Below are positions 1 to 64,000 of a DNA stretch of 64,000 nucleotides, piece by piece. The position numbers were made by a program, and so were the translations under genes. The notes under the pieces were generated by a model. It searched no databases. It was not told the DNA's origin and worked only from the letters and a program-made list of their open reading frames with translations. Source of the DNA: Parvimonas micra (GTDB taxonomy: Bacteria > Bacillota > Clostridia > Tissierellales > Peptoniphilaceae); contig NZ_JAJTJP010000003.1 in NCBI RefSeq assembly GCF_021300775.1, positions 62,001 through 126,000 of the forward strand, in the 5' to 3' direction. Each line of letters begins with the position of its first letter. The stretch's first letter is position 1.

Positions 1-1056
<1,056 letters not shown>

Positions 1057-1065
1057 AAATATAAA

Positions 1066-1097
1066 AAAGGCTATTCGTTTTAAAGCGAATAGCCTTT
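1066..1097. terminator. Bidirectional terminator between guaB and the convergent phosphotransferase gene
   Basis: A perfect 12-bp stem (AAAGGCTATTCG at 1066-1077 with its complement at 1086-1097) has an 8-nt loop and is flanked by an A-run on the left and T's on the right. It follows the guaB stop by 9 nt and overlaps the last codons of the convergent gene, so it probably serves both. Confidence 0.85.
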
Positions 1098-2006
1098 ATT
1101 GTTCTTATAATCAGAATACCATTTAGGTATAATTGTTTTAAAATTCTCATAATTATCAAAAGTCTTATAAAATCTTCTTTTCATTCCAAGAATTTCTTTT
1201 TCTCCAAATTTTTCAGCCCATTTAATTGAATACAAGGTGTAACAAGCAACATAAATTGCTTGAATTTCCCAAAATTCATTCGGAACATCATCTTCAAAAT
1301 ATGAGTCAATCTGCCCGACACAGTATGGAATACTAAACTCTATCCCGAAACTTTCCAATTTATAAAATTCCTCATAAGAATTAGATATATCCCAACGATT
1401 AAAATCTATAACACCTATATCTTTATTTTCCATTAAAATTAAATTTGAAGGATGAAAGTCTCCATGTAAATAAGAATAATTTCTACAAACTTTATCTACA
1501 TTTCTTTTAACATATTCAATAAAATTATCGTCATTTTCAACTCTCACATCAGATGATTCATATTTTTCTATTTTACCCAACAATTTTATTTTAAGCTTGT
1601 CTTCAAAATTTTTGTCCTCAACTTTTAGACTGTGAATAGCTTTTAGAATTTTCCCTGCTTTTCTTCCAAGTAAATATTGTTCTTCTTTTGAAAGTTTTGG
1701 AAGTGCATCACTTAAATCAACTCCGTCAATCCAAGATAAGAGTATATACACATTCTTTTCATCATTACATATTCCAAAACTAATAGGCTTTGACATTTCA
1801 AGGCCTAGTTTAGAAAATTTTGAAATAACTTCATATTCTTCCTTTTTTTGTTCATAAAGGGAAATATCGGATAATCTTAAAAGCAAATACTCATCTTTAT
1901 TTTTCAATTTTATCTTAAACTTTTTATCTTTGGAATATCCTTTACTTATCTTTTCAACACTCTCTACGTCTTCCAATTCTTTTATATCTTTTAAAAATTC
2001 AAACAT
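1080..2006 (-). CDS. Aminoglycoside phosphotransferase (APH)/choline-kinase-fold protein
   Basis: A 308-residue kinase-fold protein. The Brenner motif HGDFHPSN (His181, Asp183, Asn188) gives the catalytic Asp and the metal-binding Asn, and VIDFN (Asp201) is the second metal site. A basic, charged N-terminal lobe lies at about residues 1-90. Members phosphorylate aminoglycosides, macrolides or small metabolites; nothing here fixes the substrate, and resistance should not be assumed. GGAG lies 5 nt before the ATG. It is last in a minus-strand operon after the YwlG-like gene (15-nt gap), and its end lies inside the shared terminator. Family assignment is firm; function is open. Confidence 0.85.
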   Translation of the reverse strand: MFEFLKDIKELEDVESVEKISKGYSKDKKFKIKLKNKDEYLLLRLSDISLYEQKKEEYEVISKFSKLGLEMSKPISFGICNDEKNVYILLSWIDGVDLSDALPKLSKEEQYLLGRKAGKILKAIHSLKVEDKNFEDKLKIKLLGKIEKYESSDVRVENDDNFIEYVKRNVDKVCRNYSYLHGDFHPSNLILMENKDIGVIDFNRWDISNSYEEFYKLESFGIEFSIPYCVGQIDSYFEDDVPNEFWEIQAIYVACYTLYSIKWAEKFGEKEILGMKRRFYKTFDNYENFKTIIPKWYSDYKNNKGYSL

Positions 2007-2021
2007 ATATTCTCCAAGTAA

Positions 2022-2564
2022 CTATTGATAAACTGCTCTACTTCCGCCAATCAATTTTGGTCTTGAAGTTAATGCAGTCAAATGTGCATTTCCTATTTCT
2101 TTTATTGATAATCTAACTGGAACTTGAACAAATTTAACATGCATTCCAATTGATGTATCTCCAATATCAAGTCCTGCTTTTGCAACTATTTTTTCAACAA
2201 CCACTGGATTTTTAAATAATTCGTATGCTGAAGTGGCAACTCCACCACCAGCATTTTTTTGCGGAATAACATTTACTATTTCAAAATTATTTTTAATAGC
2301 AACTTCTTTTTCTACAACTAATGCTCTATTCAAATGTTCACAACATTGAACGGCAAAATTAACTTTAATCTTATCCAACTTTTCTTTTATAGTTTCAACA
2401 ATTAGCTTTCCTACTTCAATATCAGTATCTTTTCCTATATATTTTCCTTTTACCTCACTTGTACTGCAACCTAAAACAAAGATGTCTCCCTCTTCAAATT
2501 TAGCTTTTTCGATGAGTTCATCCATACAAATTTCTAAATCTTTTCTAATTTTACCTAAATCCAT
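2022..2564 (-). CDS. YwlG/UPF0340 (TIGR01440) family protein
   Basis: A 180-residue cytosolic protein matching the conserved YwlG/UPF0340 family of Firmicutes, of normal length. Family-like stretches are VLGCSTSEVKGKYIGK near residues 30-46, QCCEHLNRALV near 93-103, the glycine-rich NAGGGVATSAY near 124-134, and the C-terminal HLTALTSRPKLIGGSRAVY. The two adjacent cysteines followed by EHLNR are notable. Biochemical role is unknown as far as I recall. AGGAGG precedes the ATG at good spacing. It lies between a MATE exporter and a phosphotransferase in one operon, with gaps of 9 and 15 nt. Confidence 0.85.
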   Translation of the reverse strand: MDLGKIRKDLEICMDELIEKAKFEEGDIFVLGCSTSEVKGKYIGKDTDIEVGKLIVETIKEKLDKIKVNFAVQCCEHLNRALVVEKEVAIKNNFEIVNVIPQKNAGGGVATSAYELFKNPVVVEKIVAKAGLDIGDTSIGMHVKFVQVPVRLSIKEIGNAHLTALTSRPKLIGGSRAVYQ

Positions 2565-2573
2565 AATAACCTC

Positions 2574-3908
2574 CTAAAAAGTACTAATCTTTTTAACAGT
2601 TTTTAAAAGCAAAATAAATCCTGTTATAGCGGAAATAAAATCAACTATTGGGTAAGTAATCCACGCTCCTAAAACACCAAATTTACCTATCATAATTATA
2701 ACTATCGGAATATATAGAAGTGTTTCTCTATAAATTGATAAGAAAAAATTGTATTTTTCCTTTCCGACTGATTGAAAAAAGTATATACAAATGTAATAAA
2801 AACTTAAAATCGGAAAAACTAAAATAACATATCTAAAACTATCTGTCGCCATTTGTAAAAGTCTTTCATCTTTTAAAAATAGTCCTATAATTAAACTAAT
2901 ATTATAATTCATGAAAATCCATATAATAGTAGATAATGAAAAGACAAAAACAAATCCTGTTTTTAAAATTTTCTTTATTTTCAAAAAATCTTTAGCCCCA
3001 TAATTGTATGATATAAGTGGTTGGATTGAACTACTTACACCTATCATAGCAACAAACATAAACATAGAAACTTTTGTTATTACACCATTAAGAATAATTG
3101 CATCGTTGCCACCTACAGGTAATAGTAAATGGTTTAATACACTAATCAATATCGCATCTGAAAATTCAATTATAAAAGAGGAAAATCCAATTGCTAATAT
3201 ATTTCTAGAAATGTTAAAATCAAGTCTTGGAATTAAAGAAAAATTGTTTATTCTTTGTAATTTTTTTACAAAAATAAGTGAAAAAACAAATGATATAAAT
3301 TGGCTTGAAATAGTAGCTATTGCCGCCCCTTTAATACCCATATGCAAATTTTTAATTAAAAAATAATCAACTATAATATTTATAAAAATACCAATACTTG
3401 AAGCTAATAGCATTACTTTCATATTGCCATAAGCAATATTCATATATCCAAAAACTGTTGTAAATGCTAAAAAAACACTTCCAAACATAACTATTCTTAA
3501 ATAGTTAGTAGAATATAATAAAATATTATCTCGAGCTCCTAAAAACATACAAATATTCGAAGTAAATAGAAATGTAAATACACTAACTATTAATATTATT
3601 AACAAAGTTAGTCCATTTACTGCTGTTGTATATTTTGTTATATCCTTATTCCTTTTTTCACCAAGTCTTCTAGAAATTAAATTTGAAACTCCAATTCCTA
3701 AACATACTGAAATTGCAATAATAAGTCTTTGTAATGGAAAAACAACACTTAAAGCACCTATAGAATCTGCTCCTACATATCTACCTACGAAAAAAGTATC
3801 AACCATATTGTATAGTTCTGCAATCAGTATACTTAAAATTCCTGGAATTGCAAAATGTAATATTGCCTTAACTATATTATTTTCGTTATAAATGTTTTTC
3901 GTGCCCAT
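2574..3908 (-). CDS. MATE-family multidrug/Na+ antiporter
   Basis: A 444-residue polytopic protein with about 12 hydrophobic segments. It opens with the typical MATE N-terminus (AILHFAIPGILSILIAELYNMVDTFFVGRYVG), followed by GADSIGALSVVFPLQ and GVSNLISRRLGEK. MATE proteins export organic cations and other toxic compounds in exchange for Na+ or H+ in the cytoplasmic membrane; the substrate cannot be read here. GAGG lies 6 nt before the ATG. It is third in the operon after galE (11-nt gap). Family call is firm. Confidence 0.9.
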   Translation of the reverse strand: MGTKNIYNENNIVKAILHFAIPGILSILIAELYNMVDTFFVGRYVGADSIGALSVVFPLQRLIIAISVCLGIGVSNLISRRLGEKRNKDITKYTTAVNGLTLLIILIVSVFTFLFTSNICMFLGARDNILLYSTNYLRIVMFGSVFLAFTTVFGYMNIAYGNMKVMLLASSIGIFINIIVDYFLIKNLHMGIKGAAIATISSQFISFVFSLIFVKKLQRINNFSLIPRLDFNISRNILAIGFSSFIIEFSDAILISVLNHLLLPVGGNDAIILNGVITKVSMFMFVAMIGVSSSIQPLISYNYGAKDFLKIKKILKTGFVFVFSLSTIIWIFMNYNISLIIGLFLKDERLLQMATDSFRYVILVFPILSFYYICIYFFQSVGKEKYNFFLSIYRETLLYIPIVIIMIGKFGVLGAWITYPIVDFISAITGFILLLKTVKKISTF

Positions 3909-3919
3909 TTTAAACCTCT

Positions 3920-4936
3920 TTAATCCTCATATCCATTTGGATTATTTACTTGCCATCTCCAACTATCTTCACACATTTCTCTGATTCCATATTTAGCTTC
4001 CCAACCTAATTCATTTTTAGCTTTAGAAGAGTCAGCATAACACTCTGCAATATCTCCACTTCTTCTAGGAGTAACTACATATTTTATTTTTTTTCCAATA
4101 ACTTCTTCAAAGTTCTTAATCATATCTAAAACACTGTAGCCCTCTCCAGTTCCAAGATTATAAATCCTAACATCTTTACTATCTTCAAATTTCTTTATAG
4201 CTTTTATATGACCTAAAGCTAGGTCTAAAACGTGGATATAATCTCTTACACCAGTTCCATCTTTAGTTTCATAATCATCACCAAAAACTCTAACATATTC
4301 TAATTTACCAACTGCGACTTGAGTTATATATGGAATTAGATTATTAGGAATACCATTAGGATTTTCACCTATTTTGCCACTCTTATGCGCACCAATTGGA
4401 TTAAAATATCTAAGAAGAACAATATTCCAATTGTTATCTGAAATATATAAATCTCTAAAAATTTCTTCTAAAAATAACTTTGTTCTTCCATAAGGATTAG
4501 TTACAGAAAGTGGAAATTCTTCATTAATTGGAACTGTTTTAGGCTTTCCATATACAGTTGCTGAAGAACTAAAAATAATATTTTTTACATTAAACTCTCT
4601 CATAACTTCTATTAACTTTAAAGTTCCGTTAATATTATTATCATAATATTCTATAGGTTTTTCTACTGATTCACCAACAGCTTTAAGACCTGCAAAATGA
4701 ATTACTCCATAAATATCATTTTCATTAAATATCTTTCTAAGTATTTCTTTATCTCTAATATCACCTTCATAGAACTTAAACTTTTTTCCACTAAGTTCTT
4801 CAATTCTAGTTAAAACCTTTTTACTAGAATTGTAAAAATTATCAATTATTACAACTTCATATCCTTCATTTAAAAGCTCTATACAAGTATGTGAACCAAT
4901 ATATCCAGCTCCACCTGTAACTAAAATTTGCTTCAT
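3920..4936 (-). CDS. galE: UDP-glucose 4-epimerase
   Basis: Interconverts UDP-glucose and UDP-galactose (possibly also the N-acetyl forms) and supplies precursors for cell-surface glycans. The 338-residue length is standard. The short-chain dehydrogenase features are in place: the NAD-binding GGAGYIGSH at the N-terminus, the SSSATVYG serine region, and the catalytic YxxxK in NPYGRTKLFLEE; RYFNPIGAHKSG is the sugar-binding stretch. AGGAG lies 7 nt before the ATG. It sits 9 nt downstream of ribF with no other galactose genes nearby, so a housekeeping role in polysaccharide synthesis is likelier than galactose catabolism. Confidence 0.96.
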   Translation of the reverse strand: MKQILVTGGAGYIGSHTCIELLNEGYEVVIIDNFYNSSKKVLTRIEELSGKKFKFYEGDIRDKEILRKIFNENDIYGVIHFAGLKAVGESVEKPIEYYDNNINGTLKLIEVMREFNVKNIIFSSSATVYGKPKTVPINEEFPLSVTNPYGRTKLFLEEIFRDLYISDNNWNIVLLRYFNPIGAHKSGKIGENPNGIPNNLIPYITQVAVGKLEYVRVFGDDYETKDGTGVRDYIHVLDLALGHIKAIKKFEDSKDVRIYNLGTGEGYSVLDMIKNFEEVIGKKIKYVVTPRRSGDIAECYADSSKAKNELGWEAKYGIREMCEDSWRWQVNNPNGYED

Positions 4937-4945
4937 ATCAATCTC

Positions 4946-5872
4946 CTATTTATACTCATTAATTAATTCTCTACATTTAATTTCATCTTTTTTTAACTGC
5001 TCTATCAATTCTTCTATAGAGTTAAATTTGATATTATCTCTAAGCCTTTTTAAAAAGCAAAGCTCAATATCTTTCCCGTAAATATCTTCATGAAAATCAA
5101 ATATATGAGATTCTATTGTGGATTTTTTATTATCAAAAGTTGGATTATGTCCAACGCTTGAAAAACTGAAATATTCCTTACCATCTACTATTGTTTTTGT
5201 AAGATAAACACCTTCTTTTACCATAACGTAATTAAATGACATATCTAAATTTGCAGTTGGATATCCTAGATTTCTTCCTCTTTGGAAACCTTGTATAACT
5301 TTTCCCTTAATTGAAAAATAGTCTCCTAGCATAGTATTTGCTAATTCAATTTTCCCAGTTTTTATGTATTCAATAATTTTTGTACTACTAATTTCATTAT
5401 TATCATAGCTTAATTTTTCTATAATAGTACAAGATAATTGTTTTTCTTTCATATAAGATTCAATAAAATCAATATTTCCTTCACGATTTTTTGAAAATCT
5501 ATAATCTTTACCAACAACAATATGTTTGACATTAAGATTAATAGTTAAAAAATCTAAAAATTCAATTGGAGTTAAACTTTTAATTTTTTCAGAAAAATCG
5601 ATACTAAAAACATAGTCTATTTTGAAACTTTCTAGTTTTTTCAACTTATCTTCAAAAGACATAATTCTACTAAAATTTTGATTGAAAATTAAATCTTTTG
5701 TATGATTTACAAAAAGGAAAACTGCACTTTTATATCCTTTATTTAATTTTACATTGTTTAATTCTGAAATTAATTTTTGATGGCCTATATGGAAACCATC
5801 AAAATTTCCTAGAGCTACAACAATATCATCAAATTTAAAATTACTCTCCAAATTTAATTTAAAATGCTCCAT
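4946..5872 (-). CDS. ribF: Bifunctional riboflavin kinase/FAD synthetase
   Basis: Makes FMN from riboflavin and then FAD. The 308-residue protein has an N-terminal nucleotidyltransferase half with GNFDGFHIGHQKLI (HIGH-type motif) near residues 22-35 and a DYRFSKNREG stretch, followed by a C-terminal flavokinase half containing GFQRGRNLGYPTANL and the SSVGHNPTF/ESHIFDF regions. Length and order are normal. GAGG precedes the ATG, and a consensus promoter lies 33-61 nt upstream, so ribF leads the ribF-galE-MATE-YwlG-APH operon. Confidence 0.96.
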   Translation of the reverse strand: MEHFKLNLESNFKFDDIVVALGNFDGFHIGHQKLISELNNVKLNKGYKSAVFLFVNHTKDLIFNQNFSRIMSFEDKLKKLESFKIDYVFSIDFSEKIKSLTPIEFLDFLTINLNVKHIVVGKDYRFSKNREGNIDFIESYMKEKQLSCTIIEKLSYDNNEISSTKIIEYIKTGKIELANTMLGDYFSIKGKVIQGFQRGRNLGYPTANLDMSFNYVMVKEGVYLTKTIVDGKEYFSFSSVGHNPTFDNKKSTIESHIFDFHEDIYGKDIELCFLKRLRDNIKFNSIEELIEQLKKDEIKCRELINEYK

Positions 5873-5904
5873 ACAAACCTCTTCTTAATCCATATTTTAC
5901 AATA

Positions 5905-5933
5905 ATTATACACCAAATAATGCTTTATTTCAA
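5905..5933 (-). promoter_or_regulatory. Promoter for the ribF operon
   Basis: On the minus strand TTGAAA (5928-5933) and TATAAT (5905-5910) are 17 bp apart, 33 nt before the ribF ATG. Confidence 0.75.
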
Positions 5934-5964
5934 TTTATCATATTGGAATATCTATTTAAGAAAA

Positions 5965-5992
5965 TAAAAAACATGTTCTAATTGAACATGTT
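5965..5992 (-). terminator. Terminator after mrp
   Basis: Minus-strand 9-bp stem (AACATGTTC with its complement, 5970-5992) with a 5-nt loop and a short U-tract, directly after the mrp stop codon. Confidence 0.7.
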
Positions 5993-5996
5993 CTCT

Positions 5997-6833
5997 CTAT
6001 AATTTTTCAATTGAATCTAATATATCTGATAAATAATCTGTATCTAATTTCTCTGCTTCTCCCTCATCTACCATTTCAGGTATGTTTTTATTTAGAGGAA
6101 TTTTAGCAACATTTGTAAGTCCAAATTTTCTAGAAATATATGGTAAGTCACTTTCACCAAATATACTCAATTCTTCATTACAACATGGACATTTGAAATA
6201 ACTCATATTTTCAACAATTCCTATTATTGGAATATTCATCATCCTTGCCATCTTAACAGCTTTTTCAACAATCATAGATACTAAATCTTGTGGTGAGGTT
6301 ACAATAATAATCCCATCAACTGGTAGTGATTGAAATACTGTTAAAGCAACATCTCCTGTTCCCGGCGGCATATCCACAAACATATAGTCTACATTTTCCC
6401 AAACAACATCTGTCCAAAATTGCTTTATAACACCACCAATAACAGGCCCTCTCCAAATAACTGGATCAGTTTCTTTTTCAAGTAATAAGTTAATACTCAT
6501 TATTTTTATTCCATTTTCAGTTTTACATGGAATGATTCCTCTGTCATCTATTTGAGCTTTAGTGTCAATACCAAAAGATTTAGGTATAGATGGTCCAGTA
6601 ATATCTGCATCTAAAATACCAATTTCTTTTCCTCTCTTCATCATTCCAGTAGCAAGCATAGATGTAATTAAAGATTTACCAACTCCACCTTTACCACTTA
6701 TAACACCTATTACTTTTTTAATATCACTAAATTGATTTTGTTCAACCAATAAACTTTCAAATTCTTCAGATACTCCACAGCTTGATGCACTTGAGCATCC
6801 TGAGCATCCGCCTGAGCCACATCCACTACTCAT
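5997..6833 (-). CDS. mrp: Mrp/NBP35-type P-loop ATPase, iron-sulfur carrier
   Basis: A 278-residue Mrp/ApbC/NBP35-family ATPase that assembles or carries [4Fe-4S] clusters for other proteins in the cytosol. The deviant Walker A GKGGVGKS lies at residues 47-54, the ADITGPSIP switch follows, and a CPCC motif near the C-terminus matches the bridging-cluster cysteines of the family. The N-terminus is unusually rich in Cys, Gly and Ser (five cysteines in the first 20 residues), as in NBP35-like proteins. A G-rich ribosome binding site precedes the ATG. It follows the ABC exporter pair by 9 nt, so it may be co-transcribed with it, though no functional link is known. Confidence 0.92.
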   Translation of the reverse strand: MSSGCGSGGCSGCSSASSCGVSEEFESLLVEQNQFSDIKKVIGVISGKGGVGKSLITSMLATGMMKRGKEIGILDADITGPSIPKSFGIDTKAQIDDRGIIPCKTENGIKIMSINLLLEKETDPVIWRGPVIGGVIKQFWTDVVWENVDYMFVDMPPGTGDVALTVFQSLPVDGIIIVTSPQDLVSMIVEKAVKMARMMNIPIIGIVENMSYFKCPCCNEELSIFGESDLPYISRKFGLTNVAKIPLNKNIPEMVDEGEAEKLDTDYLSDILDSIEKL

Positions 6834-6842
6834 AATATCCCC

Positions 6843-8588
6843 CTAAATTTTCAATTCTTCAGAAATATACATTTTATAATATATTCCCTTTTTATCTAAT
6901 AATTCTGTATGTGTACCTTGTTCAAGAATATTTCCTTTTTCTATCAATACAATTTTATCACAATGCTTAATTGTTGACAACCTATGTGCAACAATTATAG
7001 ACGTCTTTCCACTTAAAATATCCTTCATTTTATTTTGAATGAATTTTTCAGTTTCAGTATCTATTGAAGAAGTTGCCTCATCTAATATTAACAATTTTGG
7101 ATTTTTAATCAAAGCTCTTGCAAAAGAAATTAATTGTTTTTGTCCACTTGATATATTATACCCACTTTCTCCTATAACTGTATCTATTCCATTTGGTAAT
7201 TTAGAAATAAACTCATCTATTCCAAGCAAATTACATATTTCCATAATTTCTTCATCAGTTGCATTTTCATTTCCAAACTTTATATTTTCCTTGATAGAAA
7301 TAGAAAAAAGTTGAGGCTGTTGTAAAACATATCCTAAATTATTATATAAACAAGTTTTATCAATATTCTTATAGTTAATTCCATCTAAAAATATATCTCC
7401 AGAAGTAGGATCATAGAATTTACAGATTAAATTAACAATAGTAGATTTACCACTTCCAGTACTACCAATAAAGGCAACGCTTTGTCCATTTTTTATTTCA
7501 AAATTAAAATCTTTTAAAACTAATTTATCATCATCAAAATAGTGAAAACTTACATTTTCAAACCTTATATTTCCACCAAAATTTAAATCAGTTTCTTTTT
7601 GTTCTATAATTTCATCATCTTCATATAATATTTGAAAAACTCTTTCCGCAGAAGCCTGAGCAGACTTTAAATCTGCAAAAATTTGAGCTAACATTTTAAA
7701 AGGTTCAAAGATTTGAAAACTGTATGTTAAAAAGCTCAAAAAAGCTCCATAAGTCATTATATTTTTCATAACTGAAATTGATGAAAAATTAAATGCAAAA
7801 CCAACTCCAATACTTGCAATAAACATAACAGTAGGTACAAAAATTGCTGAAATAAGAATTGATTTTAAATTATATTTCCTATATTTTTCATTAAAACTTA
7901 CAAATTCATTCTTCTTTTTTTCCTCAATTCCAAGAGCTTTTATTGTTTTAATATAACTTAAAGATTCTGTATAGCTTCTTATAATTTTAGAATTATAATC
8001 TCTTACTTTTCTTTGGAATTTTAATATATTTTTTTGAAAAAGAAGAGTTACAATGTATATTATAGGTAACATTAAAAATAGCATTATAGTCAAAGTAAAG
8101 CTTAAATAAAGCATTATTGCAATTGAAAACAATAGAACAATTATACTATGACAAGCATCCATAACTCCCCAACTAAAAACTTCACTAAGTTTTTGAACAT
8201 CAGAAGTTAATCTTGAAATTAATTCGCCAATTTCATATTTCTTAATATTTGTAATTGAGAATTTTTCAATTTTTTCAAAAACTGATTTTCTTATATCTTT
8301 TGATACTTGATATTCAAGCTTTCCACCAAAAACATAAAAACTATATATTGCAAGAGTTGATATTACTACAATTAAAAAGAATGAAAGTCCAGCAATAATA
8401 AAACCCCTTAAATTTTGCTTTGTAATAAAATCATCCGTTAATAATTTGATTGATAATGGTACAACCGCTTGTAAAAGACCTGAAATTACAACTACAAACA
8501 TAAGCATATAAAGTTTTTTGTATTCAATTTTATAAAATTTTATTAAGTCTCTAAAAACATTAATATTTACAACTTTCTTTTTATTCAT
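6843..8588 (-). CDS. ABC exporter half-transporter with canonical ATPase site residues
   Basis: A 581-residue type IV ABC exporter: six membrane helices (about residues 15-320), then a nucleotide-binding domain. Walker A is GSTGSGKST, Walker B ends LLILDEATS with the catalytic Glu, and the H-loop is VAHRLST. The signature is deviant, ISSGQ instead of LSGGQ. Its partner upstream has the reverse pattern, so together they match a heterodimeric exporter with one consensus and one degenerate site. It overlaps the partner gene by 8 nt and is probably translationally coupled. Substrate unknown; lipids, peptides or drugs are possible. Confidence 0.93.
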   Translation of the reverse strand: MNKKKVVNINVFRDLIKFYKIEYKKLYMLMFVVVISGLLQAVVPLSIKLLTDDFITKQNLRGFIIAGLSFFLIVVISTLAIYSFYVFGGKLEYQVSKDIRKSVFEKIEKFSITNIKKYEIGELISRLTSDVQKLSEVFSWGVMDACHSIIVLLFSIAIMLYLSFTLTIMLFLMLPIIYIVTLLFQKNILKFQRKVRDYNSKIIRSYTESLSYIKTIKALGIEEKKKNEFVSFNEKYRKYNLKSILISAIFVPTVMFIASIGVGFAFNFSSISVMKNIMTYGAFLSFLTYSFQIFEPFKMLAQIFADLKSAQASAERVFQILYEDDEIIEQKETDLNFGGNIRFENVSFHYFDDDKLVLKDFNFEIKNGQSVAFIGSTGSGKSTIVNLICKFYDPTSGDIFLDGINYKNIDKTCLYNNLGYVLQQPQLFSISIKENIKFGNENATDEEIMEICNLLGIDEFISKLPNGIDTVIGESGYNISSGQKQLISFARALIKNPKLLILDEATSSIDTETEKFIQNKMKDILSGKTSIIVAHRLSTIKHCDKIVLIEKGNILEQGTHTELLDKKGIYYKMYISEELKI

Positions 8589-10368
8589 TACTTACATCAT
8601 ATTCCTTACTTTGAATTTCATTAATTTTACTATATATTCCATTTTTCATAATCAAATCATTATGTTTTCCACTTTCAACAATTTTTCCCTCATCCATAAC
8701 AATTATATTATCACAGTTAGTTATTGTTGAAATTCTATGTGAAATAAAAATAGAAGTAAATTTTTTATCCATTGATTTTAGTGCATTATTTATCTTTAAG
8801 TCTGTATTCATATCTACAGCACTTAAACTATCGTCTAAAATTAGTACTTCAAAAGGCTTTAACAAACCTCTTGCTATAGAAATTCTTTGTTTTTGACCTC
8901 CAGATAAATTTCCACCATTATCAATTACAATCGTTTCATATTTAGATGAGAAATTTAGAATTTCATCATGAATAGATGAAACCTTAGTTGCATTAAAAAT
9001 TGATTTGTCATCAATTTTATCATTTGTAATCTTAACATTTTCTAAAATTGACATATTAAATAATTCACTCTCTTGCATAATTGCAGAAATCTTTTCTCTA
9101 AGATATCTTTTATTTATTTCTTTGATATTAATTCCATCAATAAGAATTTCTCCACTTGTAGCTTCAAATAATCCTAAAAGCAAATATACAATCATACTTT
9201 TTCCACTACCAGTAGAACCAATAACACCTAGACTTTCGCCTGCATTTATAACAAAACTAATATTATCTAAAATTTTATTATCATTTATTACTAAGCTAAC
9301 ATTTTTAAATTCAATTTTTTCAGAGAAAGACACATCTCTAATACCATATTCATAATCCTCTTCAGGTAAATCTAACACTTCATAAATTCTAGAAATTGAA
9401 ATACTTGCTTTAGCCATATCACTAAGTAACTGTCCCATTTGTCTAATAGGCCAAATAATCATATTTATATAGATAACAAAAGCTATCAAATCCCCAAAAT
9501 TCATTCTACCGGAAATAGTTTCATAACCTCCTACAACTATAATTATTGCAAGTTGCAAGAAAGTTAAAAAGTCATTTACAGCTCTAAATTTAGCAAAAGT
9601 CTTCATAAATTTATTTTGAGTTATATTAAATTCTTCGTTTTTTTCTCTAAAGAGTTTTAAAATATAATCCTCTCTATTAAATGCTTTTATAACTCTAATA
9701 TTAAATAAAGCTTCTTTTATGAATACCATAAGTTGACTTTCAGCTTCGTCTGTCTCTTTAAATATCTTTCCAATTTTGCCATAAAAAACATAAGATAAAA
9801 ATGATATTACTATACAAAGACTTATACTTATCATAGCAAGTTTTAAATTTATTAAAGACATAACAATAATTACTAAAATAATTGTTGCAATTGATCCAAA
9901 AGCATTTACTAGCTGAGTTGAAAATAACTTTCTAACAGTCTCTATATCAGAAGAACTTCTTTGGATCAAGTCTCCAGTTGAATAATGATTTAAGCATCTT
10001 ATATCTATATTTAAAAATTTATTATACATTTTTTCTTTTAAATTATAAATTAAATTTTCACACGCAACATTAGAGTAATAATTTCTTAAAAATATAAAAA
10101 TACAACTAATACCTGTTAAAATAACTATTACAAAAGCTAATATGTATATATGACTTCTTAGAAAATCTCTACCTCCGATTAGATTAACAGCTTTCTCTAA
10201 AATATCGTATTTATACTCTTTATCTCCAATTATTGAATCCACAGTAATCATAATTACAATAGGTGTAAGGCCAGAAAAAATTTGTATAAAAATAGTAGAA
10301 ATCATGGAAAGAAAATAAGTCAGTCTATTATTTTTTAAAATCTTCCAAAAAAGTTTAATTTCTTTCAA
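8581..10368 (-). CDS. ABC exporter half-transporter with degenerate catalytic residue
   Basis: A 595-residue half-transporter with an N-terminal six-helix domain and a C-terminal ATPase. Walker A is GSTGSGKSM, the signature is a canonical LSGGQ, and the H-loop is ISHRIST, but Walker B reads LILDDSLS with Asp where the catalytic Glu belongs. In heterodimeric exporters such as TM287/288 or LmrCD this marks the degenerate site, which pairs with the other subunit's deviant signature, here ISSGQ. The start is TTG, set by GAGGTG 5 nt upstream; the nearby ATG is out of frame. First gene of the ABC-ABC-mrp operon. Confidence 0.93.
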   Translation of the reverse strand: MKEIKLFWKILKNNRLTYFLSMISTIFIQIFSGLTPIVIMITVDSIIGDKEYKYDILEKAVNLIGGRDFLRSHIYILAFVIVILTGISCIFIFLRNYYSNVACENLIYNLKEKMYNKFLNIDIRCLNHYSTGDLIQRSSSDIETVRKLFSTQLVNAFGSIATIILVIIVMSLINLKLAMISISLCIVISFLSYVFYGKIGKIFKETDEAESQLMVFIKEALFNIRVIKAFNREDYILKLFREKNEEFNITQNKFMKTFAKFRAVNDFLTFLQLAIIIVVGGYETISGRMNFGDLIAFVIYINMIIWPIRQMGQLLSDMAKASISISRIYEVLDLPEEDYEYGIRDVSFSEKIEFKNVSLVINDNKILDNISFVINAGESLGVIGSTGSGKSMIVYLLLGLFEATSGEILIDGINIKEINKRYLREKISAIMQESELFNMSILENVKITNDKIDDKSIFNATKVSSIHDEILNFSSKYETIVIDNGGNLSGGQKQRISIARGLLKPFEVLILDDSLSAVDMNTDLKINNALKSMDKKFTSIFISHRISTITNCDNIIVMDEGKIVESGKHNDLIMKNGIYSKINEIQSKEYDVSNE

Positions 10369-10442
10369 TACATCACCTCAAAACATACTTACTTATATTT
10401 TAATCTAATTTGAAAAAAAAGGCAAATTTAATTGCATTTATA

Positions 10443-10451
10443 TGGTATAAT
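10443..10451 (+). promoter_or_regulatory. Extended -10 promoter for the Ntn hydrolase gene
   Basis: TGGTATAAT (TGN plus a perfect -10) with no good -35 at normal distance. The start site would fall near 10458, giving a 5' UTR of only about 12 nt that begins at the ribosome binding site. Confidence 0.55.
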
Positions 10452-10469
10452 ACAATAAGAGGTGATTTT

Positions 10470-11357
10470 ATGTGCACTACTTTTTCAATTAACAGAAATG
10501 GTGAAACACTACTTGGACGAACAATGGATTTAAGAGTCCATCATAGATATGAATTTAAATATTTTCCGGAAAACTTCAATTATGAAGAAGATGTTTTTGG
10601 AAATAAATTATATACAAAATACAAAATAATGGGAGCAACTTTTAAAGATTATGACCATCTAATTGATGGAATCAATGAAAAGGGACTTTTAGGATGTACT
10701 AATTCTTTTAGAAATGCAATTAGCTTTAAAACTGAACCTGTAGAATCTAAATTAAATTTAACATCAACTAAGATTTTAAATGTATTTTTGACAAATTGTG
10801 AAACACTTGAAGATATAAAAAATTTAGCTCCAAAAATATATATAATTGAAAAATCTCTTGTTGATGAAACTAACTTTTCAAGACATTATCACTATATGTT
10901 TACAGACAAAAATAATAAAAGTCTTGTTTTAGAAATAGAAGATGGAAATTTAAAAGTATATGAAAATAAATATAATGTGATGACTAATAGTCCAAGTTTT
11001 GCAAAACATATAAGAAATTTAGAAAAATACCTAGAAAAAGGAGAATTAAAAGGAAACATTTATACTCCTACAAAAAGATTTATACGAGCTTACATAGAGT
11101 TGCAAAACTTAAAAGAAAATAATCTTTTTGAAAATAATGAAAATATTTTATTTAATTCTTTGAAAAAATTTACAATAAAAAAAGAGGACTTAGAAAATAT
11201 TTCAGAAGAATCACAAAATATAACTCTATACTATTCTATAACAAATGCAAAAACTTTAAATTACTTTTTAAAATATACAAATAAAGAACATATAAATACA
11301 TTTTCTTTTGATGATTTTAAAAATGAGAAAAATAAAACTACCGTTCAATTTAAATAA
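10470..11357 (+). CDS. Choloylglycine hydrolase/penicillin V acylase-like Ntn hydrolase
   Basis: A 295-residue linear-amide C-N hydrolase. The start is fixed at 10470, not at an in-frame ATG 60 nt upstream: AGGTGATTTT precedes it and the protein then begins Met-Cys, so removing Met exposes the nucleophile Cys2. The family's active-site set is visible: Cys2, Arg17 and Asp20 in GRTMD, Asn78 in the GLLGCTNSF stretch, the Asn of MTNSP, and an Arg in KRFIRAY. Members hydrolyse conjugated bile salts, penicillin V or acyl-homoserine lactones; bile-salt and penicillin preference cannot be told apart by eye. No signal peptide, so cytosolic. It stands alone, divergent from the ABC pair. Confidence 0.88.
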   Translation: MCTTFSINRNGETLLGRTMDLRVHHRYEFKYFPENFNYEEDVFGNKLYTKYKIMGATFKDYDHLIDGINEKGLLGCTNSFRNAISFKTEPVESKLNLTSTKILNVFLTNCETLEDIKNLAPKIYIIEKSLVDETNFSRHYHYMFTDKNNKSLVLEIEDGNLKVYENKYNVMTNSPSFAKHIRNLEKYLEKGELKGNIYTPTKRFIRAYIELQNLKENNLFENNENILFNSLKKFTIKKEDLENISEESQNITLYYSITNAKTLNYFLKYTNKEHINTFSFDDFKNEKNKTTVQFK

Positions 11358-11358
11358 A

Positions 11359-11388
11359 AAAGAGACTTTACAATGTAAAGTCTTTTTA
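11359..11388. terminator. Bidirectional terminator after the Ntn hydrolase gene
   Basis: 9-bp stem AGACTTTAC (11363-11371) with its complement at 11375-11383, a 3-nt loop and TTTTTATT after it. A's on the left could also end the convergent DUF4230 gene. Confidence 0.8.
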
Positions 11389-11393
11389 TTATT

Positions 11394-12008
11394 TTATTCA
11401 AATACTATTTTATATTTTTCTTTTATTTCTTTTGTTGTATTTAAAAGCTCAGTAATTATTTTCTTTGCTACCTCTTTTGACTGTTCAAAAACTCCGCTTT
11501 CTCTAGCATCAGCCTCAGCATTTTCCTTGCCACTTTGAGTAAATTGAGCATAATCATCAATTTTAACTGGATTAAAAATAGAATTAGTTTCATCATAAAC
11601 TTTTATTGATTTCATATCTATCTCATTAGATAATACTTTTGATTCAGGCAAAGTAACCTTTATTGTTTTACTACCTTCGTCAACTTCAATTTTTGTTTCC
11701 GCAAAATCAATACCTAATTTTAAAACTCCAGTATAAGTTAAAATAAAACTTGATTTTGTAAATGGTAATTTAATATTAAATAAAGTATTCCAGTCTTCTC
11801 TACTAGCCAATTGTTTATACTTATATTGTATAGTAGACATCTCCTTTATTTCTTTAATTTGAATTCCTATAGTTTCATTAGTAATTTTTGGCTTCCCATT
11901 ATCAGTTCTAAACCAAAAATAAGAGCCTCCAGCAATTACTATAACTAGTAAAATAACCATGGGCATTGAAATAGTTTTTTTTAAAAAACCTTTTACATTC
12001 ATTTTCAT
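11394..12008 (-). CDS. DUF4230 domain membrane-anchored protein
   Basis: A 204-residue protein with one N-terminal membrane segment (about residues 11-32, PMVILLVIVIAGGSYFWF) and a DUF4230-like extracellular domain: YKYKQLASRED, then a beta-rich part with GVLKLGIDFAETKIEVDE and LPESKVLSNEID, ending in a charged helix. Function unknown. The start is placed at 12008, ten bases after AGGAGG, rather than at an in-frame codon 39 nt upstream that lacks a ribosome binding site. It stands alone between two terminators. Confidence 0.8.
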   Translation of the reverse strand: MKMNVKGFLKKTISMPMVILLVIVIAGGSYFWFRTDNGKPKITNETIGIQIKEIKEMSTIQYKYKQLASREDWNTLFNIKLPFTKSSFILTYTGVLKLGIDFAETKIEVDEGSKTIKVTLPESKVLSNEIDMKSIKVYDETNSIFNPVKIDDYAQFTQSGKENAEADARESGVFEQSKEVAKKIITELLNTTKEIKEKYKIVFE

Positions 12009-12092
12009 TTTAGAAAATCCTCCTAAATAAATATAATTACGTAACAATTATATATATATTATACATATATGATGTCAAGTATTTTTTTCATT

Positions 12093-12130
12093 AAAAAAAT
12101 GGCGAATAAATTATAATTTATTCGCCATTT
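12093..12130 (-). terminator. Terminator of the nudix-whiA operon
   Basis: Perfect 14-bp stem (12097-12110 with 12117-12130) and 6-nt loop with a 7-nt U-tract on the minus strand. The hairpin includes the end of whiA. Confidence 0.9.
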
Positions 12131-13034
12131 CAATTATTTTTTTAAATCTATGATTTACTCCTGATTTACTAATCTTTAAAATATCTGCCAATTCTTTTAA
12201 TGAATAACTTGGATTTTTTAATCTTAGTTCACAAAGATCGAGTAAATTTTTATCTATATTTTTTTTACCATATCTTTTATAAAGCTTATTTATTGCATCA
12301 ATTTGTGCAAAAGAAGTATTTAAAGTCTTATCTAAATTTGCAGTTTCACAATTTGTAAGTCTATTTGTATTATTCTTAATTTCTTTAATCATTTTAGTTT
12401 CTTCAAACTTGAACAAACTATTTACAGTTCCTATTAACGAAAGAAAATCAGAAATAAGTTCACTATCTTTTACATATACAATATATAGTCCCTTTTTTTC
12501 AAGACTCTTTGCTTTTATTCCAAATATTTTTAAATACTTAATTACGAGTTTAGCTAACTCTTCTGAATTTAAAGTAAATTCTAAATGGTAACTCTTATCT
12601 GGATTTGTAACTGAACCAGCTCCTAAGAAAATTCCACATAAAAAGTTTTTAATAAAATTTTTGCTTTTAACAGAATCTTCGTATAAATCATCTTTTGGAA
12701 AAAGACTATCTAAATCTGAGAAAAATGCATCTTTTAAAAATTTCTTTGAAATTTCCTCATCTTCAATTGCAATTTTATAAACATTATTTTTTCTTAAATT
12801 AGAAATCTTAGACACCATTATTTTCCCATCATAAGAATATAAAAATTTAAATAGTTTAAAGATTCTTCTAATAATTGAATTATTAGTAGTTTCAAATCTA
12901 ATAATAAAAGCAAAATTACTAAAAACAATTGTTCCATTTGTTCTTATAAAAGCACAAAGTTCAGAAATAGCAGTTTCTCTATCTTCTATTTCTCTTCTTG
13001 AAAGTTCATTTTTTAAATCAATTGAAAAAGCCAT
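12111..13034 (-). CDS. whiA: WhiA sporulation/cell-division regulator homologue
   Basis: A 307-residue WhiA: an N-terminal LAGLIDADG-like domain without nuclease function (GIFLGAGSVTNPDKSYHLEF near residues 133-152 is the hallmark) and a C-terminal helix-turn-helix (LKELADILKISKSGVNHRFKKI). In Gram-positive bacteria WhiA affects cell division and chromosome segregation even in species that do not sporulate. Usual neighbours rapZ and yvcK are missing here; instead a nudix hydrolase lies only 2 nt upstream. The ribosome binding site is weak, so expression probably depends on coupling to the nudix gene. Confidence 0.95.
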   Translation of the reverse strand: MAFSIDLKNELSRREIEDRETAISELCAFIRTNGTIVFSNFAFIIRFETTNNSIIRRIFKLFKFLYSYDGKIMVSKISNLRKNNVYKIAIEDEEISKKFLKDAFFSDLDSLFPKDDLYEDSVKSKNFIKNFLCGIFLGAGSVTNPDKSYHLEFTLNSEELAKLVIKYLKIFGIKAKSLEKKGLYIVYVKDSELISDFLSLIGTVNSLFKFEETKMIKEIKNNTNRLTNCETANLDKTLNTSFAQIDAINKLYKRYGKKNIDKNLLDLCELRLKNPSYSLKELADILKISKSGVNHRFKKIIEMANKL

Positions 13035-13036
13035 TA

Positions 13037-13453
13037 TTATCTTTTTTTCTTTCTCTTTTCATAAAAATAATTAGCACTCTTTAACATATTTCTTTCCGCA
13101 TCATGTTTTACTAATTTCATAGCTTTATCATATGGTAAAAATATAGCTTCTACAAAACCTTCCTCCCTTTGAGGAATTAAATTTAAATCTTCAGGCTCCA
13201 TATAAAAATAATGAACTGTCTTTTTTACTTTTTCGCCGTCATTATGTTGATAATCATACTTTACAAATCCCAAATACTTTTCAATCTTAGCACTTATTCC
13301 AGACTCTTCTTGTACTTCTCTTATCGCAGCAAGTTCAATAGTTTCATTATTCTCAAGTCTACCCTTAGGTAGAACCCAATCGTTACTAAATTTCTTCAAT
13401 AACAGAAATTCGCCATTGTGAATAACAACTCCACCAGCACTAACTTCTAGCAT
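13037..13453 (-). CDS. Nudix hydrolase
   Basis: A 138-residue single-domain Nudix protein. The full Nudix box is present: Gly31, Glu37, then Arg45-Glu46 with Glu49, Glu50 and Gly52. It resembles the diadenosine tetraphosphate/8-oxo-dGTP branch (AGGVVIHNGEFLLLKK, DWVLPKGRLE). Substrate is probably a nucleoside diphosphate derivative. AGGAGG lies just upstream of the ATG. It begins the two-gene operon with whiA. Confidence 0.93.
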   Translation of the reverse strand: MLEVSAGGVVIHNGEFLLLKKFSNDWVLPKGRLENNETIELAAIREVQEESGISAKIEKYLGFVKYDYQHNDGEKVKKTVHYFYMEPEDLNLIPQREEGFVEAIFLPYDKAMKLVKHDAERNMLKSANYFYEKRKKKR

Positions 13454-13533
13454 ACACCCTCCTATTATCTTGTCTCATATCTTCCTAATATTATACCATG
13501 AAATTAGCTTACATTCAAATTATACTATTATAT

Positions 13534-13563
13534 TTGATTATAACAGAGAAATTATGTTATAAT
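13534..13563 (+). promoter_or_regulatory. Promoter for ychF
   Basis: TTGATT (13534-13539) and TATAAT (13558-13563) spaced 18 bp, with TGT directly before the -10. Confidence 0.75.
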
Positions 13564-13611
13564 ATGTCTTGTGTATTTCAGATAAAAAACAAATAATAAA
13601 GGAGATTTTAA

Positions 13612-14706
13612 ATGAAGTTAGGAATAGTTGGACTACCAAATGTAGGTAAGAGTACATTATTTAATGCAATTACAAAAGCCGGAGCTGAATCAGCAAATTA
13701 TCCTTTCTGTACAATAGATCCTAATGTAGGTCTTGTAAATGTACCTGATGAAAGATTAAATAAATTAACAGAACTTTATAACTCAAAAAAAACAATCCCT
13801 GCTGTTATAGAATTTTATGATATTGCAGGTCTTGTAAAAGGTGCAAGTAAAGGTGAAGGTTTAGGAAATAAATTCCTATCTCATATTAGAGAAGTTGATG
13901 CTATCGTTGAAGTAATAAGATGTTTTGAAGATGAAAATATTGTCCATGTTGATGGAGAAGTTAACCCTTTAAGAGATGTTGAAACAATAAACTTAGAACT
14001 TATATTATCCGACCTTGAATTAGTTGAAAAAAGATTAGAAAAAGCTAGAAAATCTTTAAAGGGAAATAAGAGCTTTAAAGAAGAAGTTGATCTTTTAGAA
14101 AAAATATTACCAGTTTTAGAAGAAGGAAAATCTATTAGAACATTAACATTTGACGACAATGAAAAAGCGATATTAAAGAACTTTTCTCTACTAAGCGTAA
14201 AACCTATCATCTATGTAGCAAATGTAAATGAAGATGATATGTTAGATGAAGGAAAAAATAATGAATATGTAAAAGTATTAGCAGACTTTGCAAAAAAAGA
14301 AAATTCTGGTATTGTAGTTATCAGTGCTCAAATCGAAAAAGAAATTTCCGAACTTGAAGATGATGAACAAGTTGAATTTTTAAATGATTTAGGTATTTCT
14401 GAAAGTGGAGTTTCTAAATTAATTAAAGAAAGCTACAGCCTACTTGGTCTTATGAGCTTTTTAACTGCTGGTCCAGAAGAAACAAGAGCTTGGACTATTA
14501 AAATTGGAACAAGTGCTGTAAATGCTGCAGGAAAAATTCACTCAGATATTCAAAGAGGTTTCATTAGAGCAGAAATAGTAAATTATGATGATTTAATTTC
14601 ACTTGGAAGTATGGTAACTGCTAGAGAAAAAGGTCTTGTTAGACTTGAAGGTAAAGAATATATTATGCAAGATGGAGATGTTGTTTACTTTAGATTTAAT
14701 GTTTAA
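13612..14706 (+). CDS. ychF: Obg-family ATPase YchF (OLA1)
   Basis: A 364-residue YchF/OLA1 protein that binds the ribosome and is linked to stress responses. G1 is GLPNVGKST, G3 is DIAGLVKGASKGEGLGN, and G4 reads NVNE rather than NKxD, which explains the ATP preference of the family. A coiled helical insert (about residues 125-190) and the C-terminal TGS domain (AWTIKIGTSAVNAAGKIHSD onward) are in place. GGAG lies 8 nt before the ATG. Transcribed alone from its own promoter and closed by a strong terminator. Confidence 0.97.
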   Translation: MKLGIVGLPNVGKSTLFNAITKAGAESANYPFCTIDPNVGLVNVPDERLNKLTELYNSKKTIPAVIEFYDIAGLVKGASKGEGLGNKFLSHIREVDAIVEVIRCFEDENIVHVDGEVNPLRDVETINLELILSDLELVEKRLEKARKSLKGNKSFKEEVDLLEKILPVLEEGKSIRTLTFDDNEKAILKNFSLLSVKPIIYVANVNEDDMLDEGKNNEYVKVLADFAKKENSGIVVISAQIEKEISELEDDEQVEFLNDLGISESGVSKLIKESYSLLGLMSFLTAGPEETRAWTIKIGTSAVNAAGKIHSDIQRGFIRAEIVNYDDLISLGSMVTAREKGLVRLEGKEYIMQDGDVVYFRFNV

Positions 14707-14716
14707 TATAAAAAAC

Positions 14717-14747
14717 AAAAGACTGTGTTTAAAACACAGTCTTTTTT
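14717..14747. terminator. Bidirectional terminator, ychF / substrate-binding protein
   Basis: GACTGTG (14721-14727) pairs with CACAGTC (14735-14741), extended by A/T pairs; A-run on the left and six T's on the right. It lies between convergent genes. Confidence 0.85.
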
Positions 14748-15813
14748 ATTTTCCTAAAATATTTTTTACTTCATCATCTTTTAATTCGTAATTATAAAAT
14801 AATTTGTAAAATTCTTTTACTTCTTTTTCCATATCATAATTATATATTTCTGGATAAACTAGATTTCCTAACCATTTCATACCAATTACTCTATTAACTG
14901 CTGGTGGTCTACCAAAGAAATTATAAGGTCCAGTTGGAGCATAAAATACTTTATTTTCTTTTACAGCTTTTAAAGTTTTAAAAGTTTCTTCGCCTTTAAT
15001 TTGGTCAGCTAATTCTTTTGATTCAAATATTAAGAAGTCTGGATTTGCCTCTGATAATTTTTCAAATGGAATTTCATTTCCTGTTCCACCTTGAACCTTT
15101 TCTACTGTAATAGCGTTTTGAGCACCTATAAATTCAATAATATCTGCGTGGATAGAACCTTTTGCATTTGCATTAAGCCCTGTTTTTCCTCCACCATAGT
15201 ATACTTTTTTAACATCTTTAATCTTTGCTTTATTTTCTTCGATTTCCTTATAAGTTTTTTTGATATATTCTGAAAGTTCCTTTCCTCTTTCTTTATTTCC
15301 TAAAACTTCCGCAAGTCTATCAAAAGCTTCTGGTAATTTTTCAAGAGTTAATTCTATGAAAACTACAGGAATTTTTAATTGCTCTTGTAATTTATTCAAA
15401 TCTTCTTCAATTCCCTTTTTCTTTTCACCCATATCAATTATAACATCGGGTTTGGCATTAATAACTGCTTCCATGTTAAGATTTGCTTTCTTTCCATAAA
15501 ACGCTCCAAATTCTGGTAAATTTTTTAATTGATCTGAGATATATTTTTCAGTGCCTTTTGAGAATTTTGATGCAACACCAACTAATTTGTTAGGCTCAAA
15601 AACATGCAACATAACTTGAGCTGGATTTCCTGATGGTGCAACCCTATCAATTTTTTGTTTTAAAGTAACTTCTCTTCCTAAGTCATCTTTAAAAACTCTT
15701 GTTTCTTCTTTAGACTCTGTTTGTTCAGTTTTCTTTTCTGTAGGTTTTGAACAAGCCGTAAATAAAAGTCCAAAAGCTAAACAAAGAGCTAAAATTCTTT
15801 TAGATTTTTTCAT
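14746..15813 (-). CDS. Periplasmic-type substrate-binding lipoprotein, Fe-siderophore/corrinoid ABC importer
   Basis: A 355-residue lipoprotein. A signal peptide ends in the lipobox LFTAC (Cys about residue 21), then a charged Thr/Glu/Lys linker and a class III two-lobe binding fold (DDLGREVTLKQKIDRVAPSG; NAKPDVIIDMGE). It would bind an iron chelate, haem or corrinoid at the outer membrane face and pass it to the permease. The ligand cannot be read. It is last in a four-gene operon, overlapping the methyltransferase gene by 4 nt. Confidence 0.9.
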   Translation of the reverse strand: MKKSKRILALCLAFGLLFTACSKPTEKKTEQTESKEETRVFKDDLGREVTLKQKIDRVAPSGNPAQVMLHVFEPNKLVGVASKFSKGTEKYISDQLKNLPEFGAFYGKKANLNMEAVINAKPDVIIDMGEKKKGIEEDLNKLQEQLKIPVVFIELTLEKLPEAFDRLAEVLGNKERGKELSEYIKKTYKEIEENKAKIKDVKKVYYGGGKTGLNANAKGSIHADIIEFIGAQNAITVEKVQGGTGNEIPFEKLSEANPDFLIFESKELADQIKGEETFKTLKAVKENKVFYAPTGPYNFFGRPPAVNRVIGMKWLGNLVYPEIYNYDMEKEVKEFYKLFYNYELKDDEVKNILGK

Positions 15814-16511
15814 ATATCCTCCTTATTTACAACTACAATGGCTGTATTTTTAGGTTTACAATAATATTTTGTAAATACCTCACCATTGTAAGTATAATCT
15901 ATATCTTTTACATTAGATATCAAATTTATTCCATCTTCTCCATACCATTTATCTAAATATTTTAAAACTTCCTCTTCATCTTTTAATGGTTGGCCAAATT
16001 CGTATGTTTGCCTATAAATATTATAAGAAATTTTTCTTTCTTCTAGAAAATTACAAATATCTTGAATTGTATTTTTATTGTGATTATGAACAATATTCTT
16101 TTCGACATCGTTTCGTATTATAATCATCCTTTTATTAAATAAATTATAAAAATTGTAAAAATAATCTTGAATATTGCCAAAATGGCTAAATAAAATATTA
16201 TCTGGTTTCACAATATTTTCAACAAGTTCCCCATTATAACAATTAGAACAAATAGTTTTGAAATTTTTAATATTTTTCTTTGAAATACTATCTTCAAGAA
16301 TTTCTAGTACATGTTCATCATAATCTACTCCGATTATATCACTGAAATAATCTGATAATTTCATAGGTAGAATTCCTAAACCACAGCCAAAATCAACAAG
16401 ACTTTCTCCTTCTGGAATGATTTTTTTAATTTCCAATTTCATATTATCGTGATATTTAGTATATTCCGAAGCAACCAAATACCATTTTATTCTATCTTCA
16501 TTCCAAAACAT
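15810..16511 (-). CDS. Class I SAM-dependent methyltransferase in the ABC importer operon
   Basis: A 233-residue Rossmann methyltransferase. Motif I is LVDFGCGLGILPMKL and motif II is DIIGVDYDEHVLEI; the family catalyses methyl transfer from SAM, and nothing identifies the acceptor. The start is set at the MFWNEDRIKW codon (AAGGAGG 12 nt upstream), giving a 14-nt overlap with the ATPase gene; a longer in-frame start has no ribosome binding site. Tight overlap on both sides ties it to the importer, so it might modify an imported chelate or a released ligand. That role is inference. Confidence 0.8.
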   Translation of the reverse strand: MFWNEDRIKWYLVASEYTKYHDNMKLEIKKIIPEGESLVDFGCGLGILPMKLSDYFSDIIGVDYDEHVLEILEDSISKKNIKNFKTICSNCYNGELVENIVKPDNILFSHFGNIQDYFYNFYNLFNKRMIIIRNDVEKNIVHNHNKNTIQDICNFLEERKISYNIYRQTYEFGQPLKDEEEVLKYLDKWYGEDGINLISNVKDIDYTYNGEVFTKYYCKPKNTAIVVVNKEDI

Positions 16512-17289
16512 AGTCTTTTCTAACCTCCTTATAATCAGGAATACAATACTTTCCATCTTGTGTTTCTATTAGATTTATAGGAACATTGTATAATTTTTCT
16601 AATGTTTCTTTATTTAAAATTGAGATAGTTCCAAATTGACTTTCCTTATTTTTCTTAATAATTAATATTTTATCAGCATAAGTTAAAGCATGATTTGGAT
16701 TATGGGTTGTAATTAAAAAACCTATATTTTTTTTCTTTAATGAATTACAAATTTCCATAATTTTAAGTTGGTTTCCATAATCCAAATTAGCAACAGGCTC
16801 ATCCATAAAAATATAATTATTAGCTTGTAACAATGCTCTTGCAATTAACACAAGCTGTCTTTCTCCACCACTAATTTGTCTATAATTCTTATCTTTTAAA
16901 TACGAAATTCCTAAAGTTTTTAAAATTTCAACAGATTTTTCATAATCTTCCTTAGTCGTTTTATAAAAAAATCCATCTTTTTTAGAATAATTTCCCATTA
17001 ATATAACATCAATAACTTTATAATCAAAAGCTGGAAAATGAATCTGTGGAATATAAGAAATAAATCTTGAAAGTTTTTTACTATCTAATTCTTTTAAATC
17101 AAAATCATCAATGATTGCATTTCCATTTTTAATAGGAATAAGTTTTAAAAGTGCTTTTAATAAAGTTGATTTTCCAGCCCCATTTTCTCCTAAAATGCAA
17201 ATTATCTCTCCTTTATTTAATGAAAAACTAATATCTTTTAATATTTCATTCTTCCCATAAAAAACATTTAAATTTTTAACCTCTATCAT
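16498..17289 (-). CDS. ABC importer ATPase, FecE/BtuD type
   Basis: A 263-residue ATPase with Walker A GENGAGKST, signature ISGGERQL, Walker B YIFMDEPVA and H-loop TTHNPNHAL. It matches the FecE/FhuC/BtuD group that powers uptake of siderophores, haem or cobalamin. It overlaps the permease gene by 14 nt upstream and the methyltransferase gene downstream. Confidence 0.93.
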   Translation of the reverse strand: MIEVKNLNVFYGKNEILKDISFSLNKGEIICILGENGAGKSTLLKALLKLIPIKNGNAIIDDFDLKELDSKKLSRFISYIPQIHFPAFDYKVIDVILMGNYSKKDGFFYKTTKEDYEKSVEILKTLGISYLKDKNYRQISGGERQLVLIARALLQANNYIFMDEPVANLDYGNQLKIMEICNSLKKKNIGFLITTHNPNHALTYADKILIIKKNKESQFGTISILNKETLEKLYNVPINLIETQDGKYCIPDYKEVRKDYVLE

Positions 17290-18292
17290 AATCTCTACCT
17301 TTTTTATAAATCAAATACAAGAATATTGGAGCTCCGATAAAAGAAGTAACTATTCCAATTGGAATTTCTGATGTAGTAATATTTCTGCATAAAATATCTA
17401 CAACAAGTAAAAAACTTGCCCCTAAAAGACCTGATGCTGGTATTACAAATCTATAATCGTCCCCAAAAATAAGTCTTGTAAAATGTGGAATTATTAGACC
17501 AATCCACCCAATTACTCCTGTTACAGCAACACTTGATGCTGTCATAAGCGTTGCAAAAAATATTATAATAAATCTTATTTTTTCAGTATTAAGTCCAAGT
17601 GTTTTAGCCTCTTCTTCACCCATTGTAAATATATTAATTTCAATCTTATATAAATTTGAAACGATAAGTCCAATTACAATTGGGAAAAATATAAATTTAA
17701 AATCTATCATTTTTACTGATGCAAAAGAGCCCATCAACCAATATGTTATACTTGGAAGCTGATTTTCCGTATCTGCAACAAGTTTTACAAAAGATATTAA
17801 AGAAGAAAATAAACTACCTATCATCATCCCCGTTAAAATTAGCCCTAAAATTCTATCACTTCGAAAAATTTTACTTAAAGTATAAGTTACAAAAACAGAA
17901 AGAATTCCTAAACTAAAAGATAAAAGTGTTATTTCAAAAAAATTAAAATACATAAGTATTCCAAAAGCACAACCAAAAGCTGCAGCCTGTGTAGTCCCCA
18001 AAATATCAGGACTTACCATAGGATTTTTTAAAAGACCTTGGTATAACGCTCCACTTGTTGAAATTCCAGCTCCAACAAGTATAGTACATAATACACGAGG
18101 AATCCTTATATTCCAAATAACTGTACTTGCAGGTGAATTATCAACTATTCCATAAAAAATTCTATCTATAATTACTTTTATTACATCAAAAAATTTAATT
18201 GGATATCTTCCAATACTAAAAGACATAATAAAAGATAAAATCAAAAAAAATACTAAAAATATAAATTTTATTCTTATCTTTTTTTCAGTCAT
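17276..18292 (-). CDS. ABC importer permease, FecCD/BtuC family
   Basis: A FecCD-type permease of 338 residues with about ten membrane helices; family-typical stretches are RIPRVLCTILVGAGISTSGALYQGLLKNPMVSPDILG and GWIGLIIPHFTRLIFGDDYR. It forms a homodimeric channel with the ATPase below. The start is placed at the ATG at 18292 (GGAG 9 nt upstream), not at a TTG 15 nt earlier inside the ribosome binding site. First gene of the operon, directly after a near-consensus promoter. Confidence 0.93.
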   Translation of the reverse strand: MTEKKIRIKFIFLVFFLILSFIMSFSIGRYPIKFFDVIKVIIDRIFYGIVDNSPASTVIWNIRIPRVLCTILVGAGISTSGALYQGLLKNPMVSPDILGTTQAAAFGCAFGILMYFNFFEITLLSFSLGILSVFVTYTLSKIFRSDRILGLILTGMMIGSLFSSLISFVKLVADTENQLPSITYWLMGSFASVKMIDFKFIFFPIVIGLIVSNLYKIEINIFTMGEEEAKTLGLNTEKIRFIIIFFATLMTASSVAVTGVIGWIGLIIPHFTRLIFGDDYRFVIPASGLLGASFLLVVDILCRNITTSEIPIGIVTSFIGAPIFLYLIYKKGRDYDRG

Positions 18293-18326
18293 TTCTATCT
18301 TCTCCAAAAACTATAACGTTATATAG

Positions 18327-18355
18327 ATTATAAAGTATTAATATGAAAAAGTCAA
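18327..18355 (-). promoter_or_regulatory. Promoter of the Fe/corrinoid importer operon
   Basis: Minus-strand TTGACT (18350-18355), 17-bp spacer, TATAAT (18327-18332). No riboswitch is apparent in the short 5' UTR, so control is probably by a repressor; I see no convincing Fur box. Confidence 0.85.
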
Positions 18356-18567
18356 TTAAATTATTGATTATTCATAGATGAAATTTTAAAATTTAATTAA
18401 ACAATTAATACTCATAAGAAATTATATTTTTTAACAAACTTTTTCATGGAGAAACTTGACCATTATATATAATTTCAAAATTTATATATAAATAGCATAA
18501 AAAAATTTAGATAAGAATTCTACATTCATAATTTCTACAATTTATTTTACATAATTTAAATAATTCA
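18356..18567. other. AT-rich intergenic stretch, no gene seen
   Basis: About 210 nt between the importer promoter and the terminator of the 145-residue membrane protein gene. Very AT-rich with stops in all frames. I see no hairpin or box worth naming. Confidence 0.6.
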
Positions 18568-18692
18568 TAAAAAAAGTAATGTTTTCGTTAACATTACTTT
18601 TTTTATATAATAATTATATACATTGTAAAAATTTTTTCTCTATTAGTCGTTCAGTCCTAAAAATTCTTCTAATGTAAGTTTGTTTTTTAAAT
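18568..18692 (-). repeat. Direct repeat copy A: 3' end and terminator of the VanY-like gene
   Basis: About 125 nt closely match 19358-19480. The match covers the terminator hairpin, the spacer with TATATAATAATTA, the TTAGTCGTTCA stop region and the last 14 or so codons of the carboxypeptidase-like gene. The 145-residue membrane protein gene lies between the two copies. Confidence 0.85.
18570..18606. terminator. Terminator hairpin, copy A
   Basis: AAAGTAATGTT-TTCG-TTAACATTACTTT stem with T-run on the right and A-run on the left. It ends the minus-strand gene at 18704-19141. Confidence 0.8.
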
Positions 18693-18699
18693 TATTCAT
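18643..18699 (-). pseudogene. Remnant of a second VanY-like carboxypeptidase gene (C-terminal 18 codons)
   Basis: Reads NNLKNKLTLEEFLGLND then TAA, against ILKNKLTLEEFLRLND at the end of the intact gene at 19432-20322. Only this tail and its terminator are left, just 4 nt after the 145-residue gene's stop. It shows that either the gene was once duplicated or a segment was inserted ahead of a copied tail. Confidence 0.8.
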
Positions 18700-18703
18700 G
18701 CTT

Positions 18704-19141
18704 CTATAACTCTTCAATTTTAAAATGTTCTAATTCTCTATCACTTCTTACAATGTATTGTTTATTTGCACGAAAATTAAATTCTATTTTTTCTTCAAAT
18801 AATACATTATCAATCTTACTTTTATAATATTGATTCACTCTTTGTACATTAACTTCATGTATTCCCTTAGCGATTAACATTTTATTATTAAAACAAAAAA
18901 GAGCTATTTTTGAGAAATGAAGATATTCTCCATCAACATGTGAAATTCTTATACATCTAGTTCCAATAACATTTTCTTTAGGATAATCATTTCTATTTAC
19001 TCTTTCAAAATAGACTACAGCATATTCTGGATTTTGACGTTTCCAAGATCTTATTTTTAGATTATATATAAAAAATACTATACCTAAAGTAAATAAAAAA
19101 AATAATATACAAACTATTAAAAAAACAACTACTCCTATCAT
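18704..19141 (-). CDS. Hypothetical protein with one N-terminal membrane helix
   Basis: A 145-residue protein I do not recognise. Residues 1-28 form a single hydrophobic helix (MIGVVVFLIVCILFFLFTLGIVFFIY) followed by basic KIRSWKR, suggesting the rest is cytosolic. The soluble part is beta-rich and charged (YAVVYFERVNRNDYP, GTRCIRISHVDGEYLHFSKIALFCF) and ends IEFNFRANKQYIVRSDRELEHFKIEEL. AAAGGGA precedes the ATG. It lies between two copies of a carboxypeptidase gene tail, so it may have arrived during the rearrangement. Confidence 0.65.
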   Translation of the reverse strand: MIGVVVFLIVCILFFLFTLGIVFFIYNLKIRSWKRQNPEYAVVYFERVNRNDYPKENVIGTRCIRISHVDGEYLHFSKIALFCFNNKMLIAKGIHEVNVQRVNQYYKSKIDNVLFEEKIEFNFRANKQYIVRSDRELEHFKIEEL

Positions 19142-19296
19142 ATTATTCCCTTTCTTTTTTCTTCTAAAATTAATTAATTTTTATCATTGTAACATAATAT
19201 ACAATATGAATCAAATACTAAAAAGTTTAGAAACTTCTTTAAAGTACAACAGTAAATATATTTACATATTATTATTTAAGTTTAATAACTAATGAG

Positions 19297-19358
19297 AACC
19301 CCACCTTTTCACGATGCTTCGCATCTGGTTGGTACCTGGGAACCTTTTTGCTTCACAA
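19297..19358 (+). repeat. GC-richer intergenic repeat element, copy 1
   Basis: This stretch stands out from the AT-rich surroundings. It contains a GATGC-TTC-GCATC hairpin, then CTGGTTGGTACCTGGGAACC, in which GGTT and AACC can pair, and then runs into a terminator. The same order of parts occurs at 48081-48123 on the other strand (GATG-N5-CATC, GGGGGGTATCTGGAAAC, then an AAAAAAG terminator). Function unknown. Confidence 0.65.
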
Positions 19359-19480
19359 TAAAAAAGTAATGTTTTCGTTAACATTACTTTTTTCATATAA
19401 TAATTAAATATATTATAAAACTTTTTATCTATTAGTCGTTCAATCTTAAAAATTCTTCTAATGTAAGTTTGTTTTTTAAT
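19358..19480 (-). repeat. Direct repeat copy B (intact gene end)
   Basis: Partner of 18568-18692; here it belongs to the complete VanY-like gene and its terminator. Confidence 0.85.
19361..19396. terminator. Terminator after the VanY-like gene
   Basis: Same AAAGTAATGTT-TTCG hairpin as copy A with an A-run and T-run on its two sides. It would end the minus-strand gene, and on the plus strand any transcript running through the repeat element. Confidence 0.8.
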
Positions 19481-20322
19481 ATTTTGTTCGCGTTTTCTAC
19501 TCCAACATAGCGGAAATGCCAAGGTTCAAATCTAAAATTAGTTTTATCTTCTTGATTTTCAGGATAGCGAAGAATAAATCCATACTTATGAGCATTTTTA
19601 ATAAGCCATTTGAATTCTTCTGTATCTTTAAATTCTTCTTTTAGATTTGTAGCATCATCTTTACCTATAATATCTATACTTTGTCCAATTTGTGATTCAT
19701 TATGCCCTGCAGTAGCATATAAAGCATAATTTACATTTCTATCAGACTTAGGAGCACTTTTATGAAGTTCTTTCTGTTCGTCATAGCTTATATAAGCTTT
19801 ATATAAATCTAAAGTTATTTTTTCTCTGTTTGCATCAATTTTCATTAATTCAAATTGTTTTTCAACAAATTTATCAAATTTAGGATCAAAATCACTTGGC
19901 AATCCATACTCAGTATTAACTAATAAAATTCCTTTTATTACTTTGAAATTTTTATCTTTAGATTCATTCTCTATATTTTTACTTTTTACAAAATAAAATT
20001 TTTCGCCAAGTTTTATTTTACTTACACCATCTTTATAACCAAATACTTCAACATATTTATTTTTTTCTATTTTTCCATTTTCTTTTTGTAAATCAGAACT
20101 ATCATAAATAGATGTTTTTTCAACAGTTTTTGCGTAATTTGTTAAACTTTCTGAAAAATCAGATACTTCTGGTATGCTTATGTTTTCAAAATTATAAGGC
20201 ATCTTCTTTTCATTTTCTAATCTTTTGTTTTTATTTTGAACATAAAAAAATATTATTGAAGTAACTATTATTATAAAAATTGATAAAATGATAATAACTT
20301 TTCTGTTTTTTACTTTTTTCAA
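19432..20322 (-). CDS. M15B/VanY-like D-alanyl-D-alanine carboxypeptidase homologue with altered zinc site
   Basis: A 296-residue membrane-anchored protein: helix at residues 8-28, an SH3-like part about 70-115, then a VanY-type domain. The second half of the site is intact (Asp217 in GQSID; EPWH with Glu266 and His269). The first zinc ligand is not: where the family has SxHxxGxAxD, this has Asn208-Glu-Ser210-Gln-Ile-Gly213, so the His is Ser; a His lies three residues earlier (207). Activity may be lost or rearranged. The start is TTG, set by GAGGG 5 nt upstream. It probably trims peptidoglycan stems or acts as a binding protein. Confidence 0.82.
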   Translation of the reverse strand: MKKVKNRKVIIILSIFIIIVTSIIFFYVQNKNKRLENEKKMPYNFENISIPEVSDFSESLTNYAKTVEKTSIYDSSDLQKENGKIEKNKYVEVFGYKDGVSKIKLGEKFYFVKSKNIENESKDKNFKVIKGILLVNTEYGLPSDFDPKFDKFVEKQFELMKIDANREKITLDLYKAYISYDEQKELHKSAPKSDRNVNYALYATAGHNESQIGQSIDIIGKDDATNLKEEFKDTEEFKWLIKNAHKYGFILRYPENQEDKTNFRFEPWHFRYVGVENANKILKNKLTLEEFLRLND

Positions 20323-20359
20323 AATTACCCTCTATCTTTTCTACATTAATATATAATTA

Positions 20360-20385
20360 AAGGGATTTAGAAAACTAAATCCCTT
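20360..20385 (-). terminator. Probable terminator after rpmF
   Basis: 11-bp perfect stem AAGGGATTTAG/CTAAATCCCTT with a 4-nt loop. The U-tract on the minus strand is poor (TAATTATAT), so termination strength is uncertain. Confidence 0.5.
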
Positions 20386-20395
20386 AAACTACTTT

Positions 20396-20575
20396 TTATT
20401 CAACATCTAATACTTTTCTTCCTTTATACATTCCTGTGTCAGGATTAACTCTGTGAGGTACAACCAATTCATTAGTTTCAGGATCTCTAACTAGAGCCAC
20501 TTTAGGTAGTCTATATGAAGATGCTCTTCTTTTGTCTCTTTTTGCTTTTGAAGTTTTTCTCTTTGGTACTGCCAT
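20396..20575 (-). CDS. rpmF: Ribosomal protein L32 (bL32)
   Basis: A 59-residue L32 beginning MAVPKRKTSKAKRDKRR, the family signature. It has no CxxC zinc-finger pairs, so it is the zinc-independent form. The ATG at 20575 lies 6 nt after AGGAGGTG; an in-frame GTG 9 nt earlier overlaps the ribosome binding site and is not used. The usual YceD (DUF177) gene is not upstream; instead it has its own promoter next to the end of ackA. Confidence 0.96.
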   Translation of the reverse strand: MAVPKRKTSKAKRDKRRASSYRLPKVALVRDPETNELVVPHRVNPDTGMYKGRKVLDVE

Positions 20576-20635
20576 TAATAACACCTCCTCTGAATTTTAT
20601 AACATATACCTCCGTTTCAAACGGATAACAGAAGT

Positions 20636-20664
20636 ATTATACTACAAAAAAATTAATTTGTCAA
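20636..20664 (-). promoter_or_regulatory. Promoter of rpmF
   Basis: Perfect consensus on the minus strand: TTGACA (20659-20664), 17 bp, TATAAT (20636-20641), starting 3 nt after the ackA stop codon. The leader carries a small CCGTT/AACGG hairpin. Confidence 0.9.
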
Positions 20665-20666
20665 CA

Positions 20667-21854
20667 TTATTTTACTAAATTCATAGTATCTCTTGCAATC
20701 ATTAATTCTTCATTTGTAGGAACAACTAAAACTTTTACTCTTGAGTTATCAGCTGAAATAACAGCTTCTTCTCTTGTATCATTTTTAGCATCATCTATAA
20801 TAATTCCATATTCTTCCATATTTTCTAATATTAATTTACGCATTGAAGCTGAATTTTCTCCAATACCACCAGCGAAAGAAATAGCATCAATATGACCTAA
20901 TTCTGCCATAAATCCACCTACATATCTTCTTACTCTTGTAATAAACATATCTAATGCAAGTTGAGCTCTTTCATTTCCTTTTTCAGCAGCTTCTTCTAAA
21001 TCTCTAAAATCTGAACTTAATCCAGAAACTCCTAGAACTCCAGATTTTTTATTTAAAATTTGATTCATTTCATCAGCTGAATATCCTTTTTCATTCATTA
21101 AGAATGTCATAACAGTAGGGTCAATATCTCCACTTCTTGTTCCCATTACAAGTCCTTCTAACGGAGTTAATCCCATTGTAGTATCATAACATTCTCCGTT
21201 TTTAATTGCTGCGATTGATGATCCATTTCCTAAATGAACAGTTATAACATTTAAGTTTTTCTTATCTATATTTAATAATTCAGCAGTTCTTAAAGTTACA
21301 TATCTATGGCTTGTTCCATGGAAACCGAATTTTCTAAGTCTATAATCTTCATAGTATTCATAAGGAATCGCATACATAAATGTTCTTGCAGGCATTGTTT
21401 GATGGAATGCTGTATCAAATACTGCAACATTTTTCTTTCCTGGAACTAAGTTTTCACAAGCTTCAATACCCATTAAGTTTGCAGGGTTATGTAATGGCCC
21501 AAATTTAATAAATTCTTTAACTTTTGCTTTTACATTTTCATCAATTATACATGAAGCAGTTAATTTATCTCCACCGTGAAGTACTCTGTGTCCAATTGCA
21601 TTAACTTCATCTAAGCTTTTAACAACTCCGTATTTTTCGTCAACAAGAGCATCAAATACATGTTTAATAGCTGCTGTATGATCTTTCATAGCTTCTTCAA
21701 CAACTAATTTTTCACTTCCAACTTTGTGAGTTAATTTTGAACCTTCAATACCAATTCTTTCAACTAATCCTTTACATAATACACTTTCATCAGTCATATC
21801 AAATAATTGATATTTTAAAGATGAACTTCCACAGTTAATAACTAAAATTTTCAT
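20667..21854 (-). CDS. ackA: Acetate kinase
   Basis: A 395-residue acetate kinase making ATP and acetate from acetyl phosphate, the last step of fermentative ATP synthesis. Typical features are MKILVINCGSSSLKYQLFD at the start, HRVLHGGD, FDTAFHQTMP, GFHGTSHRYV, HLGNGSSIAAI and GGIGENSASMR. The start at 21854 follows AGGAGG by 6 nt; a longer in-frame start 42 nt upstream is unsupported. pta is not adjacent. It is transcribed alone from a good promoter. Confidence 0.98.
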   Translation of the reverse strand: MKILVINCGSSSLKYQLFDMTDESVLCKGLVERIGIEGSKLTHKVGSEKLVVEEAMKDHTAAIKHVFDALVDEKYGVVKSLDEVNAIGHRVLHGGDKLTASCIIDENVKAKVKEFIKFGPLHNPANLMGIEACENLVPGKKNVAVFDTAFHQTMPARTFMYAIPYEYYEDYRLRKFGFHGTSHRYVTLRTAELLNIDKKNLNVITVHLGNGSSIAAIKNGECYDTTMGLTPLEGLVMGTRSGDIDPTVMTFLMNEKGYSADEMNQILNKKSGVLGVSGLSSDFRDLEEAAEKGNERAQLALDMFITRVRRYVGGFMAELGHIDAISFAGGIGENSASMRKLILENMEEYGIIIDDAKNDTREEAVISADNSRVKVLVVPTNEELMIARDTMNLVK

Positions 21855-21900
21855 TAATGTCCTCCTAAATTGTTTAAAAACATATTTTACATACATAAAT

Positions 21901-21929
21901 ATTTTACTATTTTGAGCTTAATAAGTCAA
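21901..21929 (-). promoter_or_regulatory. Promoter of ackA
   Basis: Minus-strand TTGACT (21924-21929), 17-bp spacer, TAAAAT (21901-21906). Confidence 0.8.
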
Positions 21930-21983
21930 TACAATTTTATATTATTATAAAAAATCTAAAAAATTTTTAATAAAAAATTATAA

Positions 21984-22017
21984 AACAAAAAACAGAAATT
22001 CTTTAGAATTTCTGTTT
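21984..22017 (-). terminator. Terminator after der-plsY
   Basis: 12-bp stem (21990-22001 with 22006-22017), 4-nt loop and a following U-rich tail on the minus strand. Confidence 0.85.
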
Positions 22018-22026
22018 ATAATTTTC

Positions 22027-22623
22027 TTATTTTTTTACTGTAATTTTATTTTCAGTTCCATTTAATAGTCTAATAATATTGCCTTTATGTCTAAATATAG
22101 TAAGTCCTGCTAAAAATACAAAAGTTAATAAAACATTAGTATCTCTATAACCAAAAATTATATATGATATAGGTAAAGCAGATATTGTTGCCAACATTGA
22201 CCCTAATGAAATATATTTAGTTAATAAAACTATAGCTATAAAAACTGTAATAGCTAAAATTGCAACTTTATAGTCTAAAAATATAATAAAACCAAAAGAT
22301 GATGCTATTCCTTTACCGCCTTTAAAATTTAAAAATACAGGCCAATTATGACCTAAAACAACAAATATTCCAGCTAATAATACACCATTTAACCCTAAAA
22401 GTTTCATTCCTATAAAACAAGCTAAGATTGACTTTAAAACATCAATAATAAAAGTCAAAGCTCCCGCTTTTAATCCAAAAACTCTTAGTGCATTTGTTGT
22501 TCCAGCATTTTTACTTCCATAATCTCTAATATCTTTATTGAATAATAATTTTCCGAAAATCATTCCTCCGGATATATTACCTAAAAGATATGAAATAATA
22601 ATACAACTGATAACTTTAAACAT
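22027..22623 (-). CDS. plsY: Acyl-phosphate:glycerol-3-phosphate acyltransferase
   Basis: A 198-residue membrane enzyme that adds the first acyl chain to glycerol-3-phosphate using acyl phosphate. The three conserved loops are visible: GNISGGMIFGKL, then DIRDYGSKNAGTTNALR, then LGHNWPVFLNFKGGKGIASSFG. Five or so membrane helices. The start at 22623 follows GAGGAG and overlaps der by 8 nt, so translation is probably coupled. An in-frame start 27 nt upstream lies inside der. Confidence 0.96.
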   Translation of the reverse strand: MFKVISCIIISYLLGNISGGMIFGKLLFNKDIRDYGSKNAGTTNALRVFGLKAGALTFIIDVLKSILACFIGMKLLGLNGVLLAGIFVVLGHNWPVFLNFKGGKGIASSFGFIIFLDYKVAILAITVFIAIVLLTKYISLGSMLATISALPISYIIFGYRDTNVLLTFVFLAGLTIFRHKGNIIRLLNGTENKITVKK

Positions 22624-23941
22624 TTTCTTCTCCTCTTGCTCTAAGTTCAAAAACTATAGGTGAAGAAGTAAATGAGAAATTCTTCCTAATTTGATTTTCT
22701 AAATATCTTAAATAAGAAAAATGCATCAATTCTACTTTATTAACAAATATTACAAATTTCGGAGGTCTAACCGAAACTTGACTTGCATAAAATATTTTAA
22801 GTCTTTGTCCTTTATCTGTCGGTGGTGAATTATGAACAACTGCATCATTAATAATATCGTTAAGAATTCCTGTTGAAATTCTTGTACTATAATTTTCATC
22901 TGCAATTTTTATAGCATCAAAAAGTTTATCTATTCTTTGACCAGTTTTAACTGAAATGAAAACTAATTGTGCATAAGGAACAAAACTTAATTTAGTTCTA
23001 ATATCATCTTCAAAAGCCTTATAAGTTTTATTATCTTTTACTATTAAATCCCATTTGTTAACTGCAATTATTAAAGCTTTATTTTGCTCTTTAGCAAATC
23101 CTATAACTTTTGTATCTTGCTCTGTAACACCTTCAGTAGCATCTATTAAAAGAATAGCAATATCAGATCTTTCAACTGCATTTAAAGTTCTAACAACACT
23201 GTATCTTTCCAAATTTTCAGTTATATTCTTCTTTCTTCTAAGTCCTGCAGTATCAGTAAAAATATAAGTTTTTCCATCAATCTCAACTCTTGAATCAATA
23301 GAATCTCTTGTTGTTCCTGCAATATCAGAAACAATCATCCTCTCTTCACCTAAAATTCTATTCATAAGAGAACTTTTACCTACGTTAGGTTTTCCGATTA
23401 AAGCAATCTTAGTTACATCATCCTCTTCTCCAGTATATTTATTTTCAGGAAACTCTCGAATAATTTCATCAAGTAAATCTCCAAGTCCATATCCTTGAGT
23501 AGCAGAAATAACATTTAATTTTTCATAACCAAGTTCATAAAACTCATATACTTCAGCTGGTGTCTTATGACTATCAACTTTATTTATTGCAAGAACAATT
23601 GGTTTTTTTGTTCTTCTTAAATAGTTTGAAATTTCTCTATCTTCATCCATCAAACCATTTTTTCCATCTACAACAAATAAAATTACATCAGCATTCTCCA
23701 TAGCAACATCTGCTTGAGCTTTAATTTTTTGTAAAATTATATCATCACTATTAGGCTCTAATCCACCTGTATCACAAAGAATAAAATGTTTGTTTTGCCA
23801 TTCAGCATCTTGATATAATCTATCCCTTGTAACACCTGGAGTATCTTCAGTAATAGCTATTCTTTTATTAATAAGTTTATTAAAAAGTGTTGACTTTCCA
23901 ACGTTCGGACGTCCAACCACACAAACTAAAGGTCTTTCCAT
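22616..23941 (-). CDS. der: Ribosome-assembly GTPase Der (EngA)
   Basis: A 441-residue protein with two GTPase domains in tandem followed by a KH-like domain, needed for 50S assembly. First domain: GRPNVGKST, DTGG, NKVD. Second domain: GKPNVGKSS, DTAGLRRK, NKWD. The C-terminal KH domain ends FELRARGEENV. Length is normal. GGAGGTG precedes the ATG. First gene of der-plsY. Confidence 0.98.
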   Translation of the reverse strand: MERPLVCVVGRPNVGKSTLFNKLINKRIAITEDTPGVTRDRLYQDAEWQNKHFILCDTGGLEPNSDDIILQKIKAQADVAMENADVILFVVDGKNGLMDEDREISNYLRRTKKPIVLAINKVDSHKTPAEVYEFYELGYEKLNVISATQGYGLGDLLDEIIREFPENKYTGEEDDVTKIALIGKPNVGKSSLMNRILGEERMIVSDIAGTTRDSIDSRVEIDGKTYIFTDTAGLRRKKNITENLERYSVVRTLNAVERSDIAILLIDATEGVTEQDTKVIGFAKEQNKALIIAVNKWDLIVKDNKTYKAFEDDIRTKLSFVPYAQLVFISVKTGQRIDKLFDAIKIADENYSTRISTGILNDIINDAVVHNSPPTDKGQRLKIFYASQVSVRPPKFVIFVNKVELMHFSYLRYLENQIRKNFSFTSSPIVFELRARGEENV

Positions 23942-23990
23942 AACTTCACCTCCATCTTCTTTATATATATTTTATCATATTTTATTATTT

Positions 23991-24018
23991 AAAAAAATAA
24001 GCTCCTTAGAAGGAGCTC
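23991..24018 (-). terminator. Terminator of rplU-prp-rpmA
   Basis: Stem GCTCCT/AGGAGC with a TCTA loop (24001-24016), then U7 on the minus strand. Confidence 0.8.
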
Positions 24019-24022
24019 ATCA

Positions 24023-24301
24023 TTATACTGGATAAATAGAAACTTGTTTTTTATCTCTACCTTTTCTTTCAAATCTTACAACACCAGAAACTTTAGCAAA
24101 AAGTGTATCATCTCCACCCTTACCAACATTTACTCCTGGGTGTATTTTTGTTCCACGTTGTCTAACTAAAATATTTCCTGCAAGAACGAATTGCCCATCC
24201 CCTCTTTTAGCACCTAATCTTTTAGCTCTACTATCACGACCGTTTTTAGTACTACCTAAACCTTTTTTACTAGAAAAAAGTTGTAAATTCATTTTTAACA
24301 T
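24023..24301 (-). CDS. rpmA: Ribosomal protein L27 precursor (bL27)
   Basis: A 92-residue L27 with the Firmicute N-terminal extension MLKMNLQLF ahead of [15 protein letters not shown]. The extension is removed by the Prp protease, whose gene lies directly upstream, exposing the end that reaches the peptidyl-transferase centre. The first ATG (GGAGGTG 6 nt upstream) is preferred to the ATG three codons later. Confidence 0.97.
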
Positions 24302-24304
24302 ACT

Positions 24305-24643
24305 CTACACCTCCTTATAATAAATCTCAATATATTTATTATATTCTTTTTTCAATGATATAATGCCAACTTCAAAAGTTTTAATTATAGTCTGAACATC
24401 TCTAATCTTATAATCTTCTAAATTATCAATATCTATCATCATTCTTAAATATCCATCCCCTACTTCTAAATCCATGTTCTTTGAATCTAAAGCACAAATT
24501 TTTTCAATAGCATTTGGTGTATTTATTGATAAAATAGATAATGATGCACAAAGAATATCATTTTCTTCACTAAAATCAGCATGTCCATCCATTTCAAATC
24601 CATAATATAAATCTTTTTTCTTAAAAATATAAATATTAGTCAT
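24305..24643 (-). CDS. prp: Ribosomal-processing cysteine protease Prp
   Basis: A 112-residue YsxB/Prp protein. The catalytic His lies in DGHADF and the Cys in NDILCASLSIL; spacing fits the family. It cleaves the N-terminal extension of L27 after LQLF. The gene lies in its usual place between rplU and rpmA, sharing 1 nt with rplU and 3 nt from rpmA. Confidence 0.93.
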   Translation of the reverse strand: MTNIYIFKKKDLYYGFEMDGHADFSEENDILCASLSILSINTPNAIEKICALDSKNMDLEVGDGYLRMMIDIDNLEDYKIRDVQTIIKTFEVGIISLKKEYNKYIEIYYKEV

Positions 24644-24954
24644 TAAAATACGATACTTTCAATCTTAACTTTTGTAAATGGTTGACGATGTCCTTTTTTC
24701 TTTCTATAATTTTTCTTAGCTTTAAACTTGAAAATTATAACTTTTTTTCCTCTTCCGTGTCTTTCAACAGTTCCTTCAACCTTAGCTCCTTCAACTACTG
24801 GAGAACCAACTTTAATATCTCCATCTTTAGAAACTAAAAGAACTCTATCAAAAGATACTTTAGAACCTTCTTCAACATTTAATTTTTCAACAAAAATGCT
24901 TTGTCCTTCTTCAACTTGGTATTGTTTACCACCTGTTTCAATTATTGCGTACAT
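24643..24954 (-). CDS. rplU: Ribosomal protein L21 (bL21)
   Basis: A 103-residue L21: [17 protein letters not shown] at the start and [36 protein letters not shown] at the end are diagnostic. The start at 24954 follows GAGGAGGTG; an in-frame codon 15 nt earlier overlaps that site. First gene of rplU-prp-rpmA, preceded by an L21 leader. Confidence 0.98.
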
Positions 24955-25030
24955 AGTGCACCTCCTCATTCTTAAGACTCGCCGAAATTAGGTGCTATGC
25001 TTTAAAAACCTAATCCGTGCGGTAACACAA
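24955..25030 (-). promoter_or_regulatory. L21 leader RNA
   Basis: The 5' UTR of rplU contains paired elements of the Firmicute ribosomal L21 leader: GGATTAGGTTTTTAAAGCATAGCACCTAATTTCGGCGAGTC-type sequence in which ATTAGGT pairs with ACCTAAT, preceded by TTGTTGTGTTACCGCAC. Such leaders let L21 control its own operon. Identification is by pattern and position. Confidence 0.75.
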
Positions 25031-25035
25031 CAAGT

Positions 25036-25064
25036 AGTATATCATAAAAAGAACAAAAAATCAA
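25036..25064 (-). promoter_or_regulatory. Promoter of rplU-prp-rpmA
   Basis: Minus-strand TTGATT (25059-25064), 17 bp, TATACT (25036-25041). Confidence 0.8.
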
Positions 25065-25167
25065 GATTTTTCAGAATTTTTTGTACGAAAAAACCCATCT
25101 GCAAATCACATTAATATAAACATTGAAATTCCAATAATTTCTAAATATTTATATTATTTTAATTTTG

Positions 25168-25176
25168 TGATATAAT
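25168..25176 (+). promoter_or_regulatory. Extended -10 promoter upstream of the PBP1A leader
   Basis: TGATATAAT; start site predicted near 25183, which leaves a leader of about 150 nt before the PBP1A ATG. The -35 is not clear. Confidence 0.55.
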
Positions 25177-25182
25177 TATTGT

Positions 25183-25250
25183 AACCTTGTCCTTATGGCA
25201 AGACTATAATAACTTCATCAAAATTACTATTATAGTAATTTTGTGTTTTT
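25183..25250 (+). ncRNA. Possible attenuator leader or small RNA before PBP1A
   Basis: The sequence just after the predicted start folds into a small hairpin around CCTTGTCCTTATGGCAAG, then a 10-bp hairpin CAAAATTACT/AGTAATTTTG (25219-25243) followed by TGTTTTT, which looks like an intrinsic terminator. A terminator ahead of the gene suggests attenuation or a separate short RNA. I recognise no known riboswitch. Confidence 0.45.
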
Positions 25251-25333
25251 AAAATTTGATTTTTTTTACTTTTAAAATTAGATAAAAAGTAATTAATATA
25301 AATTTAAATGATTGTTCTTTGAGGAGGTTTTTT

Positions 25334-28288
25334 ATGTCAGAGAAAAAAATAAAAAGTATACAATCGAAAAATAAAAAAGACAAAGAAAGTCCTTTAAAAC
25401 CCATTTTAAGAATTTTAAGTATCACAATATTGGCAATCTTAATGATTGGAGCAGGTATAACTGGTATTTTCGCAACAACTTTTGTTGATATTATGAAAGA
25501 TGCTCCTGTTGTTGATACATCTAATATGAATGATCTTATGATTCAATCATCAAAAATTCTTGATAGAGATGGAAATGTGGTTGAGAAAATAGAAAATTTA
25601 GAGAACAGAACTATTGTAAAGCTAAGCGATGTTCCTCAGCATTTAATAGATGCTTTTATTTCTATCGAAGATGAAAGATTTTATTCTCATAATGGTGTTG
25701 ACCCTATTGGTATTGCAAAGAGTCTTTTAGATACTGCTAGAGGTAGACTTAGAGGTGGTTCTACAATTGCACAACAGTTGGCGAGAAATATGTATCTTTC
25801 AAATGAAAAGAAAATAGAAAGAAAATTAAAAGAAGCATATCTTGCTATTAAAATTACTGATAGCATAAAAAGAGAAGGTGTTCTTGAGGCTTATTTAAAT
25901 AGAGTATTCTTAGGACAACACTCTTACGGCGTTCAATCTGCAAGTCAAGGTTACTTTTCAAAAGATGTTAAAGACTTAACTATTGCAGAGTCTGCACTTC
26001 TTGCAGCAATTGTTCAAAGTCCAACAAATTATTCTCTTTATAAAACTATTAAGCCTGAAGATGTAAGTGATGAAGCTTCAGTTATTAAAGACTTAAATAT
26101 CGGAGGACAAATATACAAGGCTGTATATAATCCTAAAGTTTTAGATAGACAAAAATATGTTTTGAAAAAAATGTATGAACTTAAAAAAATAACTAAAGAA
26201 CAATATGAAGAAGCAATTAATGAAGATGTTTTTGCTGCTATAAAACCAAATAAAGGTTTTGAAAGAGAAGTTTCAACTTACTTCACTGAATATGTTAAAT
26301 ATCAAGTTGCTGAAAAGTTAATGAAAAAATATAATTATTCGAAAGAAGATGCTTGGGACAAAATTTATAATGGAGGTTTAACAATCCATTCAACAATGGA
26401 TCAAAACATCCAGAAGAAATTAGAAAATCTTTACAGTAATTTTGCAAGTGTTATGAACGCTCCAAAAAGTGGTGGACCTGCATTTGCATCATTTAATAAA
26501 GATAAATCAGGTAATATAACAGATGCAAAAGGAAAAATAGTATTATATAAAAAAGCTAATCTTTTAGATGGAAATAATGGTATTATAATTCCAAAAGGAG
26601 AATTTACTGTTAATGAAGATAAATCATTAATATTAAAGAGTTCAAGAGTAACAGTTTATCAAAATGTTCTTTCAATAGCTAGTTTTTATACTATTAATAA
26701 TCAAAATAACTTAGTTACTCATGGAATTGGAAATTTCCAAATCCCTGAAGATAAATTAACTAATGAGGGAGAAAAAACTTTTAAAATTTCTGCAGATTTC
26801 TTTGAAACATACAAAGATTTCTATAGTGTAAATAACAACGGAAATTTAGTTTTAAATTCTAAATATTTCCAAATTGATGAAAATGGAACTGTTCAACCTC
26901 AATCATCTTCTGTTGTAATTGACCACACTAATGGTGAGTTAATTGCAATAATTGGTGGTAGAGAAACAACTGGTCGTCCACTAAATAGAGCTTATAGAGT
27001 TCCTAGACAACCAGGTTCTACAATGAAACCATTAGGAGTTTATACTCCTGCATTAGATAACGGATTTACAGCCGCTACTGGAATTGATGACTCTCCACAT
27101 TATAACGACAAAGGTGAATTATGGCCTAAAAACTGGTATAATGGATATAGAGGTTTACAAACATTACGAACAAGTCTTGTGCAATCTATAAACGTAAATG
27201 CTGTTAAGGTATTAGAAAAAGTTGGAATAGAAAAATCAAAAGAATATCTAAAGAAATTCGGAATAATTAATGAAGAAAATGAATTAGATGATACTTTTGT
27301 TTCAAAATCTGAAAATGTAGATTACAATGACGAAAACTTATCAAGTTTGGCTCTTGGTGCCATGACAAGAGGTGTAACAACTCTTAAAATGACAGCAGCT
27401 TATGCTGCTATAGCAAATGATGGAAAATACCTTGAACCAATATCATTTACAAAAGTTGTAGATTCAACAGGAAAAGTTATATTAGAACCAGAGCAAAAGC
27501 AAAATGAAGTTACTTCTAAAGGAAATGCTTTTATTATGAGAGATATTCTTAAAGGAGTACCTGATGCAATGGCACCTGGTGCAAAGCATCCAACCATTGA
27601 AGTCGCAGGAAAAACTGGTACAACAAATGATATCAGAGACTCTTGGTTTGTTGGTTTTTCACCTTATTATACGATTGGTACTTGGATTGGATTTGATAAT
27701 CAAAATATAGAACTTAACAACAACAATTCAATGGCTGCTACCCTATGGGGAAAAGTTAATAAAATTGTTCTTGAAGGAAAAGAAGCGAGAAAATTTGCTC
27801 CAGCTCCTGAAAATGTAATAAAAAGATATGTTTCTATGATATCCGGTTTATTAGTTCCAGAAGGAGCAGGTGGAATATACGAATACTTCGTAAAAGGTAC
27901 TGAGCCTACAAAATACGAACAACTATATTATATAATTTACAAGATTGATACAAGAAATGGTAAATTAGCTAGTTCATCAACTCCTGCACAATATATAGAA
28001 GAAAAGAAATTCTATATAAAACCTAGTGCATATAAAGAAGGTAAAACTAGTTACTCAAGTGATGAGTTTATAAATGCACCACCTAGAGAAGTATCAGATA
28101 TAGTCGATACTAATGAATCTCCAAATCCTACTGATAATAATACAAATACTAACCCTAATCCTAATCCAAATAATGGAGATAATAATAACAATAATAATAC
28201 CAATAATAACAATAATAATAATAATAACAACAACAATAATAATAATAACAATAATAATGGTGAAAATAATAATAACAATAATCCATAA
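25334..28288 (+). CDS. Class A penicillin-binding protein (PBP1A type)
   Basis: A 984-residue bifunctional peptidoglycan synthase. A membrane helix at about 23-46 follows a basic cytosolic start. The glycosyltransferase domain has EDERFYSHNGVDPIGI (Glu112 catalytic) and RGGSTIAQQLARN. The transpeptidase has PGSTMKP with the Ser near 562, SxN as SINVN, and KTGTT near 760. The last 60 or so residues are a disordered Pro/Asn tail with long poly-Asn. The start at 25334 follows GAGGAGG by 6 nt. An attenuator-like leader lies upstream. The domains are certain; the exact orthologue name is not. Confidence 0.96.
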   Translation: MSEKKIKSIQSKNKKDKESPLKPILRILSITILAILMIGAGITGIFATTFVDIMKDAPVVDTSNMNDLMIQSSKILDRDGNVVEKIENLENRTIVKLSDVPQHLIDAFISIEDERFYSHNGVDPIGIAKSLLDTARGRLRGGSTIAQQLARNMYLSNEKKIERKLKEAYLAIKITDSIKREGVLEAYLNRVFLGQHSYGVQSASQGYFSKDVKDLTIAESALLAAIVQSPTNYSLYKTIKPEDVSDEASVIKDLNIGGQIYKAVYNPKVLDRQKYVLKKMYELKKITKEQYEEAINEDVFAAIKPNKGFEREVSTYFTEYVKYQVAEKLMKKYNYSKEDAWDKIYNGGLTIHSTMDQNIQKKLENLYSNFASVMNAPKSGGPAFASFNKDKSGNITDAKGKIVLYKKANLLDGNNGIIIPKGEFTVNEDKSLILKSSRVTVYQNVLSIASFYTINNQNNLVTHGIGNFQIPEDKLTNEGEKTFKISADFFETYKDFYSVNNNGNLVLNSKYFQIDENGTVQPQSSSVVIDHTNGELIAIIGGRETTGRPLNRAYRVPRQPGSTMKPLGVYTPALDNGFTAATGIDDSPHYNDKGELWPKNWYNGYRGLQTLRTSLVQSINVNAVKVLEKVGIEKSKEYLKKFGIINEENELDDTFVSKSENVDYNDENLSSLALGAMTRGVTTLKMTAAYAAIANDGKYLEPISFTKVVDSTGKVILEPEQKQNEVTSKGNAFIMRDILKGVPDAMAPGAKHPTIEVAGKTGTTNDIRDSWFVGFSPYYTIGTWIGFDNQNIELNNNNSMAATLWGKVNKIVLEGKEARKFAPAPENVIKRYVSMISGLLVPEGAGGIYEYFVKGTEPTKYEQLYYIIYKIDTRNGKLASSSTPAQYIEEKKFYIKPSAYKEGKTSYSSDEFINAPPREVSDIVDTNESPNPTDNNTNTNPNPNPNNGDNNNNNNTNNNNNNNNNNNNNNNNNNNGENNNNNNP
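28177..28285 (+). repeat. AAT/AAC trinucleotide repeat encoding a poly-Asn tail
   Basis: Near-continuous AAT and AAC codons, broken only by a few Thr, Gly-Glu and Gly-Asp codons, at the end of the PBP gene. The mix of the two codons lowers but does not remove slippage; length change in steps of three would keep the frame. Confidence 0.9.
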
Positions 28289-28290
28289 AA

Positions 28291-28314
28291 AAAGAGTTGC
28301 AATCGCAACTCTTT
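28291..28314. terminator. Bidirectional terminator, PBP1A / mnmA
   Basis: Perfect 10-bp stem AAAGAGTTGC/GCAACTCTTT with AATC loop, A-run to the left and T-run to the right, between convergent genes. Confidence 0.9.
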
Positions 28315-28316
28315 TT

Positions 28317-29393
28317 TTAATATACTTCATCAATTATTCCGCCACCAACAACAATATCATCCAAATAAAAAACAGCTGACTGCCCTTTGTTTGGTGCTCT
28401 TACAGGTTTTTTAAATTCTGCAAACAATTCACTATTTTTATAATATAATAATGCTTTTGTTTCACTTTGTCCATGTCTTACTTTTACATTTACTTCTAAT
28501 GGTTTTTCTAAATTATCAAATAGTATGAAATTTTCATCTCTTACCTTTATTTTGTCTTTATATAGAGCATCTTCATCAGATAATGTAACTGTATTGTCAA
28601 AAGCATTTATTTTTGATACAAAAACTCTCTTTCCAAGAGCAATACCAAGACCTTTTCTTTGACCAACAGTATAATAAACTATTCCATTATGTTTTCCAAG
28701 TTTTTCGCCTTTTTCGTCAATAAAATAACCTTCCTTAATAAGTTCTGGATTTCTTTGTTTTATAAATAATCCATGGTCCCTATTTTGAACAAAACAAATT
28801 TCTTCACTATCTTTTTTTGAATAAGTCAAAATATTCTCATTTTTAGCTATTTCCCTAACTTCATCCTTTAACAAATCCGCAAGTGGAAATATAGTCTTTG
28901 AAAGAACTTCTTGACTTGTATTATATAAGAAATATGTTTGATCTTTCTTAGAATCTTTAGCTCTTTTTAAAAGATATCTATTATAGTCTTTATTAAATTC
29001 AACTTTTGCATAATGTCCAGTAGATATAAAATCAGCCTTTAAAGGCTTTATTTTATCTACAAAACTATTAAATTTTATATATTTATTACAAGCAACACAT
29101 GGATTTGGTGTATATCCTAGTGAATATTCTCTAACAAAATTTTCAATTATCTTTTTGTCGAACTCTTCTCTAAAACTCATTGTATAATGTTTAACACCCA
29201 TAGCTTCAGCAACTATTTTTGCATCCATTACAGAAGACAATGAACAACAACCTTTTTCTTCATCATATAGATGACCTTTTGGTACTAAATTCATTGTAAC
29301 ACCTATTACTTCATATCCTTCTTTCAATAACAAATGGCAGGCAACACAACTGTCGACCCCGCCACTCATTCCTAAAATTACTCTTTTATTCAA
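28317..29393 (-). CDS. mnmA: tRNA-specific 2-thiouridylase
   Basis: A 358-residue MnmA that thiolates U34 of tRNA-Lys, -Glu and -Gln. The PP-loop GMSGGVDSCV is at the N-terminus; the catalytic cysteines are in NPCVACNKYIKF and SEEICFV; STGHYAKV and GQRKGLGIALG are also typical. The start codon is TTG, set by GAGGT 5 nt upstream. It is last in glmM-degV-mnmA. Confidence 0.97.
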   Translation of the reverse strand: MNKRVILGMSGGVDSCVACHLLLKEGYEVIGVTMNLVPKGHLYDEEKGCCSLSSVMDAKIVAEAMGVKHYTMSFREEFDKKIIENFVREYSLGYTPNPCVACNKYIKFNSFVDKIKPLKADFISTGHYAKVEFNKDYNRYLLKRAKDSKKDQTYFLYNTSQEVLSKTIFPLADLLKDEVREIAKNENILTYSKKDSEEICFVQNRDHGLFIKQRNPELIKEGYFIDEKGEKLGKHNGIVYYTVGQRKGLGIALGKRVFVSKINAFDNTVTLSDEDALYKDKIKVRDENFILFDNLEKPLEVNVKVRHGQSETKALLYYKNSELFAEFKKPVRAPNKGQSAVFYLDDIVVGGGIIDEVY

Positions 29394-29403
29394 AACTACC
29401 TCA

Positions 29404-30240
29404 CTAATAGCTTATAATTATTCCGCCTTCATTTTCGTAAGTAGTAGACAAACCTCTAGCAGAAATAATTAAAACATCCCTAAAATTATATTTTTCAATA
29501 ATTTTTTTCTTTATTTCCTTTGCTCTTTCAAAACAATTGCAATGTGTAATTACCATTGTTTTTTCTTGAAAGTTAGAACAATTTTCACCTATTGCATCAA
29601 CAAGTTCACAATATGCCTTTTTTAGACCTCTAACTTTTTTGTAAATATCTATTTCTCCATCAACACCATGCATAACTGGTTTAATAGAAAAAGCAGAAGC
29701 TATCATTGCTTTTATTTTAGAAATTCTTCCATTTTTTATTAAATTATCAAGACTTTCTAAAACAAAAAATATTTTCATTTCTGAAATGTATTTTGTTACA
29801 TTGTCAACAATTTCTTGAAATGTCATCTTTTTGTCTATACATTCTTGTATTTTTAGAGCCACTAAAGTTTCTCCAGCAGCAGCAGACTTAGTATCAAAAA
29901 CATGGATTAATCTTTCACCTTTATCAAGTATCATAGATTTTGCTAAACAAGCATTAGAATATGTTGCACTTAATTTACTAGACAAAGTTAAACAAAAAAT
30001 TTCTTTAGCTTGTTCAAATTTATCCATAAAAAGCTTAGGAGAAGGTGCCGCAGTTTTTATTGAACTAGCATTTCTCATATCTTCAATATATTTATTAACA
30101 TCGAGATTTTCATCATCTAAATAATCTACATCATCAAGTTGTAATGTCATAGGAACTATTTCAATATCTACTTTTAATTCCTTCTTCAATTCTTCTGTAA
30201 AATCACAACAACTATCAGCTACTATGAGTCTATCTTTCAT
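29404..30240 (-). CDS. DegV family fatty-acid-binding protein
   Basis: A 278-residue DegV protein; the family binds a fatty acid and, as FakB, delivers it to the kinase FakA for incorporation into phospholipid. The N-terminal VADSCCDFTEEL (usually DSSCDL), TAAPSP, LSSKLSATYSNA and FVLESLDNLIKNGRISK match. Whether it works with FakA here cannot be seen. GAGAGG precedes the ATG; 1 nt separates it from glmM. Confidence 0.92.
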   Translation of the reverse strand: MKDRLIVADSCCDFTEELKKELKVDIEIVPMTLQLDDVDYLDDENLDVNKYIEDMRNASSIKTAAPSPKLFMDKFEQAKEIFCLTLSSKLSATYSNACLAKSMILDKGERLIHVFDTKSAAAGETLVALKIQECIDKKMTFQEIVDNVTKYISEMKIFFVLESLDNLIKNGRISKIKAMIASAFSIKPVMHGVDGEIDIYKKVRGLKKAYCELVDAIGENCSNFQEKTMVITHCNCFERAKEIKKKIIEKYNFRDVLIISARGLSTTYENEGGIIISY

Positions 30241-30241
30241 C

Positions 30242-31576
30242 TTATCCTAACCTCTCTTCAATAAACTTGGCAAGTTTTTTAGCTTCAACTTCCAATTCTT
30301 CTTGATTTTCTCCTTCAATCATAACTCTAACTAAAGGTTCAGTTCCTGAAGGTCTTATTAAAACTCTACCATTTCCTGAAAATTTTTCTTCAATTTTATT
30401 TATTTCAGATACAATTTCTTTATCTTGTGCATAAGCATTTCTATTTTCTAATTTAACTTTAGCATTAACTAAAACTTGTGGATATGAAACCATAAGTTCG
30501 TTAAAATATGATAAATTATTTATACTGCTAGCAACTAATTCACAAATTTTTAGGGCTGTAAATGTTCCATCTCCAGTTGTACTGTCATTTAAGAAAATCA
30601 TATGTCCAGATTGTTCTGCACCTAAAATATAGTCATGTTCAAGCATTTGTTCTAAAACAAATCTATCTCCAACTTTAGCTGGTACAAAATCAACATCAAT
30701 TGAATCTAAGTATTTTTTAAGACCAATATTACTCATAACTGTACCAACAACAGCATTATTTGTTAATTCATCTTTTTCTTTATATGACTTAGCCATAGCT
30801 GCTAAGATATGATCTCCATCCATAATATTTCCTTTTTCATCAACAGCTAAGCATCTATCAGCATCACCATCAAAAGAAAATCCCATATCAACATCATTTT
30901 CTAAAACAGCCTGTCTTATTACTTCCATATTTGTACTGCCACAGTTTAAATTTATATTCTTTCCATCAGGAGCAGTATTTAAAGAGATTACTTCCATTCC
31001 TAATTCTTCAAATAATTTTCTTGCAATTTTGTAACTAGCTCCATTTCCAAAGTCAACTGCTATTTTTAAATTTGAAAAATCAGCATCAACTCTTGATTTT
31101 AAATAGTCAGCATAAATAGAAACAGCTTCTTTCTCTTCTGAAAAAATTCCCTCTTGAATTTCTCCAAAATCAAAATTTTCATCATCTAAAATACTTTCAA
31201 CTCTATATTCTATTTCATCAGAAATTTTAAATCCATTTTCATTAAATACTTTAATTCCGTTATAAATATAAGGATTATGAGATGCTGAAATAACAGCTCC
31301 TCCAACAGCTTTAAAGTATTTAATTAAGTAGGCAACTGTAGGTGTTGGCGCAATTCCTACTGTAACTACATTAAATCCCATTTCCAATAAACCTTTTGCT
31401 AAACTACTTTCAAGATTTTTTCCACTTTCTCTAGTGTCTCTACCAATTATAAATAATTTTTCTTCTTTATCTTTTAAAATGTATCCAACAGATTTTCCTA
31501 ATTTATAAGCGAGTTCATCAGTTAAATTTTCTCCATAAACTCCTCTGAGTCCATCTGTTCCAAAATAATTTCCCAT
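30242..31576 (-). CDS. glmM: Phosphoglucosamine mutase
   Basis: A 444-residue GlmM converting glucosamine-6-P to glucosamine-1-P for peptidoglycan and wall sugars. The phosphoserine loop is ISASHNPY, the metal-binding loop FDGDADRC, the sugar loop GAEQSGHM and the phosphate site RPSGTEPLVRVMIEG. The N-terminal GNYFGTDGLRG is typical. AGGAG lies upstream. Leads the operon with degV and mnmA, which have no obvious link to it. Confidence 0.98.
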   Translation of the reverse strand: MGNYFGTDGLRGVYGENLTDELAYKLGKSVGYILKDKEEKLFIIGRDTRESGKNLESSLAKGLLEMGFNVVTVGIAPTPTVAYLIKYFKAVGGAVISASHNPYIYNGIKVFNENGFKISDEIEYRVESILDDENFDFGEIQEGIFSEEKEAVSIYADYLKSRVDADFSNLKIAVDFGNGASYKIARKLFEELGMEVISLNTAPDGKNINLNCGSTNMEVIRQAVLENDVDMGFSFDGDADRCLAVDEKGNIMDGDHILAAMAKSYKEKDELTNNAVVGTVMSNIGLKKYLDSIDVDFVPAKVGDRFVLEQMLEHDYILGAEQSGHMIFLNDSTTGDGTFTALKICELVASSINNLSYFNELMVSYPQVLVNAKVKLENRNAYAQDKEIVSEINKIEEKFSGNGRVLIRPSGTEPLVRVMIEGENQEELEVEAKKLAKFIEERLG

Positions 31577-31718
31577 TTTTACTCCTAATTTAAATCATAT
31601 TTATTCTTGATTACATACATAATCACAGTAATTATATCATAAATCTATAAAAAAATCATTAATTATTATCTTAAAACAACTATAAGTATTGTAATTTACT
31701 ATTTATTAAAGTCATAAT

Positions 31719-33002
31719 TTATATAGTTTTTCCTATATTATTTTTTATCTTTAATTGTGCCATTAATATGCTAATCAATGTTATTCCAACAACTATAAGG
31801 TATATTGATTTATTTTGTTCAAAACCTAAAATACCATGTGGAATTAGTTTTGAAATCCATAAATATACTCTATCTCCAAAATACACTCCCATAGCAAAAA
31901 ATAATTGAAATATTCCCATACTTACATTTCTATCTTCCTTTTCAAAATATTGCATCGCCATTGATATTAAACATGTATAAGCAATTCCATATCCAAAACC
32001 ATTAAATGTATATCCTAAAAATGCAGGTATATAAGAATCAGTTAGTATTATAATTATATAGAAAACTAAACTTGAACCCAAACCTAGTACTAATGTTTTC
32101 TCTATTCCGATTTTTTTTGCAAAATAAGTTCCAGCTAGAACACTTGCAATCAATTGAGGGAAAGCAAATAAAACATCAATATATGCCAAAAGAATTGGTG
32201 GCATATTTAAAGTAACCTTAGCATAGGCTATCATATTTGCTCCTGAAGTAGAGAACTTAATAAATGAAACTAATATCGCTATTAAGCAAATATATAAATA
32301 GCCTTTAAACTCAAAAACTTTTTTAACTTTTTCAAAACTAAATCTCTTTGCAGAATAAGAAACATCTTTTACAAAAAAAGTTAAGATTAAAGCTACAATT
32401 GAAATTGTAGCAGAAAGCCCCCAAAGTAATTTAAAATTTTTATATGTCCCATAAGTTGATAGATACTGTATGGGGGCGGCTATAAATTCCGCCAAAAGTG
32501 GCGCTACGGATAAAATCGAAGCAGAAATTGCAGCTTTTTCTTTTGAAAAAGTCTCTGAGAATAAAACATTGAATACAGCAAGCATAGATGCACAAATTCC
32601 CATTGCAATTGATGAAAAATAAAGAGTATTATAACTAGGTTTTAATACAACCATTACTGATGCCAAAGTTAATGTAAAAAGTGCAATTTGAATAAATATT
32701 TTCTTTCGATTAAAAATATCACTTAATATAAAAATTGGCAATCTTATAAAACAACTAATAAGACCGTATGCAGAAGTTATTTGAGCAGCTAAGACTATTG
32801 AAAATCCAAGCCCACCCTCTTCAATTGGACTAATAGCATATAATTTTCTATAAGCTCTTACAACTGTTATTCCGCTCCAAAAAAGTACAAAAAGCCAAAA
32901 TATTAATTTTTGATTTCTATCTAAATCATATTTTTTTGAAATAAAAAATACGATAATAAAAGTTAAAACAATCATAAAGATTGATGAATAAAGTTTAATC
33001 AT
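31719..33002 (-). CDS. MFS transporter in operon with the ArsM-like selenoprotein
   Basis: A 427-residue polytopic protein with 12 predicted helices and a major-facilitator fold (SCFIRLPIFILSDIFNRKKIFIQIALF resembles the loop between helices 2 and 3; ASVLAGTYFAKKIGIEKTLVLG the second-half equivalent). Substrate unknown. AGGAGG lies upstream of the ATG, and only 12 nt separate it from the end of the methyltransferase gene when that gene is read through its UGA. Co-transcription suggests export of an arsenical or related product, which is inference. Confidence 0.82.
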   Translation of the reverse strand: MIKLYSSIFMIVLTFIIVFFISKKYDLDRNQKLIFWLFVLFWSGITVVRAYRKLYAISPIEEGGLGFSIVLAAQITSAYGLISCFIRLPIFILSDIFNRKKIFIQIALFTLTLASVMVVLKPSYNTLYFSSIAMGICASMLAVFNVLFSETFSKEKAAISASILSVAPLLAEFIAAPIQYLSTYGTYKNFKLLWGLSATISIVALILTFFVKDVSYSAKRFSFEKVKKVFEFKGYLYICLIAILVSFIKFSTSGANMIAYAKVTLNMPPILLAYIDVLFAFPQLIASVLAGTYFAKKIGIEKTLVLGLGSSLVFYIIIILTDSYIPAFLGYTFNGFGYGIAYTCLISMAMQYFEKEDRNVSMGIFQLFFAMGVYFGDRVYLWISKLIPHGILGFEQNKSIYLIVVGITLISILMAQLKIKNNIGKTI

Positions 33003-33014
33003 TTTTCCTCCTAA

Positions 33015-33776
33015 CTATTTTGGCTTAAATGCTAAAATTTTTCCACGTCTAATATAATCTCTTAAATTCAACTTATGACCCCATTTTGCCAGATATTCGT
33101 CTGTCAACTCTTCTTCAATTATTGTATAAAGCTCAAAACCAACTTTTTTCAATATATTTTTTAACTTCACCGAAGTTATAGATCCCGCAACTCAAGTAGC
33201 ATGGAAAATTGGCTCATCTTTTATCCAAGCCGGCAATTCATTAAATTGAACAATATCAGAAATTGAAATTCTTCCACCAGGTTTTAGAACTCTGAAAATT
33301 TCAGAATAAACTTTCTCCTTATCTTCACATAGATTTATAACACAATTTGAAATTACACAATCAACTGTATCATTTTCTACTTTTAGGTCATCGATATCAG
33401 ATACTCTAAAATCAGTATTTAAGAATCCTTTTTTACCCCTTATATATTTTGCTTTTTCAACCATTTCAACAAGTCTATCTACACCAATTACCAAGCCTTC
33501 TTCACCAACTATTTTACAAGCTTTAAAAACATCCATTCCTTTTCCACAGCCTAAATCCAAAACTGTTTCTCCAGATTTTAAATTTGCATTTTCAATTGGA
33601 TTTCCGCAACCCAATCCTAGATTTGCGCTATTTTCCAAATCTTCTAAAGTGTATCCTAAACTTAAAGCAATTCTTTCTTCTATTTCTTTACTATCTTCTG
33701 TTTCACTTAATCTATCATTTAAAGCAATATTCTTATATAATTCATCAATTGCTTTTTTGTTATCACAGCATTTCAT
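33015..33776 (-). CDS. arsM: ArsM-like arsenite methyltransferase, probable selenoprotein (UGA = Sec195)
   Basis: Read with the TGA at 33192-33194 as selenocysteine, the gene encodes 253 residues. Residues 33-60 (EERIALSLGY...NLGLGCGNP) match ArsM; motif I of the SAM fold is VLDLGCGKGMDV; NCVINL and RVLKPGGRISISDIV follow. The UGA replaces the Cys of the family's later As(III)-binding motif (HAT-U-VAGSI against the usual xxGCVxGA). The frame then stays open for 58 codons with the usual C-terminus (GFELYTIIEEEL...DYIRRGKILAFKPK) to TAG. AGGAGG precedes the ATG. A SECIS-like hairpin follows the UGA. A plain reading would give a truncated 194-residue protein. Confidence 0.85.
33163..33194 (-). 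promoter_or_regulatory. Candidate bacterial SECIS element
   Basis: After the UGA come 14 nt, then AACTTC-GGT-GAAGTT (33177 down to 33163 on the minus strand): a 6-bp perfect stem with a GGU loop starting 20 nt after the UGA. Bacterial SECIS elements have a stem with G in the first loop positions at about this distance. Confidence 0.6.
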
Positions 33777-33882
33777 AACTAACCTCCTAATGACTTTATT
33801 ATTTTACCATAAAACAAAATATTAGTCTATTATAAATATAACCCAAAAATAAAATTCTATTAAATTATTTAATCACTATCCC

Positions 33883-33911
33883 TTGATTTTTTTCTCAATT
33901 CCTTGTATTAT
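33883..33911 (+). promoter_or_regulatory. Promoter for the DUF1858 gene
   Basis: TTGATT (33883-33888), 17 bp, TATTAT (33906-33911). Confidence 0.7.
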
Positions 33912-33941
33912 ATGGGTATAAGATTATTAGGAGGTGCAGTT

Positions 33942-34133
33942 ATGAAAATAACAAAAGATATGTTAATCGGAGACATTATTCAAATCCATCCAGATGCAAT
34001 TGAAATTCTATTTAACTTCGGACTTTCTTGTGTAGGTTGTCCTGCAAGTCAAATGGAAACTCTTGAAGAAGCTACTATGGTTCATGGACTTAATTTAGAT
34101 TTACTTCTTGATGTCTTAAACGAAAACGCTTAA
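33942..34133 (+). CDS. DUF1858 small protein
   Basis: A 63-residue DUF1858 domain alone: MKITKDMLIGDIIQIHPDAIEILFNFGLSCVGCPASQMETLEEA. The CVGCP pair (two Cys, two residues apart) is the family signature; related domains occur with hybrid-cluster and sulfur-transfer proteins. Role unknown, perhaps redox or metal binding. The start at 33942 follows AGGAGGTG; an earlier in-frame codon 39 nt upstream lacks one. Divergent from the ArsM-like gene. Confidence 0.9.
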   Translation: MKITKDMLIGDIIQIHPDAIEILFNFGLSCVGCPASQMETLEEATMVHGLNLDLLLDVLNENA

Positions 34134-34144
34134 GTTTAAAATTC

Positions 34145-34172
34145 CTCACCTTTCACAATAGTGCTTGGTGAG
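34145..34172 (+). repeat. Hairpin in the 3' UTR of the DUF1858 gene
   Basis: CTCACC-TTT-CAC-AATA-GTG-CTT-GGTGAG forms a nested, symmetric hairpin followed by TCGTAC and then the terminator. It faintly resembles the repeat at 19297-19358 (CACCTTTTCAC... GGTAC), but the similarity is weak. Confidence 0.4.
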
Positions 34173-34182
34173 TCGTACATAA

Positions 34183-34214
34183 AAAAATCGCGAGTTATTA
34201 CTCGCGATTTTTTT
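34183..34214. terminator. Bidirectional terminator, DUF1858 / pepD
   Basis: 11-bp stem AAAATCGCGAG/CTCGCGATTTT with a 6-nt loop and A/T runs on both sides. Confidence 0.9.
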
Positions 34215-34215
34215 A

Positions 34216-35631
34216 TTATAGATTTTCTAATAATTCTCTAACAAATTCAAAAGTCCTTTGTGTTGAAGGAATATTTAATCTTTCAACAGGGCTATGAACA
34301 TCTTTCATTGCAGGTCCTATTGAGATCATTTCCATATCTGGAAATGTATCAACAAAAACAGCTGGCTCTAAAGCAGCATGAACAACTTCAACTTTCATTT
34401 CTTTTCCTGTTAAATTCTTATAAACTTCTAATGCAGTATCTCTCAATTTTGAAACTTTTGCAAATTCCCAAGGTTTATAATAATCTTCTAATGTATATTC
34501 TACACCATTTTCTTCATAAACTTTTTTTACAATATTTGTATATTCTTCAAAAGTTTTAGGATTTGAGCTTCTTAATGAAAGTGTAAATCTAACGAAATTT
34601 CCATCAAATTTAATCATAGCAAAGTTATCAGAACATTCAACAATTGAAGGATATTCTTCCATCATTGAATATACTCCATGAGGAATATTTCTAATTACAT
34701 TTTCAATTTTTTCTTGACATCCTTGACATAAAACTTCTTTTACATTTTCAACTTTTTCTATAGATACTCTCATATCCTTATCAAGTGGATATTCACTTAT
34801 TAATTTTGAAAAATCAATTTTAAATTCATCTGCATCACTTGTGAAAACAACTTTTGCATCTCTTGGAATTGCATTATGTTTTGTTCCACCTTCAATACTA
34901 ACTAATCTATAATCAGCGATTTCTTTAACTAAATCCATTGCTCTTAAAGCAAATTTTAAAGAATTTCCTCTTTGTTGATGAATTTCCATTCCAGAGTGAC
35001 CACCAAGCATGTTGTTTACTGATAGAATAAAAGTATTTTTCTTATTATTTTCTTCGAATTTAACCTTTAAAGTTCCCATAACATTATGTCCACCTGAACA
35101 ACCTGATAAAAGAACTCCTTCTTCCTCAGCATCAATATTTAAAAGTTTTCTTCCATTTAATAATTCTCTTTTTACAGCTCTAGCTCCTGCCATTGTTCTT
35201 TCTTCATCTGTAGTTACAAGTAGTTCTAATGCAGGATGTTTAGCTTCTTTATCTTCTAAAATTGCAAGTCCCATAGCAACAGCGATACCATCGTCAGCTC
35301 CAAGAGTTGTTCCTTTAGTTTTAACCCAATCTCCATCAACAATTACAGGTATTGGATCAACTAAGAAATCATGTTCAACTCCATCAGCTTTTTCAGCAAC
35401 CATATCCATATGTCCTTGAATTACAACTGGTTCATGATCTTCATAACCTTTATATGCAGGTTTTCTAATAACAATATTATTACTTTCATCTTGGATTGTT
35501 TCTAATCCTAATGACTTTCCAACGCTGTATAAATAATCACTTACAGCTTGTTCATTTCCAGATTCTCTTGGAATTTTTGTAAGTTCTTCAAAATAATGAA
35601 AAACTCTTTCAGGCTTTAAATTTTCTAACAT
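34216..35631 (-). CDS. pepD: Aminoacyl-histidine dipeptidase PepD (M20C)
   Basis: A 471-residue zinc dipeptidase that cleaves Xaa-His and other dipeptides in the cytosol. Metal ligands are visible in VVIQGHMDMV, TKGTTLGADDG and TTDEERTMAGA; a lid domain starts near residue 210 (NNMLGGHSGMEIH). Length matches E. coli PepD. Last gene after glyS and a glutaredoxin-like gene, with a 9-nt gap. Confidence 0.95.
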   Translation of the reverse strand: MLENLKPERVFHYFEELTKIPRESGNEQAVSDYLYSVGKSLGLETIQDESNNIVIRKPAYKGYEDHEPVVIQGHMDMVAEKADGVEHDFLVDPIPVIVDGDWVKTKGTTLGADDGIAVAMGLAILEDKEAKHPALELLVTTDEERTMAGARAVKRELLNGRKLLNIDAEEEGVLLSGCSGGHNVMGTLKVKFEENNKKNTFILSVNNMLGGHSGMEIHQQRGNSLKFALRAMDLVKEIADYRLVSIEGGTKHNAIPRDAKVVFTSDADEFKIDFSKLISEYPLDKDMRVSIEKVENVKEVLCQGCQEKIENVIRNIPHGVYSMMEEYPSIVECSDNFAMIKFDGNFVRFTLSLRSSNPKTFEEYTNIVKKVYEENGVEYTLEDYYKPWEFAKVSKLRDTALEVYKNLTGKEMKVEVVHAALEPAVFVDTFPDMEMISIGPAMKDVHSPVERLNIPSTQRTFEFVRELLENL

Positions 35632-35640
35632 GAATACCTC

Positions 35641-35907
35641 CTATTTAAAATATTCATCAAATTCTTCAATACTGAAGATTATTTTTTCTCCATCATTTAC
35701 AACCATTGCTGGTATTCCGATAGATCCATTTTCTTTTGCAAAATCAAATGCAGGATCTTCTCTAAATTTTAAAAATTTCTTTAGATTTGCTAAATTTTCA
35801 GTAATATCTAAATATAAGTATTTAACTTCTCTCTCATCAAGAGCCTTTTTCATAACAATACAATCAGGACACATGCTTGATCCAAAAACAACTTTTTTAC
35901 TAACCAT
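35641..35907 (-). CDS. Glutaredoxin-like protein
   Basis: An 88-residue thioredoxin-fold protein with CPDC in place of the glutaredoxin CPYC (VFGSSMCPDCIVMKKALDE) and IGIPAMVVNDG carrying the cis-Pro. The TENLANLKKFLKFR helix resembles small clostridial glutaredoxin-related proteins. Probably a thiol-disulfide reductase. AGGAGG upstream. Lies between glyS and pepD with gaps of 9 nt. Confidence 0.87.
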   Translation of the reverse strand: MVSKKVVFGSSMCPDCIVMKKALDEREVKYLYLDITENLANLKKFLKFREDPAFDFAKENGSIGIPAMVVNDGEKIIFSIEEFDEYFK

Positions 35908-35916
35908 AATTACCTC

Positions 35917-37308
35917 CTAAAATTCTAAAGATTTTTCAATGAAATCTTTTAATTCTGAAATCTTAATTCTTTCTTGTTCCATTGTATCTCTAAATCTTAC
36001 AGTTACACATTCATCTTCCAAAGTATCAAAATCAACAGTTATACAGAAAGGAGTTCCAACTTCATCTTGTCTTCTATATCTCTTTCCTATACTTCCAGAA
36101 ACATCTGTATCTATCATAAAATATTTTGAAAGTTCATCATAAATTTCATCAGATTTATCTGATAATTTTTTTGTAAGTGGTAAAATTGCAGCCTTAAATG
36201 GAGCTAGGGCAGGATGTAGTCTTAATACAGTTCTAACATCACCTTCTCCTATTTCTTCTTCATCATAAGCATTACATAAGAAAGCTAAAGCAACTCTGTC
36301 TGCTCCAAGTGAAGGTTCAATACAATATGGAATATATTTTTCATTTGTAACAGGGTCTATATATCTTAAATCTTCACCAGATACTTCAATATGTCTTGAT
36401 AAATCATAATCTGTTCTATCTGCAATTCCCCAAAGTTCTCCCCAACCAAATGGGAATAAGAATTCTATATCACAAGTAGCCTTACTGTAAAAACTTAATT
36501 CTTCTTGTTCATGATCTCTAAGTCTTAGAGTTTCTTCATTCATTCCTAAAGATAATAACCAATTGAAAGAGTAGTTTTTCCAGTAGTTATACCATTCTAA
36601 ATCTTCTCCCGGTTTGCAGAAAAATTCTAATTCCATTTGTTCAAATTCACGAGTTCTAAAAGTAAAATTACCAGGTGTAATTTCATTTCTAAAAGATTTA
36701 CCAACTTGTGCGATACCAAAAGGAATTTTCTTTCTTGAAGTTCTAGCAATATTTTTAAAATTGACAAAAATACCTTGTGCAGTTTCAGGTCTTAAATAAA
36801 TTTCAGATTTACTATCTTCAGTAACTCCTTGAAAAGTTTTAAACATAAGATTGAATCTTCTAATAGGAGTAAAATTTTGCTTTTTACAGTTTGGACAACA
36901 AATATTTTTTTCCTTAATCAATTCTTCAACTTTTTCATTTTCCCATCCGTCAACATTTATATCACCAAGATTATTTTCAAAATAAAAATCTTCAATAAGC
37001 TTATCAGCTCTAAAACGAGATTTACATTCTTTACAGTCAATAAGAGGATCACTAAAACTACCAACATGACCAGATGCTACCCAAACTTCAGGGTTCATCA
37101 AGATTGAACTATCAAGACCAACATTATATTTAGATTGTTGAACAAATTTTTTCCACCAAGCTTTTTTAACGTTATTTTTAAATTCAACACCTAAAGGACC
37201 ATAATCCCAAGTATTTGCTAGTCCACCATAAATTTCTGACCCTGGATAAATTATTCCCCTACTTTTACATAAAGAAACAACTTTTTCCATACTTTTTTCT
37301 GATTTCAT
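35917..37308 (-). CDS. glyS: Glycyl-tRNA synthetase, homodimeric class II type
   Basis: A 463-residue alpha2-type enzyme charging tRNA-Gly. Motifs are [18 protein letters not shown] at the start, motif 2 with [24 protein letters not shown], and motif 3 with [14 protein letters not shown]; a CxxC pair ([11 protein letters not shown]) is near residue 145. It is the single-subunit form rather than glyQ plus glyS. AGGAGG precedes the ATG. Controlled by a T-box leader. Confidence 0.97.
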
Positions 37309-37338
37309 AATATCCTCCTATATTTTTACAATAAAAAA

Positions 37339-37512
37339 GGTCATATCGTAAGGGACGATATGACCGTGGTTCCACCCTAATTATGTTAAAAAACATCACT
37401 CTAAAATTTAATTACTCCCGATATCCCCATAATACAAAAATATAATTTTTCACCAAACAATTACTCTCTAAAAATTTCATATTATTTTTTATCGTTCACC
37501 GTAAGTATTAAT
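37339..37512 (-). promoter_or_regulatory. T-box riboswitch of glyS
   Basis: The minus-strand leader contains AGGGTGGAACCACG, the T-box itself (complement of 37366-37378), followed by the terminator GGTCATATCG/CGATATGACC with a 7-nt loop and U6 (37339-37365). The antiterminator forms from the T-box when uncharged tRNA-Gly binds. About 110 nt of stem I precede it; I did not fix the specifier codon. Confidence 0.92.
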
Positions 37513-37518
37513 AAATTT

Positions 37519-37547
37519 ATTCTAACATATTTGCCTTTTAAAATCAA
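37519..37547 (-). promoter_or_regulatory. Promoter of glyS
   Basis: Minus-strand TTGATT (37542-37547), 17 bp, TAGAAT (37519-37524). The -35 begins right after the stop codon of the L,D-transpeptidase gene. Confidence 0.75.
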
Positions 37548-40013
37548 CTAGTAAACTATTACTCTCATTCCAACAAATGAATTATTGAAAATATATCCCA
37601 TTGATCCAGGACTTACATTTACACAACCATGTGAGCCACCCCATCTATAGAATCTATTATTTGAGAAAGCAGAACTTGGTTGCCAATTTGCATCATGAAT
37701 TCCATAACTTCCGTGGAATGGCATCCAGTAACTAACCCTAGAAGCATATCCTGGTCCTCTTAAAATTCTAGAAGTTTCTCTTGATTGAACACTGAAATTT
37801 CCAGTTACAGTAGGAGTTGAAGGTTTACCACCAACAATACCAATTTTTGAAATAATTTGACCATTTCTAACAAGCCATAATGTTTGGTCGCTTAAACTTA
37901 CAACTATAAAATTTCCATTTACATGACAGCTTCTACCTGAACCTTTTACTCTCCAGATTCCATTTTGAACATACCAATTAGAATCAGCTAATTCAGTTTC
38001 AACTCCATCAATATAAGATGTTCCACCATGCCATCCATTAGCATATTTTCCACTTATAAAGTATCTATTTCCATTACCATCTGTTGCATATCCAGTATAT
38101 TTGTAACCATCTCTAAAGTAATACCATTCACTTCCATCATCATACCAACCAGTTGCTGGATATTTGCTTCCGTCATAATATTGTCCACTTATATAAGTAT
38201 TTCCGTTTGATTCTAAACCTTCTTTATATAGTTTATTATCATATCTTCCATTAGCATATTTACCATTTATGAAATATCTTTTACCATTTCCATCTGTTGC
38301 AAAACCTGTAACTTTCTTACCATTTAAGAAAAAGTACCAAGCTGTTCCATCATCATACCAGCCATTACCGATTTTTCCATAACCATAATATACTCCATTT
38401 ATATAAGCATTAGCATATTTACCATTTAAGAATTGCATTTCTCCATTTCCATCTTTAGATTTTCCAGTAAATTTATTTCCATCTCTAAAGTAGTACCATG
38501 CGCTTCCGTCATCATGCCATCCATTTGCAGGAACTTTATTTTCATCATAGTAAATATTATTTACATAAGTCTTGCCTTCAGAGTCTAATCCGTCCTTGAA
38601 TAAATTCCCATTATATTTTCCATTAGCATATTTACCATTAACAAAAAATCTAATGCCATTACCATCTATGCCAATTCCGTTATATTTATATCCATCTTTA
38701 AAGTAATACCATGCACTTCCATCATCATGCCATCCATTAGCAATTTTACCATGTCCATAGTAAACACCGCCTATATAAGCATTAGCATATTTACCATTAA
38801 TGAATTGCATTTCTCCGTTACCATCTTTTGCTTTTCCAGTAAATTTGTAACCATCTTTAAAATAATACCATGCACTTCCATCATCATACCAACCAGTAGC
38901 TGGTTTACTATTTTCATCATAAAAAATGCCTTTCGCATATACTTTTCCTTTTGAAACTACACCATCTTTATATAGCTTTCCTTCATATATCCCATTAGCA
39001 TATTTACCATTGTCAAATAATCTCTTACCGTTACCATCTACTCCATTTCCAGTAAATTTTTTACCATTTATAAAGAAGTACCATGCAGTTCCATCATCAT
39101 GCCATCCATTAGCAATTTTACCATATCCATAGTAAGTACCGCCTATATAAGCATTAGCGTATTTACCATTAATAAATTGCATTTCTCCATTACCATCTTT
39201 TGCTTTTCCGGTAAATTTATTTCCATCTTTAAAGAAATACCATGCACTTCCATCATCATGCCAACCTGTAACAACTTTTCCGTCTTTATAGAAAGAGTTA
39301 TTTACATAGCCATTTGCATATTTTCCATTAACAAAATACATTTCGCCATTTCCGTCTTTGGCTTTTCCATTATGTTTCTTTCCGTTCTTGAAATAATACC
39401 ATGCGCTTCCGTCATCATACCATCCGTTAGCTGGCTTGCTATTTTCATCATAGAAAATATCATTAGCATAAACTTTACCTTTTGATTCTACACCATCTTT
39501 AAAAAGTTTACCTTCATATATTCCATTTGCATATTTACCATTAGCAAAATATCTTCTTCCGTTACCATCTTTTGCATAACCTGTGTGTCTTTTACCATTT
39601 TGGAAGAAATGCCATTCAGATCCATCTTTAAACCACCAATTAGCGACTTTACCTTCATAATAGTAAATATCTCCAACATAACCATTTGCGTATTTACCAT
39701 TTACGAAATACATTTCACCATTAGCATCTTTTCCTTTTCCAGTATGTTTTATACCTTCTTTAAAGTAATACCAAGCAGTTCCATTATTAAACCAACCGGT
39801 AGCAAATTTTCCTTCATAATAATATTTACCTTCAAATTCTCCAGTAAATTTTTTCCCTTTTTGGTAAAAATATCTTTCATTACCTTCTTGTTTCCAACCA
39901 CTAAATTCATCAGCAAAAACTATTTTTTTGTCTGAATACTTATTTACAACTAAAACATTTGCAAAAAGTAGTGAAAAAACTAGAATACTTCTTGAAAAAA
40001 CTCGCTTTTTCAT
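37548..40013 (-). CDS. Secreted choline-binding-type repeat protein with L,D-transpeptidase domain
   Basis: An 821-residue exported protein. A signal sequence or anchor (about residues 1-35) is followed by about ten repeat units built on GW-x-DDG-S-x-WYYF plus GKxADGNGEMxFxNGKYANG, to about residue 670, then a YkuD-type L,D-transpeptidase domain ending SHGCVN with His795 and Cys797. It would bind wall or teichoic-acid choline-like groups and make 3-3 cross-links or attach proteins. Two unit types alternate: short ones and longer ones with a KLYKDG...GKVYxxxIFYDENSKPA insert. AGGAGG precedes the ATG. I see no terminator, so readthrough into glyS is possible. Confidence 0.92.
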   Translation of the reverse strand: MKKRVFSRSILVFSLLFANVLVVNKYSDKKIVFADEFSGWKQEGNERYFYQKGKKFTGEFEGKYYYEGKFATGWFNNGTAWYYFKEGIKHTGKGKDANGEMYFVNGKYANGYVGDIYYYEGKVANWWFKDGSEWHFFQNGKRHTGYAKDGNGRRYFANGKYANGIYEGKLFKDGVESKGKVYANDIFYDENSKPANGWYDDGSAWYYFKNGKKHNGKAKDGNGEMYFVNGKYANGYVNNSFYKDGKVVTGWHDDGSAWYFFKDGNKFTGKAKDGNGEMQFINGKYANAYIGGTYYGYGKIANGWHDDGTAWYFFINGKKFTGNGVDGNGKRLFDNGKYANGIYEGKLYKDGVVSKGKVYAKGIFYDENSKPATGWYDDGSAWYYFKDGYKFTGKAKDGNGEMQFINGKYANAYIGGVYYGHGKIANGWHDDGSAWYYFKDGYKYNGIGIDGNGIRFFVNGKYANGKYNGNLFKDGLDSEGKTYVNNIYYDENKVPANGWHDDGSAWYYFRDGNKFTGKSKDGNGEMQFLNGKYANAYINGVYYGYGKIGNGWYDDGTAWYFFLNGKKVTGFATDGNGKRYFINGKYANGRYDNKLYKEGLESNGNTYISGQYYDGSKYPATGWYDDGSEWYYFRDGYKYTGYATDGNGNRYFISGKYANGWHGGTSYIDGVETELADSNWYVQNGIWRVKGSGRSCHVNGNFIVVSLSDQTLWLVRNGQIISKIGIVGGKPSTPTVTGNFSVQSRETSRILRGPGYASRVSYWMPFHGSYGIHDANWQPSSAFSNNRFYRWGGSHGCVNVSPGSMGYIFNNSFVGMRVIVY

Positions 40014-40143
40014 AATTCCTCCTAAACATAAAAATAAAAATCAATATATAAAATCATAACTAATTTACCCAAAAATTATAATTAATAAATAGTTAAATAA
40101 AACAATTTTTATCTAATATAATAGTATAAATCGCTCATAATAT

Positions 40144-40172
40144 AGTATATAAAATTTTCGGACAAAAGTCAA
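40144..40172 (-). promoter_or_regulatory. Promoter of the repeat L,D-transpeptidase gene
   Basis: Minus-strand TTGACT (40167-40172), 17 bp, TATACT (40144-40149). The 5' UTR is about 120 nt. Confidence 0.85.
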
Positions 40173-40173
40173 T

Positions 40174-40195
40174 CGAATGCGAACGTTTGCTTTCG
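40174..40195. promoter_or_regulatory. 22-bp imperfect palindrome, possible operator
   Basis: CGAATGCGAACGTTTGCTTTCG is symmetric about AACGTT, with nine of eleven positions matched in each half. It abuts the upstream side of the -35 box. The centre resembles LacI/CcpA-family sites, but two of the conserved W positions fail. Confidence 0.5.
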
Positions 40196-40207
40196 AAAAA
40201 TTGCAAC

Positions 40208-40245
40208 AAAAAACTGTTATAAACAAATATCTATAACAGTTTTTT
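40208..40245 (-). terminator. Terminator after the YitT gene
   Basis: 14-bp A/T-rich stem including ACTGTTATA/TATAACAGT with U6 on the minus strand. Confidence 0.85.
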
Positions 40246-40248
40246 AAA

Positions 40249-41148
40249 TTACATTTTTCTTCTTTTATTCTTTTCTTTTAAAATTTTAAGATTATCTTCG
40301 GTAAGATAACTAAATCCTTCTCCAGATACTTCATTTACTGTTGCAACATTTACAAATGCAGTATCGTCAAATTCCCTTATAAAATTCATAAGTTTAATAT
40401 ATTCTGGTCTTGTAAGAATTGTTTCTACCATAACTCTTTCACTCTTATTATATCCACCTTTTACTTCATAAAGTGTACTTCCTCTTACTAATTCATGAAC
40501 AATAAACTCATTAATTCCTTCCCAATATCTTGAATTGATATAAACTTTAATTCTAGTCTTGTATCCAGTAAGCACTTTATCAATAACAACTGCATTAAAT
40601 AAAATTCCAACTAGAGCATACATTGCTGCATTAATTCCATAAGCAGCATAACCCATAACTACAACAGAAAAATCTGCAATAAATACTCCAACACTTAAAT
40701 CTACATGCATATATTTGTTTAAAATTTTTCCAACAATATCTGTCCCACCTGTAGAAGCATTTTGATTCAATGTTAAAGCTATACCTATTGCTGTAACCCC
40801 AACTCCAATAATCATACTCATAAAAGGAGTATCAACTAAAGGTTGAACATTAGGAATCAATTTTTCAAAAACTATAAGTGCAATAGATAGTACAACTGTA
40901 GCATAAATGCTTAATCCCCCAAACTCTGATCCTATTAGCAAGAAAGCTAAAATAAATAAAATAACATTTATTCCAAGTTGAAATACCCCAACAGGAATGC
41001 CAGGCATAAATTTAGCTAGTGCTATTGAAAATCCTGCTGTTCCTCCTATTGTTAAATTATAAGGAATCATAAAGAAATAAACCCCTGCAGATACTATAAT
41101 AGATGCAAATGTTGTAATAATAACTTTTCTTAATGTACTATAATTCAT
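40249..41148 (-). CDS. YitT family membrane protein
   Basis: A 299-residue YitT protein: five or so membrane helices (about residues 10-185, with GGTAGFSIALAKF and NQNASTGGTDIVGKIL conserved) and a C-terminal DUF2179 domain (GYKTRIKVYINSRYWEGINEFIVHELVRGSTLYEVKGGYNKSERVMVETIL). Function unknown in general; possible transporter. AGGAGGG upstream. Single gene with its own promoter and terminator. Confidence 0.92.
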   Translation of the reverse strand: MNYSTLRKVIITTFASIIVSAGVYFFMIPYNLTIGGTAGFSIALAKFMPGIPVGVFQLGINVILFILAFLLIGSEFGGLSIYATVVLSIALIVFEKLIPNVQPLVDTPFMSMIIGVGVTAIGIALTLNQNASTGGTDIVGKILNKYMHVDLSVGVFIADFSVVVMGYAAYGINAAMYALVGILFNAVVIDKVLTGYKTRIKVYINSRYWEGINEFIVHELVRGSTLYEVKGGYNKSERVMVETILTRPEYIKLMNFIREFDDTAFVNVATVNEVSGEGFSYLTEDNLKILKEKNKRRKM

Positions 41149-41176
41149 ATTCTCCCCTCCTATAATCTACCGCTCA

Positions 41177-41205
41177 AGTATAACAAAACTTTTCAAATTT
41201 TACAA
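41177..41205 (-). promoter_or_regulatory. Promoter of the YitT gene
   Basis: Minus-strand TTGTAA (41200-41205), 17 bp, TATACT (41177-41182). Confidence 0.7.
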
Positions 41206-41362
41206 CAAGTAAATCATATAACTATTGATTTTTTTATAAAAAAAGTTTAAAATAAATTTATACTATATTTTACACTTTCGATAAATTTATTTTATACATC
41301 TTGTTTTTTTGAAAAAATAAATTTTTATGTAAAGTGAAATAATAAATATATTGGAGGCTTAT

Positions 41363-41896
41363 ATGATTAAACAAATTGAATTAAACTTAGAAACTATCGA
41401 ATCCATGTTATATTTATGGACAGCTTTAGCTGAAAAAGAAAAAGTTGCTGAAAGCTTTTTTATTGATGTAGCTAAACAATATCCACTACAAGCTATTAAA
41501 ACAAAAGATTTCGATGAAGAATCAGTAAGAAAAGTTTTATCCGCTATCCAAAACAGAGAATTACTTTCTGCTGCAACTAAGGAAGAAAAAAGATTTTGGA
41601 ATAACAATATGTGGATGATGGAAGATCTTGAACTTCCTAAACTTATGGCGAAACCTATAAAAGTTTTAAATGTAAATCATTTAATTGATGAATTAAACAA
41701 AGAATTCCCAAATAATGATAGAGAAATTTTAAAGGTATATATTGCTCCTCTACATATAGATGATTACTATATAGTTGACGGTAATTTAATTATCAACTTC
41801 TTTAGAATTATGTTACCAGATGGAGAAAATGCATTCATCGAAGGAAAACCTGTTGATGAATACATTCTTGAAAAATTAAAAGAAGTTTTAAAATAA
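41363..41896 (+). CDS. Conserved hypothetical protein, possibly TDE2712-like
   Basis: A 177-residue soluble acidic protein with helices at the start (LNLETIESMLYLWTALAEKEKVAESFFIDVA), a central VRKVLSAIQNRELLSAATKEEKRFWNNNMWMMEDLE segment, and an alpha/beta end (VYIAPLHIDDYYIVDGNLIINFF). It recalls a small family I know as TDE2712, but only from memory. The start at 41363 lies 5 nt after GGAGG; a TTG four codons earlier overlaps that site. Single gene with a terminator. Confidence 0.6.
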   Translation: MIKQIELNLETIESMLYLWTALAEKEKVAESFFIDVAKQYPLQAIKTKDFDEESVRKVLSAIQNRELLSAATKEEKRFWNNNMWMMEDLELPKLMAKPIKVLNVNHLIDELNKEFPNNDREILKVYIAPLHIDDYYIVDGNLIINFFRIMLPDGENAFIEGKPVDEYILEKLKEVLK

Positions 41897-41903
41897 TTAT
41901 ATG

Positions 41904-41936
41904 AAAAAGGAAGTGTTCAAAACACTTCCTTTTAAT
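41904..41936. terminator. Bidirectional terminator between convergent genes
   Basis: AAAGGAAGTGTT (41906-41917), CAA loop, AACACTTCCTTT (41921-41932); A- and T-runs on both sides. Confidence 0.85.
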
Positions 41937-42690
41937 TTTTAAATATTTTATACATTATTAATGCTGTTGCTATTGAAACATTTAAAGACTCCATTGAATT
42001 ATCCATATCTATTTTCAAATGGTCATTAGAAATATTGAGCATCTCTTCAGAAACTCCATTAGCTTCATTTCCCATAACAACAATATTTTTTCCTTCGAAA
42101 TTAAATTCTTCTAAAAATTTTGAATTTTCACTTAATGTTGTTGAAATTAATCTATATCCATTTCCTTTAAGCTCTTTAATTTTATCAATATTACAATCTA
42201 CAATATTTGTTCTAAACAAAGCTCCCATAGTGGCTCTTAATACTTTTGAGTTATATTTATCAACACAATTTATCGTTAAAATATCTTTAATTCCAAAAGC
42301 ATTTGCAGTTCTTATTATTGTACCAAAATTACCTGGATTACTTATATTTTCAAGGCAAATTATATTTTTAGTTGAAATTTCTTTCTTATCAACATAATTT
42401 ACAATTGTAATTACTCCTTCGGAATTTGTTAGTTCTGTTAAATTTTTAAATAAATTTTCTGATAATATCATAATTTTATTTAATACATTATCTCTAAATT
42501 CGAAACTTTTTACAAATTTTTCAGTACAAATTATATTTTCAATATTAAGATTTTCATTTATAGCTTCAATTAAGAGTTTTTTTCCTTCCAATAAAAATAG
42601 TTTGTTTTTATCTCTATTTTTCTTTAAAAATAGGCTCTTAAAAAATTTATACTTTTTATTTTCTTTACTATCTATCGCTTTAAAATCCAT
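41932..42690 (-). CDS. TrmH/SpoU family RNA 2'-O-methyltransferase
   Basis: A 252-residue SPOUT enzyme. An N-terminal substrate-binding part (LFLLEGKKLLIEAIN) precedes the SpoU domain with ICLENISNPGNFGTIIRTANAFG, NIVVMGNEANGVSEE and MESLNVSIATALIMY, which form the trefoil-knot SAM site. It methylates rRNA or tRNA; which site is not clear. The start is placed 2 nt after the trkA stop (TAATATG), without a clear ribosome binding site, so it is probably coupled. A longer in-frame start lies inside trkA. Confidence 0.9.
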   Translation of the reverse strand: MDFKAIDSKENKKYKFFKSLFLKKNRDKNKLFLLEGKKLLIEAINENLNIENIICTEKFVKSFEFRDNVLNKIMILSENLFKNLTELTNSEGVITIVNYVDKKEISTKNIICLENISNPGNFGTIIRTANAFGIKDILTINCVDKYNSKVLRATMGALFRTNIVDCNIDKIKELKGNGYRLISTTLSENSKFLEEFNFEGKNIVVMGNEANGVSEEMLNISNDHLKIDMDNSMESLNVSIATALIMYKIFKN

Positions 42691-42691
42691 A

Positions 42692-43333
42692 TTATACCAA
42701 CTTACTAATATTATCATTTCTTCCAGCAACTAGAAGAATATCACTATCTTTTATTATATAGTCAGCTAAGGCATTTATTTCTAAACCATCTTTCGATTTT
42801 ATTGCTACAATATTAACATGATAATTATTTCTAACTTCTGATTCTTTTATTGTCTTTCCAACCCACTCAGAAATCGGAGAAATCTCAACAATTGAATATT
42901 CATCAGATAAATAAATAGAATCTAAAACATTCAAATTATTAATAGAATTTGCAACTCTTATTCCCATGTCTCTTTCAGGAATTATAACTCTATCTGCTCC
43001 TATTTTTCTAAGTACCATTGCTTGAACACTATCAGTAGCCTTTGCAATGATTTTAGGAATACCAAGTTCTTTGGCTTCAACAGTTGCGATAATAGAAGTT
43101 TTGTAATCAGAGCTTATCGCAACAACACAAATGTCAAAGTTTGCAAGACCTAATTCCTTTAAACTTTCCTCAACTCTAACATCACAAACTACTGCATGAG
43201 TAACCTTATCTGCAATAGAATTTATGATTTCTTCGTCTTTATCTATAACCATTACTTCATTTCCAAGTTTTTCTAAGGTAATGGCTAAATTCATTCCGAA
43301 TCTTCCACAACCTATAACAACAATTTGTTTCAT
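42692..43333 (-). CDS. trkA: TrkA/KtrA potassium-uptake regulatory subunit
   Basis: A 213-residue RCK-type protein that binds nucleotide and gates the potassium channel subunit. The N-terminal Rossmann motif is VIGCGRFGMNLA; a C-terminal TrkA-C domain starts near residue 135 (SIVEISPISEWVGKTIKESEVR). Length is that of KtrA with one RCK unit. GGAG upstream. Paired with the trkH-type gene, 8 nt away. Confidence 0.94.
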   Translation of the reverse strand: MKQIVVIGCGRFGMNLAITLEKLGNEVMVIDKDEEIINSIADKVTHAVVCDVRVEESLKELGLANFDICVVAISSDYKTSIIATVEAKELGIPKIIAKATDSVQAMVLRKIGADRVIIPERDMGIRVANSINNLNVLDSIYLSDEYSIVEISPISEWVGKTIKESEVRNNYHVNIVAIKSKDGLEINALADYIIKDSDILLVAGRNDNISKLV

Positions 43334-43341
43334 AATATCTC

Positions 43342-44691
43342 CTATCCAATAATAACATTTCCGTTTGAATACTTAAATTTCTTTCTATTAACTTTATTAT
43401 AGAAAGAAAAAATAATTGTAAGCGGTCCAACTCTTCCAATAAACATCAATATAATTATAAACACTTTTGTAATATCTTTCAAATGCGGAGTTAAATCTTT
43501 ACTAAGACCTACTGTTGCAAAAGCTGATACTGTTTCAAAAAGTAAGTCTATAAAACTATAATCTTCTATTAGGCTTAAAACGAATACAACTGCATTAACC
43601 AATATTATAGATATTACAAAAATACCAATAGCTCTTTTAACAATAGAAAAAGAAATTCTTCTATTAAATACTTCTATCTCATCATTATTTTTTATAAAAG
43701 ATATTGTAGTAACAATAAGTAAAAATATCGTAGTAGTCTTTATTCCTCCAGCAGTACTTGCAGGCGAACCTCCTATAAACATCAAAAAAATAGTTAAAAT
43801 CGTTGACGATTCAGTAAAACCAGTTTGATTTATAGATGCAAACCCTGCTGTTCTGGTAGTAACAGATTGAAAAAATGAATTTATTATTTTATCAAAAAAG
43901 TTAAAATTCTTTAAAGTTTTTGAATTAGAATATTCCAAGATGAAAAATACAATTGTCCCAAAAATAAGTAATCCTAAAGTCATTACCAAAACAATCTTAG
44001 TATGCAAAGAATATTTTCTAAAATTAAATTTAAAATTATTTATATCAATATAAACGTGAAATCCGAGCCCACCTAAAATTATTAAAAAAGAAATAACAAA
44101 AAGTAAATAAGGATTTGTATTAAAACCTTCTAAACTATTTTCACCTAAAATATCAAAACCAGCATTACAAAAAGCTGATACTGAATGAAAAATAGAATAA
44201 AAAATTCCTTTTATACCAAACTTTGGAACAAATGTAAAAGAAAGTAAAATCGCTCCCAGCCCCTCTATTAAAAAAGTTGAAAAAATTACATATCTTATCA
44301 GTTTAACCATTCCACTAAGTTTTGTAGAGCCCATTTGTTCTCGAATTACAAGCCTATCTTTTAAAGTTATCTTTTCACCTAAAATCATCGCTACCATTGT
44401 AGCCATAGTCATAAAACCCAATCCTCCCATTTGAATTAATAACATTATGACTGTTTTCCCGAAAAAATTAAATTCATTAGTTATATTTATAGTTGAAAGA
44501 CCTGTTACACAAACAGATGAAGTTGATATAAATACACAATCTAAAAAATTTGTAAAATTTAAGTTTTTAGATGAAAAAGGTAAAAACAATAAAATTGATC
44601 CAACTGTTATAACCAGAAAAAAACCTAAAGTTAAAACTGCTGGAGGATTTGATTCAAGTTTATCTTTTATATTATCTATAATTTTTTTCAA
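43342..44691 (-). CDS. trkH: TrkH/KtrB potassium-uptake channel subunit
   Basis: A 449-residue polytopic protein with four pore-loop repeats; selectivity stretches such as SSVCVTGLSTIN, SAFCNAGFDILG, TRTAGFASIN and SAFATVGLS are visible. It imports K+ together with TrkA. The start is placed at TTG 44691, five bases after GGAGG. The in-frame ATG 39 nt upstream lies inside the rplT terminator hairpin and has no ribosome binding site, so the longer form is unlikely. Confidence 0.92.
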   Translation of the reverse strand: MKKIIDNIKDKLESNPPAVLTLGFFLVITVGSILLFLPFSSKNLNFTNFLDCVFISTSSVCVTGLSTINITNEFNFFGKTVIMLLIQMGGLGFMTMATMVAMILGEKITLKDRLVIREQMGSTKLSGMVKLIRYVIFSTFLIEGLGAILLSFTFVPKFGIKGIFYSIFHSVSAFCNAGFDILGENSLEGFNTNPYLLFVISFLIILGGLGFHVYIDINNFKFNFRKYSLHTKIVLVMTLGLLIFGTIVFFILEYSNSKTLKNFNFFDKIINSFFQSVTTRTAGFASINQTGFTESSTILTIFLMFIGGSPASTAGGIKTTTIFLLIVTTISFIKNNDEIEVFNRRISFSIVKRAIGIFVISIILVNAVVFVLSLIEDYSFIDLLFETVSAFATVGLSKDLTPHLKDITKVFIIILMFIGRVGPLTIIFSFYNKVNRKKFKYSNGNVIIG

Positions 44692-44701
44692 ATTAACCTC
44701 C

Positions 44702-44727
44702 AAAAAAAATCCCTTCTTATGAAGGGA
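44702..44727 (-). terminator. Terminator of infC-rpmI-rplT
   Basis: Stem TCCCTTC/GAAGGGA with ATAA loop and U8 on the minus strand. Confidence 0.9.
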
Positions 44728-44734
44728 CATTTCT

Positions 44735-45079
44735 CTATCTTACTAATTCAACTAATTTTTTGAATCCTTCTGGATCATTAATAGCCATTTCAGAAAGCAT
44801 TTTTCTATTCATATTTATGTTGTTTTTCTTTAGCCCATACATAAACTTGCTATAACTTAAACCATATTGTCTTGTTCCAGCATTAATTCTAGCAATCCAT
44901 AGACTTCTGAAATCTCTTTTCTTTCTCTTTCTTCCGATGAAAGCATAAGTCATAGATTTCATAATTGCTTGGTTAGCAACTTTGAATAATTTTGACTTTG
45001 CTCCGTAATATCCTTTAGCTTGTTTTAATACTTTTCTATGTTTTTTTCTTGCATTTAAACTACGTTTTATTCTTGCCAT
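44735..45079 (-). CDS. rplT: Ribosomal protein L20 (bL20)
   Basis: A 114-residue L20: [33 protein letters not shown] and [29 protein letters not shown] are diagnostic. Needed for early 50S assembly; in Firmicutes it represses its operon by binding the leader. Last gene of the operon. Confidence 0.98.
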
Positions 45080-45097
45080 TACTCTTTACCTCCATAA

Positions 45098-45289
45098 TTA
45101 AGGAATCATATGATTGATTCTTTTTTGATCTCCACTACTGATAACTGTTGATTTTCTTAAGTTTCTAATTCTCTTTGATGATTTTTTACTTGTTAAATGG
45201 CTCTTATATGCCTTAAATCTTTTAATCTTACCAGTACCAGTTCTCTTGAATCTCTTAGCTGACGCTCTATGTGTTTTCATTTTAGCCAT
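45098..45289 (-). CDS. rpmI: Ribosomal protein L35 (bL35)
   Basis: A 63-residue L35: [24 protein letters not shown] is the family signature. Lies between infC and rplT, as in other Firmicutes. Confidence 0.98.
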
Positions 45290-45304
45290 ACCTAAAACCT
45301 CCTA

Positions 45305-45820
45305 TTAATCTTGTTGTTTTGGAGATAAAAACATTGTCATATTTCTACCTTCCATTACAGAATCTTTTTCTACATTTCCATATTCTTCAGTAAGTTCTTT
45401 AAATTTATTTAAAACTAACTTACCAATTTCAGTATGTCCCAATTCTCTACCTCTAAATCTTACAGAAACTTTTACTTTATCTCCACCTTTTAAGAAGTTG
45501 TTTGCATGTTTTGCTTTAACTTCAATATCATGTTTATCAATACTTGGAGTAAGTCTAATTTCTTTAACATTTATAACTTTTTGTTTTTTCTTTGACTCTT
45601 TTTCTTTCTTTAAAGAATCATATCTATATTTTCCATAATCTAATATTTTGCAAACAGGTGGATTAGCATTTGGAGAAATATTTACAAGATCCAATTTCTT
45701 TTCGCTTGCCATTTCCATTGCTCTAGAAATTGAAACTACTCCTATTTGATTACCTTCTGCATCAATTAATCTAACTTCTTTTGCTCTAATTTCTTCATTA
45801 ATTAAAAGCTCTTTTATAAT
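45305..45820 (-). CDS. infC: Translation initiation factor IF-3 with AUU start
   Basis: A 171-residue IF-3. The first ATG in frame (45718) is internal; upstream the frame is open and reads KELLINEEIRAKEVRLIDAEG, the well-known IF-3 N-terminus. The initiation codon is ATT at 45820-45818, preceded by GGAGGTG at 2-nt spacing from the run into ATT. AUU starts are characteristic of infC and allow IF-3 to repress its own translation. The rest matches: VCKILDYGKYRYDSLKKEKE, then EIRLTPSIDKHDIEVKAKHA, then RFRGREL. First gene of infC-rpmI-rplT. Confidence 0.95.
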   Translation of the reverse strand: MIKELLINEEIRAKEVRLIDAEGNQIGVVSISRAMEMASEKKLDLVNISPNANPPVCKILDYGKYRYDSLKKEKESKKKQKVINVKEIRLTPSIDKHDIEVKAKHANNFLKGGDKVKVSVRFRGRELGHTEIGKLVLNKFKELTEEYGNVEKDSVMEGRNMTMFLSPKQQD

Positions 45821-45837
45821 AACACCTCCATATAAAA

Positions 45838-45951
45838 AAACGGCGAGTAAAAACTCGCCATAATAATTACAAAACTTAAATTATTAACATAAACCTGAAA
45901 CAAAATAGTAACTAGGTGAGAGCGAGTACTCTACTTCATTAATCATATTAC
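45838..45951 (-). promoter_or_regulatory. L20 leader with attenuator, upstream of infC
   Basis: The leader contains GTAGAGTACTCGCTC and TCACCTAGTTACT, the L20-leader type, then a terminator GGCGAGT/ACTCGCC with U7 (45842-45859). The UACUCGC segment upstream can pair with the GGCGAGT arm, so L20 binding would choose between readthrough and termination. Confidence 0.85.
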
Positions 45952-45957
45952 TCGAAT

Positions 45958-45986
45958 ATTTTACCATAAAGAATAAGATTAGTCAA
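45958..45986 (-). promoter_or_regulatory. Promoter of infC-rpmI-rplT
   Basis: Minus-strand TTGACT (45981-45986), 17 bp, TGG-TAAAAT (45958-45963). Confidence 0.85.
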
Positions 45987-46003
45987 GTAATTTTTAAAAA
46001 ATT

Positions 46004-46921
46004 TTAGTTTTCTTTTTCTAATAAAAATTTCATATAACCAATAAATACATATAGCACTATAACAGTCGCTAATATTTCTTGGAAATTAACAAATAATTTT
46101 AAAATTGAATTTGCACCATTTACTTTAGTTACATATCCATTAAATAATTTAGATGAAATCGCACTAATTACTAATGGGAAAGTAAATCCTGAAAATCCTG
46201 GTGAAAATTTTAATTTTAATAATCTTGGTAAATTAACCAAAACTATAATATAGAATAATACTGAAATTGCAAATAAAACAGTTGCAAAAGTAAAACTCTT
46301 TTCTGGAAAAGTATTCAAATATCCTGCTAGTACAAGTGAACCTGGTGCAGATAATATTGCGAATGTAGGTTGTGCTGGTTCTGGAATTTCTTTAACTTTA
46401 AACACTCTGTAACAAACTACAGGGATTAAAACTAAATAAGAAACCAATGAAAACCAAAAACAAATTTGTCCTAATTTTAATTGTCCAGCAGCACCAGCTG
46501 TAACACTAGCTGTTGCAATACCAACATATACTATATACCAAGATGGAAATACTTTTTTAATTGAAAAATTTGGTAAGAATTTTAAGCTAAACCAAACCAT
46601 AAGTAATGTATGTAATATTACACCTGCAAACCAAAACGCAACAGCTAAACCTGATGAATATGGTTTTGCGTAACTACTAAGTAAAATAGTTGCCATTGTA
46701 ATTGTTAAAAGAACACTTGCAGCAACTGGATTTTCCAATACAGTTTTTAATTTGCAATTAAGAACTATAATTTTTAAAACAAAAAGAAAATATAAAATTA
46801 ATGCTACCGCACCAATGCCTAATCTAACAGCATTGCTATAAGATTGTAATAAATTTCCTAATGCGAACATTGATAATATTAACCCAGCAATAGGAATAGG
46901 TAATTTTTTTAACAAATTCAT
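46004..46921 (-). CDS. TDT-family (TehA/SLAC1-like) transporter
   Basis: A 305-residue membrane protein with about ten helices, of the tellurite-resistance/dicarboxylate (TDT) superfamily; LPIPIAGLILSMFALGNLLQSY is the typical start. Members are anion channels or exporters (tellurite, malate, sulfite). Substrate unknown. AAGGAG upstream. It follows the DUF169 gene by 64 nt on the same strand, likely co-transcribed. Confidence 0.85.
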   Translation of the reverse strand: MNLLKKLPIPIAGLILSMFALGNLLQSYSNAVRLGIGAVALILYFLFVLKIIVLNCKLKTVLENPVAASVLLTITMATILLSSYAKPYSSGLAVAFWFAGVILHTLLMVWFSLKFLPNFSIKKVFPSWYIVYVGIATASVTAGAAGQLKLGQICFWFSLVSYLVLIPVVCYRVFKVKEIPEPAQPTFAILSAPGSLVLAGYLNTFPEKSFTFATVLFAISVLFYIIVLVNLPRLLKLKFSPGFSGFTFPLVISAISSKLFNGYVTKVNGANSILKLFVNFQEILATVIVLYVFIGYMKFLLEKEN

Positions 46922-46985
46922 AAAATTCTCCTTTACTAATATAAGTTAGGAATTTCTTTAAAAGAAACTCCTAACTATTTTTAAT

Positions 46986-47786
46986 TTATTTATCTATAGG
47001 TCCACCTACATATACTCCAGTATCGTAATTCTTGTTTAATTCAATTACAGAGTCATCCATTTTATTGGATTTCATCTTCTTAATGATTCTTCTCTTATTT
47101 CCATTACGTTCAAATGGATTTGTTGTTTCAACAATTCCTTGAACAACATTATACCAATGTTTCCAAGCCATACCGATACCTAATTCATCTGGATGCCAGT
47201 TAGCCATTAATCTTGTTCCTGGACATAAGAATGTAATATTAATTGTTCCATGTTCATAAGGAAGAGTTGTAAGATCGTGACATACAGCTTGTAATCCTAC
47301 AGTTTTCATTTCTGGAGAATATCCATTAAAATAAGAATATCCATGAACAACTCTCATGATGTTATAAGCTTTTTCAACCATAACAACAACATCTGGTTCA
47401 ACTGTAAAATTTTCTAAAGGCATTACAGCCATTCCGTAGATTTTATCTTTTAAAAATATCATTTCATCAGAAACACTTTTAGATGTTTCAAGATCTTTAT
47501 AAATATTTTTGCTTAGTCTAGCTTCACCTGATGCTAACTTTGGTGGTGCTTGATTAAAGCCAAAAGCAACTGATCCATTTGGACAACCTTGATGTACCTT
47601 TCTAACCTTTATGTTTGAACCTTTTGATGCTAAATTAACAGCATTACAATATGTAACTTTAGTTTCTCTTTCAGGTACTTCAAAATTTTCATAACTTTCT
47701 TCGTCGTGGAAGAATTTAACCCCAACAACTTTACGATTTAAGTCTAAATACGAATTAATTAGTTTAACACTTTCTTGAATATTCAT
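46986..47786 (-). CDS. DUF169 protein
   Basis: A 266-residue DUF169 protein. Four cysteines sit in conserved settings: TYCNAV (Cys47), QGCPNGS (Cys68), QAVCHDL (Cys169) and FLCPGTR (Cys188); a metal or Fe-S site is possible but unproven. No signal peptide or membrane helix, so cytosolic. Seen mostly in anaerobes. AGGAGG precedes the ATG with a -10-like TAATAT about 85 nt upstream. Pairs with the TDT transporter downstream. Confidence 0.85.
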   Translation of the reverse strand: MNIQESVKLINSYLDLNRKVVGVKFFHDEESYENFEVPERETKVTYCNAVNLASKGSNIKVRKVHQGCPNGSVAFGFNQAPPKLASGEARLSKNIYKDLETSKSVSDEMIFLKDKIYGMAVMPLENFTVEPDVVVMVEKAYNIMRVVHGYSYFNGYSPEMKTVGLQAVCHDLTTLPYEHGTINITFLCPGTRLMANWHPDELGIGMAWKHWYNVVQGIVETTNPFERNGNKRRIIKKMKSNKMDDSVIELNKNYDTGVYVGGPIDK

Positions 47787-48040
47787 TCATAACCTCCTAA
47801 ATAGAATATTTATATCTGATAAATTATTTTATTAATACATAAAAAATTATCATTACGCTTATATTATCATACAGTTATAAAATAGTCTAATAGTTTTTTT
47901 CTATGGATAAGGATTATTAATAAGTTTTTCTTATGTAAAATAGATTTATCTGAAATTCCAACATTTCGTGACTAACTAGAACTAAAAAATTTCTTATAAT
48001 ATATGACAACTCTTCTTAAAAAAATTCTTAAATTATTTAA
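47787..48040. other. Intergenic region between DUF169 and tex
   Basis: Contains the DUF169 5' UTR (about 90 nt), with a weak minus-strand promoter (TAGACT, 17 bp, TAATAT), and nothing else I can name apart from AT-rich sequence. Confidence 0.5.
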
Positions 48041-48041
48041 C

Positions 48042-48075
48042 AAAAAAAGAAATGTGTTTAACACATTTCTTTTTT
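48042..48075 (-). terminator. Terminator after tex
   Basis: AAAAGAAATGTG/CACATTTCTTTT stem with a 5-nt loop and U7 on the minus strand, 50 nt past the tex stop. Confidence 0.85.
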
Positions 48076-48080
48076 ATTTA

Positions 48081-48123
48081 GTAACAAAGTTTCCAGATAC
48101 CCCCCGATGCAAAACATCGAGGA
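48081..48123 (-). repeat. GC-richer intergenic repeat element, copy 2
   Basis: On the minus strand CCTCGATG-TTTTG-CATCGGGG (8-bp stem with one G-T) is followed by GGTATCTGGAAAC and the tex terminator. Same order of parts as 19297-19358, and the differing stem bases still pair. Confidence 0.65.
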
Positions 48124-48125
48124 TC

Positions 48126-50219
48126 TTATCTCATAGTTAATTTTACCTTTTGTTTTTCAAGGTCAATTTCTAATATTTTAACCTTAACTATATCTCCAAC
48201 TTTTAATACTTCTGAAGGATGTTTAATATACTTATTTGAAATTTGTGAAATATGAACAAGTCCATCATTTTTAATTCCAATATCTATAAAAGCTCCAAAG
48301 TCAACTACATTTCTTACCGTTCCCTTTAATTCCATTCCTACTTCCAAATCTTCAATTGAAAGTACATCAGATCTTAAAATAGGTTTTGGCATATCTTCTC
48401 TTATATCACGACCTGGTCTTTTTAATTCCTCAATAATATCTTTTAAAGTTAATTCCCCTACTCCTAATTCTTTTGAAAGTTTTGAAACATTTATCTTATC
48501 TAAATCTTGTCCATATAATTTTTCAGCTATTTCATAACTTTCAGGGTGAACAGCAGTATTATCAAGAGGATTTTCTCCATTTCTAATTCTTAAAAATCCT
48601 GCAGATTGAGTATATGCTTTTGGTCCAATTCCCTTTACTTTCTTAATTTCTTCCCTATTTTTAAAAGCACCATTTTCATCACGATATGAAACTAGATTTT
48701 TAGCCATAGTTTTTGTCATACCTGAAATGTATGATAAAAGAGAGAATGAAGCAGTATTAACATCAACTCCAACTTTATTTACACAATCTTCTATTACATC
48801 AGATAATGTTTCTGTTAATTGTTTTTGATTTACATCATGTTGATATTGACCTATACCAATATGTTTTGGTTCAATTTTTACAAGTTCTGCCATTGGGTCT
48901 TGAATACGTCTAGCTATTGAAATTGCTCCTCTAACAGTAACATCTAAATCCGGAAATTCCTCTTGACCAAGCTTTGAAGCTGAGTAAATAGAAGCTCCAG
49001 CTTCATTTACAATTGAATAGAATAAATCTTCTTTTTTTAACTCATTTATAAGTTCAACAACAACTTTTTCAGTTTCACGACTTGCTGTTCCATTTCCTAT
49101 TGCAATTAAACTAACATCATATTTTTTAATAAGTTTTGCTAAAATATCCTTACTTTCCTTAATCTTTTCTTGTGGTTTTGTAGGATAAATATTTACATGA
49201 TCTAAAACAGATCCTGTCTTAGAAATTACAGCTACCTTACAACCAGTTCTATATCCTGGGTCTATTCCTAAAACAACTCTATCAAGAATTGGAGATTGCA
49301 TAATATATGGTTTTAAATTCTTACCAAAAACTTCTATTGATTGAGTATCTGCCTTTTCTTTTAAATCAGCTCTAATCTCTGTTTCAATTTGAGGAAATAA
49401 CAATCTATTATAACCATCAACAACAGCTTCTTTTAAAAATTTATAACAGAAATTGCTCTTATCCATACATAATGAGAATAAAATATCATCAATATTTTTT
49501 TCATCACTTAATTTTACAGAAACTTTTAAAGCTTTTTCCTTTTCCCCTCTATTAATAGCAAGAATTCTATGAGGAGGAAGTTTTGAAATTTTTTCAGAAA
49601 ATTCATAATACATATCATAAACATTGTTTTCTTCTTTTCCTTTTTCAGAAACTAAAACTCCGTTTTTATTTGCATCTTTTCTCAAAATATCTCTAAAATC
49701 TTTATCCTCAGATACCATTTCAGCAATAATATCTAAAGCTCCTGCCATTGCATCTTCAATAGTTAAAACTTCTTTTTCTTCATCAATAAATTCGGAAACT
49801 TTTTGTTCAAAATTGCTTTCATTAAGTTTTCTATCTAAAATTAAATCAGCAAGTGGTTTAAGACCTTTTTCCTTAGCTATTGTAGCTCTAGTTCTCTTCT
49901 TTGGTCTAAATGGAAGATAAATATCTTCAACCTTAGAAAGTGTTTCAGCATTTATGATTTCTTTTCTTAATTCTTCTGTTAACTCGCCAAGCTCGTCAAT
50001 TAATCTTATAACATCTTCTTTTCTTTGTTCTAAGTTTCTTAAATATTGTAATTTTTGTTCTAAATTTCTAAGTATTTCATCGTCTAAATTTCCTGTAACT
50101 TCTTTTCTATATCTAGCGATAAAAGGAATTGTATTACCTTCATCAATAAGTTTTACAGTATTTTCAACCTGTCCTACTTTGATATTTAACTCTTTTGCAA
50201 TTTGTTCAAAAATATTCAT
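48126..50219 (-). CDS. tex: Tex-family RNA-binding protein
   Basis: A 697-residue Tex protein that binds nucleic acid and affects transcription. An N-terminal helical part, a YqgF/RNase H-like domain (VVLGIDPGYRTGCKVAVISKTG), helix-hairpin-helix motifs (VKGIGPKAYTQSAGFLRI) and a C-terminal S1 domain (VGMELKGTVRNVVDFGAFIDIGIKNDGLVHISQIS) are in order. AAGGGG lies upstream of the ATG. Transcribed after lpd, with a terminator between. Confidence 0.97.
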   Translation of the reverse strand: MNIFEQIAKELNIKVGQVENTVKLIDEGNTIPFIARYRKEVTGNLDDEILRNLEQKLQYLRNLEQRKEDVIRLIDELGELTEELRKEIINAETLSKVEDIYLPFRPKKRTRATIAKEKGLKPLADLILDRKLNESNFEQKVSEFIDEEKEVLTIEDAMAGALDIIAEMVSEDKDFRDILRKDANKNGVLVSEKGKEENNVYDMYYEFSEKISKLPPHRILAINRGEKEKALKVSVKLSDEKNIDDILFSLCMDKSNFCYKFLKEAVVDGYNRLLFPQIETEIRADLKEKADTQSIEVFGKNLKPYIMQSPILDRVVLGIDPGYRTGCKVAVISKTGSVLDHVNIYPTKPQEKIKESKDILAKLIKKYDVSLIAIGNGTASRETEKVVVELINELKKEDLFYSIVNEAGASIYSASKLGQEEFPDLDVTVRGAISIARRIQDPMAELVKIEPKHIGIGQYQHDVNQKQLTETLSDVIEDCVNKVGVDVNTASFSLLSYISGMTKTMAKNLVSYRDENGAFKNREEIKKVKGIGPKAYTQSAGFLRIRNGENPLDNTAVHPESYEIAEKLYGQDLDKINVSKLSKELGVGELTLKDIIEELKRPGRDIREDMPKPILRSDVLSIEDLEVGMELKGTVRNVVDFGAFIDIGIKNDGLVHISQISNKYIKHPSEVLKVGDIVKVKILEIDLEKQKVKLTMR

Positions 50220-50231
50220 TCTTACCCCTTT

Positions 50232-50260
50232 AAATAAAAAAGGGAGCTTACGCTCCCTAA
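50232..50260 (-). terminator. Terminator after lpd
   Basis: AGGGAGC/GCTCCCT stem (50241-50258), 4-nt loop, U6 on the minus strand. Confidence 0.9.
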
Positions 50261-50276
50261 AATTCTAACAAAATAA

Positions 50277-51677
50277 TTATTTTGCAGGTGCACTATGGAT
50301 TGATTTTCCTTCTAATTGGTGAATAGCTTCCATAAATGCTTCTGATAGAGTTGGGTGAGCGTGAATCATCTTTCCTATTGATTCAACTCCCATATCATTT
50401 GCCATTGCAACAGTTCCTTCATGAATTAAGTCATTTGCATGAGGTCCAATAATATGGATACCTAAAATTTTCTTTAAGTCTTCAGTTGCGATAACTTTTA
50501 CAAATCCATCAGCTTCTCCTAATGAAACAGCTTTACCATTTCCACTGAACATAAATTTGCTCTTAACATATGGAATATTTTGAGCAATAACTTCTTCTTC
50601 AGTTAAACCAACTTGAGCAACTTCAGGTAAAGTAAATGTACAAGCAGGAACGATGTCTAAATTAATTTCAGGGTGTTCTCCCATTAATTTTTCAACAACA
50701 TGGATTGCTTGAGCACTTGCAACGTGAGCAAGTTGAACATTTCCATAAACAACGTCACCAATTGCATAAATATGGTCAACATTTGTTTTAAATCCTTTAT
50801 CAGTAACTACAGCTCCTCTTTCGGTAACAACGCCAGCTTTTTCGATTTCTAATCCATCAATATTAGCTTTTCTTCCTGTTGCTAAAAGAACCATTGTACC
50901 TTCTGCTTCTTCAACTTTATCTTTATCAACTCTCTTAGCTGAAACTTTTAATTTTCCGTTTTCTTGTGTAATTTCACTAGCACGAACTTTGTTTATGATC
51001 TTAATTCCTGCTTTTTTGAAAATACTTGGTATTCTTTTTTGAATTTCTCCATCAGTAGCTGGTAAAACACCGTTTGTAATAACAGTTACTTGAGATCCAA
51101 ATTGAGCATAGATACTAGCAAATTCCATACCTATAACTCCACCACCAACAACTACAAGTTCTTGTGGAATTTCTTTTAAATCTAAGAATTCATCACTTGT
51201 AATTACATTTGGTAAATCAGTTCCAGCAATTGGTGGAACGCTTGGTTTAGAACCAGTAGCAATAATTATGTAGTCAGCTGTAACATCTTTTTCTGAACCA
51301 TCATTTAATTTAACATGAATTGTATGTGGATCAACAAAAGAACCAAAACCTTTTAGATATTCAATATTTGGATAAGAACCAATTAAAAATTCTACCCCAC
51401 CTACGATTTTTTCAACAACTTCGCATTTTCTTTCATTAAGTCTTATTGGATCAATTTTACATTCGTCCATAAGTAAACCGAATTCTGCTTTTCTATGGAT
51501 ATTTTCCATAATTTCAGCATTTTTCCAAAGTGTTTTTGTCGGGATACATCCTCTGTTTAAACAAGTACCACCTGGTCTATCTGCCTCAATAAGTACAACT
51601 TCTGCTCCCATTTGTGCAGCTCTGATTGCAGCCTCATATCCTCCTGGGCCTGCTCCAATAACAGCTATTTTAGTCAT
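50277..51677 (-). CDS. lpd: Dihydrolipoyl dehydrogenase
   Basis: A 466-residue FAD disulfide reductase that reoxidises dihydrolipoamide for 2-oxoacid dehydrogenases or the glycine cleavage/reductase systems. FAD motif VIGAGPGGYEAA, redox pair GGTCLNRGCIPTK (CLNRGC rather than the common CLNVGC), NAD motif VVGGGVIGMEFA, and catalytic HAHPTLSE. The ATG at 51677 follows AAGGAG. No lipoate-using partner genes are adjacent. Confidence 0.95.
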   Translation of the reverse strand: MTKIAVIGAGPGGYEAAIRAAQMGAEVVLIEADRPGGTCLNRGCIPTKTLWKNAEIMENIHRKAEFGLLMDECKIDPIRLNERKCEVVEKIVGGVEFLIGSYPNIEYLKGFGSFVDPHTIHVKLNDGSEKDVTADYIIIATGSKPSVPPIAGTDLPNVITSDEFLDLKEIPQELVVVGGGVIGMEFASIYAQFGSQVTVITNGVLPATDGEIQKRIPSIFKKAGIKIINKVRASEITQENGKLKVSAKRVDKDKVEEAEGTMVLLATGRKANIDGLEIEKAGVVTERGAVVTDKGFKTNVDHIYAIGDVVYGNVQLAHVASAQAIHVVEKLMGEHPEINLDIVPACTFTLPEVAQVGLTEEEVIAQNIPYVKSKFMFSGNGKAVSLGEADGFVKVIATEDLKKILGIHIIGPHANDLIHEGTVAMANDMGVESIGKMIHAHPTLSEAFMEAIHQLEGKSIHSAPAK

Positions 51678-51722
51678 AAAACACACTCCTTAATAAATTT
51701 TTTTAAGTTTTCACTCACTAAA

Positions 51723-51751
51723 ATTATATATCAAAAATACTTTTTTTTCAA
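51723..51751 (-). promoter_or_regulatory. Promoter of lpd (copy 1 of a duplicated promoter)
   Basis: Minus-strand TTGAAA (51746-51751), 17 bp, TATAAT (51723-51728). The region 51723-51800 resembles 52378-52445. Confidence 0.8.
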
Positions 51752-51953
51752 GTTTTTAAGTAAAATTGTTTTCACATTTAATAAAAAATGAAAAACTAAC
51801 TAAAAAACTCGGATTTTGATATTAAAAAACACAAAAACCAAGTTTACAATAAATACTAGTTTACCAATACTAATTAATTAATATTATATTTTTGAAACCA
51901 TTTTAACAAATTATCACTAGACAGCTCATCATATTCTTTATCATAACTACCTC

Positions 51954-52190
51954 TTATAATATCTTTCTAAATATTATAAATAAAATAGACATTAAAACTA
52001 TAATCAATCCATGAATTATAGATGTAAATAAAGATATATCAGTTGTCGTAATAATAGTCAAAACTATTGAAATAAATTCAATAGAAAACTCTACAATAAT
52101 TGTTATATCTTTTGTTTTTTCTATGTAAAAATAGATTAAAACACCATCTATAACTACTAGTAAAAACATCAAAATCTCTAAACTAATCAT
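51954..52190 (-). CDS. Small membrane protein, apparently frameshifted at its 3' end
   Basis: A 78-residue reading frame with three hydrophobic segments: MISLEILMFLLVVIDGVLIYFYI, then FISIVLTIITT, then FTSIIHGLIIVLMSILFIIF; I do not recognise it. It stops at RKIL, but the neighbouring frame continues from the same point (51966 down to 51874) as KDIIRGSYDKEYDELSSDNL..., a protein-like tail. Adding one base in the AGAAAGAT stretch would join them into about 107 residues. The start lacks a ribosome binding site and lies 3 nt after the preceding small gene, so it is probably coupled. Confidence 0.5.
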   Translation of the reverse strand: MISLEILMFLLVVIDGVLIYFYIEKTKDITIIVEFSIEFISIVLTIITTTDISLFTSIIHGLIIVLMSILFIIFRKIL

Positions 52191-52193
52191 ATA

Positions 52194-52280
52194 TTAAATA
52201 TTATGAAAAAAAGGCAAACTCATAACTGTAAATGATAAACAAATACATATTACAACAATTAAACTGAAAATTTTTTTCAT
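52194..52280 (-). CDS. 28-residue hydrophobic peptide gene
   Basis: A short gene with a full AGGAGG ribosome binding site 7 nt before the ATG. The peptide starts MKK, then a hydrophobic stretch (IFSLIVVICICLSFTVM) and ends SLPFFHNI; it looks like a signal or membrane peptide. No family recognised. Its own promoter is at 52378-52405, and it is followed directly by the small membrane gene. Confidence 0.55.
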   Translation of the reverse strand: MKKIFSLIVVICICLSFTVMSLPFFHNI

Positions 52281-52377
52281 AACATATCCTCCTACAAAAC
52301 TATTTCTAAAATACAACAACTAATAAATATGTTATAACACAAACAAATAAAACTATTTAATTAACCTTATCACATAT

Positions 52378-52405
52378 ATTATATATCAAAAATACTTTTT
52401 TTCAA
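52378..52405 (-). promoter_or_regulatory. Promoter of the small membrane genes (copy 2 of the lpd promoter)
   Basis: Minus-strand TTGAAA (52400-52405), 16 bp, TATAAT (52378-52383). Spacer and flanks match the lpd promoter nearly base for base (TATATATCAAAAATAC on the plus strand). Confidence 0.7.
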
Positions 52406-52456
52406 TACTTTGTACGAAATAGTTTTCATGTTTTAAATGAAAATTCTAAATTTTTG

Positions 52457-52465
52457 TGGTAAAAT
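52457..52465 (+). promoter_or_regulatory. Extended -10 promoter of the PucR gene
   Basis: TGGTAAAAT, with the ATG 37 nt downstream; the -35 is weak. Confidence 0.5.
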
Positions 52466-52501
52466 ATATAGTAATTAATGAATCTTAGAAAGGAGTAAAA
52501 A

Positions 52502-54046
52502 ATGAAATTAACTGAAATTTTGGATATGTTTGAAGATTTTGAACTACTTACTAATTTCAATATAGATGAACTTGAAATTTTACATACTACAGTTCTTGAT
52601 GCTCCTGATGGAGCAACATTTGCTTGTGGAAATGAGTTTGTAATTAGTTCTGGATATATTTTCAAACAAAACGAAAAGGAGATTACAAACTACATTAAAA
52701 GATTAAAAAAATTAGGTTGTTGTGCTTTAGGAATAAAGATAGAAAGATATTTTAGTGAAATTCCTGAAGAAATGATAAAAATTGCAAACGAACTAAGATT
52801 TCCTATAATTAATATTCCTATATATTATCCTTTTTCAGCAATTTTAACTCCTATTTTAGCAAAACTTATAGACAGCAAAGTTGATAATCTTACAAAAACC
52901 GAAAAGATTAGAAATAATTTTATTAGAATTGTACTAGAAAATAAATCATTGGAAACAACTTTAGATTATCTATACAATTTATTAAATATCGATTATATTT
53001 TCTATGACTATTTTTTAGATAAAAAATATTATAATAAAGAATTTACAGAATCACAAAGACTATTTTCAAAAAGTGTTTTCAGCAAAAATAAAGAGATTGG
53101 AAAATTAGTTTTAAATACAACAAAGTCTAAATTATCAGACTTTGATAATACAATAATAGAATATGCTTTAGAGATTGTTTTAATACAAATAGAAAAAGAA
53201 ATAACCATAGTTAAGCTAAAAGAAAATTATTTAAATGACTTTATTAGTGATATTCTAAGTGGTAATGTTCATTCTAGAGAGGAGCTATTAACTAGGGCAA
53301 AACTTTTTAATATTGATATAAGTGGATATAATTCTGTTGTAATTTTTGATATAGATAATTTTAAATACAATTTAGTTCAAAATCCACTAGAAAATATAAA
53401 ACTTCAAGAAGTAAAAAGAAAAGTATTTGAAAAAATATTACAAAATTTCGAAATTCTAAAAAGTAAAGCTTTATACTACAAAAAGAGTGATAGTTTAGTA
53501 TTAATTACAAAACATAATTCAATTGATAATTCATTATTATATCAATTAGAATCTATTGTAAAAAGGATAAAACAAATCATTAAAGAAAATTTCGACTTTA
53601 CTTTTACTGTTGGAATGGGCAACATTCGCGAAGATATAATAGATATAGACAAGAGTTATCAAGAAGCTATGGACTGTATTAAGATAGGAAGACTTTTACA
53701 AGAAAATGATGGAATTTTCAAATATGATGATATAGAATTTTTCAAAATTTTGAATAATACTATAAATTCTTCAAAAACGCCTAGTTTTATAAATGATGTT
53801 CTAAAACTTGTCAATTATGATAAAGAAAAAGATACTTCTTATTTTGAAACTTTAACACACTTAATTGAAAATAATTGGAGTCTAAAACAAACTTCAAAAA
53901 AACAATTTTTACATTATAATACTATTAAATATAGATTTGAAAAAATATCTGAAATTATAAATAAAGATTTAGATGATTATAATACAAGATTTTTATTAGA
54001 ATTAGGTTACAGATATATAAAACTAAATAAAAATAATATAGATTAA
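52502..54046 (+). CDS. PucR-family transcriptional regulator
   Basis: A 514-residue regulator. The N-terminal PucR domain (residues 1-120, LTEILDMFEDFELLTNFNIDELEILHTTVLDAPDGA, KRLKKLGCCALGI, ANELRFPIINIP) senses a purine or similar ligand; a middle GGDEF-like domain lies near 290-400 (FTFTVGMGNIREDIIDIDKSYQEAMDCI), and the end (LTHLIENNWSLKQTSKKQFLHYNTIKYRFEKISEII) is the PucR HTH. The gene is upstream of an operon for a two-subunit membrane protein and an amidohydrolase, the likely target. AAGGAG precedes the ATG. Confidence 0.9.
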   Translation: MKLTEILDMFEDFELLTNFNIDELEILHTTVLDAPDGATFACGNEFVISSGYIFKQNEKEITNYIKRLKKLGCCALGIKIERYFSEIPEEMIKIANELRFPIINIPIYYPFSAILTPILAKLIDSKVDNLTKTEKIRNNFIRIVLENKSLETTLDYLYNLLNIDYIFYDYFLDKKYYNKEFTESQRLFSKSVFSKNKEIGKLVLNTTKSKLSDFDNTIIEYALEIVLIQIEKEITIVKLKENYLNDFISDILSGNVHSREELLTRAKLFNIDISGYNSVVIFDIDNFKYNLVQNPLENIKLQEVKRKVFEKILQNFEILKSKALYYKKSDSLVLITKHNSIDNSLLYQLESIVKRIKQIIKENFDFTFTVGMGNIREDIIDIDKSYQEAMDCIKIGRLLQENDGIFKYDDIEFFKILNNTINSSKTPSFINDVLKLVNYDKEKDTSYFETLTHLIENNWSLKQTSKKQFLHYNTIKYRFEKISEIINKDLDDYNTRFLLELGYRYIKLNKNNID

Positions 54047-54077
54047 TACAACTGTTAAAATAACAGTTGTATTTTTT
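54047..54077 (+). terminator. Terminator after the PucR gene
   Basis: 11-bp stem TACAACTGTTA/TAACAGTTGTA with AAA loop, then T6. Confidence 0.85.
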
Positions 54078-54106
54078 TACTAAAAAAAGTATATTTTTTT
54101 GTAAAA

Positions 54107-54121
54107 TATTCCATAGGAATA
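54107..54121. promoter_or_regulatory. Possible regulator operator, TATTCC-ATA-GGAATA
   Basis: Perfect 6-bp inverted repeat about 50 nt before the DUF5058 ATG, within the likely promoter region. Candidate PucR site. Confidence 0.4.
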
Positions 54122-54173
54122 GAAATTTTTTTAAGTTATTATATAGACATATAAAAAATTAGGAGGAATTCAA

Positions 54174-54896
54174 ATGGAATATTTAAAAATCGCCAATAGT
54201 CCAATATTTTGGATTTTATGTTTACCAGTAGGGCTTTTAGTATTAATTCAAGCTTACATATTTTCAAAAAAAGCAATTCAATCTGCTGATTTAGTAGATT
54301 TGTCAAAAAGTGATGCAAAAAAAGCATTTAAAATTGGAGCTGTTTCTTCAATAGGACCTGCATTAGGAGTTTTCGTAGTAATGCTTGGTCTTATGTCAGT
54401 TATAGGAGGGCCTCTTTCTTGGATGCGTCTTGCTATAATCGGTTCAGCACCTGCAGAACTTGCTGCATCAAGCATGGCTGCAAAAGCTATGGGAGTAGAA
54501 CTTGGTGGAAATGGATTTGAATTAGTCCACTTCGCAAATGCCGCTTGGGTAATGGCATTAAACGGAAGCGCTTGGTTATTAACTACTGGACTTTTCTCTC
54601 ATCAATTAGATAAGATTACTAAAAAAGTTTCTGGTGGAGATGCAAAAAAACTTGGAGTTATAAGTATTGCTGCTATGTGTGGATCATTCGCTTACCTTTG
54701 TGGAGCAGAAATAATGAAGGGATTAAATCCTGAAACTAGACCTTTCATGGTTTCAGCAATAGGAGCTGCAGTTGTAATGTTTGGTTTAACAAAATTATCA
54801 GATAAATATCCAAAATTTAAAGAATACACTTTAGGTGTTGCAATGTTAGCTGGAATGTTATCAGCTGTAATTTATTTAAAATTAGGAGGTATGTAA
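54174..54896 (+). CDS. DUF5058 membrane protein
   Basis: A 240-residue DUF5058 protein with about six hydrophobic helices, including SPIFWILCLPVGLLVLIQAYIF at the start and GPALGVFVVMLGLMSVIGGPLSW. It is probably one half of a transporter with the next gene, since the two are always close in such loci as I recall them. AGGAGG precedes the ATG. First gene of the operon controlled by the PucR regulator. Confidence 0.87.
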   Translation: MEYLKIANSPIFWILCLPVGLLVLIQAYIFSKKAIQSADLVDLSKSDAKKAFKIGAVSSIGPALGVFVVMLGLMSVIGGPLSWMRLAIIGSAPAELAASSMAAKAMGVELGGNGFELVHFANAAWVMALNGSAWLLTTGLFSHQLDKITKKVSGGDAKKLGVISIAAMCGSFAYLCGAEIMKGLNPETRPFMVSAIGAAVVMFGLTKLSDKYPKFKEYTLGVAMLAGMLSAVIYLKLGGM

Positions 54897-54897
54897 G

Positions 54898-55554
54898 ATG
54901 AATAATTACGATAAATCTTTTACTAAACCTATTATAAGATATGGAAGTTTTACAAATTTAATTGCTATACCTCTATGTTTTATACCAGCAATTTATTTAT
55001 GGATTGCTAAAGGAGCTTTTCCAGGTTGGAGTAATATTTTAACTGGTTGGATGTATACAGCATCAATGTTTGCTATTTACTCAGTAGTTGAACCAATTTG
55101 CTACTTCCCTATTTTAGGCTTACCTGGTACATATATGTCATTCTTATCAGGAAATATAGGAAATATGAGAGTACCTTGTGCCGTAATAGCTCAAGAAAGT
55201 TTAGGAGTAGAACCAGGTACTAAAAAAGCTGAACTTATTGCAACTTTAGGTATTGCAGGTTCAATTTTTACAAATATTATCATTATAACAATAGCTGCTA
55301 TTGGAGGACAAGCATTATTAAGTTTATTCCCACCAGTAGTAATAACAGCGTTTAAATATGTATCATCTGCAATTTTCGGTGCAATGTTTGCAATGTTTGC
55401 ATCAAAAAATTTAAAATATGGTACATTCGCACTAGTTATAGTAATGGCAATGTTATTATCAAAAGCACTACCAGTTTATTTAATGATTCCTATCGCAGTA
55501 TTTTCAACTGCAGCTTTTGGAATTTTTGACTATAACAAAAAGAACAACAAATAA
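54898..55554 (+). CDS. Polytopic membrane protein, partner of DUF5058
   Basis: A 218-residue protein with about six helices (IAIPLCFIPAIYLWIAKG; ILTGWMYTASMFAIYSVVEPICYFPILGLPGTYMSFLSGNIGN; FTNIIIITIAAIGGQALLS). The proline/glycine-rich PILGLPGTYMSFLSGNIGNMRVPCAVIAQE is likely substrate-binding. Its gene starts 1 nt after DUF5058 and is probably coupled. With DUF5058 it would make a two-part permease for the amidohydrolase's substrate; that is inference. Confidence 0.72.
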   Translation: MNNYDKSFTKPIIRYGSFTNLIAIPLCFIPAIYLWIAKGAFPGWSNILTGWMYTASMFAIYSVVEPICYFPILGLPGTYMSFLSGNIGNMRVPCAVIAQESLGVEPGTKKAELIATLGIAGSIFTNIIIITIAAIGGQALLSLFPPVVITAFKYVSSAIFGAMFAMFASKNLKYGTFALVIVMAMLLSKALPVYLMIPIAVFSTAAFGIFDYNKKNNK

Positions 55555-55589
55555 TTTTAATATAATTAGCAATTTTATAGAGGAGTATT

Positions 55590-56768
55590 ATGGAATTAAT
55601 TAAAGATATTAAAAATTTAGAAGAAAAAGTTATTAATTGGAGACGTGATTTACACAAAATTCCGGAACTTGGAAATGATCTTCCATTAACTACAGCTTAT
55701 CTAAAAAAAGTTTTAGATGAAATTGGTGTTGAATATAGAACAGACTTCCCTAATGATTCTTCAATTTTAGTTACAATTAAAGGAGAACTTGAAGGAGATA
55801 AATGTATTGCTTTAAGAGCAGATACGGACGGTCTTCCAATGCCAGAATTTGTAGATTTACCTTTTAAATCTACAAATCAAAATATGCACGCTTGTGGTCA
55901 TGATGCACATGCTGCGATGATGTTAGGAACAATCTACGCATTAAATCAAATGAAAGATAAAATACGTGGAACAGTTAAATTCTTATTACAACCTGGTGAA
56001 GAAACAGGATCAGGTGCAATTGATATGATTAAAGGTGGTGCTTTAGAAGGAGTTGACTTCATATTAGCATTACACAATGGAAATACAACAGATGAACTTG
56101 ATGAAGGTAAAATTGGTGTAAAATATGGTTCAATGATGGCTTGTATGGATAAATTTACTATAAAAGTAAAAGGTAAAGGAAGCCATGGTGCTTATCCTCA
56201 TATGAGCATAGATCCAATAACTACATCAACTCATATTATTTCAGCAATTCAAGATATAGTTTCAAGAGAAATAAATGCTGTTGATACTGCTGTAATATCA
56301 GTTTGTATGATAAATGCAGGAAGTGCTTTTAACATAATTCCAGAAGAAGTTGAAATAGTTGGAACAGTTAGAGCTGTTTCAAAAGAAATTAGAGCGTTTA
56401 TAGCTACAAGAATTGAAGAAATTGCAACTAATATGGCAATTGCAATGAGAGCAAAAGCAGATTATGAATACCATTATGGTCCACCACCTGTTGTAAATAA
56501 TAATGATATCGTAGACTTTGCTAAACAAAGTGCAATTAATGCATTAGGCGAAGAAAATGTTCAAGTTTTACAAAAACCAATCTTAGCTGGTGAAGATTTC
56601 GCTTATTATCTTGAAGAGAAAAAAGGTGCTTATGTATTTTTAAGAAACCCTCTTTATGTTGATGGTATTGCCTACCCTCACCACAACGGAAAATTTGGAC
56701 TTAATGAAAAATATTTTATAAATGGAGTAAAATTCTTCGTTCAAGCAGTACATGATTATTTAAAATAA
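55590..56768 (+). CDS. M20D amidohydrolase (aminoacylase/hippurate hydrolase type)
   Basis: A 392-residue zinc enzyme that removes an acyl group from an amino acid or cleaves an indole- or benzoyl-amide. The metal site is visible in LRADTDGLPMPE, MHACGHDAHAAMML, GEETGSGA, LHNG and GEDFAYYLEEK; a lid domain lies between about residues 190 and 305 with GKGSHGAYPH. EEGxxK and GKFGLNEKYF close it. No signal peptide, so it acts after import by the two membrane proteins upstream. AGAGGAG upstream. Confidence 0.93.
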   Translation: MELIKDIKNLEEKVINWRRDLHKIPELGNDLPLTTAYLKKVLDEIGVEYRTDFPNDSSILVTIKGELEGDKCIALRADTDGLPMPEFVDLPFKSTNQNMHACGHDAHAAMMLGTIYALNQMKDKIRGTVKFLLQPGEETGSGAIDMIKGGALEGVDFILALHNGNTTDELDEGKIGVKYGSMMACMDKFTIKVKGKGSHGAYPHMSIDPITTSTHIISAIQDIVSREINAVDTAVISVCMINAGSAFNIIPEEVEIVGTVRAVSKEIRAFIATRIEEIATNMAIAMRAKADYEYHYGPPPVVNNNDIVDFAKQSAINALGEENVQVLQKPILAGEDFAYYLEEKKGAYVFLRNPLYVDGIAYPHHNGKFGLNEKYFINGVKFFVQAVHDYLK

Positions 56769-56773
56769 ATTTA

Positions 56774-56806
56774 AAAGCACCTAAATAATATTAGGTGCTT
56801 TTTTTA
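56774..56806. terminator. Bidirectional terminator after the amidohydrolase gene
   Basis: 11-bp stem AAAGCACCTAA/TTAGGTGCTTT, 6-nt loop and T-run; A's on the left. Confidence 0.9.
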
Positions 56807-56815
56807 TATTCTATT

Positions 56816-57523
56816 TTATAAAACACTTGTCTTTAAAACAAATGAAAGTATTACAATTCCAGTACTAAATACAATATGTCCAACTATAGCACTTTCTATT
56901 CTCTTTGTCTTTAAATAAACATATCCAAAAGTTAAGGAGATAATCACAATTTCTACTACTATAGGAAGTGTATTTTTTAAATTTATAAGTGCAAACAATA
57001 TTCCTGATAAACAAGCCGGTGTGAATAATCGTACAAATTTGTATCCACCTTCATATAAATCATATAAATAGCCGAATACTACATTTCTATAAACTATTTC
57101 AGTTACAAAAGGAATAATAAAAACTAAATTTATTAATGCCATTTTATTATTAGAAACCACATTTTTAATTCTAATAAATTCCCCTGTCATATCATAACTA
57201 TAACCTAAAAATCCTAAAATTTTAAATAAAATTTGAATTACAACTAATAAAACTATTCCTGAACATGCCCCAATCAAAATAGATTTTAATAAAGATTCCT
57301 TTTTACCATCTTTGGATATTGAATTTGTAGGGAATTTTTTACAAAACAAATATACAATAATCGCAAAAATCAAAGTTAAAGCAATATTTATATTTGTTAA
57401 GTTTTTAATCACAAATTCTGATTTTATATACTTATTTGCCAATGTAGGAAATCTTGAAATTCCTAAAAAATACACCAATGATATCAAGAATGATACAATA
57501 AAATTATTTGTCTTAACACTCAT
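56816..57523 (-). CDS. CPBP-family membrane protein, catalytic motifs lost
   Basis: A 235-residue polytopic relative of the CPBP/Rce1 intramembrane proteases with seven or so helices. The three active-site motifs are degraded: EExxxR reads TEIVYR (Thr141 where the catalytic Glu belongs), FxxxH reads FALIN (Asn181), and HxxxN reads HIVFS (Ser220). It is therefore probably a non-catalytic paralogue, perhaps a partner or inhibitor of the intact copy next door. GGAG before the ATG; 52 nt from the neighbour. Confidence 0.82.
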   Translation of the reverse strand: MSVKTNNFIVSFLISLVYFLGISRFPTLANKYIKSEFVIKNLTNINIALTLIFAIIVYLFCKKFPTNSISKDGKKESLLKSILIGACSGIVLLVVIQILFKILGFLGYSYDMTGEFIRIKNVVSNNKMALINLVFIIPFVTEIVYRNVVFGYLYDLYEGGYKFVRLFTPACLSGILFALINLKNTLPIVVEIVIISLTFGYVYLKTKRIESAIVGHIVFSTGIVILSFVLKTSVL

Positions 57524-57575
57524 AACTTTCTCCTAAAAATCACATCATTTTAAATATATTACAACTTATAAACTT

Positions 57576-58283
57576 CTAGTTCAAAAGAAACATATTTATT
57601 CCCATGCCCACAATATTTACACAATGATGTGTAAATCCTACGATATAAATATTTTTACAATATTTATATTGATATGATAAAACAATTGACATAAATACAT
57701 AGTGAATCATTCTATAGTCAAATAATCCCTCATGCAATATACCAAATATTATTCCAGAAATTAAACTTGCAGTAAAAAATCTAACATATTTGTTCGTTCC
57801 GTTATAAATATCATATAAAGTGCCAAAAAAGTATCCTCTAAATATAATTTCCTCTGCATATGCTGAAAATAATGTAATAAATACATAATTCAAATAATTA
57901 TATTGAAAAGCAAAAAAATCTGTCTTACCAAAACTATCACCTGATATTTTAAAATAATATAAAAGTTTAGTTAATGCAATTCCAAATACTATAATTAAAG
58001 TTAAAGAAATAATCACTGATAATATATATTTCTTTAAGTTTTTTATTTTAAATTTTTCACTGTTTTTTTCTATTGAATTTACATTTCTCAAAAAAATGCT
58101 GAAAAAAATTATAATTACATAAAGGGCTATCTCGTACTTTCTAACTACATTTACAAAATCCATTCCCCATGAATATATTTTTCCCTTATTTAAAAAAGAA
58201 ACTAAATTTTCCATTTGACCTGACATCAAAACTAAATATAAAACTATAAATCCTATTATAATACTTCTTTTAATCTTTGCCAT
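57576..58283 (-). CDS. CPBP-family intramembrane glutamic protease
   Basis: A 235-residue CPBP protease with intact motifs EEIIFR (Glu144, Glu145, Arg149), FGILH (His184) and HHCVN (His219, Asn223). Bacterial members cleave peptides inside the membrane and are often next to bacteriocin genes, as immunity or maturation factors. The start at 58283 follows GGAG; an in-frame ATG six codons upstream has no ribosome binding site. It lies 2.8 kb downstream of the radical SAM enzyme gene on the same strand. Confidence 0.88.
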   Translation of the reverse strand: MAKIKRSIIIGFIVLYLVLMSGQMENLVSFLNKGKIYSWGMDFVNVVRKYEIALYVIIIFFSIFLRNVNSIEKNSEKFKIKNLKKYILSVIISLTLIIVFGIALTKLLYYFKISGDSFGKTDFFAFQYNYLNYVFITLFSAYAEEIIFRGYFFGTLYDIYNGTNKYVRFFTASLISGIIFGILHEGLFDYRMIHYVFMSIVLSYQYKYCKNIYIVGFTHHCVNIVGMGINMFLLN

Positions 58284-58762
58284 AAATCTAACTCCAATCA
58301 TTTAATTTACAAATTAATAAATAAAATTAACCATATTTTACCTAAAAAAACGTAAATGTAGTATAATATTTGCTATGCAAAGTTATGATACCAAAAGAAA
58401 ACGTATTTGTCAAATGGATTTCACAAAATTCGGAAAAAGAATATAATATTGTAATTATTTTTTCTATTTTATTGTAAATACTATATTTGCTAACAAAAAT
58501 TTTATAATTACTTATAATTTTTTCTTATAATTAAATCACTATTCTTAAATTTTTAATCTTAGGTAAACATTTTTATAAAAAATATTTTAAACAAAAAAAC
58601 TCCAAAAGTTTTTACACTTTTGAAGTAATAATTATAAAATAAAAAATATTTACTTAATACTACTCTGTAAATCTAATCCCTAGTATGTAATCTCAATAGA
58701 AATTAAACGAATTGAATATAAGTCCTTATTTTGTTTACTCATATTCTAAATTTATGAGATTT
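58284..58762. other. 478-nt AT-rich region, no clear gene
   Basis: Holds the yaaA terminator hairpin (58593-58626) and, on the plus strand, a 23-codon frame at 58375-58446 starting at a predicted transcription start. Otherwise AT-rich with no feature I can support. Confidence 0.55.
58593..58626 (-). terminator. Terminator after yaaA
   Basis: CTTCAAAAGT/ACTTTTGGAG stem (one G-U), 5-nt loop and U7 on the minus strand, 137 nt past the yaaA stop. Confidence 0.65.
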
Positions 58763-59413
58763 CTAGCTATTTTTCACAAATACAAATTTATTCTCTAAAG
58801 ACATTTTTTCAACAAATACATATCCTTCTTTGTCAAATTTCTTTATATCTTCTATATTTTCAATTTTATTTTTAGTCATAAAATTAAGCATCATTCCTCT
58901 TGCTTTTTTTGAAATCGTAGAATGTTTTTTTAATTTTTCATCGACTTTTTCATAAAATTCAAAATCCAAAATTTGCTTCTCTGAAATGTACTTTTTAACT
59001 GTTTTTGAAAATTCATCACTTGCAAGATTAACAACGAAATCTGTATCTTTTAAAATGTTCTTAGCAATATCATCTTTCCAAAAATTATATAAATTTCCCA
59101 TTTTTGTTTTCATAAGAAAATCGAGTCTATATGGATTAATTAAATCAAAAGGTTTAAGCGCACCATAAAGTGCAGAAATAATAATTAAATGCTCTCTTAT
59201 ATACTCTAAATCATACTCATCAAAATCTTCTCTTTTTATATTTTTATAACACATTCCATCATACATATAAAAAGCCTTGCAATAATCTTTTGAAACCAAA
59301 ACTTCCGGAACATTCTTTAAAATTTCTTTTGTTTTATCAGAAAAATCAAATCCTGAAGAAAACCTCTCACAAGTTTTAGAAATTGTCTTTGCAGGTGATA
59401 AAATTATTTTCAT
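58763..59413 (-). CDS. yaaA: YaaA family peroxide-stress protein
   Basis: A 216-residue YaaA/DUF328 protein; in E. coli YaaA limits free iron during peroxide stress. MKIILSPAKTIS, SALYGALKPFDLINPYRLDFLMKTKMG, FWKDDIAKNIL, VVNLASDEFSK and KKARGMMLNFM match the family; it is about 30-40 residues shorter than the E. coli form. The start at 59413 follows AAGGAG; an in-frame codon 27 nt upstream has none. It is 16 nt after the ABC gene and so in the RiPP operon's transcript, though its role there is unclear. Confidence 0.9.
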   Translation of the reverse strand: MKIILSPAKTISKTCERFSSGFDFSDKTKEILKNVPEVLVSKDYCKAFYMYDGMCYKNIKREDFDEYDLEYIREHLIIISALYGALKPFDLINPYRLDFLMKTKMGNLYNFWKDDIAKNILKDTDFVVNLASDEFSKTVKKYISEKQILDFEFYEKVDEKLKKHSTISKKARGMMLNFMTKNKIENIEDIKKFDKEGYVFVEKMSLENKFVFVKNS

Positions 59414-59429
59414 ATTTCTCTCCTTAAAT

Positions 59430-61046
59430 CTATTTTTCAAGATCTATCAACTTATTACAAATAGATAATGGTAATTTTCTATGAGTTATTATTAGTATTA
59501 TCTTATCATTACTAATTTTTTCAATATTTTTAACAACTTCTTGTTCTGTTTCAAAATCTAAAGCAGAAGTAAATTCATCTAAAATCAACAAATTAGAATT
59601 TTTATACAAAGCTCTCGCAAGAGCAATTCTTTGCTTTTCTCCACCCGAAACATTTTTCCCTTTAATTTCAATTTCAAAATTTCCATCTTTTTTTGTATTA
59701 AACTTTTTAACCTGTGATAATTCAGTAGAAATTTCAAAATTATCTTCATCAAAATTATCAAAAGCTATATTTTCTTTTAATGAACCTTTAAATAAAAAGG
59801 CATCTTGTTCAAGATATGAAATCAAATTGTAGTAAGAAGTTCTGTTTATATCTTTTAGATCTATCCCATTTATTGTAATTTTACCATTGTAATTTAAAAT
59901 CCTCTTTAAAAGCAAATCTACTAATGTACTTTTTCCAGAACCTGATGGACCGACAATTCCTATAATATCTCCCTTTTCCATTTCTGTATTAAAATTTTTA
60001 AATATATAATTTTTTTCGTCATAAGAAAAAGTAAGATTCTCAACTTTTATAGTATCTATGCTTGAAATAGCCTCTTTCTTATCTTCAACTTCTGCACTAT
60101 CAACAAATTCTAAAATTCTATCACTCATTCCAAGAGTTACCTGAACACCTGAAAACCAATCTGATAAATTTCTCATAGGCTCATAAAGATAACCTAAATA
60201 AAAATAAAATGCAAATAATGAACCTAAAGACATATTTCCTGAATTAACTTCCATTGCTCCAAAAAGTAATATTGCAATTGGTAAAAGTATTACAATAAGA
60301 CCTGTAAGTCCATATCCTATTGCTGTATATTTCTTTATGTTTTTTAAATAAATTTCATATTTCTTTATATTTTCCCTAAACTTATTTAAAAAGAATTGTT
60401 CTTTCCCAAAAATTTTTATTTGAAATATTCCATCAGTATATTCCTTTACACTTTCCGTTACCAATGCAAAATGTTCTCTTTCATCTTTACTGTTCTTTCT
60501 TATAGCACTATCAACCTTTTTAAAAAATATTGTATAAATTGGAATTACAAATAAAACAATAATTGCAAGTTTAAAAGACATATAAAACATAAGTCCCAGA
60601 ACTATTGAGATATTAAGAATATTCAAAAATAACATTGGAAGTCCTATACTAATATCTTCACTTACAGTTTCGCAATCATGTAAAATTCTTGAAGTTAAGT
60701 CACTTGGATTTTGTTTATAATACTCCGGAGACTTATCCAAAGCTCCTTTTAACATAATACTTCTAAAATAATTCATGTATTCAACCCTATATGTATGCCA
60801 CTTATAATTTTGATATGAATCAAAAAATGCCTGTAATATTCCTAAAATTATGAGTAAAATTCCAAAATTTAAAACTTTTGAAAAATCTTCACTATTTTGA
60901 ACCATATTAACAAGTCTTCCTATCATATATGGAGCAATTGCATACAAAATAACAGAAAATGCACAAAGCAAAGTTATCTTGAACCTTCTAACTCTATATT
61001 CTCCTATATAAGACATAAGTTTTAAATAATTTCTTATACTATTCAT
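59430..61046 (-). CDS. ABC transporter (membrane and ATPase fused) of the radical SAM locus
   Basis: A 538-residue ABC exporter with six helices (about residues 15-300) and a C-terminal ATPase: Walker A GPSGSGKST, signature VSGGEKQR, Walker B LLILDEFTS with the catalytic Glu, H-loop THRK. It ends soon after the H-loop. There is no N-terminal C39 peptidase, so it cannot cleave a leader itself. The start overlaps the radical SAM gene by 8 nt, so the two are coupled. It is the likely exporter of the modified peptide. Confidence 0.93.
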   Translation of the reverse strand: MNSIRNYLKLMSYIGEYRVRRFKITLLCAFSVILYAIAPYMIGRLVNMVQNSEDFSKVLNFGILLIILGILQAFFDSYQNYKWHTYRVEYMNYFRSIMLKGALDKSPEYYKQNPSDLTSRILHDCETVSEDISIGLPMLFLNILNISIVLGLMFYMSFKLAIIVLFVIPIYTIFFKKVDSAIRKNSKDEREHFALVTESVKEYTDGIFQIKIFGKEQFFLNKFRENIKKYEIYLKNIKKYTAIGYGLTGLIVILLPIAILLFGAMEVNSGNMSLGSLFAFYFYLGYLYEPMRNLSDWFSGVQVTLGMSDRILEFVDSAEVEDKKEAISSIDTIKVENLTFSYDEKNYIFKNFNTEMEKGDIIGIVGPSGSGKSTLVDLLLKRILNYNGKITINGIDLKDINRTSYYNLISYLEQDAFLFKGSLKENIAFDNFDEDNFEISTELSQVKKFNTKKDGNFEIEIKGKNVSGGEKQRIALARALYKNSNLLILDEFTSALDFETEQEVVKNIEKISNDKIILIITHRKLPLSICNKLIDLEK

Positions 61047-62355
61047 ACTCAATAAACCCTTCATCTTTTAAATAGTTCAAAAATTTTGTCATTTCAATCA
61101 TATCAATTTTTTTGTTTCTACAATATATTTTTAATGTATTATAGTCTTTAATTTTAAAATTCATAATATTTTTTAAAATATCGTAACAATACTCATTCAA
61201 TTGTATAGTGCTAAAAGTCTTAGTGCTTATTAATATGTTATTTTCATAACTTCTTGATACTCTAATACTCTCCTTTACTAGTGATATATTTTCAAAACGC
61301 TTGATATTAATATTCTCAATAAAATAATCACATTGATGAATTTTATCATTATCACTAATATATAAAGGACAAGGAAAACACTCTTGCATAAAATAATTAC
61401 AATTCTTACAAGGATATAAATTTTTATATGTACTATTCTCTATAATTTGGAAAGGAATAGAAAAATCTTCTTTATTCCAAATTTTCAAAAAATCCTTTTT
61501 TATTGAATTATTGCAATTTTCTAATTCATTAATATGGCAATATCTATCACATGGATATAAATTTCCTTTATTATCCAAAAAGCAAAAACTCGTACCAGCC
61601 CCACAACCATGAGTTATTTTTGGAAAATCCAATCCATAAACAGTTTTCATAAAATCTTTTGATAAAGGTCTCACAAATTTTGGTAATATTTTTATTCTGT
61701 CTTTAACATTTTCATATTTTTGTGATATAATTTGCATAACTTCTATAATTTCTTCCATAGAAAGCGACAAATTTATATCTTTAGCATTTCCATCCTCAAT
61801 AAGTTCCAAAATATCAATTCTATTGATTCCTATTTTAATACAAAAATCAATGAAACTTCCTATATAACGATAATTTAATTTACTTAGAACTATATTAGCA
61901 ACCAAATCAACTTTGGAATCTAACTTTGTTTTGCATTCATTAGTTATATTTATTGCTTTTAATATCCTATCAAAAACCTTTTTCCCTCTTATTTTATCAT
62001 TTAATTCTGCATTATCTCCTTCAATACTAAAAACTATATTATCTAGATACTTGTTACTTAATAATTTAGAAATTAAATTTTCATTCATCAATAAAGAATT
62101 TGTATTAAACCCAAATTTAATACTATATTTTTCTAAAATCTTACATATATCAACAAAATCTTTTCTAGTTGTAGGTTCTCCTCCCAGAATGTGGATATAA
62201 TCAATTTTATATGTACTTTCTATATTCTTTATTATTTCTTCAAATTCATACGCTGTTAGTTCATTTGCTATATCTCCTAAAAATTTCCCATTTATACAAT
62301 GTTTACAATTTAAATTACATTTATATGTGCAATCCCATTTTATTGAAATTCCCAT
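61039..62355 (-). CDS. Radical SAM/SPASM peptide maturase with C-terminal PqqD-like segment
   Basis: A 438-residue enzyme. The 4Fe-4S motif is CNLNCKHC (Cys13, 17, 20); HILGGEPTTRKDF is the SAM-binding GGEP. A SPASM region for auxiliary clusters follows at about residues 248-345: CGAG, FCFLDNKGNLYPCDRYCH, CKNCNYF, QECFPCP, HQCDYF. The last 75 residues (LVKESIRVSRS to FLNYLKDEGFIE) resemble a PqqD/RRE domain that binds a leader peptide. It would make thioether or related cross-links on the peptide encoded just upstream. AAGGAG precedes the ATG. Confidence 0.87.
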   Translation of the reverse strand: MGISIKWDCTYKCNLNCKHCINGKFLGDIANELTAYEFEEIIKNIESTYKIDYIHILGGEPTTRKDFVDICKILEKYSIKFGFNTNSLLMNENLISKLLSNKYLDNIVFSIEGDNAELNDKIRGKKVFDRILKAINITNECKTKLDSKVDLVANIVLSKLNYRYIGSFIDFCIKIGINRIDILELIEDGNAKDINLSLSMEEIIEVMQIISQKYENVKDRIKILPKFVRPLSKDFMKTVYGLDFPKITHGCGAGTSFCFLDNKGNLYPCDRYCHINELENCNNSIKKDFLKIWNKEDFSIPFQIIENSTYKNLYPCKNCNYFMQECFPCPLYISDNDKIHQCDYFIENINIKRFENISLVKESIRVSRSYENNILISTKTFSTIQLNEYCYDILKNIMNFKIKDYNTLKIYCRNKKIDMIEMTKFLNYLKDEGFIEYE

Positions 62356-62386
62356 CTTATTTCTCCTTCTTAAATTAATCTAGACT

Positions 62387-62429
62387 ACTATTATTGGAGA
62401 AGATATAGAATATCTTCTCCAATAATAGT
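62387..62429 (-). repeat. Perfect 20-bp hairpin between precursor and maturase genes
   Basis: 62387-62406 is the exact complement of 62410-62429 with a 3-nt AGA loop. It starts 6 nt after the precursor's stop and has no U-tract after it. It is probably a 3' stabiliser or processing site that keeps precursor mRNA in excess of the maturase mRNA. Confidence 0.85.
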
Positions 62430-62434
62430 GATGT

Positions 62435-62527
62435 CTACTTCCCTTTGCAATGATTATTACCATTACAGTTATTTCCAGCAGCACCTTTTTGTCCATGGTT
62501 ATGTTTTAATGTTGCATATGATAACAT
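62435..62527 (-). CDS. 30-residue RiPP precursor peptide
   Basis: A short gene with GAGGTGG 5 nt before its ATG. The first 15 residues (MLSYATLKHNHGQKG) would be the leader, and the C-terminal half GNNCNGNNHCKGK has two cysteines, Asn/Gly rich, six residues apart. Gly, Asn and Cys residues are typical targets for radical SAM cross-linking. Position upstream of the maturase, its own consensus promoter and the hairpin after it support the call. No known precursor family recognised; cleavage site not known. Confidence 0.72.
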   Translation of the reverse strand: MLSYATLKHNHGQKGAAGNNCNGNNHCKGK

Positions 62528-62604
62528 ATTTTCCACCTCTTAATTATAAATTTTAAAGGCACGTTAAAACATTAACAGTATGTATTATATACCTTTGTAA
62601 ATTA

Positions 62605-62633
62605 ATATTAGCAAATTATATAACATTTGTCAA
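62605..62633 (-). promoter_or_regulatory. Promoter of the RiPP operon
   Basis: Minus-strand TTGACA (62628-62633), 17 bp, TAATAT (62605-62610). The 70-nt leader can fold AAAGGTA with TGCCTTT around an inner GTTAA/TTAAC hairpin. Confidence 0.85.
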
Positions 62634-62769
62634 CTACTATATAATAAATATTATTAAAAAAATCTAATAAAAACTTTTTATGTAGTATTTTTATTGTCTA
62701 TTTAATATAAATATATCAGAAAGTGATTTTTAAAAAAATATATTATTATAATAATATATACTTATATTA

Positions 62770-62797
62770 TACAAAAAATAGCACCGAAGTGCTATTT
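62770..62797 (-). terminator. Terminator after the CDF gene
   Basis: AAATAGCAC/GTGCTATTT stem closed by a UUCG tetraloop, U-tract on the minus strand. Confidence 0.9.
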
Positions 62798-63969
62798 TAT
62801 AAATAATCATATAATATTGTTATTGATATTTTTAAATTATTATCGTAGTTTTTAATCAGTTCTTCTATCTCACATTTAAATATATTTTCATCAAATGTTT
62901 TACTTAATTTATTTCCGTATAATGCTACTTGCATACCTACAAAATATTCCTCTCCCTCTTTGTAGATTGCGAAGTCGTGAATTGATTTTATATATTCAAA
63001 CTGATTTTTCCAATTTTCAGTAATTTCTTTTAATTCAATTTCTCTTTCCGTAAAGTTTCCGCCAACAGGTTCAACATGTATAACAAGTACAATTTCATAT
63101 TTATCATAAATTTCTTTTTCAATAAGACTCATAAGATTATGTGCTTTTACTAAACTCATTTCACAGTCAACTTCTACGTCAACAGTACCAATAGTTTTTA
63201 AATGTCCATATTTATGAAAAGTATAATTATGAATTCCTAATATTTCACTATGATTTTCAATGTCCGTCAATACTGATTTGATAAGCTCTAAATCAGGAGT
63301 TTCTCCAATAAGTTGGCTTATTGTTTCTCTTGCTAAAGAAAAACCAGAAAATAGTATAAATGCAGAAACTATTAGACCCACAACTCCGTCAACGGGAAAA
63401 GTAGTATAATCGGCAAAAATCATAGCAATTAATACAACCGATGTTGTAAAAACGTCACTTAGACAATCAATTGAGGTAGCCTTTAAAATACTTGAATCTA
63501 TTACTTTTGAAAGTTTTCTATTGAATAAACTCATCCAAAGTTTAACTACTATTGAAATCACTAAAAATATTATTCCGATTCTTCCCATTAGTATTTTTTC
63601 AGGATTTATAATTCTTTCGATAGATGTCTTTGCAAACTGAACTCCTACAATCATAACCATCATTGAGATTATTAAAGTTGTTATATATTCAACTCTACCA
63701 TGTCCATAAGGATGATCCTTATCCGGTGGAGCAGAAGAAAATTTAAAGCCTAAAACTGTTGCAAAAGAGTAAATAGCATCTGAAAAATTATTTACCGCAT
63801 CAGCTGTTATTGAAACTGAATTAGCCAAAATACCTATTAAAAATTTTGATAATCCTAAAGTAACATTTAAAAATGTTCCTATCAAACCCGAAAAATATCC
63901 AACTTTTTTTCGGTCATATTTATCTGTATTTCCAATTCTTGAAATATTTAATATTTTTTTCTCTAACAT
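62797..63969 (-). CDS. Cation diffusion facilitator family metal exporter
   Basis: A 390-residue CDF protein exporting Zn2+, Fe2+, Mn2+ or similar for H+. Six membrane helices (about residues 25-225) include SITADAVNNFSDAIYSF, with the metal-site Asp pair, and DKDHPYGHGRVEY; the C-terminal cytosolic domain (from about 230) is longer than average. Metal not identified. Not part of the RiPP operon, from which it is separated by a terminator and a promoter. Confidence 0.93.
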   Translation of the reverse strand: MLEKKILNISRIGNTDKYDRKKVGYFSGLIGTFLNVTLGLSKFLIGILANSVSITADAVNNFSDAIYSFATVLGFKFSSAPPDKDHPYGHGRVEYITTLIISMMVMIVGVQFAKTSIERIINPEKILMGRIGIIFLVISIVVKLWMSLFNRKLSKVIDSSILKATSIDCLSDVFTTSVVLIAMIFADYTTFPVDGVVGLIVSAFILFSGFSLARETISQLIGETPDLELIKSVLTDIENHSEILGIHNYTFHKYGHLKTIGTVDVEVDCEMSLVKAHNLMSLIEKEIYDKYEIVLVIHVEPVGGNFTEREIELKEITENWKNQFEYIKSIHDFAIYKEGEEYFVGMQVALYGNKLSKTFDENIFKCEIEELIKNYDNNLKISITILYDYL

Positions 63970-64000
63970 ACTTACTCCATAAACAGTATAATATTTCCAC

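Follow-up and report, generated by a model that had tools for sequence, protein, structure and literature searches.

A probable radical SAM RiPP cassette with an Asn-x-Cys precursor peptide in Parvimonas and a few relatives

Suisactin A has, according to two papers, two 9-membered sactionine rings with one residue between the partners (PMC12395415, PMC13361665). In the first of these, dehydrobutyrine-Phe-Cys was the starting point for an analogue of its A-ring, which points to Thr as the acceptor, and medium-ring thioethers are there described as hard to close directly (PMC12395415). For NxxcA a Cys23-Asn20 thioether at the Asn C-beta is reported (PMC8326336), and the NxxC subfamily is placed among Rgg-linked systems in a review (PMC13361665). 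How does a small and rare cassette of Parvimonas, with a peptide in which Asn repeatedly stands two residues before Cys, compare with these?

The cassette, its precursor peptide and its distribution

In the window, by which is meant the whole 64-kb stretch of DNA analysed, the genes for peptide, maturase and exporter form a single minus-strand cassette (Table 1), as checked from the ORFs, all of which were found where the earlier note had placed them. The peptide ATG is preceded by the ribosome-binding site AAGAGGTGG, and the start of the exporter gene overlaps the 3' end of the maturase gene; judged by eye against relatives, the exporter start is probably 61046 rather than 61064, the former being the better fit. 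The promoter that the earlier note proposed is indeed present as a sequence, but matches resembling it number 36 in the window against 35.8 expected by chance and, as they are no commoner than that, it is location that speaks for it. An Rfam scan over 56000-64000 gave no match. Among ORFs of at least 110 aa in the 17 kb around the cassette, Pfam and reading revealed no Rgg-like gene, and Rgg/SHP control of the cassette was rejected for that reason; the one regulator-like ORF within those 17 kb is of PucR-type HTH character and lies ~7 kb downstream of the cassette enzyme.

Table 1. Features of the cassette and the gene that follows it (window positions)
Feature	Position	Strand	Description and basis
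Precursor peptide gene	62435..62527	(-)	ATG start, 30 aa, MLSYATLKHNHGQKGAAGNNCNGNNHCKGK; ORF and ribosome-binding site
Intercistronic hairpin between peptide and enzyme genes	62356..62434	(-)	20-bp stem, 3-nt loop, no T-tract after it
Radical SAM/SPASM maturase gene	61039..62355	(-)	438 aa; Pfam, alignments, AF2 model
Predicted C-terminal RRE (PqqD-like) domain of maturase, ~residues 352-438	61042..61302	(-)	Model, alignment
ABC exporter half-transporter gene	59430..61064	(-)	Pfam; relatives' exporters
Candidate promoter TTGACA-17-TAATAT	62605..62633	(-)	Consensus scan
yaaA, next gene after exporter	58763-59413		

The peptide is predicted to consist of a leader of residues ~1-17 and a core, GNNCNGNNHCKGK, with the motifs N19-x-C21 and N25-x-C27, and among the 322 ATG ORFs of 20-45 aa in the window (a count that includes nested starts) its gene is the sole one with two N-x-C. 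On the cassette strand near the enzymes of this and related cassettes there are exactly seven ATG ORFs that span 18-60 aa and contain Asn-x-Cys, and each enzyme copy has one; they encode 26-35 aa and all seven have a ribosome-binding site. That the peptide ORF adjoins the enzyme, a conservation on which the earlier note made its reading depend, was thus borne out in seven of seven copies, counting only enzymes accompanied by a cassette-type exporter. Asn is at -2 to 13 of the 14 Cys in the seven peptides (9/14 at -1, 6/14 at -3), the exception being the Cys of the upstream FSC in the peptide of P. parva. For a set of six peptides the figure is 12/13, and when their cores were shuffled, a procedure which ignores kinship (two Anaerococcus cores are identical), 0 of 100,000 shuffles reached 12/13 at -2 and 1 of 100,000 did so at any offset from -6 to +6. 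The cores are high in Asn, and the motif may in consequence look tighter than it really is. By eye, all cores have only Cys and Asn in common, with neither an aromatic nor Lys conserved. The seven natural precursors carry one, two or three Cys, and among their cores are adjoining N-x-C pairs, NNNCNNNC, and a three-Cys chain, GNNCNGCNGC. Near the peptide start there is an aromatic residue (LSYATLK in the window; LSFGIIK, LTFGKEL and KYKRVDR in relatives). The earlier note had called the precursor unrecognised, and no NCBIfam or Pfam model matched either the window peptide or the five of its six relatives that were scanned.

Cassettes that combine enzyme and exporter turned up in six genomes, two of Parvimonas, two of Anaerococcus, that of Clostridiaceae M8S5 and the distant G767; as M8S5 has a second copy of the enzyme, though a single exporter, the enzyme copies number seven. 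In G767 a transposase-like gene splits the gene for the enzyme, so that this copy is probably inactive; the peptide there, found only through the motif search, is downstream rather than upstream of the exporter. The enzyme of G789 (locus L138) is the next relative, at 29% identity to the window enzyme and a profile E of 2e-73, with a fused C-terminal RRE-like end; within the 6.9 kb read there is no cassette-type exporter and no N-x-C peptide, and a different precursor candidate, 122 aa and Cys-rich with another motif, lies downstream. The loci of Tissierellales SM3-B4.1 (L065) and G788 (L139) were set aside: each has a related enzyme (27% and 24% identical, respectively) together with one RRE-like ORF and two additional radical SAM-like genes, and both are read as a different system. 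In a Caloranaerobacter locus (L016) RRE-like ORFs can be seen by eye. N-x-C ORFs (ATG, 18-60 aa, both strands) in L016, L065, L138 and L139 number 1, 3, 1 and 2, and look like chance, as none has two N-x-C or is just upstream of the enzyme on the enzyme's strand. Four distant loci match the ATPase part of the exporter and none matches the whole.

Other searches extended the family no further. A single-protein scan of genome contigs gave 13 candidate stretches and no relative; plasmids and phages gave 18 and 2 records at no more than 32% identity, the annotated ones being MftC, PqqE and other radical SAM proteins; and viral contigs gave 6 weak relatives, the best at E 1e-12. Searches of the order and class around G767 returned 1 of 2 and 1 of 59 genomes, both G767 itself. 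A degenerate DNA pattern matched in 79 of 130 family genomes; it is too loose to be informative, does not match the spacing of real cores, and missed those of G101 and G015.

Maturase, recognition domain, exporter and hairpin

Pfam recognises Radical_SAM (1.7e-20) and SPASM (2e-4) in the maturase, which has CxxxCxxC at residues 13-20. Its seven SPASM Cys (251, 269, 316, 319, 326, 329 and 342) are all kept in the six aligned copies and are invariant or nearly so over a 26-row alignment; being the usual set, they do not discriminate between enzymes that form thioethers and those that form C-C bonds. The AF2 model (pLDDT 89.9) matches the core fold of SuiB (Z 29.1), SkfB (26.2) and CteB (23.2; structures 5wgg and 5why, an assignment that agrees with the review) over model residues 1-346 at most, SuiB being the best PDB match by both fold and sequence. 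Among NCBIfam equivalogs, those for the mycofactocin maturase (105 of 265 bits) and PqqE (81 of 381 bits) stayed below cut-off. A second radical SAM match of the same genome (C2:141026) was rejected as a paralogue: it is 28% identical over 147 residues and reads as MoaA-like.

That the enzyme ends in a PqqD-like segment, as the earlier note proposed, stands as regards fold and not as regards family models. In the model the order of strands and helices is that of an RRE, and an RRE fold is predicted, though no PqqD or RRE model matched the segment and nothing exceeded a Pfam or NCBIfam cut-off; the best weak match, at 0.003, is unrelated. The segment aligns with a separate 88-aa ORF of M8S5; the model of that ORF (pLDDT 89.3) resembles leader-bound TbiB1 (E 5.5e-4; Z 11.2), TigE (Z 11.1), PqqD and CteB. 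In four genomes the RRE segment is fused to the enzyme and in two it has its own gene.

The exporter has permease and ATPase in one chain (Pfam ABC_membrane and ABC_tran), and exporters of the members, present in all six genomes, are 33-56% identical. No C39 leader peptidase is among the 25 listed of 33 Pfam matches to the window exporter (E up to 1), nor among Pfam matches at E up to 0.01 to the exporters of three relatives, and the cassette as a whole shows no recognisable leader protease, in agreement with the earlier note that a dedicated one is lacking. Trimming, if any, would then be by another protease. Against the GggC model the exporter scores 118 bits, far under the 750-bit cut-off, and two further transporters encoded in that genome score higher. 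The intergenic hairpin (-26.5 kcal/mol, z -6.2 in the window) is in the same place in all six loci folded and is missing from the list of terminator-like sites; it probably raises peptide output well above that of the enzyme.

The proposed bond and its rivals

It is very probable that this is a radical SAM RiPP cassette, and its product would be a sacti- or ranthipeptide, a class that we infer. The 30-aa precursor, whose ORF, start site and conserved pairing with the enzyme are observed, would be translated, and its N-terminal stretch with the aromatic residue would bind the predicted C-terminal RRE of the maturase. The radical SAM/SPASM domain would take H from Asn(-2) and bond the same carbon to the Cys sulphur, N19 to C21 and N25 to C27 in the window peptide, with loss of 2 Da per ring and so 4 Da for the two. 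A ring would be 9-membered if C-alpha is the site, like those of suisactin, and 10-membered if it is C-beta, the carbon that carries the bond in NxxcA. The ABC exporter would move the product out of the cell where, to go by known relatives in kind, its most likely role is signalling or action on competitors. The whole of this, with Asn(-2)-Cys thioether rings, RRE-bound leader and ABC export, we regard as reasonably probable; that the cross-link joins Cys to Asn(-2), a partner suggested by the N-x-C motif, is slightly favoured when taken by itself. A tentative and rather doubtful extension is of a new subfamily with 10-membered C-beta Asn-Cys rings, also in the adjoining pairs and the three-Cys chain, and a C-terminal RRE, in which one M8S5 RRE serves two enzymes and two precursors.

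What else could the motif mean? Cys may be bonded to the beta-carbon of Asn(-3), as in the NxxC-type ranthipeptide NxxcA of streptococci, where the acceptor is also Asn; N24-x-x-C27 in the window peptide and NNNC in three relatives permit such a bond. However, Asn(-3) precedes 6 of 14 Cys, one of the two window Cys included, against 13 for Asn(-2), so that the streptococcal rule does not hold for the family, and the M8S5 cores GNNCNGCNGC and TNLCNNC have no Asn there, which makes this reading unlikely. Also unlikely is an enzyme after the manner of SuiB, a C-C enzyme and the best structural match, linking Cys to some other residue or making a C-C or C-O bond, with Asn(-2) for recognition only; the lack of a conserved aromatic or Lys in the cores goes against it. 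Epimerisation or other tailoring of Asn (D-Asn), Cys being left as a free thiol or paired in a disulphide, would suit the Asn-rich cores, and the proteusin epimerases likewise have a C-terminal RRE, but those enzymes hold the radical SAM cluster only (PMC8326336), whereas seven SPASM Cys are present here in 6/6 copies, and every core keeps its Cys, not Asn alone; we give it a slim chance. It is very improbable that the short ORF encodes a regulatory leader, an attenuator that senses Asn or Cys supply, and that the enzyme acts on another substrate. Repeated Asn and Cys codons, with a strong hairpin after them, do fit attenuation, but the hairpin has no terminator-like site, the enzyme comes with an RRE domain and exporter, and the G767 peptide is located after the exporter.

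Comparison with known systems

Parvimonas and Anaerococcus are human-associated anaerobes, and no radical SAM RiPP of either was found described among the papers listed. None of the curated families searched (NCBIfam, Pfam) fits enzyme or peptide; the cassette is a variant of the radical SAM RiPPs, with an N-x-C peptide family that is in no curated model searched. Added to the earlier note are the Asn-x-Cys rule, the RRE fission, the hairpin in 6/6 loci and the variable insertion site. One ~30-aa peptide and one enzyme make a small, complete and testable system for medium-ring thioethers, for which the seven natural precursors are a ready substrate panel, and the separate M8S5 RRE beside two enzymes offers a natural way to test whether an RRE acts in trans.

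The general features of radical SAM RiPPs are there, in the conserved precursor/enzyme pair (7/7 of exporter-accompanied copies) and the predicted RRE fold. Those of the PapB subfamily are not, as the maturase scores 57 of 340 bits, below cut-off, with the PapB ranthipeptide model NF047865, and CX3D is absent from the window peptide and found once in one of the seven (of Anaerococcus sp.). SuiB, CteB and SkfB are alike in core fold, Z 23-29, but there an N-terminal RRE precedes the matched core, which begins at residue 92-105, whereas in the maturase family the RRE is C-terminal or separate. The proteusin epimerases share the C-terminal position of the RRE and differ in lacking the SPASM region (PMC8326336). 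Streptosactin (GggA-GggB-GggC) is likewise small, a sactipeptide, and has an exporter of the same general type, but its rings are a pair of 4-residue rings (PMC13361665). Two streptococcal subfamilies, for which no curated model was listed, are compared with the cassette by their descriptions. NxxcA/NxxcB of Streptococcus orisratti and S. porci likewise have an Asn acceptor, a downstream Cys donor and a SPASM radical SAM enzyme (PMC8326336), but Asn is at -3 there and at -2 in Parvimonas-type peptides, and the Rgg linkage of NxxC systems (PMC13361665) has no counterpart in the 17 kb surrounding the Parvimonas cassette. Suisactin A/QmpB, of the streptococcal QMP systems, is likewise a radical SAM RiPP, and the one-residue spacing of its rings fits N-x-C; the acceptor suggested there is Thr, whereas that proposed for the Parvimonas cassette is Asn.

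Gene order and precursor peptides

Peptide, radical SAM/SPASM enzyme and ABC exporter follow one another in the order that an earlier note on this DNA had read, and both the ORFs and Pfam bear this out (see table). In the window the exporter ORF begins before the enzyme ORF has ended, and yaaA is the next gene 3′ of the exporter; overlaps among the genes for enzyme, exporter and RRE (the PqqD-like domain, predicted to bind the leader) are also present in four named relatives. Neither enzyme nor exporter reaches the cut-off of any of the best 25 NCBIfam models listed (the top score for the enzyme is 105 bits against a cut-off of 265), and the precursor, which the note had called unrecognised, stays so, it and five relatives being without any NCBIfam model match.

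Features of the cassette and of its 3′ flank in the window
Feature	Position	Strand	Basis and remarks
Precursor ORF, 30 aa	62435-62527	-	ORF call; first in reading direction
Radical SAM/SPASM protein, 438 aa	61039-62355	-	ORF call; Pfam Radical_SAM, SPASM
ABC exporter, 544 aa	59430-61064	-	ORF call; Pfam; start 61046 fits relatives better
CPBP/Rce1-like membrane protease	56816-57523	-	Pfam PF02517, 8e-12; after yaaA
CPBP/Rce1-like membrane protease	57576-58301	-	Pfam PF02517, 2e-13; after yaaA

Does such a peptide accompany the enzyme elsewhere? In the five genomes first compared, every enzyme copy has a single short ORF 5′ of it, preceded by a good ribosome-binding site. In G767, a distant sixth cassette genome, no such ORF was seen 5′ of the enzyme, and a candidate peptide with C-terminal FSNNCNILL is directly 3′ of the exporter. 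A scan of the cassette strand in six neighbourhoods of 4.5-6.5 kb, for ORFs that start with ATG, encode 18-60 aa and contain Asn-x-Cys, returned only the seven peptides, one also with a nested longer start. The conservation beside related enzymes that the note had wanted checked is there, an Asn-x-Cys ORF being paired with 7 of 7 cassette copies. The core is GNNCNGNNHC in the window, VNNNCNIVV in Parvimonas parva, NNNCNNNC in both Anaerococcus, and GNNCNGCNGC and TNLCNNC in the two copies of Clostridiaceae bacterium M8S5. The leaders, of some 15-20 aa, have by eye little in common except an aromatic residue near the start.

Judged by sequence, the partner of Cys under the tightest constraint is Asn at -2. 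In the first six peptides it precedes 12 of 13 Cys, the sole exception being in P. parva, where the upstream Cys lacks it; other offsets give 8/13 (-1), 6/13 (-3), 7/13 (-5) and 7/13 (+1); for all seven peptides the counts are 13/14 at -2, 9/14 at -1 and 6/14 at -3. When the cores of the six (residue 15 to end) were shuffled 100,000 times each, no round reached 12/13 at -2, and a single one did so when every offset between -6 and +6 was allowed. These figures are a guide and no strict probability: shuffling takes no account of shared ancestry, and both Anaerococcus have one and the same core.

RNA folding predicts a hairpin between the genes for peptide and enzyme in each of six loci, those of the five genomes other than G767 (z -3.5 to -6.2), and no terminator-like site was found at it in the window. 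By stabilising the mRNA or trimming it, the hairpin may let the cell make more peptide than enzyme.

The radical SAM enzyme and its predicted leader-binding domain

Six aligned enzyme copies all share CxxxCxxC and seven SPASM Cys, which are also invariant or nearly so across 26 wider homologues; being kept so widely, they mark a SPASM enzyme and do not tell its chemistry. The AF2 model of the enzyme (26-row alignment, pLDDT 89.9) shows the barrel and the SPASM region, and at the C-terminus a unit with three strands, then three helices and a further strand. Its fold matches SuiB (Z 29.1, rmsd 3.1, 311 aligned; sequence match 2.8e-14), SkfB (Z 26.2, rmsd 3.5, 280 aligned) and CteB (Z 23.2, rmsd 3.2, 298 aligned), over model residues 1-346 at most.

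What of the remainder, which the note had taken to be PqqD-like? By HMM the enzyme part of that reading stood, with Pfam Radical_SAM and SPASM, and the C-terminal segment matched no PqqD or RRE model. Modelling points to an RRE fold by way of a separate counterpart. The first M8S5 enzyme ends before the C-terminal unit, and its stop codon is overlapped by an 88-aa ORF that comes next. The product of this ORF can be aligned to the C-termini of the four fused enzymes and, within a 12-protein set, matches the window segment at a BLAST value of 1e-7. Its model (five alignment rows, pLDDT 89.3) matches leader-bound TbiB1 in Foldseek (E 5.5e-4, TM 0.75), with further matches to the TigE N-terminal RRE, PqqD and CteB. 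Z is 11.2 to TbiB1 (rmsd 2.4, 83 aligned) and 11.1 to TigE, and because MINA53, a non-RiPP protein, reaches 10.6, assignment to the family depends on the order of the Foldseek matches together with the gene context. G767 likewise has the RRE as its own gene, of 87 aa.

In M8S5 (4829-9688 of its locus) two precursor-enzyme pairs surround a single exporter and a single separate RRE gene. Within the stretch read no RRE gene lies 3′ of the second enzyme, suggesting that the two enzymes share a single RRE.

Distribution and genomic site

At E 1e-30 the enzyme is in 4 of 130 family genomes (its own, P. parva and two Anaerococcus) and absent from the remaining four of the six genus genomes; at 1e-50 it is in 5/249 genomes of the order and 1/391 of the class sample. 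In the phylum sample (n=398) four reach 1e-35: its own, G767, and G789 and G788 with more distant enzymes. A scan of 84,980 genomes, one per species, found 360 relatives, of which the best 79 loci were retained. Four of these stand apart with E 3e-91 or better (P. parva, Anaerococcus marasmi, Anaerococcus sp. 9403502 and M8S5), the next being 4e-26; as the scan requires one of two short conserved peptides, members lacking them, such as G789, are missed. Counting as members the enzymes accompanied by this exporter gives the window's own, P. parva, two Anaerococcus, M8S5 and G767. The G767 enzyme gene is split by a 400-aa transposase-like gene, its two pieces sharing 51% and 44% identity with the enzyme of the window; the G767 exporter is 38% identical.

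The G789 enzyme is 29% identical and has an RRE-like end fused at its C-terminus; no exporter was found in the 6.9 kb read, the contig stopping 0.7 kb past the enzyme's neighbour. There the enzyme (4721-6208) is followed by a 122-aa protein (6239-6607) that is rich in Cys close to its end (CRSCDGCRNCKN) and may be a different kind of precursor for this enzyme architecture. The C-terminal RRE thus occurs more widely than the Asn-x-Cys peptide. In the loci of Tissierellales SM3-B4.1 and G788 a related SPASM enzyme stands in a row with an RRE-like ORF and two more radical SAM-like genes; the former locus has a candidate precursor at 4747-4839.

The cassette is at a variable site, as what lies between its flanking genes, cation efflux and yaaA, differs among Parvimonas genomes: the two are directly adjacent in G103 and P. 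parva, whose cassette copy is elsewhere in its genome; G100 has an ABC gene pair between them, and in G102 that pair is joined by a 2235-aa protein and transposase-like genes. In G102 the 3′ end of the cation efflux gene occurs twice, some 13 kb apart, flanking these genes; the site beside yaaA looks like an insertion hotspot in Parvimonas. The same gene in G103 is matched as two pieces (residues 1-293 and 287-389) and so appears broken. CPBP/Rce1-like proteins can confer immunity in bacteriocin loci; the two here are not tied to the cassette, and similar-looking genes follow yaaA also in relatives without it.

Relation to known systems

From the 7/7 peptide-enzyme pairing, the predicted RRE fold and the exporter it follows that the locus is a radical SAM RiPP cassette. 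The best matches in the open-licence literature, by title and start of abstract, do not describe this family, which may figure in a subscription-only radical SAM RiPP atlas (cited in PMC11002830).

In SuiB, CteB, SkfB and TigE the matched core starts at residue 92-107, after an N-terminal RRE. Proteusin epimerases have, according to PMC8326336, a C-terminal RRE and contain only the radical SAM cluster. In sacti- and ranthi-synthases, according to a review, one of the auxiliary clusters has an open site, which SuiB and PqqE lack. We infer that the enzyme would bond Cys to the Asn at -2. Suisactin A is known to have nine-membered rings over one residue, at C-alpha (PMC12395415, PMC13361665), and NxxcA an Asn acceptor at C-beta with two residues between Asn and Cys (PMC8326336); the NxxcA thioether as there described spans two residues, whereas Asn-x-Cys in the cassette peptides spans one.
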